From positions 1 through 35,427 of the forward strand of contig SBAX01000061.1 in the NCBI GenBank assembly GCA_005240095.1: DNA of 35,427 nt, written 5' to 3'. Source of the stretch: Phycisphaera mikurensis (GTDB lineage: Bacteria; Planctomycetota; Phycisphaerae; UBA1845). Under the pieces are notes generated by a model. The model searched no databases. It saw only the letters and a list, made by a program, of their open reading frames with translations, and had not been told where the DNA came from. Positions 1 to 35,427 of this stretch are shown here, one piece after another. A program made the translations under genes and the position numbers. Position 1 is the stretch's first letter; every line of letters starts with the position of its first letter.

Positions 1-2037
1 CTGCGGAACGATGTAGAAGGCGGCGCATCGTTTGATGATCTCACTATCTACCGGTTGCCCTTCGCCGAGCTCCGCGGCGCCGCAACGGGGAATGTCTTTG
101 GTCCGGGCGACCATCGCGAACTGCAAGCCGTGCTGATGGATCCCGACGGCGGATCTCTTACGGGCCGCATACTGCTTGAAGACGCAAGCGGTCGAACGGC
201 CCTGGAACACAGGTTCGCAGTGGAAAAGACGGAAGGGGCGGTGGTCGAACGCCTCAACATGGCGTCCCTGGGCGCAGGGCTGTACCACGCACGGCTCGAG
301 GTTATGGCCGATGGCTCGGTGATCGCTACACGGACGCTCGATTTGGCGTTGCTCGGTGAGACCGCCGGCCAGCATGTCCCTGCTCCTCGCTCCTTCGGCG
401 TCGTGGTGGATCGGTCGGTCAGCGATTCGGGGGTGCAGGTGGCGCTCCTGGAGCGGCAGGGGATGCGGGCGGTGAAGGTGCCCCTCTGGCGGCGGGCGGC
501 ACAGGGGGAGACAGTTAGCGCGGAATTCCTGCAGGAACTTAACCGTCGCGGTTTCCTGGTCACCGCGGCGTTGGACGACCCGCCGGTATCGGGGGGAGAG
601 TCGGGTGCGCAGCGGGCGCGTTCGATCGTGAACTGGCTCAGCGACGACGCGAGTGGATGGCGCGAGGAGCTGGCGGCTGTGGCGGCGCCGTTCGCCGGCG
701 TGTTCCGTTGGTGGCAGATCGGCGGCGACGCTGAGCGAAACGAAACATCGCACGATGACCTGGCGAAGGCTGTGGCGAACGTGCGGACGACGCTGGGTCA
801 GTTTATCACTACTCCCCGCGTGGCCACGGTGGCTTCCCTGCAGGAGGCCCAGGACCGGACGAAGCAGCCCGGGGAACAACTCGTCCTCGAGATCGGCGCC
901 GAGGCGGACTTAGAATCGCTCCCGGGGGCGGTGGGGGAGTTGCGGGCGAAGGGGTATGTGCAGGTGGCGGCGTACGTTGCATCGCTGGGGCCCGAGTATC
1001 GGCGAGACGCGCGGCTCGCGGAGTTCGCGCGGCGGGTGATTTCGGCGCGGCACGCCGGGCTGGATACCGTCTGGGTGCCACAGGCGTGGCACTTGAGGTC
1101 GTCGGAGGGTGACGAGGTCGTGGAGCCGGATGAGGAATTCGTTCTGCTGCGCACGATCGCCGATGTGCTGGGGGATGCGGCGCCGGGTGTGCGCTTGTAT
1201 CCGGCCGATGGAGTTCATTGTCTGGCGTTCCACGCGACGGACCGCACCATGCTGGTGATGTGGGATGACCTTGCTGAGGTCGGGGGGCGAGTGCACAGCG
1301 TGCCCGGCGGGCAGGCGCGAGGTGCAATCGATCTTTGGGGGCGGCCGGTGGCATTGGAGACAGACAGTCTCGGACGGTCGGCGGTTCGGCTGTCATCCAT
1401 GCCGTTGTTCGTGGAAGGGGTAGATGGAGAGATCGTGAACTTTGTAGCTTCCGTCTCCCTGACGCCCGGCCACCTGGAGGCCGGGCAGGAGATCGTCCGG
1501 CACGGTCTGGAGCTGCACGGGGGGGCCGAGGGTTGGAGGGGCGAAGGCACGTTGCAGGGTCCGCCGTCCGTTGAGATCACGCCGCGCAGCTTCGATTTCC
1601 AGGTCGCCGCAGGAAGGACGGAGCGAATCGACCTCCGGGTGCGCTATCCGCACAACGAACCGGCCGGTCGAAAACATTTCGTAGCCAAGCTGCGGGTGGG
1701 GCCGCAGAAGCAGTACGTGGAGGTTCCGGTCTTTGCGGAGCTGGGCATTGCGGACGTGGATGCGTGGGGGACGGCGGTCATTGAGGGGGATGATCTGGTA
1801 CTGCGGCACGTGGTGAGCAATCGGTCCTCATCCGTGCTGAGCTTCCGGGGATCGGCGCGGGTTCCCGGCCGCGAGCGGCAGTATCGACCGTTCGCTAATC
1901 TGGGCCCGGGTGAATCGCAGAGCGTGGAATACCGCTTCGCCGAGGCCGCGAATCTGATCGGCCGGCACGTGCGGCTGATCCTCCAGGAACTGAACGACGG
2001 TCCACGAGTGCACACCGTTGAACTGACCGTGCCGTAG
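1..2037 (+). CDS. Multidomain exported-type protein with (beta/alpha)-barrel-like middle and beta-sandwich tail, 5' partial
   Basis: The frame is open from the first base of the window, so the gene begins upstream; a TTG at 55 is only an internal codon. The first visible residues (about 1-25) look like the end of a carbohydrate-binding or concanavalin-like beta-sandwich. The middle third has features of a TIM-barrel glycosidase-like domain, for example the 'VFRWWQIGGD' and 'GLDTVWVPQAWHL' stretches. It is followed by a small beta domain ('MLVMWDD' to 'MPLFVEGV') of the kind that caps clan GH-A hydrolases. The last 170 residues resemble an NPCBM-associated/NEW3 Ig-like domain, with alternating beta strands and no membrane anchor. 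I cannot identify catalytic acids with certainty, so enzymatic activity is an inference. It converges on clpS with a 56-base gap that holds a hairpin repeat. The protein is probably extracellular or periplasmic, but its N-terminus is not visible. Confidence 0.75.
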   Translation: MRNDVEGGASFDDLTIYRLPFAELRGAATGNVFGPGDHRELQAVLMDPDGGSLTGRILLEDASGRTALEHRFAVEKTEGAVVERLNMASLGAGLYHARLEVMADGSVIATRTLDLALLGETAGQHVPAPRSFGVVVDRSVSDSGVQVALLERQGMRAVKVPLWRRAAQGETVSAEFLQELNRRGFLVTAALDDPPVSGGESGAQRARSIVNWLSDDASGWREELAAVAAPFAGVFRWWQIGGDAERNETSHDDLAKAVANVRTTLGQFITTPRVATVASLQEAQDRTKQPGEQLVLEIGAEADLESLPGAVGELRAKGYVQVAAYVASLGPEYRRDARLAEFARRVISARHAGLDTVWVPQAWHLRSSEGDEVVEPDEEFVLLRTIADVLGDAAPGVRLYPADGVHCLAFHATDRTMLVMWDDLAEVGGRVHSVPGGQARGAIDLWGRPVALETDSLGRSAVRLSSMPLFVEGVDGEIVNFVASVSLTPGHLEAGQEIVRHGLELHGGAEGWRGEGTLQGPPSVEITPRSFDFQVAAGRTERIDLRVRYPHNEPAGRKHFVAKLRVGPQKQYVEVPVFAELGIADVDAWGTAVIEGDDLVLRHVVSNRSSSVLSFRGSARVPGRERQYRPFANLGPGESQSVEYRFAEAANLIGRHVRLILQELNDGPRVHTVELTVP

Positions 2038-2045
2038 TTCAAGGC

Positions 2046-2075
2046 GTCGGCTCGGCAGGAGCCTCGCCCTCCCCA
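2046..2075. repeat. GC-rich hairpin repeat, family R2 copy 1
   Basis: GGCTC (2049-2053) and GAGCC (2059-2063) form a short hairpin, followed by CTCGCCCTCCC. The same string, with one base changed, is found at 9025-9050. It lies between the convergent 5'-partial gene and clpS and could act as a bidirectional transcription stop, although it has no T-run. Confidence 0.55.
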
Positions 2076-2093
2076 TGTTCCCTACGCGTGATG

Positions 2094-2438
2094 CTAGACG
2101 GGGGCGGGTTCGACGAGGCAGGTCATGCTGCCCTGGCAGCGGGGAACGCGCCAGTCGCGGCCGAAGGAGTGGATCTGGTCGCGCTTGAGCTCGGCGCGTT
2201 CGAGGGTGGTGGTGTCCACGATGACCCGCCCGGTGCTGTCCACCTCGTGGGCAAGCGTGAAGGCACTTTCCGGCGGGGTGCCGAAAAGTTTACGCAACAT
2301 CTCGATGACGTAGTCGTAGGTGTGATCGTTGTCGTCGAGAAGGACCACGTGATACTGCGGCGGACGAGCCGGCCGCTGCGTCGGTTGCGGCGCGGGCCGC
2401 GTCTGCGGGGTCTGGGTTGACTGCGCAGTCGTGGTCAT
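2094..2438 (-). CDS. clpS: ATP-dependent Clp protease adaptor ClpS
   Basis: This is a cytosolic adaptor that delivers N-degron substrates to ClpAP-type unfoldases. The 114-residue protein has a proline/threonine-rich flexible N-terminal tail (residues 1-27), then the ClpS core beginning 'YHVVLLDDNDHTYDYVIEML'. The acidic 'DDND' and the later 'LAHEVDSTGRVIV' correspond to the substrate-pocket Asp pair and His of characterised ClpS proteins. The C-terminus ends in an extra 'RDWRVPRCQGSMTCLVEPA' segment, longer than E. coli ClpS and similar to variants seen in other phyla. It lies 59 bases downstream of miaB on the same strand, so co-transcription is possible. No strong ribosome binding site precedes the ATG. 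The family assignment is firm; which Clp unfoldase it serves cannot be seen here. Confidence 0.92.
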   Translation of the reverse strand: MTTTAQSTQTPQTRPAPQPTQRPARPPQYHVVLLDDNDHTYDYVIEMLRKLFGTPPESAFTLAHEVDSTGRVIVDTTTLERAELKRDQIHSFGRDWRVPRCQGSMTCLVEPAPV

Positions 2439-2497
2439 GTCGGCACTTTTCTAGCCGAACCGATGTTGCGATGCAAGAGGTCGGCGGGGGAACTTTG

Positions 2498-4000
2498 TCA
2501 GGCGGCGCCGAGAATGGGCAGGGAGCGATCGCGGGGCGCTCTTGACGCCGGCGCGAAATCGCGCATGCGGATGAGCTCGCCATGGAGGGTAAGCGCGGTG
2601 GCGTCGACGATGCGCACGTCGGCAAGGGCGCCGATGTGCTTCTGCTCGCCAGAGAAGACAACAATCTGATCACTGCGCGTGCGGCCGACGAGCTGATCCG
2701 AGCGGCGCCAGCCCACTTCCTCGCCGCGGGACTGCTCGGCCTCCTGGGCCTTGAGAGCGGCCTTGCTGAAGCCCTCGATGAGCACTTCGACGGTCGATCC
2801 CACCAGGGCCTGATTGGCCGGCTGGGAAATCCGCTCCTGTAGTTTCAATAGCTCCAGATTGCGGCGACGCTTGACCTGCTCCGGAACATCGTCGGCGTCG
2901 CGCTTGTCGGCCACCGTGCCCGGGCGCGGGGAATACTTGAACACGAAGATGTTCTTGAAGCGGCAGCGCTCGATCAACTCCATTGTGCGCTGATGATCTT
3001 CCTCGGTTTCTCCGCAGAAGCCCACGATGAAGTCGCTGGCGATCGCGATTCCGGGCACGATCTGCCGGGCGTGGTCGATGAGCTCGACGTACTGACTGAC
3101 GGAGTACTGCCGCCGCATGCGTTTGAGGACCGGGTCGCTGCCGCTTTGGGCGGGGATGTGCAGGTATTCACACACCTGGGGGATGTCGCGCATGGCGTAG
3201 AGGATGTCGTCGGTGAAATCCCCGGGATAGCTGGTGACGAAGCGGAGGCGCTCGATTCCGGACACCGCGCCCACCCGTTCGAGGAGTTCGGCGAAGCGTA
3301 CCGTACGGCCGTTTTCCTGCTGAACGTAGCTGTTGACGGTCTGGCCGAGGAGGGTGATCTCGCGGGCGCCTCGGTCGGCGAGCATGTGAGCCTCGGCCAC
3401 GATCTGGGCGGCGGGGCGGCTACGCTCCGGGCCGCGGGTAAAGGGGACCACGCAAAAGGTGCAGAACTTGTCGCAGCCGCGCTGCACGCGGATGTAGGAC
3501 TGGAGCACGTTCTGATCGGGCCCCGGCGTTCGGGCCAGATCCAGGGCCTCCACGGAGTCGAATTCCAGGGCCCGCTGGAGCGGGGTGCTCTTGCGGGAAA
3601 GCGATTGGGCCAGGGCGATGGCGCGGGTGCGGCGGCCGCGGACCTCGTCGATGAGCGCGGGGACCTTGTTGAGTTCGCCTGGGCCACAGACCAGGTCCAC
3701 ATGGGGCATCTTGTCGAAAATGCCGTCGGGGTCGCGCTCCGCCATGCAGCCGATGACCCCGATGACCATCTCGGGCTTTTTCTGCTTGGGCTTCTTGAGG
3801 GCCCCGAGGCGCGAAAGCACCTTCTGCTCGGCGTGATCCCGCACCGAGCAGGTGTTGATGAGCACCACGTCGGCGGTGGTCATCTTTGGCGTGGGCTCAT
3901 AGCCCAGGGCGCGGAGCTGGCCTAAGACGAGCTCGCTGTCGAGTACGTTCATCTGGCAGCCCATGGTCTCGAGATAGACGGTCTTGGCGCCTCCGCCCAT
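2498..4000 (-). CDS. miaB: tRNA-2-methylthio-N6-dimethylallyladenosine synthase MiaB
   Basis: This radical-SAM methylthiotransferase converts i6A37 to ms2i6A37 in tRNAs reading UNN codons. The 500-residue protein shows the three family parts. The N-terminal UPF0004 domain has cluster cysteines C15 ('GCQMN'), C51 ('NTCSV') and C85 ('GCMAE'). The radical-SAM core has C176-x3-C180-x2-C183 ('RGCDKFCTFC'). A C-terminal TRAM-like region carries the 'GRTRSDQIVVF' stretch. It is slightly longer than E. coli MiaB (474). The 'QRGCDKFCTFCVVPFTRGPERSR' region favours MiaB over RimO or MtaB. The ATG at 4000 lies directly before the conserved 'KTVYLETMGCQMN' start, and no clear Shine-Dalgarno is present. 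Confidence 0.95.
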   Translation of the reverse strand: MGGGAKTVYLETMGCQMNVLDSELVLGQLRALGYEPTPKMTTADVVLINTCSVRDHAEQKVLSRLGALKKPKQKKPEMVIGVIGCMAERDPDGIFDKMPHVDLVCGPGELNKVPALIDEVRGRRTRAIALAQSLSRKSTPLQRALEFDSVEALDLARTPGPDQNVLQSYIRVQRGCDKFCTFCVVPFTRGPERSRPAAQIVAEAHMLADRGAREITLLGQTVNSYVQQENGRTVRFAELLERVGAVSGIERLRFVTSYPGDFTDDILYAMRDIPQVCEYLHIPAQSGSDPVLKRMRRQYSVSQYVELIDHARQIVPGIAIASDFIVGFCGETEEDHQRTMELIERCRFKNIFVFKYSPRPGTVADKRDADDVPEQVKRRRNLELLKLQERISQPANQALVGSTVEVLIEGFSKAALKAQEAEQSRGEEVGWRRSDQLVGRTRSDQIVVFSGEQKHIGALADVRIVDATALTLHGELIRMRDFAPASRAPRDRSLPILGAA

Positions 4001-4058
4001 AGTGAGACGATTCTAGGCAAGGCTCGGCTGGACGGCAAAGTCACTTGTGCTCGGGACC

Positions 4059-4093
4059 TTGTCCGGTCGAAACCCGCCCGTAGAATCCAGCAA
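4059..4093 (+). promoter_or_regulatory. Candidate promoter for a leaderless nucleotidyltransferase mRNA
   Basis: TTGTCC (4059-4064) and TAGAAT (4081-4086) are separated by 16 bases, each close to the sigma-70 consensus. The ATG at 4093 is about where transcription would begin and has no ribosome binding site, so a leaderless transcript would fit. This rests on motif matching alone. Confidence 0.3.
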
Positions 4094-4401
4094 TGATTCC
4101 GCTGGTCCATGACAATCTGGCAGCCATCGAGGGCTTATGCCACCGATTCCACGTCGCCCGGTTGGAGGTCTTCGGATCTGCAGCCGATGGTGGGTTCGAT
4201 CCTGCCACGAGCGACGTAGACTTTCTGGTTGAGTTCAAGCCGCTCGAGCCGGGACCGCTCGCCGACGCCTACTTTGGATTGCTTGCGGAACTTGCCACGC
4301 TCTTTGGTCGCAGGGTCGACCTGGTGACGCCAAAGGCGATCCGCAACCCGTACTTCCTTCGCGGCGTGAATGAGACACGCCGACTTCTCTATGCGGCATG
4401 A
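4093..4401 (+). CDS. Minimal nucleotidyltransferase (MNT/MntA-like), no HEPN partner
   Basis: The 102-residue single-domain protein belongs to the DNA polymerase beta-like nucleotidyltransferases. The signature is intact: G28-S29, then D41-x-D43 in the 'GSAADGGFDPATSDVDFLVEF' region, and a third acidic residue D76 in 'RRVDLVTP'. Characterised MntA proteins AMPylate a HEPN-domain RNase toxin (HepT) encoded next door and so neutralise it. Here no HEPN ORF lies on either side: upstream is the divergently read miaB, and downstream a convergent membrane protein gene overlaps the last 13 bases. It is therefore either an orphan antitoxin relic or an independent nucleotidyltransferase. The family call is strong; the biological role is open. 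Confidence 0.85.
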   Translation: MIPLVHDNLAAIEGLCHRFHVARLEVFGSAADGGFDPATSDVDFLVEFKPLEPGPLADAYFGLLAELATLFGRRVDLVTPKAIRNPYFLRGVNETRRLLYAA

Positions 4402-4886
4402 TCCGCAGGGTTGGAATCCAATCCCTGAGTTGGCCCTCCGACACCGTTCTCGTCGCCGATCAGTTGGCGCACAGCGGAGCTGATCGTGGTTCCGCATTCA
4501 GGGCAGCGCCGACCTGTAACTCCTCGAAGACAGTAGCCGCAGCTTACACACACCGGAACCCCACATTTGATTAACTCGTCGCGGAGAAACCGGGGCGCCC
4601 AGCGATACATGGCCCATCGGATCATAAGGCCCATGGCCAGCCCCGTTGCGGCGCCCTGGATCGTGGCTCGCCATCCACGGGGGATACCGTGAATTGTGGA
4701 ACAAAGGACGTAGGTGACGAAGGCGACAGCCGCGCAGAGTGTAACTCCCAACGTCATGATGAGCCGCAGCTGACGCCGCCTCTGGTGCTTTTCAAAGCGC
4801 CGTATCGCAGCGTCGCGCTGTTCGGCACTCGGAAACAGAGCGACTTCCGGGAGGTCGTCGAGATAGGAGTGTCCGAGCCGGCGCAC
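4389..4886 (-). CDS. Small membrane protein with C-terminal zinc ribbon
   Basis: The 165-residue protein of unknown function starts at a GTG. It has a charged N-terminal helix (residues 20-41), two hydrophobic segments (about 42-63 and 74-92), and a cytosolic zinc-ribbon motif C113-x2-C116 ... C128-x2-C131 ('CVSCGYCLRG' and 'RRCPECG'). This arrangement recurs in many uncharacterised planctomycete proteins, where the ribbon reads 'CxxCGYxLxG...CPECG'. A perfect TATAAT lies just upstream. The 3' end overlaps the nucleotidyltransferase gene tail to tail by 13 bases. No catalytic motif is visible; a regulatory or scaffold role at the membrane is only a guess. Confidence 0.75.
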   Translation of the reverse strand: MRRLGHSYLDDLPEVALFPSAEQRDAAIRRFEKHQRRRQLRLIMTLGVTLCAAVAFVTYVLCSTIHGIPRGWRATIQGAATGLAMGLMIRWAMYRWAPRFLRDELIKCGVPVCVSCGYCLRGVTGRRCPECGTTISSAVRQLIGDENGVGGPTQGLDSNPADHAA

Positions 4887-4894
4887 GAGTGGCG

Positions 4895-4923
4895 ATTATA
4901 GACAAAGCCGAGGCTCGTGTGGA
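4895..4923 (-). promoter_or_regulatory. Candidate sigma-70 promoter of the zinc-ribbon membrane protein
   Basis: On the minus strand TCCACA (4918-4923) precedes a perfect TATAAT (4895-4900) by 17 bases. Transcription would begin near 4888, almost at the GTG start (4886), so the message would be leaderless. Confidence 0.35.
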
Positions 4924-5051
4924 TCGATGGACGCCTAGCGAGCACACCTTCACGAACCGTAATCCGATTGCAGGGCTGGCACGAGTGCCTTGCGAGGGGC
5001 GCCGAGGATGCCAGTGGCCTACAGGATGCATAGAATGTTCGGAGAACGACC

Positions 5052-5882
5052 ATGGCTCGTGAGGCCCATCGCGCGTTTTCGTTCTTGCCGGTCAATCGGC
5101 GGGAGGAGAAGCCGCGCACGCGGGGGCTGACGGAGATTCGCGGGCCGTATTACACGCCCATGGGGAAGCGCTATCTTTCCGACGTGTTGGAGACCATGGG
5201 GGCGTACGTCGACTCGCTGAAGTACGCGGGGGGATCGTTTGCCCTCATGCCGCGACCGGCGGTCAAAGAGCTCATCGACTTGGCCCACCACCACCAGGTA
5301 CAGGTGTCCACGGGAGGCTTTATCGAGCGGGTGCTGACCTGGGGCGCGGTGGCCGTCGATGAGTATCTGGCGGAATGCAAGGCCCTCGGCTTCGACATTG
5401 TCGAAATCTCAAGCGGCTTTATCACCGTCCCGCTCGATGACTGGGTACGGCTGGTAGAGAAGGTGCGCAGCGCGGGGCTTAAGCCCAAACCGGAGGTGGG
5501 GATTCAATTCGGCGCCGGCGGGGCAAGTAGCGCCGAGACGCTGGAAGCCACGGGGACCGGCGATCCGGGCTGGATGATCCAGCAGGCCAAACGCCTCCTC
5601 GATGCCGGGGCGGAGATCATCATGATCGAGTCCGAAGGCATCACCGAGAGTGTCCGGCAATGGCGCACCGACGTTCCTGCGAAGGTGGCCGGGTCATTGG
5701 GACTCGAGAAGGTCATGTTCGAGGCCGCCGATCCCGCGGTCTTCAGTTGGTACATCCGCAACTTCGGCCCGGAAGTCAATCTCTTCGTGGACCACAGTCA
5801 GATCGTGCAGCTCGAGTGTCTGCGCAGTGGCCTGTGGGGCACCAATGAGCTGTGGGGGCGAGTGCAGACGTACAAGGGATGA
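5052..5882 (+). CDS. Phosphosulfolactate synthase family protein (ComA-like)
   Basis: The 276-residue protein matches the ComA family, a TIM barrel that adds sulfite to phosphoenolpyruvate to give (2R)-phosphosulfolactate in the coenzyme M and sulfolactate pathways. Visible hallmarks include 'GGSFALMP', 'VSTGGFIERVL', 'GFDIVEISSGFI', 'KPKPEVGIQFG', 'IIMIESEGI', 'VMFEAADPAVF' and 'VNLFVDHSQIVQLECLRSGLWG'. The Shine-Dalgarno GGAG lies 8 bases before the ATG. No ComB phosphatase, ComC dehydrogenase or ComDE decarboxylase gene is in the window, so the product's fate is unknown. Plant HSA32 proteins share this fold with unclear chemistry, so the substrate here is not proven. Confidence 0.88.
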   Translation: MAREAHRAFSFLPVNRREEKPRTRGLTEIRGPYYTPMGKRYLSDVLETMGAYVDSLKYAGGSFALMPRPAVKELIDLAHHHQVQVSTGGFIERVLTWGAVAVDEYLAECKALGFDIVEISSGFITVPLDDWVRLVEKVRSAGLKPKPEVGIQFGAGGASSAETLEATGTGDPGWMIQQAKRLLDAGAEIIMIESEGITESVRQWRTDVPAKVAGSLGLEKVMFEAADPAVFSWYIRNFGPEVNLFVDHSQIVQLECLRSGLWGTNELWGRVQTYKG

Positions 5883-5899
5883 AGGGCAGAGGAAGGCCT

Positions 5900-5940
5900 T
5901 GGCCCTCACCCCAGCCCTCTCCCTGCGAGGGAGAGAGAGA
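5900..5940. repeat. Dispersed hairpin repeat R1, copy A
   Basis: CCCTCACCCC is followed by a CCCTCTCCCT/AGGGAGAG inverted pair. It is the first of five copies in the window and lies 20 bases after the comA-like stop codon. It could fold in RNA as a terminator-like stem, but it lacks a T-run. Confidence 0.75.
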
Positions 5941-6074
5941 ACTGCTCGGCGCGAGCCTTGCTCTGCGGAGCAGTACGACGTGTCTGGCGATCAAGCCTGC
6001 TTCCTTACGGTCGCGTTACCGATTGCTCCGCTGCATCGCAGCGTCCGCGCGGGCTTGAAGCCCGCGGCTCGCGC

Positions 6075-8066
6075 CTAACGGTTAAGCCAGTTCTGGAAGG
6101 CGTCGAAGGAGTACGGCCTGCCGAGGAAATCGCGGACGAGGTCTTCGGCTTTCTTGGAGCCGCCGGGGTCGAGGATGGCTTCGCGATAGCGGCGGGCGGT
6201 CGCGGAGTTGAGCATGCCCTCCTGCTCGAACTTGCTGAGCAGGTCCTTGGCGATGACCAGGGACCACATGTAGGTATAGTAGATCGCAGAATAGCCGTCC
6301 AGGTGACCGAAGTTGCACTGGAAGTGGGTATCCTCGACATAGTCAAAGAGGCTGTACTTGTCCTGCAGCGCGATCATGAGCGCGGTTGTGTCCAGCGACG
6401 ACGGGTCGCGGTTGTAGTAGTTGAGGGAGACGGCCGCATAGAACATCTGGTGGGCGGCCTGGAGGCCTTTGCCGAAGTCGCGGGCGCGGCCGAGCTTTTC
6501 CACCATCTCGGCGGGAATAGCCTTACCGGTTTGATAATGCCGGGCGAAGGAACGCAGAGCCTCAAGGTCGTAGCACCATTCCTCCAGGATCTGCGAGGGC
6601 GCCTCCACGAAATCCCATTCTGTGCTGATGCCGCTGTTGCCGATCCAGCGCTGGCGCCCGGCGAAGAGGTAGTGGAGCAGGTGGCCGAACTCGTGGAAGA
6701 AAGTGGTGACGTCGCTGTGCTCCATAAGCGCCACGCCGTCGGGGCTGTCCTTGGGATTGGGGAAGTTGCAGACGAGCACGGCCTGGGGTAGCCGGTCGCC
6801 GGCGATGCCGGCGCGATAGTCGAACTGGGCCGCGTGCCCGTACTTGTCGGTCCGGGGGAACATGTCGAGATAGAAGCGGGCGATGTGTGTCGATCCCTCG
6901 TAGACATCCCAGGCCGTCACGTCGAGGTGCCATAGCCTGAGGCCCTCAACTTCTCGATAGGACACGCCGAACAGTTTGCTGGTCAGATCGAACAGTCCGC
7001 GCTGGACGTCGGGGAAGTTGAAGTACGGCCGGGCCTCCTGGGCGTCGAAGGCATACTCTTCGGCCTTGACGCGTTGTTCGTAGTAGGCCTTCTCCCAGTC
7101 TTCGACCTTCGTAGCGGAGGGATCGTCCTTGCACTTTCGTTCGAGAAGCTGGGCATAGTCGCGTTGCGCGGGGCTGGCGCTGATTGCCGCGATCTTGTCG
7201 ATGAAGGACTGGGCATTGGCGCTCGAGGCGATCATCTTGTCCTCGGTGATGTACTCGGCCCACGTCGGGTAGCCCAGAAGATTGGCCAGCTCGTGTCTTT
7301 TCTTGAGGATTTCCTGGAGCACGCTCAGGTTCTTGGGATAGCCGCGATCCTTGTGCTCGCGGTAGAGGCGGCGGCGGGCCTCAGCGCTTCGGGCGTACGT
7401 GGCAAAGGGCACGTAGTCCGGCGTGCGGGTGCTGACGCGGATTCTTCCGTCCGCGGCGGGGCGATGCTTGTCGATCCAATCCGCCGGTAATCCCTCCAGC
7501 TGATTCGCGGAGTCAAGGGCGATCTCACGTTCGTCCTCGCGGATGTTGCGGGCGAATTCCTGGCCGAGCTTGACGATCTCGTCGTTGATGGCGGCGATGC
7601 GCTGACGAACATCGTCGGGCTCATCTACGCCGGCGCGGCGGAAGTCGCGGAGGCGTTTTTCGACGAAGAACTTCGTGTCGGGACCCTCGTGGGCGACCTC
7701 CAGCCTTCGAAAGGCTTCGTAGAGCTGGCGATCGAGGCTAAGCTCGGTGAGGTATTTGGCGACGGCCTGCTCCGATTCCTCGGCGGCGGTGCGGACGCCG
7801 GCGTCGGGGTGAACGCGGGAGAACAGCGCGGCCTCGGCGGAGGCCGCGTCGAGATGCATCATCATGTGGTTGTAGGGTACGAGCGTGTTGCTGACTGTCC
7901 GCGGAGCCCGTGCCTCGACGATTCGCTCCCGATAGGCCTTGGCCCAGGCGAGATGTTCGGCGCTATCGCCGCTCAATTCCGCGGCAGTGCGATCCGGCGG
8001 CGTGCGCCCGAGGTCCCAATCCGTGCCAGGGGCGTTAGCTGTTGGCACGCCGGAAGCGAAACTCAT
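6075..8066 (-). CDS. M3-family oligoendopeptidase (thimet oligopeptidase / oligopeptidase A type)
   Basis: The 663-residue zinc metallopeptidase probably degrades short peptides in the cytosol, as M3A enzymes do. The zinc-binding HExxH motif is H458-E459-F-G-H462 in 'TTFFHEFGHLLHYLF', and the third ligand glutamate lies about 28 residues later in 'EAPSQILEEW'. The long helical N-terminal half and the conserved C-terminal 'YYTYMWSLVIAKDLLSKFEQEG', 'GGSKKAEDLVRDFLGRPYSFDAF' complete the fold. There is no convincing signal peptide. Its start overlaps the end of the upstream DUF6265-like gene by 32 bases, which suggests translational coupling. Length is normal for the family. Confidence 0.93.
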   Translation of the reverse strand: MSFASGVPTANAPGTDWDLGRTPPDRTAAELSGDSAEHLAWAKAYRERIVEARAPRTVSNTLVPYNHMMMHLDAASAEAALFSRVHPDAGVRTAAEESEQAVAKYLTELSLDRQLYEAFRRLEVAHEGPDTKFFVEKRLRDFRRAGVDEPDDVRQRIAAINDEIVKLGQEFARNIREDEREIALDSANQLEGLPADWIDKHRPAADGRIRVSTRTPDYVPFATYARSAEARRRLYREHKDRGYPKNLSVLQEILKKRHELANLLGYPTWAEYITEDKMIASSANAQSFIDKIAAISASPAQRDYAQLLERKCKDDPSATKVEDWEKAYYEQRVKAEEYAFDAQEARPYFNFPDVQRGLFDLTSKLFGVSYREVEGLRLWHLDVTAWDVYEGSTHIARFYLDMFPRTDKYGHAAQFDYRAGIAGDRLPQAVLVCNFPNPKDSPDGVALMEHSDVTTFFHEFGHLLHYLFAGRQRWIGNSGISTEWDFVEAPSQILEEWCYDLEALRSFARHYQTGKAIPAEMVEKLGRARDFGKGLQAAHQMFYAAVSLNYYNRDPSSLDTTALMIALQDKYSLFDYVEDTHFQCNFGHLDGYSAIYYTYMWSLVIAKDLLSKFEQEGMLNSATARRYREAILDPGGSKKAEDLVRDFLGRPYSFDAFQNWLNR

Positions 8067-8571
8067 CTTTCTTCATCCCTTCCTTGGTCGTGTGCTCGAG
8101 CTCAACGATGAACTCGTCGGGCGAGGGCTTGCGATAAGTGAGTTTCGTACGCTCCTCGGATTCGATGCGTTCGAACTCCGCCGTCTGAGCGTCGTGCCCC
8201 ACCAGGCGGAAGGCGACGGACTCGGCCTTCTCCTCCCAGCCGACGAGCTTGTGATCGAAGTGCTTCAGCCGCAGCACCACGTCGTTGCCCTCCTCGGCGA
8301 TCATCAGGATCTCGTACATCCAGGGCTTGCCGCCTTTCATCCAGCGGAAGGCCCCGAACATGGAGTCGCCCGAGGGCGGTGACCAGTACTCATCCAGTTG
8401 ATCGCCGCTCACGTCCGCCTTCCACGTCCCCGCCATCCACGAGATCTCCGCGAGCTTGGCGCTCGGCGCCGGCGTTGTCTTCCTCGTTTCCTCCCCGCCT
8501 GCAGCCACGAAAGCCGCGGCGAGAACAACCAGCGTCAGAGGAACAAAGCATCTCGCAATCCTCTTGTTCAT
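8035..8571 (-). CDS. Secreted DUF6265-like protein
   Basis: The protein is 178 residues from the ATG at 8571, chosen because AGGAG lies 9 bases upstream and the sequence then opens with a good signal peptide ('MNKRIARCFVPLTLVVLAAAFVAAG'). An upstream in-frame start at 8613 would add 14 polar residues before it. The mature part carries the DUF6265 pattern: 'ISWMAGTWKAD', 'DEYWSPPSGDSMFGAFRWMKGGKPWMYEILMI', 'VVLRLKHFDHKLVGWEEK', consistent with a lipocalin-like beta barrel. Function is unknown. It overlaps the downstream M3 peptidase gene by 32 bases, so the two are probably one transcription unit. Confidence 0.82.
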   Translation of the reverse strand: MNKRIARCFVPLTLVVLAAAFVAAGGEETRKTTPAPSAKLAEISWMAGTWKADVSGDQLDEYWSPPSGDSMFGAFRWMKGGKPWMYEILMIAEEGNDVVLRLKHFDHKLVGWEEKAESVAFRLVGHDAQTAEFERIESEERTKLTYRKPSPDEFIVELEHTTKEGMKKDEFRFRRANS

Positions 8572-8720
8572 GGGCATGGGCTCCTTTCTCGCGCTTGAGT
8601 CGCCTGCGGACAACTTTCGACCGGTCCATCCTCGCGCTGATCTTATACCATCAAGCCGGGTCGTTGACGATCCTTGGCCAGGTGCATATCGTGGCGTCGG
8701 GCCAGCAGAGGAATCCGAAC

Positions 8721-8990
8721 ATGGTTCGGGTGAACTTCACCGAAAACATCCAACGGCATTGCGCCTGTCCCTCAACCGAGGTGCGCGGGGACACGGTGCG
8801 ACAGGTTCTCGACGAGGTCTTCGCCGCGAATCAGAAGGCGCGCGGCTACGTGCTCGACGACCAGGGCGGATTGCGACGCCACATGATCGTTTTCGTGAAC
8901 GGCGAGACCGTGCGCGACCGAGTGAAGCTCACCGACCGCGTCAGCGACGGCGCGGAGGTGTACGTGATGCAGGCATTGTCGGGCGGGTAG
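8721..8990 (+). CDS. MoaD/ThiS-family ubiquitin-like small protein
   Basis: The protein has 89 residues from the ATG at 8721, which has AGAGG 9 bases upstream; the frame stays open further upstream but that region has no protein-like character. The beta-grasp pattern is visible: 'MVRVNFTENIQRH', a helix 'TVRQVLDEVFAANQK', 'GYVLDDQGGLRRHMIVFVNGE', 'DRVSDGAEVYVMQALSGG'. The C-terminal Gly-Gly is the hallmark of sulfur-carrier or ubiquitin-like modifiers that are adenylated by an E1-like enzyme. No moaE, thiG or E1 gene is nearby; the next gene is an Asp-box propeller in the same direction, a pairing I recall from other bacteria. The role (sulfur carrier or modifier) is inferred. Confidence 0.85.
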   Translation: MVRVNFTENIQRHCACPSTEVRGDTVRQVLDEVFAANQKARGYVLDDQGGLRRHMIVFVNGETVRDRVKLTDRVSDGAEVYVMQALSGG

Positions 8991-8998
8991 ACGGGTGC

Positions 8999-9050
8999 GG
9001 GAGGGCGAGCCTCCCGGCGAGCCGCGGCTCGGCAAGAGCCTCGCCCTCCC
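8999..9050. repeat. Hairpin repeat R2, copy 2, terminator-like
   Basis: GGGAGGGCGAG (8999-9009) is perfectly inverted at CTCGCCCTCCC (9040-9050). Inside it is a second hairpin GGCTC-GGCAA-GAGCC (9026-9040). It starts 8 bases after the MoaD-like stop codon. The right part repeats the element at 2048-2073. Confidence 0.65.
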
Positions 9051-9100
9051 GGAGGGCTCCCGGCATGGCGGCGCTTCGCTTGGCCATGCCACACCACGGA

Positions 9101-9143
9101 CTCCCCTCTCCCTTGCAGGGAGGGGGCCAGGGTGAGGGTAGAG
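9101..9143. repeat. Dispersed hairpin repeat R1, copy B
   Basis: This has the CCCTCTCCCT ... AGGGAG core followed by CCAGGGTGAGGG, in the opposite orientation to copy A. Its GAGGG tail lies just before the ATG of the propeller gene (9145) and may double as its ribosome binding site. Confidence 0.75.
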
Positions 9144-9144
9144 C

Positions 9145-10263
9145 ATGAGTGATCGAATCTTCATCGGAACGCGTAAAGGTCTGTTCACCTTGGAGCGAGC
9201 CAAAGGCGGTGCGCCGTGGAGGATCGCCCAAGCTGATTTTCTGGGCGTGCAGGTACCGATGCTGCTTCCCGACCGGCGCGACGGCTGGGTTTACGCGGCC
9301 GTGGGCCACGGGCATTTCGGCAGCAAGTTCCATCGCTCGAACGATCGCGGCAAGAACTGGGAGGAGGCCACCGTCCCGGCCTATCCCCCCAAGCCCGACG
9401 ATGTGCCCGAGATACGCGAGCCCTACCGCGGGATCGTCATTCCCTGGAGCCTGGAGCTGATCTGGTCGTTGGAAGCAGGGGGCAAGGACGAGCCCGAGAC
9501 CATCTGGTGCGGCACGGCACCCGGCGGGCTGTTTCGCTCGAACGATCGCGGGATGTCGTGGCACTTGATTCGCCCACTCTGGGATGAGCCGTTGCGAAGG
9601 GAGTGGTTCGGCGGCGGGCTGGACTGGCCGGGCATTCACTCCATCTGCGTCGATCCCCGGGACTCGCGGCATGTGACCGTGGGCATCTCCTGCGCAGGCG
9701 TCTGGACGACGCGCGACCGCGGCGAGACCTGGCAGGTCAGCTCACAGGGCATGTATGCGGAGTACATGCCGCCGGAGCAGAAATATACACAGCACATTCA
9801 GGACCCGCACCGGCTCGTGCAGTGCCCGGCGAATCCGGACGCCATGTGGGTCCAACACCATAACGGCGTGTTTCGCAGTACAGATGGTGCGAGGACGTGG
9901 CACGACGTGCCCGCGGCCCGGCCGTCGGTCTTTGGCTTTGCGGTGGCCGTGCATCCCCAGAAGCCCGACACCGCCTGGCTGGTGCCCGCGGTCAAGGATG
10001 AGGTGCGTATCCCCGTGGACGGCAAGGTCGTTGTTGCCCGGACCCGTGATGGCGGCAAGAGCTTCGAGGTGCTCCGCACGGGGCTGCCGCAGGAGCACGC
10101 CTACGACCTGACTTTCCGGCATGCCCTGGACGTGGACGAATCCGGCAACCGCCTGGTCTTTGGCAGCACGACGGGCTCGCTGTGGACCAGCGATAACCAG
10201 GGCGACGCTTGGTCTCTCGTCAGCGCCCACCTGCCGCCGATCTTCTGCGTGCGGTTCGGATAA
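9145..10263 (+). CDS. Asp-box (BNR) beta-propeller protein, sialidase/YCF48-like fold
   Basis: The 372-residue protein has at least six Asp-box turns: 'SNDRGKNWEE', 'SNDRGMSWHL', 'TRDRGETWQV', 'STDGARTWHD', 'TRDGGKSFEV' and 'SDNQGDAWSL', each with the S/T-x-D-x-G-x-T/S-W pattern. These fix a six- or seven-bladed propeller. There is no signal peptide, so it is probably cytosolic, unlike secreted sialidases, and I see no arginine triad to argue for sialidase activity. It follows the MoaD/ThiS-like gene by 154 bases, with a repeat pair between them. A functional link with that ubiquitin-like protein is inferred from adjacency. Confidence 0.88.
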   Translation: MSDRIFIGTRKGLFTLERAKGGAPWRIAQADFLGVQVPMLLPDRRDGWVYAAVGHGHFGSKFHRSNDRGKNWEEATVPAYPPKPDDVPEIREPYRGIVIPWSLELIWSLEAGGKDEPETIWCGTAPGGLFRSNDRGMSWHLIRPLWDEPLRREWFGGGLDWPGIHSICVDPRDSRHVTVGISCAGVWTTRDRGETWQVSSQGMYAEYMPPEQKYTQHIQDPHRLVQCPANPDAMWVQHHNGVFRSTDGARTWHDVPAARPSVFGFAVAVHPQKPDTAWLVPAVKDEVRIPVDGKVVVARTRDGGKSFEVLRTGLPQEHAYDLTFRHALDVDESGNRLVFGSTTGSLWTSDNQGDAWSLVSAHLPPIFCVRFG

Positions 10264-10281
10264 ACGTGTGAGCCAAGTGGG

Positions 10282-10503
10282 AGCCCCGTTCACGGGGCTT
10301 GGGCCGTTCCTTAGGCCAGTCCTTTGAGAACTGGTCCCACGGCGCGTAACGTGTTCTTGACTCAGTCCGTTTCGACGGGCTTTTCGCAGCTAGTCCGGGA
10401 AGCCCGTTGAAACGGGCTGCGCGGAGGATTCGCTGTTTCCTCGACCAGCCGTAGGACGGCTGGCCTAAAACCGCCTTCGGCGGGGAAGGTCGCTGAAGCG
10501 ACC
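10282..10503. repeat. Cluster of seven short hairpins
   Basis: Seven successive inverted repeats fill the gap between the convergent propeller and mnmE genes: 10282-10299 (AGCCCCGT/ACGGGGCT), 10316-10334 (CCAGT/ACTGG), 10364-10381 (AGTCCGT-TTCG-ACGGGCT, followed by TTTT), 10401-10418 (AGCCCGTT/AACGGGCT), 10445-10463 (CCAGCCGT/ACGGCTGG), 10471-10483 (CCGCC/GGCGG) and 10488-10503 (GGTCGCT/AGCGACC). The third, with its UUCG loop and T-run, could terminate the propeller transcript. No coding potential is evident here. Confidence 0.85.
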
Positions 10504-10519
10504 TGCTCCTGCACGCGGC

Positions 10520-11923
10520 TCACTTCCCGATGCAGAAGTTGGCGAAGACGCGAGCGAGGAGGTCTTCGGTGGTGACGGCGCCGGTGACGGCGGCGAGGGC
10601 GTCGAGGGCCTCGCGGAGTTCGAAGGCCAAAATGTCGGCGCAGTCGATGGTCTCCGCGGCGCTTGCGGCGATGTCAGCGGCGCGTTGGAGGGCATCGCGG
10701 GCGTCGCGGATGGTGGACTGCTGGCGCTCGCTGAGGAGGATGGCCTCGCTAAGAACGCTGCCCGGCGTGCGGCCAATCCCGTCAAGGAACGCGCGGTGAA
10801 GGTCGTCCAATCCCGTGTGCTGAAGGGCGCTGACCGCGCAGACATGTCCGAGCTTCATTCCTACTAAGTGCTCAATCATCGAGGGCAGCGTTTCCGGCGG
10901 AATCAGATCGCACTTGTTTGCGGCGACCACGACATAAGGCAGGTTGAGCGTAGCGGCCGCAGCCAGGACGCGGTCGTCCCCGATCCGCGTCACATCCACC
11001 ACGAGGCACACCAGGTCCACGCGCTGGGCGGTCGCCAGAGCCATGGTCCGGGCCTGCGCGATGACCTCGTCAGATGATTCGTCAACGCCCGCTGCGTCGA
11101 GGAGAACAGCCTCGCCGCGGCCCAGTCGCAGCGGCGCGGAGAGGATGTCGCGCGTCGTTCCTGGTACGGGTGCGCACAAGGCACGGGGAATGCCGGTGAG
11201 AGCGTTCATCAGCGAACTCTTCCCGGCATTGGGGGCGCCCAACAGCAGGATGCGCGGCAGGGCGTCGAGCTGTTCTCTTGTGGGTCCGCCAGTGAGCAAC
11301 TCGTCGAGTTGAGAAGCGATGACACCGAGGCGCTGGCGGAGATCGGCCGGAGTGATGAACTCGATGGGTTCTTCCGCGAAGTCGATGTCGGCCTCGACGA
11401 GGGCGAGCAGTTCGGCCAGAGCATCCCGCGCCGCCTCCACGCGCTGGTGAAGGGCCCCCTCGATCATCCGACGGGAGGCGCGAAGCTGCAGATCCGTCTG
11501 GGCCCGAATCACGGCCGCCACGCCCTCCGCTTCGGCGAGGTTCATGGCGCCATTCAGAAACGCCCGGGCGGTGAACTCCCCGGGCCGGGCGGCCACGGCG
11601 CCCCGGGACATCGCGGCTTGCCGAATCCAATCCAGCACCGGCAGCGAGCCGACAGTATGGATCTCGACCAGGTCCTGCCGCGTGTAGCTGTGAGGAGCGC
11701 GAAAGAGGTATAGGACCGCGGGGAGGCGCACCTGCGGAGCCGGACAAACCTCCGCCTGCAAACGGCGGTGGCCGCGGACGTTCGTCAGTTTTCCTTCTTG
11801 CGATGGGCAGAGCTGACTCGCAATGAGCAGGGCGTTGGGTCCGCTAAGCCGCACGACGCCGACGGGCGCGTTTCCCGGCGCCGAGGACACGGCCACGATG
11901 GTGTCATCCATGCGCTCAAGCAT
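10520..11923 (-). CDS. mnmE: tRNA uridine-5-carboxymethylaminomethyl modification GTPase MnmE
   Basis: MnmE works with MnmG to modify U34 of tRNAs reading split-box codons. The 467-residue protein has the N-terminal folate-binding domain ('DTIVAVSSAPGNAPVGVVRLSG'), a helical domain, and the inserted G domain with G1 'LLGAPNAGKSS', G2/G3 'GTTRD' and 'LLDAAGVDES', and G4 'NKCD'. It ends in the required 'FCIGK' motif, whose Cys is essential in E. coli. The G3 'DxxG' reads 'DAAG', as is normal. The annotated ATG is at 11923, but family alignment would favour the second ATG at 11911; neither has a strong ribosome binding site. Length is normal and the gene appears intact. Confidence 0.95.
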   Translation of the reverse strand: MLERMDDTIVAVSSAPGNAPVGVVRLSGPNALLIASQLCPSQEGKLTNVRGHRRLQAEVCPAPQVRLPAVLYLFRAPHSYTRQDLVEIHTVGSLPVLDWIRQAAMSRGAVAARPGEFTARAFLNGAMNLAEAEGVAAVIRAQTDLQLRASRRMIEGALHQRVEAARDALAELLALVEADIDFAEEPIEFITPADLRQRLGVIASQLDELLTGGPTREQLDALPRILLLGAPNAGKSSLMNALTGIPRALCAPVPGTTRDILSAPLRLGRGEAVLLDAAGVDESSDEVIAQARTMALATAQRVDLVCLVVDVTRIGDDRVLAAAATLNLPYVVVAANKCDLIPPETLPSMIEHLVGMKLGHVCAVSALQHTGLDDLHRAFLDGIGRTPGSVLSEAILLSERQQSTIRDARDALQRAADIAASAAETIDCADILAFELREALDALAAVTGAVTTEDLLARVFANFCIGK

Positions 11924-12073
11924 AGGGAGATAGCCGCAGTGGGAAGGCTCGCGCCGCTTGAAGCGTCAGCACGCATTGTTTGCTTCGCCACCCATAAGTT
12001 GCCCCCACTGAAATGCGGACGTATTCGCTCACGGAAAAAACTTGACTTGCAAACCGACTTGCGGAGTTCCAAC

Positions 12074-12201
12074 GCCGATTTTCTTTGCCGAGGCTGCTCA
12101 CCGGTTTGCTCCTCATTTTTTTATATCCTACCGTTGCGGCGAGTACCAGTGGCTTCCTGGCGCCGGCGCAGTGCGCCGGTGTGTCAACAACGGGGTGAAA
12201 C
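12074..12201 (+). promoter_or_regulatory. Flagellin leader region with palindrome
   Basis: The 278-base gap upstream of the flagellin gene is AT-richer than its surroundings. GCCGATTT at 12074-12081 resembles a sigma-28 -10 element, but no correctly spaced TAAA is found. CCGGCGCA/TGCGCCGG (12163-12179) forms a perfect palindrome in the leader, and GGGGTG (12192-12197) is the likely ribosome binding site. Confidence 0.3.
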
Positions 12202-13677
12202 ATGGCACTGACCGTCACGAACACCAACACGATGGCGCTGCTGAATATTCTGAACAAGAATACTCAGTTGCAATCCAACACCTTCAAGCAGCTCACCACA
12301 GGCAAGCGGATCAACACCGGGAAAGACGACCCGGCGGGGATGATCGCCCTGTCCTCCCTGGAGGCGGAGCTTACCGCGGTGAATGCCACCCTGGTCAACA
12401 ACCAGCGGACGGACGCGATGCTCACCGTGGCGGACTCGTCCATCGGGGAGATCAGCACGCTGCTGAGCGACATTGAATCGCTGATCGTCTCCACCACGAG
12501 CAAGACGAACATCACGGATTCGGAGATCGCCGCGAACCAGTCGCAGATCGACAACGCCTTGGCGGCGATCGACCGGATTGTCAGCACCACGAACTTCAAC
12601 GGCAAGCGGCTGCTGGACGGCAGCATGGCTATCGATACCAGCGGAGCTTCGGGCAACACCTACCTGAGCAACCTCCGCGTCTTTGCCCGCAGCCAGGACA
12701 CGACCGATACCTCGGTGACGGTGACGCGGGTCTCTTCCGCGACGGTGGCCTCGGCCGCCTTCGCGTTTGCTGGGGCAACGGCTCGGACATCGGGTACCAC
12801 CTCCCTGGCCATCAAGGGGGCTCTGGGGACGGCCAACGTGTCCCTGGCCAGCGGCCTGACCCAGACCCAGATGGTCGCGGCGATCAACGCGGTCAAGAGT
12901 CAAACCGGCGTGTCCGCCATCCAGAACGCCACCAATATCAAGCTCAACGCCACCCAATACGGGGCCGACGCGTTTGTCAGCGTCGACGTGCTTTCCGGAG
13001 GGAAGATCAACGTCAACTACGGCCTGGCCACGTCGGACAGCAACACCACCAATGACATGCAGAACATCGCCAAGCTGACCGGAAAAGATGTGGGAATCAC
13101 CATCAACGGGCAGACGGCCTCCTCAGACGGCCTGGACGTTTACTACAGCACCAACAGCGGACTGAACCTGCAGTTCACGGTCAGCGAAGACTTCGGCAAG
13201 GGCAACACCGGAGGCACGACGTCCACTTCGTTTACGGTTCGTGCGTCCGGCGGGGCGACGTTCCAGCTTGGAACCACGGCCAGCACGCGGCAGACCATCG
13301 GCATCGACTCGCTGGCCACGTACAACCTCGGCGGCAGCAACGGCGCCGCCAAGCTCAGCGAGCTGAAGAGCGGCGGCACCAAGCAGCTCAAGACGGACAC
13401 GTCCGGCGCGCTCACCGCAGTTCGTGAAGCCATCACCGACGTGGTGGGCATCCGCGGGCGCCTCGGCGGGTTCCAGAAGTATCAGGTGGGCAGCTCGATC
13501 AACGCCCTCAAGGCGGCCCAGAACGGTCTGACCCAGGCCACCAGCGCCATCGGCGACACCGACTACGCGCTGGCCACCTCCAACCTGAATCGCGAGTCGG
13601 TGCTGGTTCAGGCCGGCGTTTCGCTCCTGGGAATCGTCAATCAGCAGGCCTCGCAGATTCTGGCCCTGCTCGGCTAG
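12202..13677 (+). CDS. Flagellin
   Basis: The 491-residue protein is the structural subunit of the flagellar filament. The conserved N-terminal D0/D1 coiled region ('LNKNTQLQSNTFKQLTTGKRINTGKDDPAGM') and C-terminal D1/D0 region ('LATSNLNRESVLVQAGVSLLGIVNQQASQILALLG') bracket a variable Ser/Thr/Gly-rich surface domain. That domain has one flagellin IN-type motif at about residues 200-235 ('SLAIKGALGTANVSLASG'). It has no signal peptide, as expected for type III export. The gene stands alone: no other flagellar gene, chaperone or csrA is adjacent. A strong terminator follows. The name fliC or hag would fit; I leave the symbol open. Confidence 0.95.
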   Translation: MALTVTNTNTMALLNILNKNTQLQSNTFKQLTTGKRINTGKDDPAGMIALSSLEAELTAVNATLVNNQRTDAMLTVADSSIGEISTLLSDIESLIVSTTSKTNITDSEIAANQSQIDNALAAIDRIVSTTNFNGKRLLDGSMAIDTSGASGNTYLSNLRVFARSQDTTDTSVTVTRVSSATVASAAFAFAGATARTSGTTSLAIKGALGTANVSLASGLTQTQMVAAINAVKSQTGVSAIQNATNIKLNATQYGADAFVSVDVLSGGKINVNYGLATSDSNTTNDMQNIAKLTGKDVGITINGQTASSDGLDVYYSTNSGLNLQFTVSEDFGKGNTGGTTSTSFTVRASGGATFQLGTTASTRQTIGIDSLATYNLGGSNGAAKLSELKSGGTKQLKTDTSGALTAVREAITDVVGIRGRLGGFQKYQVGSSINALKAAQNGLTQATSAIGDTDYALATSNLNRESVLVQAGVSLLGIVNQQASQILALLG

Positions 13678-13745
13678 GGCGACACCGGCACAAAAGCCTC
13701 GAGGTGATCGGGCGGCAAGGGGGGGCTGCCTGAAAACCGGATACG

Positions 13746-13792
13746 GCAGCGGGTCGCGGACGAAACTCCGCGGACCCGCTGCTCGTTTTTTT
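13746..13792 (+). terminator. Strong intrinsic terminator of the flagellin gene
   Basis: GCAGCGGGTC (13746-13755) pairs with GACCCGCTGC (13773-13782), extended inward by GCGGA/TCCGC around a CGAAAC loop, with one bulged base. A run of seven T (13786-13792) follows after three bases. Confidence 0.92.
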
Positions 13793-13832
13793 GGGCGAGC
13801 GGGCGGAAGTGGTCACCGGGGCACGGCGCAAG

Positions 13833-14000
13833 TCATTTCCGTTTCTTGGTGCGGAATGACCAGAACAAGAAGGCGGGGGCGCCCAGCAGCACCATGCTCG
13901 TACCGAGCACGTCAACGGGGTGCCCTCAGCAGTAGGCGCACTTGAGGGCGATTCCGCCAACGGGAACAGCGGCCAGCAGAATTCCGAACAACATATTCAT
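13833..14000 (-). CDS. Small membrane-hairpin protein interrupted by in-frame UGA; candidate selenoprotein or decayed gene
   Basis: The ORF has 55 codons and an in-frame TGA at codon 25 (13926-13928). Codons 1-24 read 'MNMLFGILLAAVPVGGIALKCAYC'-like: a hydrophobic helix (4-19), then K-C21-A-Y-C24. After the TGA the same frame gives G-H-P-V-D, a second hydrophobic helix (31-49, ending 'FLFWSF') and a basic tail 'RTKKRK', then a normal stop. Both halves look like one two-helix membrane protein, with Cys-x-x-Cys-UGA in the connecting loop. GGAG lies 11 bases before the ATG. A stem of 8 pairs with a GTA loop follows the UGA (13893-13911). Read-through with selenocysteine is possible; a Trp TGG to TGA mutation is the main alternative. 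It lies 37 bases after the SRPBCC gene, which also carries a stop. Confidence 0.42.
13893..13911 (-). promoter_or_regulatory. SECIS-like hairpin downstream of the in-frame UGA
   Basis: On the minus strand CGTGCTCG pairs with CGAGCATG (one G-U pair) around the loop GTA. The loop starts 22 bases after the UGA and its first base is G. General descriptions of bacterial SECIS elements ask for a stem-loop shortly after the UGA with G among the first loop bases. Such hairpins also arise by chance in GC-rich DNA. Confidence 0.3.
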
Positions 14001-14037
14001 GGTTTGTCGTTCTCCAACTGCGGCGTTAAGGCCTCGG

Positions 14038-14607
14038 CTACTCCTCGAGCATCGCCTGGAGCCGGTCGAGGTTCTTGCCCCAATAGGTTTTCATTCTCGC
14101 CGCCTCGGCAGCGCCGGGCAGCTTGCTGTGCTGAACGGTCACCTGCGTCTTGCCTGGGCCCTTGCGAAGAAACGACACTTCGATGGCCGTGGCGCTGCCG
14201 TCGCGATCCCAGGCCGCTCGGATGGACTTGCTTGCTGTGGCCTTGCGAATACGGGTCTTGCCGCCCGGCAGCCATTGCGCACGGAGCTTGGCGTCGCGAA
14301 GGGCGCGAAAGGCGTCGGCGACCGGGGCGGCAATGGTCTTGCTGCGGCTGATCTGGAAGCCGTCCGGTTTTTCGTGCTTTTGCCGCAGCCCCCTGGCCTG
14401 CTCATACCCGACGGTGACCATCTGTTGCCACCAGGGCCCCACGCCCGGGATACCGCTCACAATGCCTACGATTTGTCTGTGGTTCAATTTCCGCGCTCCG
14501 GCCTTGTCGAGCAGCGAGAGCCACTCCTTCTACGTCTTGCCCGTGGCCGCCTCCACTGCGGCATCGCCGATCCCGCCGATCTTGTCGGACTTTCCCTTAC
14601 CCTTCAT
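14038..14607 (-). pseudogene. DUF4287-SRPBCC (AHSA1-like) protein interrupted by an in-frame UAG
   Basis: An ATG at 14607 opens a frame reading 'MKGKGKSDKIGGIGDAA...ATGKT', then TAG (14530-14532), then 'KEWLSLLDKAGARKLNHRQIV' and on to residue-level continuity. The family normally reads ATGKxWxEW at this spot, so the TAG most simply replaces a Trp TGG. Without the first part, a TTG at 14487 gives a 149-residue product starting inside DUF4287. The rest is intact: 'GVGPWWQQMVTVGYEQARGL' (DUF4287), then the START-like SRPBCC domain with 'KTIAAPVADAFRALRD', 'WLPGGKTRIRKATASKSIRAAW' and a helical end. Such proteins are uncharacterised. Translation re-initiation, suppression or a dead gene are all possible. 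Confidence 0.75.
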
Positions 14608-14649
14608 CCTGTAACCTCCGCAGACCCTGTGTGCGTCTGCTGTCTCCGT

Positions 14650-15828
14650 TCAACCTAGGAGAACGACTTCCTCCTGCACGCCTGAGGTGATGGTGGGCCC
14701 GATCTTAGGATCCACGTAAACGTTGATCTCCAGGCGCACGCCGAACTCGGGCAGGTAGATGCCGGGTTCTACAGTAAAGCCCAGGCCGGCGAGCATCTCG
14801 CGGGTGTCGTGGGTTTCCAGGTTGTCGAGGTTGAAGCCCACGCCGTGGACCACCGGCCCGGGGCTGAGGCTGTGGCCGGTGCGATGGCGGATGTAGCGGC
14901 TGTACCCGGCGTCGATGATCACTGCCCGGGCGACTTCGTCCAGTTGCCAGCCCTGGATTCGCTCGTTGTGCTTCCAGGCCGCCACGGCGCGCTCCACGAC
15001 GCGGTCGCGAGCGGCGCGCACCACCTGAAAGACCTCCGCCTGCTTGGTCGGCACGGAGGGTCCAACGTAGCCGACCCAGGTGATGTCGGAAAACACGCTG
15101 GGATCCTGGGACCTGCGGGCCCACAAGTCGATGAGCACCCAGTCCCCCCGCCGGATCGGCGTAGGATTGTTTGCCGACGGCTCATAGTGCGGATCGCCGC
15201 TGTGAGCGTTGACGGCGACGATGGGGGCCTCGCTGGCCTCGAGCCCCATATCCTTGAAACGTCGCTGAATGAACTGCTGCACTTCGTGTTCGTGAAACTG
15301 ATCGCCGCTCGCCGTCCTTTCGCGGATCAGATCGAAGGCTTCGTCCTTAATGCCGTCGACCTGCGTGGAGGCCAGCCGGTGGGCGGCCACCGCCTCTTCG
15401 GGCCATTTCGCCACGCACACCTGGATCAGGTTCGCGGAGGAGACGACTTCGCAGCCCAGGGAGCGAATCAGCTCCACTGTGCCGGCGTCCACGATGGACA
15501 CGACGGGCAGGGCCCCGCCGGGGGCGTACTCCATGGCCACGCGGTGAAGGCCTGCAAGGTTCTTGGTCAACCAGGCGTGCAGATCGCGCCAGGAAAGAAA
15601 GGACTCCCGGGGAAGGTCAATGGTGTCGAACTGGTGATGATCGATGCCGTGGCAGAGCAGGATGGGGTCGGCGCTCGCCGGGATCAGCAGGATGGCTCGT
15701 CGCGTGGTCCATCGCTTGCCGGGGAGGACCTGGGCAAAGATCGAGTTGTTTCCGCGGAAGTCGTACAGCAGCCACGCGTCGATACGCTGCTCCCGCATGT
15801 AGGTCTGAACATCGTCAAAGCGAATCAT
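14650..15828 (-). CDS. M24-family metallopeptidase (Xaa-Pro aminopeptidase-like)
   Basis: The 392-residue protein has a creatinase-like N-terminal domain (residues 1-150) and a pita-bread catalytic domain. The metal ligands expected for M24 are visible in order: Asp in 'VLIDLWAR', Asp in 'FSDITWVGY', His in 'HRTGHSLSPG', Glu in 'FTVEPGIYLP' and Glu in 'RLEINVYV'. It would be a cytosolic di-metal peptidase acting on proline-containing peptides, although some M24 proteins have other substrates. GGGAG lies 5 bases before the ATG. It lies between the two DUF4287 genes on the same strand with short gaps. Confidence 0.88.
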   Translation of the reverse strand: MIRFDDVQTYMREQRIDAWLLYDFRGNNSIFAQVLPGKRWTTRRAILLIPASADPILLCHGIDHHQFDTIDLPRESFLSWRDLHAWLTKNLAGLHRVAMEYAPGGALPVVSIVDAGTVELIRSLGCEVVSSANLIQVCVAKWPEEAVAAHRLASTQVDGIKDEAFDLIRERTASGDQFHEHEVQQFIQRRFKDMGLEASEAPIVAVNAHSGDPHYEPSANNPTPIRRGDWVLIDLWARRSQDPSVFSDITWVGYVGPSVPTKQAEVFQVVRAARDRVVERAVAAWKHNERIQGWQLDEVARAVIIDAGYSRYIRHRTGHSLSPGPVVHGVGFNLDNLETHDTREMLAGLGFTVEPGIYLPEFGVRLEINVYVDPKIGPTITSGVQEEVVLLG

Positions 15829-15917
15829 GGTTGCTCCCTTCTTGCGATGTACCTGCTACTCGGTTCGTCTCCACCTCCGCGGCTCAGCGGGAGCCTCCCT
15901 CCCCTAAGGTCCAGCGA

Positions 15918-16556
15918 TCAGGCATCCAGATCATAGGCGACTGTGAGCCAATGACGCACGTCATCGTCGATGTCCACGATCGAGGCGAGCTGAAAGCAGT
16001 GGGTGATCCGATCCTTCTTGGCCAGTCCGCCGGTATCGATCAGCCGCCTCGGCAGGCGTCCCTTGGCCTTGGCCAGAGCCAGGCCGAAGTCAATCCTCCT
16101 CCGCGTGGCTGGCTTGATCTGGGCGAACACGCGGTTGCGATACAGCGGCACGATCGTCTGGCACGGACACACCTTCACGTCCTTGCCGAGTTTTCGCCCG
16201 GCCTCGATGAGTCGATCATGAATCGGCCGCAAGCCCGCCTTTCCGCCGGCGTACATGGCTTCGACGTACTTGGCCGCCGCGGCGAGGTATCCTTCGGGAG
16301 TGTCTTCGTCACCGCCCTTTCCCTCGGCGCGTTCTGCAATCCACCACGCACTGTTCGTGCCCAGGCCATGCTTTTTCTTGAGCCACTCGCGGCGCTGCGG
16401 CTCGGTTGCGGGGCCTTCGGTATTGACGAACTTGATCCACTGCTCCAGGGATCGTCCGGTTTTTTCCTTGAGAGTTGCGATCCAGTTCTGCATCGACTCG
16501 ACGCCGGGGTGAACGTCATAGAGGGATGAGCTCTTCGGCTTGGTGCTGCCGGGCAT
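15918..16556 (-). CDS. DUF4287-DUF5655 protein
   Basis: The protein has 212 residues from the ATG at 16556, supported by GAGGA 8 bases upstream; an upstream GTG at 16571 would place the ribosome site inside the gene. The N-terminal part ('MQNWIATLKEKTGRSLEQWIKFVNTEG' to 'LGTNSAWWIAERAEG') is DUF4287, and the C-terminal part ('PIHDRLIEAGRKLGKDVKVCPCQTIVPLYRNRVFAQIKPATRRRIDFGLAL') is DUF5655. Neither domain has a known role; DUF5655 resembles small DNA- or ligand-binding alpha/beta domains. Notably it is the second DUF4287 gene within 2 kb. It follows the secreted metalloprotease gene by 75 bases on the same strand. Confidence 0.85.
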   Translation of the reverse strand: MPGSTKPKSSSLYDVHPGVESMQNWIATLKEKTGRSLEQWIKFVNTEGPATEPQRREWLKKKHGLGTNSAWWIAERAEGKGGDEDTPEGYLAAAAKYVEAMYAGGKAGLRPIHDRLIEAGRKLGKDVKVCPCQTIVPLYRNRVFAQIKPATRRRIDFGLALAKAKGRLPRRLIDTGGLAKKDRITHCFQLASIVDIDDDVRHWLTVAYDLDA

Positions 16557-16631
16557 CCGATTCTTCCTCACACGAAGGCGGATGGGAGGGTACTCGAAGG
16601 GCCGGGGCGCGCCCAGCCGGAGCAGCCCGCG

Positions 16632-18797
16632 TCATGGCGAGTTGCAACGGCCGCAACGATCGCGGCAGAAGCCCGCTCCGCAGGCCCCGCCTCGACAATG
16701 GTTGTCGTTGTTGCACGGGAGCCCCTCGTCCACGCCGCCCACGCAGGTGCGGACGCATAATCCGCCGCCGCAGGCTCCGTTAGTGGAGCACGGCGTGGCG
16801 TTGCACGCGACAGTGGAGGGGCAGGGACACGGGCCGCTGTAAGGGTACGGTTCGTTGCGAAAGGCGGAGACGCAGGCGGCGATATCCAATGCGTTTACGT
16901 CGCTGTTCCAGTCAGGAACATTGGGCTGAAGGGAGGCGAAGGCCTTGCTCGGCGCGCCGGGGAGAGCCTTGAACTTGCTGACCAGGGCAGACACGTCCAA
17001 GGCATCCGGTTGCGTTCCGGGGGCCAGCGGATCGAAGGTGTCGGCCAGGTCGCCGAAGACGCCGGTATCGAACTGCACGGCGAACGATACGATCTGGCAG
17101 GTGGCCTCTTCGCCTGCGCATCGCGGCGACAGGTTCTCAATCTCGTAAACGGAGCTCGGGATAATCTCCGCTCCCACGGCGGACACCTGGCCCTCCGCGG
17201 TCCAGTCGTGATAGTAGGGCGTGCACTGCAAACGCGCCACCAGGAAGGAGTCCCCGCCGGGAGACGCCTGATACTCGGCGACAGGTTGCGGCTTGCCGAG
17301 CCAGCGCACGCAGGCGGACGGGTCCGTGCAGGAAGATCCCGCTTCGTACTGCGGGAAACCACTCAGATCCACAGCCCGCAGGCGAAGGGCGGTGAGCGTC
17401 CCGGGCGGCACGGTGGCCGCGGGCGGGACGAGGACGGCAAGGGTTCGATTCCGCGAGAAGTTCTCAGCGTCGAGCATCGGTCCGGGCGGAGGTTGGCACT
17501 CGTCTGGAGTGCCGTTTTCGTCGACGTCTGCCGATGTCCCAGCGGCCACGTCGCAAGTGTCAGTCACCCCATTCTCGTTGCAGTCCACCGTGCCGGCGCC
17601 GTCGCACTTGTCGCCGAAAGACAGGCACGTGCGCGAGTTCCGGAAGCTGATCATGCCGGGGATGTCCTCAGTGGGGTGGAAGCGGTTGGCTGAGGTGATG
17701 GTGGGGTTCATCGTCCAGCCCGGACAATTGCAGTGATTCGCGCTCCACACGTGTCCAAGCTCGTGTGCGGAGAGGTCGGTCTTGCACGCGAAATTCACGC
17801 ACGCGTTGGATCGTACGACACTATAGGCAGCGTCGGTGAAGCAGAGGCTGTTGGTAAAGGCAATACCGATGCTGCCCTCGAATACTTTCCCGGTGAAAAG
17901 CTGGGCTGCGTCCCGCACGATGGAGTCGTAAGAAGCGTTCCAGCGGTCGCGGAACTGGTTGATCAGTCCTCCGACGGAGTCCGCCGAGTAGGGGTCCGGC
18001 TCGGTGGTGCGGACGATGATGGTTGTGATCAGGTGTTTGATGTTGAGGTCACGTTCGTATTGCAGGTTGACGGTGTTGATGATGGTGTGGACGTAGCTTT
18101 CCGTGGCCGCCACGCTGCCGTGGTAGTTGTAGTATTCGACATCAGCGTCGATCGCCAGATCGGCGAGGTACACCGGTCCACTGGTGGCCGCGCTGCCTGA
18201 GGATGCATCGGCATCCGGGCCCGCGGCAGCCTCGTCGGGCGTCGCGCAGCCCAGCCCCGTTGGGAGGGCGGCAGTCTTCGGATAGAGCATGTGATCGCGA
18301 TGCGAAGCGCCTGCCACGCGGCTCGCGATGGGCTCCAGGACAAAAGAGGCGCCCGAGGGCAGGATCATGACGGCGTGGAGCCCGCCATCGATCCACGATG
18401 CGGCAGCATCGCTCCCCTCGGCCTCGATCAACCGCCCGCGGTAGGTACGCACATCGTTTGACGGCGTGGGCACGAGCGTGCCATCTGCTCCTTGAACCAG
18501 AAGATGGTAGCCCGCGGCGCGCAGGGAGACCGGGTTGAGTTCCAGGGTATAGCTGTTATCTGCGATGTTGATCGGCAGGCGGATTGGAAACCCATGGAGC
18601 TGGACCAGGTCCAGTTGGACCAGGTTGCCCTCCGTGACGGCGAGCGCCTCGCGAGCGCGGGGCAGTACTGCTTGCTCTACTTGGTCCGCCGGGCGGGGAG
18701 CAACCTGGACGGGGACCTCCGCCATCGCCCCAGCCACGCTGAGCAGCCCAAGCGCCAAGAATCCGTAGCGCGCGAGCACGATTGGTGATCGTTTCAT
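16632..18797 (-). CDS. Secreted reprolysin-like (M12-type) zinc metalloprotease with dockerin-like and Cys-rich tail
   Basis: The protein has 721 residues from the ATG at 18797, which directly starts a signal peptide ('MKRSPIVLARYGFLALGLLSVAGAMA'). The catalytic motif is H345-E-L-G-H349-VWSAN-H355, with a Met-turn 'PGWTMNP' just after, typical of metzincins. A propeptide-like region comes first (about 30-180). After the protease come a short acidic repeat ('DCNENGVTDTCD', 'DVDENGTPDECQ') that would bind calcium, a beta domain, a dockerin-like stretch ('TFDPLAPGTQPDALDVSALVSKFKAL' and 'NSDVNALDIAACVSAFRNEPYPYSG'), and a terminal Cys-rich segment with 17 or so cysteines. The tail types are frequent in planctomycete exoproteins. 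It is exported, with substrate unknown. Confidence 0.88.
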   Translation of the reverse strand: MKRSPIVLARYGFLALGLLSVAGAMAEVPVQVAPRPADQVEQAVLPRAREALAVTEGNLVQLDLVQLHGFPIRLPINIADNSYTLELNPVSLRAAGYHLLVQGADGTLVPTPSNDVRTYRGRLIEAEGSDAAASWIDGGLHAVMILPSGASFVLEPIASRVAGASHRDHMLYPKTAALPTGLGCATPDEAAAGPDADASSGSAATSGPVYLADLAIDADVEYYNYHGSVAATESYVHTIINTVNLQYERDLNIKHLITTIIVRTTEPDPYSADSVGGLINQFRDRWNASYDSIVRDAAQLFTGKVFEGSIGIAFTNSLCFTDAAYSVVRSNACVNFACKTDLSAHELGHVWSANHCNCPGWTMNPTITSANRFHPTEDIPGMISFRNSRTCLSFGDKCDGAGTVDCNENGVTDTCDVAAGTSADVDENGTPDECQPPPGPMLDAENFSRNRTLAVLVPPAATVPPGTLTALRLRAVDLSGFPQYEAGSSCTDPSACVRWLGKPQPVAEYQASPGGDSFLVARLQCTPYYHDWTAEGQVSAVGAEIIPSSVYEIENLSPRCAGEEATCQIVSFAVQFDTGVFGDLADTFDPLAPGTQPDALDVSALVSKFKALPGAPSKAFASLQPNVPDWNSDVNALDIAACVSAFRNEPYPYSGPCPCPSTVACNATPCSTNGACGGGLCVRTCVGGVDEGLPCNNDNHCRGGACGAGFCRDRCGRCNSP

Positions 18798-18937
18798 CCT
18801 ACCATGAGCCCCCACGGCGTGCGGACTTTCGCGACGTTCCCCACCGATGATGTCGCGCCCGGTGTCGCCCTTGCAATTATCAGACAGGGCGGGCTGGATT
18901 TCAACCGCAAAGTTTCGGGCCGGATTCCGGCCTGCCC

Positions 18938-20305
18938 TCAGCGGGGCGTGGCCGGCACTTCGAACACGAACAGCTCGCTGAGGTCGCGGAGCTTGTCCAG
19001 GTTCCAGGCTCTATCGAGAACCTGGGCGGCGGTGGGGTCGGGTATGACGCCGGCGGCCAGGCGATGGAACTTGGCGACCACCTCGTCGTCGGTCATGGGG
19101 TTGCGGGCGTGGCCGCGGGGGAAGTCCACGCGCTTGCTGACGTTGGTGCCGTCCGTGCAGGTGATGGTGATGTCGTTGGGAATGCCCAGCGGGTAGCCCT
19201 TGTTCAGCTCTGGATCCTCCACAATCGTGGTCTTGTCCATCAGGCTGAGGAGCTTCGGGTCAGTGAGGCGGTGTTCGTCGAAGGTGGCCAGGGTTACGTC
19301 GCCATCCACCAGGGCGGCGGCGCAGCAATAGAACATCGAGTGGTCGGCGGTTTCGCGAGAGGTGGGGCGGAGCTTCTCCGGCTCGCTGCCGATGATGCTG
19401 ACGGCGGCCTCGAAACTCTTCATGTGGATGGACTGAATGGTTTTGCCGCTGAGCTTGGGGCGAAGCTGCAGGCAGGCATCGATGGCGGACTGCGAGTGGT
19501 ACTCCGCGGGCCAGAACTTGATGTAGGTCTTGTCGATCATGAAGTCGCCAGCCTCACCGAGCACGAGATTCCGCACGCCGGGAATGTTGAGCTGCTTAAT
19601 GAGACCCTTAGGGCCTTCGAAGATTTCGTTCGGCCCGGTGAGGCCCCTCCGGGCCAAGTCGGCGGCGAAGACTCCGTTGCGTGCCGCGTTGGAGAAGGCA
19701 CAGGCCTTCCAATCGGAGATTTGACCCGTTCGCGTCTGGCGCGTGGCTATGTTGCACACGCCCGCGAGTCCCAGGGCGTGTTCCATCTGCTCCACGCTCA
19801 GGTCCCAAAGCTTCGCCGCGGCCAAGGCGCTCGACAGCGCCCCGTACGTGACGTGGTCCCAGCCGCCCGCCCGCAGACTCGCCGCATCGCACAGCCGGCA
19901 TTGAATCTCGTACGCGAGGACGGTTGCGAGGATCAAATCCTTGCCGCTCTTAGCAGTCTGCTGCGTCACGGCCGCACACGCCGAGATGTTGTCCGACGGA
20001 TGGGCGGGTTCCAGACTCAGGTAGGTATCGTTGTAGTCCAGGTATCGCACCATGGCTCCGTTGGCGAACGCCGCCAGTTCCGGCAGCGTGCGGTGCTTCG
20101 TGCCCCAGACTATGGCTTTGGCCTGTGAATCATTCACCGCCATGGCCTTCTCGCGCACGACCTTGGCGGGGTGCGAGTCGTACGCACCGAGCGTCGTGGC
20201 GATCGAGTCAATCACCCGCCGCTTGACCTCATGGACGGTCTTCTGCGGTAAGGCTTCGTATCGCAGGTCCTTGGCCCATTCGGCCATACGTTGTGCAATC
20301 GTCAT
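18938..20305 (-). CDS. MmgE/PrpD family protein (2-methylcitrate dehydratase-like)
   Basis: The 455-residue cytosolic protein belongs to a family that includes 2-methylcitrate dehydratase, cis-aconitate decarboxylase and iminodisuccinate epimerase. Recognisable blocks are 'VKRRVIDSIATTLGAYDSHPAK', 'FANGAMVRYLDYNDTYLS..PAHPSDNI', 'GWDHVTYGALSSALAAAKLWDLSVEQMEHALGLAG', 'EGPKGLIKQL' and 'KFWPAEYHSQSAIDACLQLR'. The HPSDN motif and the D-Y-N-D-T residues match the active-site region. GAGGA is found 6 bases before the ATG. It is the last gene of a run with a trans-sulfuration enzyme and ETF genes, which fits propionate or amino-acid catabolism. Which family member it is cannot be decided from the sequence. 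Confidence 0.88.
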   Translation of the reverse strand: MTIAQRMAEWAKDLRYEALPQKTVHEVKRRVIDSIATTLGAYDSHPAKVVREKAMAVNDSQAKAIVWGTKHRTLPELAAFANGAMVRYLDYNDTYLSLEPAHPSDNISACAAVTQQTAKSGKDLILATVLAYEIQCRLCDAASLRAGGWDHVTYGALSSALAAAKLWDLSVEQMEHALGLAGVCNIATRQTRTGQISDWKACAFSNAARNGVFAADLARRGLTGPNEIFEGPKGLIKQLNIPGVRNLVLGEAGDFMIDKTYIKFWPAEYHSQSAIDACLQLRPKLSGKTIQSIHMKSFEAAVSIIGSEPEKLRPTSRETADHSMFYCCAAALVDGDVTLATFDEHRLTDPKLLSLMDKTTIVEDPELNKGYPLGIPNDITITCTDGTNVSKRVDFPRGHARNPMTDDEVVAKFHRLAAGVIPDPTAAQVLDRAWNLDKLRDLSELFVFEVPATPR

Positions 20306-20326
20306 GTCGTTCCTCGTTGTTGTGGG

Positions 20327-21487
20327 TTACTGAGCGTGTAACGCCTGCTCCAAGTCCGCGATCAAATCTTCTGTCGCTTCAAGGCCGACTGAGAGCCGCA
20401 CAAGTTCGTCTTTGATGCCGATTTCGCGGCGGCGCTCGGGGCTCAGGCCCGCGTGGGTGGTGAGCGACGGCTGGGTGATGAGCGACTCCACGCCGCCCAG
20501 GCTCCATGCGGCCAGCGGGATCGTAAGACGCTCGATGAAGCGTTGTGCGGCCTCACCGCCGCCCTTGACCTCGAAGCTCAGCATTCCCCCGAAGCCCGCA
20601 AACAGCTCCCGGGCGCGGCGATGGTTGGAGTGGCTCTCCAGGCCAGGGTAGAGCACCCTGCTTACGCGTGGGTGTTGCTCGAGGAAACGTGCCACCTTCA
20701 AGACTGACTCGTTCTGGTATCGCATACGCACCACCAGCGTCTTGATGCCGCGGTTGAAGAGGAAGCAGGCGTGCGGATCGAGCGCCCCGCCGAGGTGGTT
20801 GAGCTTGAGGCGGATCCGTTCAATGGCATCGGCCTTGCCCACGATGGCACCGGCCACGATGTCGTTGTGTCCGTTGAGGTACTTGGTCCCGCTGTGGATC
20901 ACCAGGTTGAAGCCGTGGCGGATGGGGTTGAAGTTCACCGGCGAGGCGAAGGTGTTGTCGATCATCGAAACCAGGGAGTGCTGCTGCGCGAACCGCGCGA
21001 TCGCCGGCAGGTCGCCGACCTCCATCAGGGGATTGGTGATCGTCTCGCAGTAGACGGCCCTGGTGTTCTCGCGCAGATGCGCCGCCCAGGTCTCCGGGCG
21101 GTTGGCATCGATGAAGGTGTAGCTGATGCCGAAGCTTTCCAGATCGTGAGTGACGAAGTCGTACGTGCCGCCGTAGAGATTATTCTGCGCCAGCAGGTGA
21201 TCGCCTGCGCGGAGCACGGTGAGCATCGTCGTGGTGATGGCGCTCATGCCGCTGCTGGTCACCAGAGCGGCTTCCCCGCCCTCGAGCGCGGCCAGCTTGG
21301 CGTGGAGCACCTCGTGGTTGGGGGTGTTGTTGAGGCGAATGTAGCGATTGCCGTGGTAGCCTTTCTCCGCGTCGCAGAAGAAGGTGGACGACTGGAATAC
21401 CGGCGTTACGACCGCGCCGCAGATCGCCGGGCGCGGCTCACCGGCATGGATGGCTTGCGTTTCCAGCCGTTTTGCAATCTCGGACAT
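20327..21487 (-). CDS. Trans-sulfuration family PLP enzyme (cystathionine gamma-lyase/synthase or methionine gamma-lyase type)
   Basis: The protein has 386 residues from the ATG at 21487; GGGAG lies 7 bases upstream and the frame before it is non-protein-like overlap with the preceding gene. The Cys/Met-metabolism PLP fold is clear: 'TPVFQSSTFFCDAE', 'NRYIRLNNTPNHEVLHAKLAALEGGEAALVTSSGMSA', 'DNTFASP' (D177 for the PLP nitrogen) and 'HSGTKYLNGHNDIVAG' with the Schiff-base lysine K202. The C-terminal 'SLGGVESLITQPSLTTHAGLSPERRREIGI' carries the substrate arginine region. The usual 'GHSD' is 'GHND' here. Gamma-lyase (giving 2-oxobutyrate) or gamma-synthase function cannot be separated by eye. 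The start is 2 bases after the stop of the Fe-S oxidoreductase gene. Confidence 0.9.
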   Translation of the reverse strand: MSEIAKRLETQAIHAGEPRPAICGAVVTPVFQSSTFFCDAEKGYHGNRYIRLNNTPNHEVLHAKLAALEGGEAALVTSSGMSAITTTMLTVLRAGDHLLAQNNLYGGTYDFVTHDLESFGISYTFIDANRPETWAAHLRENTRAVYCETITNPLMEVGDLPAIARFAQQHSLVSMIDNTFASPVNFNPIRHGFNLVIHSGTKYLNGHNDIVAGAIVGKADAIERIRLKLNHLGGALDPHACFLFNRGIKTLVVRMRYQNESVLKVARFLEQHPRVSRVLYPGLESHSNHRRARELFAGFGGMLSFEVKGGGEAAQRFIERLTIPLAAWSLGGVESLITQPSLTTHAGLSPERRREIGIKDELVRLSVGLEATEDLIADLEQALHAQ

Positions 21488-21489
21488 TT

Positions 21490-23535
21490 CTACGCTCCCG
21501 CATGCGACTGGGGCACTTGTACGGCCTCCAGCAGCACCTCCGCGATATCCAATTGGGGAATGTCCTCGCGCCCCTTGGCGGCCAGCCCGTCGGTGAGCAT
21601 TCTCATGCAGAACGGACAGGCACTGGCCACGACTTCGGGGTTGGTCTCCAGCAGCTGCTGCGTCCGCTCGATGTTGACCCGCTGCGTGCCGGGTTCCTCC
21701 TCCTTGAACATCTGCGCTCCGCCGGCTCCGCAGCACATGCCGCGGTCCCGCGTCTGCCTGGGCTCCAGGACGGTGAGACCGGGGATGCCAGCCAGCGTCT
21801 CCCGCGGGGCGTCGTAGACATCATTGTACCGGCCGAGATAACACGAGTCGTGGAAGACGACCTTTTTCGACAGCGGGTTGGTCGGTCGGAGCTTGCCATC
21901 GGCGATCAACTGCGAGAGGAACGTGCTGTGGTGCACGACACGGTAGTGGCCGCCGAAATCTCCGTATTCATTCAGCAGGGTGTTGAAGCAGTGCGGGCAT
22001 GAGGTGACAATCGTCTTCTTGTCCGCGCCGACTCCGTTGAGCACTTCTACGTTGGCCTTGGCAAACATCTGATAGAGAAACTCGTTGCCCGCCCGCCGCG
22101 CAGGATCTCCCGTACACTGCTCGTCCGTCCCGAGGATGGCGAAGTCCACGCCCGCCTGCTGCATCAGCCTGGCCGTCGCCTGAGTGATCTTCTTGGCCCG
22201 TTCATCGAAGGAGGGCATGCAACCGACCCAGAACAGCACCGGAGCGTCGGGGTTTTCGGCGATGGTCCTGATACCCATTCCGTCCGCCCAGTTGGCGCGA
22301 TCGGCGGGTGAAAAGCTCCACGGATTGGCGTTGGATTCCATGCCCCGGAACGCGGACTGCAACTGCGGCGGGAACTCGCTGCGCTCCTGCACCAGGTACC
22401 GCCGCATGTCCACGATCTTGTCCACATAGCTGATGAAGACCGGACATTCCTCTTCGCAAGCCCGACAAGTCGTGCAGGCCCAGAGGACCTCGGGGTCGAT
22501 CACGCCATCGACCAGGTCCTTATGGTGTTCCCGTCCGTCTGCCCCTCCGGCAACGGAGCCGTTTCCATCGCCGGCCGTGAGGGCGTCAGCGTTTCTATAC
22601 AGGAAGTCGCGAAGATCGAGCGTGAAATGCTTGGGAGAAAGCTTCTTGCCGGTCTTCGTCGCCGGGCAATGATCGCTGCACCGGCCGCACTCCGTGCAGG
22701 TATAGAAATCCAGAATGGCCTTCCAGGAAAACTGATCGATGCGGCGGATACCCAGCGTCTCCTCGCGTTCGAGTTTTCCTTCGATGTCCTCGATGGGCGG
22801 GAGCCGCCCGGGCGGCTGCAAGCTCTGGAAATAGACATTGGGCACACCCGTGATGATGTGGAAGTGTTTCGAATAGGGAAGAAGATTCAGGAATATGAGT
22901 ACCAGAGCCGAATGCGTCCAGAAACCAAGGTGGCGCAGGAATACGAGCGTAGCGTCGCTGAGAAGTCCCAGGGGAACGGCCGCAATCGACCCCGCTGGTT
23001 CGTACAGAATGAAGCCGGGACCGGAGGATGCACGAGCGATGGTCGCTGCGTCGTAAAGAATGTCCGCGACCATCATGGCCAGGATGATGCCCAGGATGAT
23101 GAGGCCTTCGGCATTCAGTGTGAGTCGGCCCAGCCGCCGCACCACGCGGAAGTATACGAACACCAGAGCGCCGAAGATAACCAGAATGGCGAAGAGGTCC
23201 TTGAGGAAAGAGTACGCCTTTCCGAGAAACTGCTCGGGAGCGAAGAGCCAGAAACTAAAGGACTCGTCGAAGCCACGGCCCCAGAGGATCAGTGAGCGCA
23301 GCAGCAGCACGCCAAAGCCGAGAAAGATGACCATGTGTGCCGCTCCAGCGAGCGGGTAGCGACGCATGCGCAGCTGGGCGATGCCATAGCGGAAGGTTTC
23401 TCGAATTCGCCGCCCCGGCTGATCAAAGCGGTTGTCCGCCGTGCCGACGCGCAGGAGCTTCCATCGTCGCGAGGCGGAATAGGCGAAGGCGCCCCAGCCC
23501 GCAAGCAGCAACAATGCCATGAAGATGGGACCCAT
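21490..23535 (-). CDS. etfD: Membrane Fe-S oxidoreductase, EtfD-like (ETF:quinone oxidoreductase type)
   Basis: The 681-residue protein has a NarI-like N-terminal half with about five or six membrane helices (residues 1-230), including histidines that could bind haem b. Next come two [4Fe-4S] ferredoxin motifs, 'CTECGRCSDHCP' and 'CTTCRACEEECP', and then two CCG domains ('GCMPSFDERAK...CPHCFN' and 'HDSCYLGRYNDVYD...GMCCGAGGAQMF...ACPFCMRM') as in HdrD/GlpC. This order matches EtfD of mycobacteria, which passes electrons from EtfBA to menaquinone. The adjacent etfA and etfB upstream support that role. No Shine-Dalgarno precedes the ATG, and the upstream gap holds an inverted repeat. The symbol is by context and domain order. 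Confidence 0.85.
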   Translation of the reverse strand: MGPIFMALLLLAGWGAFAYSASRRWKLLRVGTADNRFDQPGRRIRETFRYGIAQLRMRRYPLAGAAHMVIFLGFGVLLLRSLILWGRGFDESFSFWLFAPEQFLGKAYSFLKDLFAILVIFGALVFVYFRVVRRLGRLTLNAEGLIILGIILAMMVADILYDAATIARASSGPGFILYEPAGSIAAVPLGLLSDATLVFLRHLGFWTHSALVLIFLNLLPYSKHFHIITGVPNVYFQSLQPPGRLPPIEDIEGKLEREETLGIRRIDQFSWKAILDFYTCTECGRCSDHCPATKTGKKLSPKHFTLDLRDFLYRNADALTAGDGNGSVAGGADGREHHKDLVDGVIDPEVLWACTTCRACEEECPVFISYVDKIVDMRRYLVQERSEFPPQLQSAFRGMESNANPWSFSPADRANWADGMGIRTIAENPDAPVLFWVGCMPSFDERAKKITQATARLMQQAGVDFAILGTDEQCTGDPARRAGNEFLYQMFAKANVEVLNGVGADKKTIVTSCPHCFNTLLNEYGDFGGHYRVVHHSTFLSQLIADGKLRPTNPLSKKVVFHDSCYLGRYNDVYDAPRETLAGIPGLTVLEPRQTRDRGMCCGAGGAQMFKEEEPGTQRVNIERTQQLLETNPEVVASACPFCMRMLTDGLAAKGREDIPQLDIAEVLLEAVQVPQSHAGA

Positions 23536-23559
23536 GACGAATCACGAATGGGGAATTGT

Positions 23560-23601
23560 GAATGCTGAATGAAGAAGAAGTGGGTCAACCATTCTGCATT
23601 C
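23560..23601. repeat. Imperfect inverted repeat between etfA and etfD
   Basis: GAATGCTGAATG (23560-23571) and CATTCTGCATTC (23590-23601) pair at 11 of 12 positions around an 18-base loop. The hairpin directly follows the etfA stop and could stabilise the transcript end or reduce downstream expression. Confidence 0.6.
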
Positions 23602-23603
23602 CC

Positions 23604-24593
23604 TTAGTGTTCCTTGAGCTTCTTGAATTCCTCAGTGAGAAGGGGCACGAGGGTGAATAGATCCGCGATGCAGCCATAAGTGGCCACTTTGAAGATCGGG
23701 GCTTCCTTCTTGGTATTGATGGCCACGATCACTTTGCTGCCGCGCATGCCCGCCAGGTGCTGAATGGCGCCGTCAATGCCGCAGGCGATATACAGTTTAG
23801 GGGTCACCACCTTGCCGGTGAGACCGACTTGCCGGGTATGCGGTTGGTAGCCGGCGTCGCACGCGGCCCGGGACGCACCCACGGCGCCGTCCAGGGCCGC
23901 GGCCAGATCATAAAGGATCTTAAAGTTCTCTGCCGACTTCAGCGATCGCCCGCCGGAGACCACGATGTCCGCTTCGGTCACGTCCTTCACGCCCGATCCC
24001 GTAGCAGTCACTTCATTGATCTTGAGTCGTTGATCTCGATCTGTGAGCGAGAGCGCCACGGACTGGACGTCGGCGCGGGCCCCGGTCTGGGGCGCGGCCG
24101 CGGAGTAGGCATTAGACCGCACCGTGACGACTTGCAAGCGGTCGCCGGTCAGGCGGAACGTTCCGCTGAACTTGCCGGCGTACATCGGCTTCACGGCAAT
24201 GAGATCGGCTCCGTCCTGCCTGACTTCGGTGCAATCGATCGCCAGGGCGGCGCGCTTGCGGGCGGCCACGCGCGAGGCCAGATCGCGACCCATAAACGTC
24301 GTGGGCACAAGAAGGATCTTTGCAGCGGCGGCGTCGAGCGCCGCAACCAACGCCTTCGTATAGGGTATCGCCCGATACAGAGCCAGCACCGGGTCATCAA
24401 CGATGTAGACCTTCTTGGCTCCTTGCGCGGCGACCGCATCGGCGAGCGAAGCCACTCCTTCCCCGACGATGCAGGCCTCGGCCTGAGCGCCGGTCTGCGC
24501 CGCGACCTGGGTCGCCAGGTTCAGCAGTTGGTAAGACGCCGGATGCACCTTGCCGCGTCGTTGCTCGATGAAAACCAGAACGTTTGACGTCAT
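23604..24593 (-). CDS. etfA: Electron transfer flavoprotein alpha subunit
   Basis: The protein has 329 residues from the ATG at 24593, preceded by AGGGA at 7 bases; the upstream ATG at 24608 would add five residues with no support. The N-terminal domain starts 'SNVLVFIEQRRGKVHPASYQLL'. The C-terminal FAD domain is textbook: 'VSGGRSLKSAENFKILYDLAAALDGAVGASRAACDAGY', 'HTRQVGLTGKVVTPKLYIACGIDGAIQHLAGMRGSKVIVAINTKKEAPIFKVATYGCIADLFTLVPLL'. It forms a heterodimer with EtfB, collects electrons from dehydrogenases and hands them to the membrane partner EtfD. Both neighbours are present in the order etfB-etfA-etfD. Confidence 0.95.
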   Translation of the reverse strand: MTSNVLVFIEQRRGKVHPASYQLLNLATQVAAQTGAQAEACIVGEGVASLADAVAAQGAKKVYIVDDPVLALYRAIPYTKALVAALDAAAAKILLVPTTFMGRDLASRVAARKRAALAIDCTEVRQDGADLIAVKPMYAGKFSGTFRLTGDRLQVVTVRSNAYSAAAPQTGARADVQSVALSLTDRDQRLKINEVTATGSGVKDVTEADIVVSGGRSLKSAENFKILYDLAAALDGAVGASRAACDAGYQPHTRQVGLTGKVVTPKLYIACGIDGAIQHLAGMRGSKVIVAINTKKEAPIFKVATYGCIADLFTLVPLLTEEFKKLKEH

Positions 24594-24604
24594 TGCGCGT
24601 CCCT

Positions 24605-24648
24605 TCATCCCTCTCCCTGGCAGGGAGAGGGCAGGGTGAGGGTCGAAT
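24605..24648. repeat. Dispersed hairpin repeat R1, copy C
   Basis: CCCTCTCCCTGGCAGGGAGAGGG (positions 24609-24631) is followed by CAGGGTGAGGG. It lies just upstream of the etfA start, in the opposite orientation to copy D, which is 17 bases away. Confidence 0.78.
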
Positions 24649-24664
24649 CACAGAACGTCTCTAT

Positions 24665-24702
24665 CCTCACCCCCCAAGCCCTCTCCCTTGAGGGAGAGAG
24701 CC
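24665..24702. repeat. Dispersed hairpin repeat R1, copy D
   Basis: CCTCACCCC, then CCCTCTCCCTTGAGGGAGAG. It touches the etfB stop codon. Copies C and D face each other, so the etfB-etfA gap could fold as one long inverted repeat. Confidence 0.78.
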
Positions 24703-25493
24703 TACAGCACTTTCGCCTCGTCGCGGAGGAGCCGCACCAGTTCCTTGGCCATCTGCGGCGGCTCGCCCTCGATGAACTTGCACTCCGGCTTGGGCGGGGG
24801 AGCCGAGATAGACACAAACTTGGTCGTCTCCGCGTATTCCGCCACCCCGGGCAGATCGCCGGCCGTCAGTAACGTCACCGGCTTCTTCTTGGCCTTCATC
24901 AGGTTCGGCAGCGACGGATAGCGCGGCTCGACCAGCCCCTTCTCGATGGTCAAGAGGGCGGGCAGATCGCACTCCACGACCTCTTCCGCTCCCTCGATCC
25001 GGCGTCGCGCCGTAAAGTGCTTTCCGTCCGCCGATACATCCAGCCCCGTAACTGCCCCCACGTGCGGCAGGTCAAGAAACTCCGCCACCGCCGGCCCGAC
25101 CGCGCCCGCGTCCAGATCAATGTTGTGCTTGCCGCAGAGGATCAGGTCGAACCCCTTGGCGTCCTTCTTCATGGCTTCTGCAATCACCGCGGCATTGAAC
25201 AACTCGTCCTTGGTCTCGAGCTTGGGGTCGCAGATGTGTACACCAACGTCCGCACCCATGGCCAGGGCGATCCGCAGAGTTTCCCCAGCTTTCTCCCCGC
25301 CCAGCGTCAGGGCCACGATCTCCGAGACGTCGGACCGCTTCTCGCGAAGCTGCACGGCCAGCTCGATCCCGAACTCGTCAAAGGGGTCGGCAACCAGCTT
25401 AAGCCCGGCGAAGTCGATGCCCTTCCCTTCCGCCAACACCTTGATGGTGGCGTTGGAGTCCGGCACCTGCTTGACGATGGTCAGAATCCTCAA
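24702..25493 (-). CDS. etfB: Electron transfer flavoprotein beta subunit
   Basis: The protein has 263 residues from a TTG at 25493, chosen because AGGAG lies 7 bases upstream and the product then starts 'MRILTIVKQVPDS', matching the family's 'MKILVxVKQVPD' start. Upstream in-frame codons read as non-family sequence. The AMP-binding half is recognisable: 'VADPFDEFGIELAVQLRE', 'VVALTLGG'-like 'EIVALTLGGEKAGETLRIALAMGAD', 'FDLILCGKHNIDLDAGAVGPAVAEFLDLP' and 'CDLPALLTIEKGLVEPRYPSLPNLMKAKKKPV'. It pairs with EtfA. The 'KHNIDLDAGAVG' loop differs from the common 'KQAIDGDTGQVG' form; this may affect the nucleotide bound, which I cannot determine. Confidence 0.94.
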   Translation of the reverse strand: MRILTIVKQVPDSNATIKVLAEGKGIDFAGLKLVADPFDEFGIELAVQLREKRSDVSEIVALTLGGEKAGETLRIALAMGADVGVHICDPKLETKDELFNAAVIAEAMKKDAKGFDLILCGKHNIDLDAGAVGPAVAEFLDLPHVGAVTGLDVSADGKHFTARRRIEGAEEVVECDLPALLTIEKGLVEPRYPSLPNLMKAKKKPVTLLTAGDLPGVAEYAETTKFVSISAPPPKPECKFIEGEPPQMAKELVRLLRDEAKVL

Positions 25494-25630
25494 AAACACG
25501 CTCCTGTTAGCCGCGGAGTTACCCCTGCAAACGCCGTTCCAGCCTGCGGGGCAGGGCATGATAGCGGCGAAAGAGAATCAGTCCAACGGGGCGGCAGTCG
25601 TGTTGCCAAAACTGAGAAACCCTGGCGCGA

Positions 25631-26761
25631 CTAGCCGAAGCGGCCGGGGCGGATGCTGGCGAGGTCCAAATCGTACGGTCGCTTGGCGATCTCATCAAAC
25701 ACGAGTTCGGCGGTCAACGGGGCAAAGCTCAAGCCCGAGCGGAAATGCCCGGTCGCAGCGATCAACCCCTCAAACCCGGGCACCCCCCCGATGTAAGGCA
25801 GGTCGTCGGGCGTACCGGGGCGCAGGCCCGCCCACGTGGCTACCAAGGGCGCGTCAGCAAGGGAGGGCACGAGCCGCAGGCCTTTCTCAATGAGGCTGGC
25901 GATGCCCTTGGGAGTGTTACGGATGACGAAGCCCGCATCCGCCTCTTCGGTGGCGCCCAGCAGCACATGGCCGTCCTGTCGAGGCACCAGATACGTCTTA
26001 CCCCGCGAGATCACCCGCCGGAAGGGTCGCCGATCGAGCTTCATCAGCAGCATCTGTCCTCGGACGGGGCGAACCGGCATGAGCTTCTGCAGGGCCTGGC
26101 CGATCTGAGAAGACCATGCTCCCGCGCAGAGCACAACGGTGCCGCCAGGGACATCGCCGTCCCTGGTCCGCACGCCCTTCACGCGGGATCCGTCCACGAG
26201 AAAGTGCTCGACAGGCGACTGCTCGCATATCTGGACGCCGACCTTGTCGCACGCGGCGCAGAGGGAGGCAAGCAGGCGCGGGTTGCGAACCTGTGCGGTC
26301 TCGCGGCATTCCATCGAACCGATGGCCTGGGGCGTAACCAGCGGCTCGATGCGGCGCGTTTCAGCTACGTCGTGTATCTCGAATGCCGGTCGCCCATCGG
26401 CGCTGCGTCGATCGCCGGCCGCGATCATGTCCGACCGCAGACTTTCGAGGCCTCGTTCATCGAACGCGACTTCCAGTTCTCCGCAAGGCTCGTACTGAGG
26501 GTCGATCCCGGTTTCCTCCGTAAGCTCCTCGCAAAAGCGCGGGTACATGGCCAGGCTTCGGAGGTGCAGAATCGCCGCGGCATCCTTACGATGGGCGTTG
26601 GGTGGCGCGAGGACTCCCGCCGCTGCCCACGATGCCGCACGGCCGCATACGTCGCGTTCAAGCAGCGTGACGGTGAGCCCTTCGCGCGCCAGCCGGCGAG
26701 CGATGCTCAGCCCGATCACGCCGCCGCCGATGACCAGAATGTCAGCGGTTCTTGTTGCCAC
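25631..26761 (-). CDS. thiO: Glycine oxidase ThiO-like FAD-dependent amine oxidase
   Basis: The 376-residue DAO-family flavoprotein oxidises glycine to iminoacetate (dehydroglycine) for the thiamine thiazole ring in ThiO organisms. The N-terminal Rossmann motif 'DILVIGGGVIGLSIARRLAREG' and the following 'LLERDVCGRAASWAAAGVLAPP' are typical, as are 'VPGGTVVLCAGAWSSQIG', 'PVRPVRGQMLLMK' and the C-terminal 'WAGLRPGTPDDLPYIGG', 'LIAATGHFRSGLSFAPLTAEL'. No thiS, thiG or thiC genes are in the window. A different amino-acid oxidase specificity remains possible, but the C-terminal pattern fits ThiO well. It lies 137 bases upstream of etfB on the same strand; whether they share a transcript is unclear. 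Confidence 0.88.
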   Translation of the reverse strand: MATRTADILVIGGGVIGLSIARRLAREGLTVTLLERDVCGRAASWAAAGVLAPPNAHRKDAAAILHLRSLAMYPRFCEELTEETGIDPQYEPCGELEVAFDERGLESLRSDMIAAGDRRSADGRPAFEIHDVAETRRIEPLVTPQAIGSMECRETAQVRNPRLLASLCAACDKVGVQICEQSPVEHFLVDGSRVKGVRTRDGDVPGGTVVLCAGAWSSQIGQALQKLMPVRPVRGQMLLMKLDRRPFRRVISRGKTYLVPRQDGHVLLGATEEADAGFVIRNTPKGIASLIEKGLRLVPSLADAPLVATWAGLRPGTPDDLPYIGGVPGFEGLIAATGHFRSGLSFAPLTAELVFDEIAKRPYDLDLASIRPGRFG

Positions 26762-26848
26762 AACGGAGATTATGCCCAGCGGAGGCAGCAGGCGTAAGCC
26801 AGCCTAAGGGGAAGGGCGCTGGCCGGCCGGTCATTCCGCCAGTGGCGA

Positions 26849-27310
26849 TCAGGGCATGCACCAATGGCCTTCGATGTGGACGTGCCCACAGCCCGGGCCG
26901 TGTACGTGTTTTCCCGAGACTTTGAGCCACTTGCTGCCGCGGCGATCGTAGACGTAGGCATTGACATGACCGGGCGGTGGCGGAATCCGCACGACCTTGG
27001 CTGGAGGCGGCGCCGGACGAGACTCAACGTGAACGTGGGCGGGCGGCGCCGCGACGGCGACGACCCAGTGATGCCCATCAAAGACGTGCCCACAGCCGGG
27101 CCCGTGATGGTGCCCCCGGCGGACGACGACGTAGTGACCATGGTCGTAATAGTGCGCGCACGCCGGCGTGCATACGTGGGTCGGCTCAACCACGACGACT
27201 CGCGGCGGTGGTTCCTCCTCCACGTAGCTGAAAGACACACTGCCGTCGGAGCACCCCGAGGCCAGCGCCAGACCGATGGCCCCAAGAATAAAGCGGCATT
27301 GGCTGTTCAC
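26849..27310 (-). CDS. His/Cys-rich lipoprotein with duplicated HGPGCGH motif
   Basis: The protein has 153 residues from a GTG at 27310, chosen because GGAGG lies 7 bases upstream and a lipoprotein signal follows ('FILGAIGLALASGC', lipobox L-A-S-G-C). The mature protein is proline- and histidine-rich. Two near-copies of a motif stand out: 'HHHGPGCGHVFDGHHW' in the middle and 'HVHGPGCGHVHIEGHW' at the end, with an additional 'CTPACAHYYDHGHY'. The pattern strongly suggests metal binding at the cell envelope (copper, zinc or nickel), but no characterised family was recognised. It sits downstream of a second small Cys-rich exported protein on the same strand. Confidence 0.78.
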   Translation of the reverse strand: MNSQCRFILGAIGLALASGCSDGSVSFSYVEEEPPPRVVVVEPTHVCTPACAHYYDHGHYVVVRRGHHHGPGCGHVFDGHHWVVAVAAPPAHVHVESRPAPPPAKVVRIPPPPGHVNAYVYDRRGSKWLKVSGKHVHGPGCGHVHIEGHWCMP

Positions 27311-27496
27311 GGTAGTTCCTCCTTGCCTCCAGCCCATCACCTTATGCTTTCGACAAGGTCGCCGCCGGACGGTTAGCTCGATTCTGACGGGCATGTCGGG
27401 GGTCGTGGCTCCGGGCCCGGAAAAGCAGCCCGGCGGCATGATTGGACCTCACCCAAGCCGCCGCCTTGGGACGATCCGATCATTCCGCCGGTTAGC

Positions 27497-27518
27497 ACGC
27501 CGCGAAACCCAGCGGCGT
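27497..27518 (-). terminator. Possible terminator-like hairpin after the Cys-rich gene
   Basis: ACGCCGC (27497-27503) pairs with GCGGCGT (27512-27518) around an 8-base loop, about 25 bases after the stop of the gene at 27543. There is no T-run, so termination is uncertain. Confidence 0.3.
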
Positions 27519-27542
27519 TGCGAACAAGAGTCTGTCTGAGTG

Positions 27543-27749
27543 CTACGGCTTCTTGGCCTCTTCCTTCTTGGGCTCTTCCTTCTTCGGGTGCTCACCCTTC
27601 GGGTGATCTGCCTTCTTGCAGCAGGGCTTGTCGCAGCCCGCGCCGCACTTCTTGCACGACGAGCAGCCGGCATTCGACATGGTGAATGCGACGACGGCCG
27701 CGAGTCCGACCACCAAGGTCGCTAGCTTGCGAAACCAACTACGGTTCAT
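27543..27749 (-). CDS. Small exported Cys/Lys-rich protein
   Basis: The protein has 68 residues from the ATG at 27749, with AGGAG 7 bases upstream. A signal sequence 'MNRSWFRKLATLVVGLAAVVAFTMSNAGC' ends near a cysteine that may be a lipidation site, though the lipobox is imperfect. The mature part is short: a cluster 'CSSCKKCGAGCDKPCCKK' with eight cysteines, followed by a lysine/glutamate/proline tail with 'KKEE' repeats. Metal binding is likely from composition alone. The gene lies upstream of the HGPGCGH lipoprotein gene, also minus strand, with a 232-base gap between them. No known family was recognised. Confidence 0.75.
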   Translation of the reverse strand: MNRSWFRKLATLVVGLAAVVAFTMSNAGCSSCKKCGAGCDKPCCKKADHPKGEHPKKEEPKKEEAKKP

Positions 27750-27921
27750 TCCGGTTCTCCTGTCGGAAACCACCTTTTGCCGGTCCCACAATGGAACCGG
27801 CTGGGGGAATAGACAGAGCGTAGTCCCTCGGTTGTGTCCTGGCAAGCCCGCCTTTGTCTTGTCGCGTTCCGGTTGACGCGGGGGAAAGTGCTGTTAGAGT
27901 CCCCGCTTCCGGGTAGGTTGA

Positions 27922-28509
27922 TTGGCGTGGTCGATTTCGGAGAACCCAGCGTTGTATGAATCCTTCGTACCCAAGTACATGTTCTTTACGAAGGGGACCG
28001 GAAAGCACCGGAACAACCTTCAGTCCTTCGAGGAAGCCCTGCGGGACGCCGGCATAGCGGGGTTCAATCTCGTCCGGGTGAGCAGCATCTGCCCGCCCCG
28101 CTGCAAGATCATCGCCCGGGAGGCCGGGCTGAAGAAGCTCGCGCCCGGGCAGATCGTTTTCACCGTGCTGGCGGAGGCCCGCACCAATGAGCCCAACCGG
28201 CTTGCCGGCGCGGGCATCGGCTTGGCTCGCCCCGCCAACAAGAACCTGCACGGCTACATCGCCGAGCACCACGGCTTCGGCATGACCCAGAAGGCGTGCA
28301 GCGACTACGTGGAGGACATGGCCGCGACCATGCTGGCCACGACCCAGGGCATCGACCTGGATCCCAACACGGCCTACAACGAGCGGAAGAACATCTACAA
28401 GGCCCACGGCCTGGTCGTGCAGACCCGAGCCGTCGTGCAGACCGTCGAAGGCGACAAGAACGGTCTGTGGACTACCTGCGTGGCCGCGGCGGTATTGATC
28501 CCCTACTGA
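27922..28509 (+). CDS. Pyruvoyl-dependent arginine decarboxylase
   Basis: It makes agmatine from arginine with a pyruvoyl cofactor formed by self-cleavage. The self-cleavage site is S54-S55 in 'NLVRVSSICPP', matching the Ser-Ser of characterised archaeal enzymes. The rest matches the family: 'FFTKGTGKHRNNLQSFEEALRDAGI', 'KLAPGQIVFTVLAEARTNEPNRL', 'AEHHGFG', 'AEDMAATMLATT'-like 'VEDMAATMLATTQGIDLDPNTA' and the end 'EGDKNGLWTTCVAAAVLI'. At 195 residues it has a normal length. The start could be the TTG at 27922 (GGTAGG upstream) or the TTG at 27952 (GGAG 9 bases upstream), and the second fits family alignments better. It leads a three-gene polyamine cluster. Confidence 0.92.
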   Translation: MAWSISENPALYESFVPKYMFFTKGTGKHRNNLQSFEEALRDAGIAGFNLVRVSSICPPRCKIIAREAGLKKLAPGQIVFTVLAEARTNEPNRLAGAGIGLARPANKNLHGYIAEHHGFGMTQKACSDYVEDMAATMLATTQGIDLDPNTAYNERKNIYKAHGLVVQTRAVVQTVEGDKNGLWTTCVAAAVLIPY

Positions 28510-28528
28510 CGTGGTCGGACGCGCGCCG

Positions 28529-28614
28529 AATTGCCGATTGCCAATTGCCGATTGCCAATTAGCAAGGAGGCCGCGGAGATGGAATTGGCAATTGGAAATC
28601 GGCAATTGGCAATC
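28529..28614. repeat. Long inverted repeat between speA-like and speY genes
   Basis: The left arm (28529-28560) is two tandem copies of ATTGCCGATTGCCA plus ATT. The right arm (28583-28614) is its near-perfect reverse complement. The 22-base loop contains AAGGAGG (28564-28570). The right arm ends two bases before the speY ATG. An AT-rich repeat of this kind is unlike the flanking GC-rich coding DNA. Confidence 0.88.
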
Positions 28615-28616
28615 CC

Positions 28617-29738
28617 ATGCATCCCTGCCAACATAGCGGACACGAGCATCCCACTCCCGGTCACGCGGCGTGGCTGGATGCACCGCCGGTTCAGCCGCTG
28701 CGGCTGCCCGGCAATGAGGCCGTCGCCGATCTCATCGACAACGCCTACGCCCACAGCGGGTTCAACGGCCGAAGGCTCGCCGAAGGGGCCAGGCTCTATG
28801 CCCGCATGCTCGACTCCAAGGCCACCGTGGCCGTCACCATCGCCGGGGCCATGACGCCCATCGGAATGGGCGGGGCGCTCATCTCACTGATCGAGAACGG
28901 CTTCATCGACTTCATCATCTCCACCGGGGCGAATCTCTATCACGACCTGCACCTGGCCTACGGCTTCCCCATGGTTCAGGGCAGCCCGGACGTGGACGAC
29001 AACGCCCTGGCCGAGGATGGCGTGGCCCGCATCTACGACATCTTCATCGGCGAGGACGACACGCTGATGGCCACGGACGATCGCGTCCTCGAGCTGATCC
29101 GCGGCTTCGACCTCTCCAAGCCGTTCTCCACCGCCAAGCTGCACCATCACATGGGCCGGGCGCTCTGGGAGAAGGCCCCGCATCCGCAGGCGTCACTGGT
29201 GGCCGTGGCCGCCAAGTACGACGTGCCGATCTATACTTCCTCGCCCGGGGACTCTTCGATCGGGATGAACCTGATCGTGCCGCACCTTTTCGAAAAGCCG
29301 GTGATGCTCAATCCGGTGCTTGACGTCATCGAGACCGCCGCCATCGTCCGCGATGCGGACCTCAACGGCGTGGTCGAAATCGGCGGGGGATCACCGAAGA
29401 ACTTCTATCTTCAGACTCAGCCCACGCTGCACCAGATTCTGATGGACCCCTCCAAGGGCGGGCACGACTTCTTCCTGCAACTGACCACCGACGCCCCGCA
29501 CTGGGGCGGCCTGTCCGGAGCCACGCCCGGTGAGGCCAGAAGCTGGGGCAAGGTCAAGGATGCGTTCGTCAACAACGTTGTGGTCTACTCCTGCGCGTCG
29601 ATCACCTTTCCGCTGATCGCGCAGTACGCCCTTGTCCGCTGCAAACCGCGAGCGCCTCGACGCCTGTTCAACCGCCTTGATGAGATCACCGCGGCCCTTC
29701 GCGACGCCGCCCGAAAGACGCGCCAGGCCCCTCGCTGA
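28617..29738 (+). CDS. speY: Deoxyhypusine synthase-like protein, probable homospermidine synthase
   Basis: The 373-residue NAD-dependent protein of the deoxyhypusine synthase fold carries the catalytic lysine K261 in 'EIGGGSPKNFYLQTQPTL'. Bacteria lack eIF5A, and a homologue in Anabaena makes homospermidine, hence the symbol. Typical parts are 'VADLIDNAYAHSGFNGRRLAEGARL', 'VTIAGAMTPIGMGG', 'FIISTGANLYHDLH', 'LHHHMG', 'YTSSPGDSSIGMNL' and 'HWGGLSGATPGEARSWGK'. Only the ATG at 28617 can start this frame, since an in-frame TAG lies at 28560, and no normally spaced ribosome site precedes it. It lies between arginine decarboxylase and agmatinase and overlaps the agmatinase start by one base. Confidence 0.9.
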   Translation: MHPCQHSGHEHPTPGHAAWLDAPPVQPLRLPGNEAVADLIDNAYAHSGFNGRRLAEGARLYARMLDSKATVAVTIAGAMTPIGMGGALISLIENGFIDFIISTGANLYHDLHLAYGFPMVQGSPDVDDNALAEDGVARIYDIFIGEDDTLMATDDRVLELIRGFDLSKPFSTAKLHHHMGRALWEKAPHPQASLVAVAAKYDVPIYTSSPGDSSIGMNLIVPHLFEKPVMLNPVLDVIETAAIVRDADLNGVVEIGGGSPKNFYLQTQPTLHQILMDPSKGGHDFFLQLTTDAPHWGGLSGATPGEARSWGKVKDAFVNNVVVYSCASITFPLIAQYALVRCKPRAPRRLFNRLDEITAALRDAARKTRQAPR

Positions 29739-30610
29739 TGACCTCCGTGGCGCACAACTTCCTCGGCCTGCCGCCGCGGTACAGCGACTATGCCAAGGCG
29801 CGCTTTGCGGTGCTGCCGATTCCTTACGACTCGACGACGAGCTTTCAGGTCGGGACGCGCAACGGCCCCGCGGCGATCATCGCCGCCTCGCAGCAGGTCG
29901 AGCTGTTCGATGAGGAACTGGAAGTCGAGAGCTACAAGGCGGGAGTGGCCACGCTCGACCCGCTCATCCCCAGCATGGCCGGCCCCAAGGCCATGCACGA
30001 GGACGTCTTTGCCGCGGCCCGGCGCGTGGTCCGCGATGGCAAGTTCCTGCTCGGCCTTGGCGGTGAGCACAGCATTACCTCCGGGCTCGTCCGCGCCGTC
30101 ATGCTCCGGCACAAGAAGCTGTCCGTGCTTCAGTTCGACGCCCATCTGGACCTTCGCGATTCCTACGAAGGCACGCCTTACTCCCACGCCAGCGCCATGC
30201 GCCGCGTGCTCGATCTGGGAGCCCGGCTCGTTCCCGTGGGGATTCGCAACATCTCGCTCGAGGAGCACCGCTTCCTCAAGAAGCGCAAGCTCGACGTGAT
30301 CACCGCGCGTCAATGCCACATGGATGACGACTGGGTGGACCGTGTGCTGAGCGCCCTGGGCGATGTCGTGTATGTGACTATCGACATCGACGGCTTAGAT
30401 CCCTCCTTCGCCCCCGGGACGGGCACGCCGGAGCCCGGCGGGCTCGACTGGTACCAGGTCACGGGGTTGCTTCGGCTGGTCGCCGCGGAGAAGACGATCG
30501 TCGGCGCCGACATCGTAGAGGTCATGCCCCTGCCCGGCCAGGCCGTCACCGAGTTCCTCGCCGCAAGGCTGGTCTACAAGCTCGTCGGCTACACAAAACC
30601 GCGAAGCTGA
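29738..30610 (+). CDS. speB: Agmatinase (ureohydrolase family)
   Basis: The 290-residue manganese enzyme hydrolyses agmatine to putrescine and urea. The metal ligands are in place: H111 ('GGEHSI'), D134/H136/D138 ('FDAHLDLRD') and D216/D218 ('TIDIDGLDPSFAPGTGTPEPGG'). The start codon shares one base with the speY stop (TGATG), a classic translational coupling. Together with the upstream genes it completes arginine to agmatine to putrescine and then a triamine. Family members with other guanidino substrates exist, but the neighbours make agmatine the best choice. Confidence 0.93.
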   Translation: MTSVAHNFLGLPPRYSDYAKARFAVLPIPYDSTTSFQVGTRNGPAAIIAASQQVELFDEELEVESYKAGVATLDPLIPSMAGPKAMHEDVFAAARRVVRDGKFLLGLGGEHSITSGLVRAVMLRHKKLSVLQFDAHLDLRDSYEGTPYSHASAMRRVLDLGARLVPVGIRNISLEEHRFLKKRKLDVITARQCHMDDDWVDRVLSALGDVVYVTIDIDGLDPSFAPGTGTPEPGGLDWYQVTGLLRLVAAEKTIVGADIVEVMPLPGQAVTEFLAARLVYKLVGYTKPRS

Positions 30611-30672
30611 CCAGCCGCTTCTTTTGGGAACAGTCCGACGAAGCTGGCCGTCGCCACGACGCAGAGTGCTTC

Positions 30673-31119
30673 TTATACGGACGAGGGATCTACGACTGTA
30701 ACCGTGAAGCCAGTGAAATCGTTCGCGTTGAGCGTGAGAAGGCGGGTGATGCCGTAGCTTCCCATTGCGGCCACGAGGCGCGCGTCGTGCGCGCGGAATC
30801 CCTTGATTTCTCGCGTCCTTACCAGGTCATGCCATCGCGCACATAGCTCTTCCCGATCGGGCAGGAGCGTGAACCGCCTCTGGAAGAAAGACAACCATTG
30901 GCTCGCCTGTTCGGGCAGCATGCCGAGCCCGTTTTGTCCGGCCGGTGGGCTGCCAGCCCTCCGTGTGGCCACGACCCAGAACTCGTAGAGATTCTGTGGG
31001 ACAATGATCAGCCGCTCACGTTTACTCAACAACTTGTGGATAACGGTGCGCGAAAGCGCGCAGAGTGGATCGGCCGAGTTTGTGATCCGCAGAAGTAGGT
31101 TGGTGTCGAGGAGGATCAC
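30673..31119 (-). CDS. PIN-domain toxin, VapC-like RNase
   Basis: The 148-residue PIN domain has conserved acidic residues in the expected order: D5 ('ILLDTNLLLR'), E46 ('LYEFWVV'), D112 ('GFRAHDARLVA') and D134 ('LNANDFTGF'). PIN toxins cut RNA, often initiator tRNA or rRNA, when the antitoxin is lost. The start overlaps the end of a 72-codon gene by four bases, the usual antitoxin-toxin layout. All acidic residues are kept, so the toxin is probably active. The target RNA cannot be predicted. Confidence 0.9.
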   Translation of the reverse strand: MILLDTNLLLRITNSADPLCALSRTVIHKLLSKRERLIIVPQNLYEFWVVATRRAGSPPAGQNGLGMLPEQASQWLSFFQRRFTLLPDREELCARWHDLVRTREIKGFRAHDARLVAAMGSYGITRLLTLNANDFTGFTVTVVDPSSV

Positions 31120-31334
31120 TCGCCCTCTGCGCGGCGGTAAATGGCTTCGCGGGAGTCGTCCACGACTGCCTGTCGGACGGTAAGGGCGTCCATCTCCGCA
31201 AAGATATCCGCGGCCGGTCCACTCGCAGTACGGGGGTCCTCGACAAACACGATTACTTCACGGACTTCCCCCTCGATCCGCGTAACTTTCTCTGCAATCT
31301 CCTGCTTCGAACCTGTCAGTACCCGGGCGGTCAT
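31116..31334 (-). CDS. Probable antitoxin of the PIN toxin
   Basis: The 72-residue acidic protein ('KVTRIEGEVREVIVFVED', 'ADIFAEMDALTVRQAVVDDSREAIYRRAEGE') lies directly upstream of the PIN gene with a four-base overlap. Its C-terminal helix has the acidic/aromatic character of toxin-binding antitoxin tails. I cannot name the DNA-binding fold of the N-terminal half with confidence. GGAG occurs 7 bases before the ATG. An extended -10 promoter is about 65 bases upstream. Confidence 0.75.
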   Translation of the reverse strand: MTARVLTGSKQEIAEKVTRIEGEVREVIVFVEDPRTASGPAADIFAEMDALTVRQAVVDDSREAIYRRAEGE

Positions 31335-31397
31335 TCCTTAGCTCCGTGGTTTTCTTGAGCGCGGTCCTCATACGCAAACATGTGCGCTCGATAGTCC

Positions 31398-31407
31398 ATT
31401 ATACCAC
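31398..31407 (-). promoter_or_regulatory. Extended -10 promoter of the toxin-antitoxin operon
   Basis: On the minus strand TGGTATAAT gives a perfect -10 hexamer (31398-31403) with the TGn extension. No good -35 is evident, as is common for extended -10 promoters. The predicted leader is about 55 bases long. Confidence 0.5.
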
Positions 31408-31457
31408 TGCCAGCAAATCTATCATCGGCGAATTATTGGCCGCCACGCTCCCCAAGG

Positions 31458-32801
31458 TCACAGAATAAACCGGCTCAGGTCGGTGTCCTGGCTGATGTCG
31501 GCCAGGCGCTTGTGCACGTAGGCCTCGTCAATGCGGATGGTCTCGCCGCGGCGGTTGGGGGCTTCGAAGCTGATGTCTTCCGTGAGGCGTTCCATGACGG
31601 TCATCAACCGCCTCGCCCCGATGTTGTCCATGGTCTGATTGAGCCGGAAGGCGATGTCCGCAATGGCCGCGATAGCGTCGGGGGTGAACTCGATGAAGAC
31701 GCTTTCGGTGGCCAGCAGGGCGGTGTGCTGCTTGGTGAGAGCGTTGGCCGGCTCGGTCAAGATGCGCACGAAATCCTCACGGGTGAGGTCCTCCAGCTCT
31801 ACGCGGATGGGCAGGCGGCCCTGAAGCTCAGGCATCAGGTCGCTGGGCCGGCTGCCGTGGAAGGCGCCCGCGGCGATGAACAGGATGTGGTCGGTCTGGA
31901 CTGGTCCGTGTCGCGTGCTGACCGTGCAGCCTTCGATGATGGGCAGCAGGTCGCGCTGCACGCCCTGGCGGGAGACGTCCGGGCCGTGCGTCTGCTGCGG
32001 TGAGCAGAGCTTGTCGAGTTCGTCCAGGAAAATAAGCCCCGCGTCCTCCGTGCGGCGGAGGGCCATTTCGGTGAGCTTTTCGCGATCGATGAGCTTCTCG
32101 CACTGCTGATCGAAGAGAATCTCGCGGGCCTCACGCACGGGCAGCGAGCGCTGCTTGGGCTGGACCGGCATGAGGCGCTCGAGGAAGTTCTGCATGTCGG
32201 GGTCGATCTGGTCCATCCCGAAGGTGGTCATCACGCCGACGGGGCCGCTGCGGACCTCCGTGGTGATCTCCACCATGCGCTCTTCCAGCTCGCCGCTGCG
32301 AAGCTGGGCGCGGAGCTTCTCGCGGCTGCGGCGGCGGCGCTCCGAAACATCGGGTTCCGTCTTGGCCTGTTCCACGTCGAAGGTGGTGGGCGGCATCAGG
32401 GCGTCGATAAGCTGTTCCTCGGCGCGGCGCTGGGCCTCTTCGCGGACGACCTCGGTCTGCTCATTACGGACGATGCGCATGGCCACTTCGACCAGGTCGC
32501 GGACCATGCTCTCCACGTCGCGCCCGTGATAGCCGACCTCGGTGTACTTGGTGGCCTCGACTTTCAGGAAGGGGGCATTCACCAGACCGGCAAGACGACG
32601 GGCGATTTCCGTCTTTCCCACGCCGGTGGGCCCGATGAGGATCATGTTCGCTGGGCCGACTTCGTCGCGCAGGGATTCGGGTAGCTGCCGTCTGCGCCAG
32701 CGGTTGCGGATGGCCACCGCGGCCGCCCGCTTGGCGGCGTGCTGCCCGACGATGTATTTGTCGAGGGCCTCGACGATCTGCTGCGGGGTGAGGTCGTCCA
32801 T
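31458..32801 (-). CDS. hslU: ATP-dependent protease ATPase subunit HslU
   Basis: The 447-residue AAA+ unfoldase of the HslUV protease feeds substrates to HslV. The start 'DLTPQQIVEALDKYIVGQHAAKRAAAVAIRNRWRR' is characteristic. Walker A 'GPTGVGKT' spans residues 57-64. Walker B is 'GLIFLDELDKL', and the sensor-2 arginine region reads 'NIGARRLMTVMERL'. An inserted I-domain of about 130 residues separates the Walker motifs. The C-terminus ends in 'SRFIL', the tail that docks into HslV. hslV lies immediately upstream, with only four bases between its stop codon and the hslU start, so the two are co-transcribed. Confidence 0.96.
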   Translation of the reverse strand: MDDLTPQQIVEALDKYIVGQHAAKRAAAVAIRNRWRRRQLPESLRDEVGPANMILIGPTGVGKTEIARRLAGLVNAPFLKVEATKYTEVGYHGRDVESMVRDLVEVAMRIVRNEQTEVVREEAQRRAEEQLIDALMPPTTFDVEQAKTEPDVSERRRRSREKLRAQLRSGELEERMVEITTEVRSGPVGVMTTFGMDQIDPDMQNFLERLMPVQPKQRSLPVREAREILFDQQCEKLIDREKLTEMALRRTEDAGLIFLDELDKLCSPQQTHGPDVSRQGVQRDLLPIIEGCTVSTRHGPVQTDHILFIAAGAFHGSRPSDLMPELQGRLPIRVELEDLTREDFVRILTEPANALTKQHTALLATESVFIEFTPDAIAAIADIAFRLNQTMDNIGARRLMTVMERLTEDISFEAPNRRGETIRIDEAYVHKRLADISQDTDLSRFIL

Positions 32802-32805
32802 GGGC

Positions 32806-33351
32806 TTAGCCGAGCGTTTCCACGACGATGTCGTGATTGGTGTATACGCAAATATCCGCGGCGAGGTGCAGGGCTTGATCCACGATCTTTTCCGCGGGCA
32901 GAGTCGAATGAGCCAGCAGCGCCCTGGCCGCGGCCACGGCGTACATGCCGCCCGAGCCGATGCCCACCACGCCGTCAGTGGGCTCGATGACGTCGCCGGA
33001 GCCGCCGATCATCAGTGTGGCCTCGGCCGAGGCCGCGACGAGCATGGATTCCAGGCGGCGCAGGATGCGGTCCGTCCGCCAGTCTTTGGCCAGTTCGATG
33101 GCCGCCCGGCGGAGGTTGTGCTTGTGCTGCTGGAGCTTGGCGTCGAAGCGGTCGAGCAGGGCAAACGCGTCGGCGGCCGATCCCGCAAACCCGCAGAGCA
33201 CCTTGCCCTCACCCAGGCTGCGTATCTTGCGGGCGTCGTGCTTGATCGCCGCCTGGCCCAGCGTCACCTGCCCGTCACCGCCCATGGCCACCCGCCCCTC
33301 GCGTCGAACGGAGAGGATGGTCGTCGAATGAATGGCTGACTGGTTTCTCAT
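32806..33351 (-). CDS. hslV: ATP-dependent protease subunit HslV
   Basis: The protein has 181 residues from the ATG at 33351, with GCGAGG just upstream; the frame extends further up but that stretch has no protein-like character. HslV is the N-terminal threonine peptidase of HslUV. The short propeptide (residues 1-9, 'MRNQSAIHS') precedes the catalytic threonine T10 in '[23 protein letters not shown]'. Next come '[24 protein letters not shown]' and '[19 protein letters not shown]'. The propeptide is longer than the single Met of E. coli HslV but within family range. It is transcribed before hslU. Confidence 0.95.
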
Positions 33352-33400
33352 GTCCTCGCATCCCGCGCCAACAAGCCACGGTACAATAGCATAGGCAGGT

Positions 33401-33889
33401 ATGCAAATGCCAACGACATTCCTGACACGATCAACCGCGCATCGGCCGCGACACCTCGTGTTGCTCGGGGCATGGCTCGCCATCGCGCCGGCGGGATGCC
33501 ATCGGACGCCGCCTCCGCCCGAAACGACGAACAACGCCAGTGCCCCTTCCGAACCGCCGCCACCGGCAACCGCCGAACCAGCTCCAGAGCGCTTCGAGGT
33601 GGTGGACACCGAAGAGGAAGCCGAACGCTGGCTGTTCGTGGAGACGATTCGCGACGGCGCACCCGGCGGCTGGGCGACAGGGTCCTTCGACCGGGCGCGC
33701 AACAAGCTCGATATCCAGACCCGAGATGTGCGGCAGTTCGCGTTGCATCTGGACCGCGTGCCCATCGACTGGAACAAACTCGTGGTGCTCTCCATCGACG
33801 GTAAGAACAGCGAGCTGCGCAGGCGGCAGACTCTCCGGATCCATCTCCAACTCGACGACCACGGGCAATGGGTCGTGCGCGACGAGTAG
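33401..33889 (+). CDS. Putative lipoprotein of unknown function
   Basis: The protein has 162 residues. The N-terminus is basic, then hydrophobic ('[16 protein letters not shown]') and ends in a weak lipobox with a Cys at about residue 33. A proline/alanine-rich linker (about 34-62) follows, then a compact domain ('[33 protein letters not shown]' to '[12 protein letters not shown]') that looks beta-rich. I do not recognise a family. ATG codons at 33401 and 33407 are both possible; GCAGG lies near. It is divergent from hslV, with only 49 bases between the two starts, so the promoters must overlap. Confidence 0.7.
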
Positions 33890-33894
33890 GGACC

Positions 33895-33969
33895 GAAACG
33901 CAGAAACGCAGAAACGCAGAAAACGAAACGTCAAAACGTCAAAACGTCGAAACATCAAAAAGTCAAAAG
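33895..33969. repeat. Tandem short-period repeat
   Basis: About three AAACGCAG units are followed by several AAAACGTC-like units (period near 8), becoming degenerate at the end. It starts a few bases after the lipoprotein stop codon and is A-rich, unlike its surroundings. Confidence 0.8.
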
Positions 33970-34000
33970 GCCAGGCGGGCAGGGCACGTGATGGGTGGGG

Positions 34001-34025
34001 CTGCTTCATCAGGGTAATAACGCGC
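34001..34025. repeat. Direct repeat R3 copy 1 with 8-bp core
   Basis: CTGCTTCA, core TCAGGGTA, then ATAACGCGC. The second copy at 34274-34297 has the same flanks but the core in reverse complement. Confidence 0.6.
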
Positions 34026-34052
34026 GGGGCGCGAGGCCAAAGGAGTGGCGTC

Positions 34053-34118
34053 GAAATGGAAGGCATTTGGTGGGGAAATGGCAGGCATTGGGCGTGGAAA
34101 TGGCAGGCATTGGGCGTG
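34053..34118. repeat. Tandem repeat, three 22-bp units
   Basis: The second and third units (34075-34096 and 34097-34118) are identical and the first (34053-34074) differs at a few bases. The unit begins GAAATGGCAGGCATTGG. No ORF is supported across it. Confidence 0.85.
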
Positions 34119-34273
34119 CAACTGGCTTCGTTTGGGTTCGTTATCCGCTTTACGTGACTCCCAAGTTCTTGTCCGGCTACAGGATTTGTAACTGGCGTTT
34201 TTTTCGGAACCCACGGGGAGGCACCGGTGTTACGATCCAGCGGCGACACCACCAGGGCGCGGAATGGGGCGGT

Positions 34274-34297
34274 CTGCTTCATACCCTGATAACGCGC
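34274..34297. repeat. Direct repeat R3 copy 2 with inverted core
   Basis: CTGCTTCA, core TACCCTGA, then TAACGCGC. The core is the exact reverse complement of the core in the copy at 34001-34025. The rest of 33890-34447 shows no gene. Confidence 0.6.
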
Positions 34298-34377
34298 AAG
34301 GTGCTCGCTGGAATCTTGGGTCGGCGCGAGCGGGCTCGCCATCTCGGATGAAAATGGATCTCGTCGCGGCACGTTCT

Positions 34378-34416
34378 ACCCTCACCCCTGCCCCTCTCCC
34401 TGCAAGGGAGAGGGGT
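34378..34416. repeat. Dispersed hairpin repeat R1, copy E
   Basis: ACCCTCACCCC, then CCCTCTCCCT/AGGGAGAGGG, in the same orientation as copies A and D. It lies 32 bases upstream of the PocR-GAF gene start. Confidence 0.78.
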
Positions 34417-34447
34417 TCGGATGACGTTTTCTCAGAGGAGAGTTTGT

Positions 34448-35427
34448 ATGTTCCTGTGTTGCGGCGTTCGGCTTGTGTTCGCCGCGCCGCGCATGCTGCG
34501 ATATAATGGCCCTCAAATGGGCGATATGGCGCTGACGTCTCGGATCAGTCTCTCCACGCTCCAGGAGCTGCAGGACCGGTTTGCGGCGCTGGGGCGGATG
34601 ACGGTGTGCATTGCGGACGTGGGTGGGGAACTGATCACCCGCCCGACGTGGGGCAGCCGATTTTCGGAGCTGATCGGGGCCTCCGACGTGGGTCGGGCGA
34701 GCCTCATCGAGTGCATCCGCAACGGCGGCAACGGGCGAACGGGCGAAGAACTCACCTGCCACGATGGCATGCGGCTGTATACGTCGCCGATCGTGCACGA
34801 CGGGCAGCCGTTGGCCCTGCTGGCCGTGGGCACTCGAAGCCATCGTCCGCCATCGCCGGGGCGGGTGATGAAGATCGCCGGACGCTACGGCATAGGGTAC
34901 GACGAGCTGCTCAGCGCCGCTGCGAACCTTGATCCGCGGCGGGGCGGCACGCCGTATGCCATCCATCGCTTTGCCGATGCCCTGGCGCACATCATCGCCA
35001 CGCTGTTCGCCCAGGCCGAACGCATCAACCGCCAGCTCGACGACCTTCGCACCGTACACGAACTGGCGGACCTGCTCTCCGGCACGCTCGATCTTCAGGA
35101 ACTCCTCAATCGCACGGTCCAGCGGGTTGTCGAAGTCATGCCGGTCAAGGCGTGCGCCATCCGGCTGCTCAATCCCGACACGGGCGAGCTGGTGGTGAAG
35201 GCGGTCCACAACCTTTCCGAGGAGTATCTTCGTAAAGGCCCGGTGCATCTGCACGTGAGCCCCATCGACTCGGCCGCCTTCGCGGGGGCCAGCGTCTACA
35301 TCGCCGATGCGCCCACGGACCCGCGGATTCGCTATCCGGAAAACGCCCGCCGCGAAGGGATCGTCAGCGGGTTGTGCGTACCTTTGACCTATCGCGGGGA
35401 GACCATCGGCATCATTCGGGTGTACAC
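34448..35427 (+). CDS. PocR-GAF sensor protein, 3' partial
   Basis: The frame is open to the last base of the window, giving 326 residues so far. The ATG at 34448 has a strong AGGAG 7 bases upstream; a second in-frame ATG at 34517, near a TATAAT at 34502, would remove an odd 23-residue lead. Residues 30-165 look like a PocR ligand-binding domain ('LSTLQELQDRFAALGRMTVCIADVGGELITRPTWGSRFSELI', 'HDGMRLYTSPIVHDGQPLALLAVGTR'). A helix with 'VHELADLLSGTLDLQELLNRTVQRVVEVM' then leads into a GAF domain ('KACAIRLLNPDTGELVVKAVHNLSEEYL', 'GLCVPLTYRGETIGIIRVY'). The output domain (kinase, GGDEF or other) lies beyond the window. Confidence 0.85.
   Translation, partial: MFLCCGVRLVFAAPRMLRYNGPQMGDMALTSRISLSTLQELQDRFAALGRMTVCIADVGGELITRPTWGSRFSELIGASDVGRASLIECIRNGGNGRTGEELTCHDGMRLYTSPIVHDGQPLALLAVGTRSHRPPSPGRVMKIAGRYGIGYDELLSAAANLDPRRGGTPYAIHRFADALAHIIATLFAQAERINRQLDDLRTVHELADLLSGTLDLQELLNRTVQRVVEVMPVKACAIRLLNPDTGELVVKAVHNLSEEYLRKGPVHLHVSPIDSAAFAGASVYIADAPTDPRIRYPENARREGIVSGLCVPLTYRGETIGIIRVY

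Follow-up and report, generated by a model that had tools for sequence, protein, structure and literature searches.

The locus and its genes

The window, by which we mean the whole analysed stretch of 35,427 nucleotides, contains on its minus strand a short frame of 55 codons whose codon 25 is an in-frame UGA, and which we annotate as a putative selenoprotein gene. Upstream of it on the same strand is an AHSA1/SRPBCC gene, and a flagellin gene on the plus strand converges with it. The features are as follows.

12202-13677 (+): flagellin gene, convergent with the selenoprotein gene
13833..14000 (-): putative selenoprotein gene, 55 codons with UGA (Sec) as codon 25, from homology to 82 other genes
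13835-13833 (-): its stop codon TGA, by direct reading
13842..13919 (-): predicted helix 2, residues 28-53, running into the basic tail RTKKRK (AlphaFold2)
13893..13911 (-): bacterial SECIS stem-loop, from covariation and synonymous-shuffle tests
13926..13928 (-): UGA selenocysteine codon, UGA in 82/83 homologues and TGC in one
13926..13931 (-): vicinal Cys24-Sec25 dyad at the helix-helix turn, Cys at -1 in 72/82
13935..13997 (-): predicted transmembrane helix 1, residues 2-22 (AlphaFold2, pLDDT about 70)
14011..14015 (-): Shine-Dalgarno-like GGAGA, 10 nt 5' of the ATG, by direct reading
14038-14607 (-): AHSA1/SRPBCC gene with an N-terminal DUF4287-like part, upstream of the selenoprotein gene

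Read on the minus strand, 14000..13836 gives MNMLFGILLAAVPVGGIALKCAYC-UGA-GHPVDVLGTSMVLLGAPAFLFWSFRTKKRK, followed by the terminal TGA, and GGAG-like sites stand at the place corresponding to GGAGA in many of the homologues. The initial annotation had described a 55-codon frame with TGA at codon 25 directly after C-A-Y-C, followed by a stem of eight pairs with loop GTA, the loop starting 22 bases past the UGA; we recovered the frame on the minus strand and the stem-loop at 13911..13893(-). Its coordinates were correct but came without a strand, and the plus-strand reading of 13833-14000 is meaningless. The in-frame stop it had noticed in the neighbouring gene is real, but it is a TAG and not a TGA: it is codon 26 of the AHSA1/SRPBCC gene (14532-14530), within GKT*KEW, at a position where we presume that a Trp belongs. 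This TAG is decay or error and, being TAG, is unrelated to selenocysteine. By eye, a GC-rich inverted repeat with a run of T behind it was also noticed near 13747-13793, between the flagellin and selenoprotein genes.

No conserved operon was found across the loci of the family, and neighbouring genes cluster among close relatives only. At one locus (L136) the selenoprotein gene lies 2 nt 3' of a co-oriented gene for a TauE/SafE-type exporter, an arrangement not seen elsewhere, and at L136 and a second locus from the same genus (L137) a 655-residue frame begins 58 nt downstream of the selenoprotein gene.

Conservation of the UGA and of the stem-loop behind it

Homologues were found in two orders of Planctomycetota. 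Reading frames were extracted for 83 distinct genes, in which the column of the UGA holds TGA 82 times, TGC once and TGG never. A translated search of 60 related genomes gave matches in 28, with one in-frame TGA in 27 of them, and when the order was searched by profile, 48 of 114 genomes had the family. A phylum-wide sample placed the family outside the class as well; within the order of one such out-of-class genome 34 of 154 matched, and almost all of these matches have TGA, apart from a few weak ones. Named records that carry the family include Phycisphaerae and Planctomycetota MAGs, e.g. JAJDDX010000474, CP070827, and JAJRSR010000064. Some weak phylum-wide matches without a stop (G093, G258, and G275) look like chance and were set aside. 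Searches of plasmids and of viral contigs returned no homologue; a phage search returned one marginal tblastn match (MT838456.1, 4326-4472 (-), 43%, E 0.03), to an unannotated human-gut phage contig, which is probably chance. A same-genus genome that is 98% complete (G001) yielded no copy of the gene, which is thus dispensable. Two Sec forms stand in tandem in genome G459 (L123:5990-6241 and L123:6366-6614), and second, diverged copies were seen in G003, G015, and G033, including a variant of U-C order (L138).

Selection on the protein was measured on both sides of the UGA, and pN/pS was 0.33 before it and 0.45 after it (SECIS codons excluded). Synonymous change thus exceeds amino-acid change on either side, which argues that translation continues through the UGA.

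Since single-sequence folding of the window hairpin was not significant (z -1.1), comparative tests were used. Across 51 distinct sequences the 8-bp stem is formed in 92.9% of pair cells, with a covariation score of 0.380 against 0.208 when shuffled (0/500 shuffles as high); the signal was lost when the partner was slid by 1 to 3 columns (score at most 0.161), and RNAalifold independently returned the same helix minus its innermost pair. The stem region also encodes the conserved LGxGM, and for that reason synonymous codons were resampled: real genes form on average 7.25 of the 8 pairs and the synonymous-codon shuffles 5.73 +/- 0.13, while the MFE of the hairpin segment is -10.4 (family mean) in real genes and -6.4 +/- 0.3 kcal/mol in the shuffles. 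Moreover, individual codons are frozen, namely Leu at +7 (CTC in 55/55 genes, background 0.23), Gly at +8 (GGT in 53/56, background 0.14), Thr or Ser at +9 (ACG in 22/22 and TCG in 20/20) and Gly at +10 (GGC in 42/45), while codon use outside the SECIS positions varies among homologues. Those members in which the Leu codon has become GTC or ATC have changed the partner too (GTCGGTTCGATC, ATCGGTTCGATC).

Published rules for bacterial SECIS elements ask for a stem of 4-16 bp, a loop of 3-9 nt, a distance of 16-37 nt from the UGA, a G in the first two loop positions and an MFE at or below -7.5 (PMC13188914). All are met here, with 8 bp, loop GUA, a loop start 22 nt past the UGA in the window gene and the family mean MFE given above. 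No SECIS family of Rfam matched, and a model search for the same element in other genes of this genome gave next-best hits of E 0.06 and worse, which are not convincing. Judged from these sequence comparisons, the stem-loop that follows the UGA is a bacterial SECIS and is conserved.

The only Cys gene among the homologues (L130:6013-6390, genome G038, TTG start) lies directly 5' of a Sec form (L130:6406-6645) as a tandem pair, and its C-terminal tail is rich in His and Asp (HDHKHGHG...HDHDHDHE). A stem pair that is kept in 60/61 Sec genes is G-G in this gene, and GGT in the loop has become GGA. The loss of SECIS pair integrity in the Cys copy is suggestive, though it is one case only. This copy, in tandem with a Sec copy, is apparently a secondary replacement.

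Probable reading of the UGA as selenocysteine

The genome that carries the window also carries tRNA-Sec (70.3 bits, anticodon TCA), SelB, with SelA adjoining it on contig C109, and SelD. The selD gene has an in-frame UGA of its own, in ASCAGUAGK (L150, G000:C411), and likely encodes a Sec-SelD. Among 60 relatives, counted by hand, the family occurs in 32 of the 50 with SelB over cut-off and in 1 of the 10 without (Fisher p = 0.003); the one exception, G041, has a SelB-like frame of 727 residues under the cut-off.

Our computations thus establish a conserved UGA, a SECIS under selection at the RNA level and a complete selA/B/C/D set, and the decoding of this UGA as selenocysteine, which the initial annotation had proposed, is supported by all three; the decoding event itself is inferred. 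The two checks suggested there, the codon of homologues at the UGA column and a search for selA, selB, selC, and selD, came out accordingly: UGA in 82 of 83, Cys in one and never Trp, and all four genes in this genome. We assign the gene to a new family and put the probability that it truly encodes a selenoprotein at about 0.94, on sequence grounds and with no experimental proof. Ribosomes on the minus-strand message would reach the UGA at codon 25, where SelB with Sec-tRNA-Sec would bind the stem-loop, whose loop begins 22 nt downstream, and insert selenocysteine. The product would be a 55-residue inner-membrane hairpin with its Cys-Sec pair at the turn between two helices, and this pair most likely acts as a reversible selenenylsulfide/selenolate site, by which a periplasmic or membrane substrate would be reduced or captured.

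Two other accounts of the UGA were weighed. It could be a selenium-dependent switch that yields 24 residues at low selenium and 55 at high, the ratio being the signal, as any SECIS gene could in principle; however, there is no conserved downstream gene to regulate and the residues past the UGA (GHP, LG, P) are conserved as protein, and we regard this as very improbable. A pseudogene made by Trp-to-stop decay or by sequencing error at codon 25, the former of which the initial annotation had kept as a competitor and for which the upstream AHSA1/DUF4287 gene with TAG at an expected Trp might speak, is practically ruled out, since the UGA is kept in 82 homologues and never replaced by Trp, purifying selection extends past it, the SECIS covaries, the neighbour's stop is TAG and not TGA, and the recurrence of the same UGA in dozens of independent assemblies makes sequencing error untenable. 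Genome-wide reassignment of UGA to Trp was likewise rejected, as UGA also serves as the gene's own stop codon, Trp is absent from the column in every homologue and the genome has the Sec machinery.

The protein family, its possible function and known systems

Taking the UGA as Sec, the conserved motif of the family is xCUG(H/D)P, with a vicinal Cys-Sec pair, followed by LGxGM. The CxxCU motif proposed at first does not hold, since the family does not keep the first Cys of CAYC. A Cys stands at -1 to the Sec in 72/82 members and some Cys within 4 residues in 79/82; in the ten without Cys at -1 it is usually nearby (C-x-x-x-U, C-x-x-U, U-C), and three lack any Cys within four residues of the Sec, so that not every member has a strict Cys-Sec pair. 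Short members (about 55 residues with a basic tail) are predicted by AlphaFold2, from a 59-row alignment and with moderate confidence (pLDDT about 70), to fold into a hairpin of two helices whose turn bears CU, and a third helix is predicted for a long subfamily of about 85 residues; in both the two- and the three-helix form the Cys/Sec pair stands at the end of helix 1. In the short form the N-terminus and the stretch behind helix 2 carry a positive mean charge (mean net charge +2.1 after TM2), and the turn averages close to zero. Because of this distribution, and from charge only, both termini of the short form are probably cytoplasmic and the Cys-Sec turn periplasmic.

Scanning 20 members against Pfam and NCBIfam gave no convincing model match, and among the 119 prokaryotic selenoprotein families catalogued in 2026 (PMC13188914 Table 1) there is no two-helix membrane family with CUG(H/D)P. 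The family is new to the libraries and literature searched; these were open-licence papers only, and an earlier description elsewhere is not excluded.

It was suggested that the product is a small redox or metal-handling membrane protein, which remains a plausible inference. As neighbours are not shared beyond close relatives, function has to be argued from chemistry and analogy; function, topology, substrate, and partner are all inferred, and we place thiol redox slightly ahead of soft-metal handling. Both are compatible with Sec at the UGA.

With membrane thiol redox, a Cys-Sec selenenylsulfide would reduce periplasmic disulfides, peroxides or methionine sulfoxide. The majority of characterised selenoproteins have a redox role (PMC13188914), the Cys shifts position yet stays near the Sec as expected of a resolving thiol, and a Cys hardly ever takes the place of the Sec; against this, there is no thioredoxin-like fold, no recurring redox partner gene, and three members lack any close Cys, so that we hold redox as our first candidate with somewhat less than even confidence. 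Transport or capture of a soft metal or organometal, by analogy with MerE and MerT, is a tentative second: Hg(II), organomercury or another thiophilic metal would pass across or off the membrane via Cys-Sec, the conserved His/Asp at +2 serving as an additional ligand. In MerE, a small protein of two helices, mercury transport depends on the pair Cys28 and Cys30 and on His residues close by (PMC5715351), several catalogued CU-motif selenoproteins are described as metal-binding or organometal proteins (SaoL, HgcA, and MbdU; PMC13188914), and the sole Cys paralogue has the His/Asp-rich tail; nevertheless, no mercury-transporter model of Pfam or NCBIfam matched 20 members at E up to 1, no mer or metal genes recur beside the gene, and the pair of the mer proteins is within helix 1 and not at the turn. 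Some function other than these two is unlikely, though it cannot be neglected.

According to the deep-Sep paper, every known selenoprotein seems to have homologues with Cys, and its method may filter out selenoproteins that lack them (PMC12013277). Here Cys homologues are nearly absent, and pipelines built on Cys/Sec pairs could therefore miss the family, which is widespread and of the sort that current pipelines pass over when they rely on Cys homologues or drop very short genes. Because there is only one Cys copy among 83 and known bacterial selenoproteins have Cys homologues, it is possible, though we would not yet favour it, that this is a Sec-obligate membrane protein family born with Sec and not from a Cys ancestor; if so, Planctomycetota would have a new class of selenium chemistry embedded in the membrane. 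In any case, a hairpin of 55 residues with a single Cys-Sec pair offers a simple experimental system in which to ask why a membrane site needs selenium and not sulfur.

Among known systems, MerT and MerE resemble the family as small helical membrane proteins with a vicinal or near-vicinal Cys/Sec pair, and MerT (PF02411) is catalogued as containing selenoproteins (PMC13188914 Table 1); the family also fits a layout of two or three helices with such a pair in or at helix 1. However, the catalogued Sec motif of MerT is C/SxxU and not CUG(H/D)P, no profile of either protein matches the family, no mer operon was seen at the selenoprotein loci, and the pair here is at the hairpin turn. The CU-motif selenoproteins SaoC, SaoL, HgcA, KCU-star, and MbdU share the vicinal Cys-Sec dyad, whereas the family matches none of them in NCBIfam and forms a predicted membrane hairpin of two or three helices. 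Mammalian thioredoxin reductase ends in a C-terminal GCUG and thus has the same Cys-Sec-Gly order, but it is an unrelated protein, and the CUG here is internal and in a membrane hairpin. Like the classical bacterial SECIS, for example that of formate dehydrogenase genes, the element is a stem-loop just past the UGA, its loop begins with G and then G/U, and its 22 nt fall within the 16-37 nt rule; unlike it, the stem and loop sequence (GCUCGGUnnRGGC) is nearly frozen across two orders. Sec decoding here is canonical, and the novelty is the protein family.
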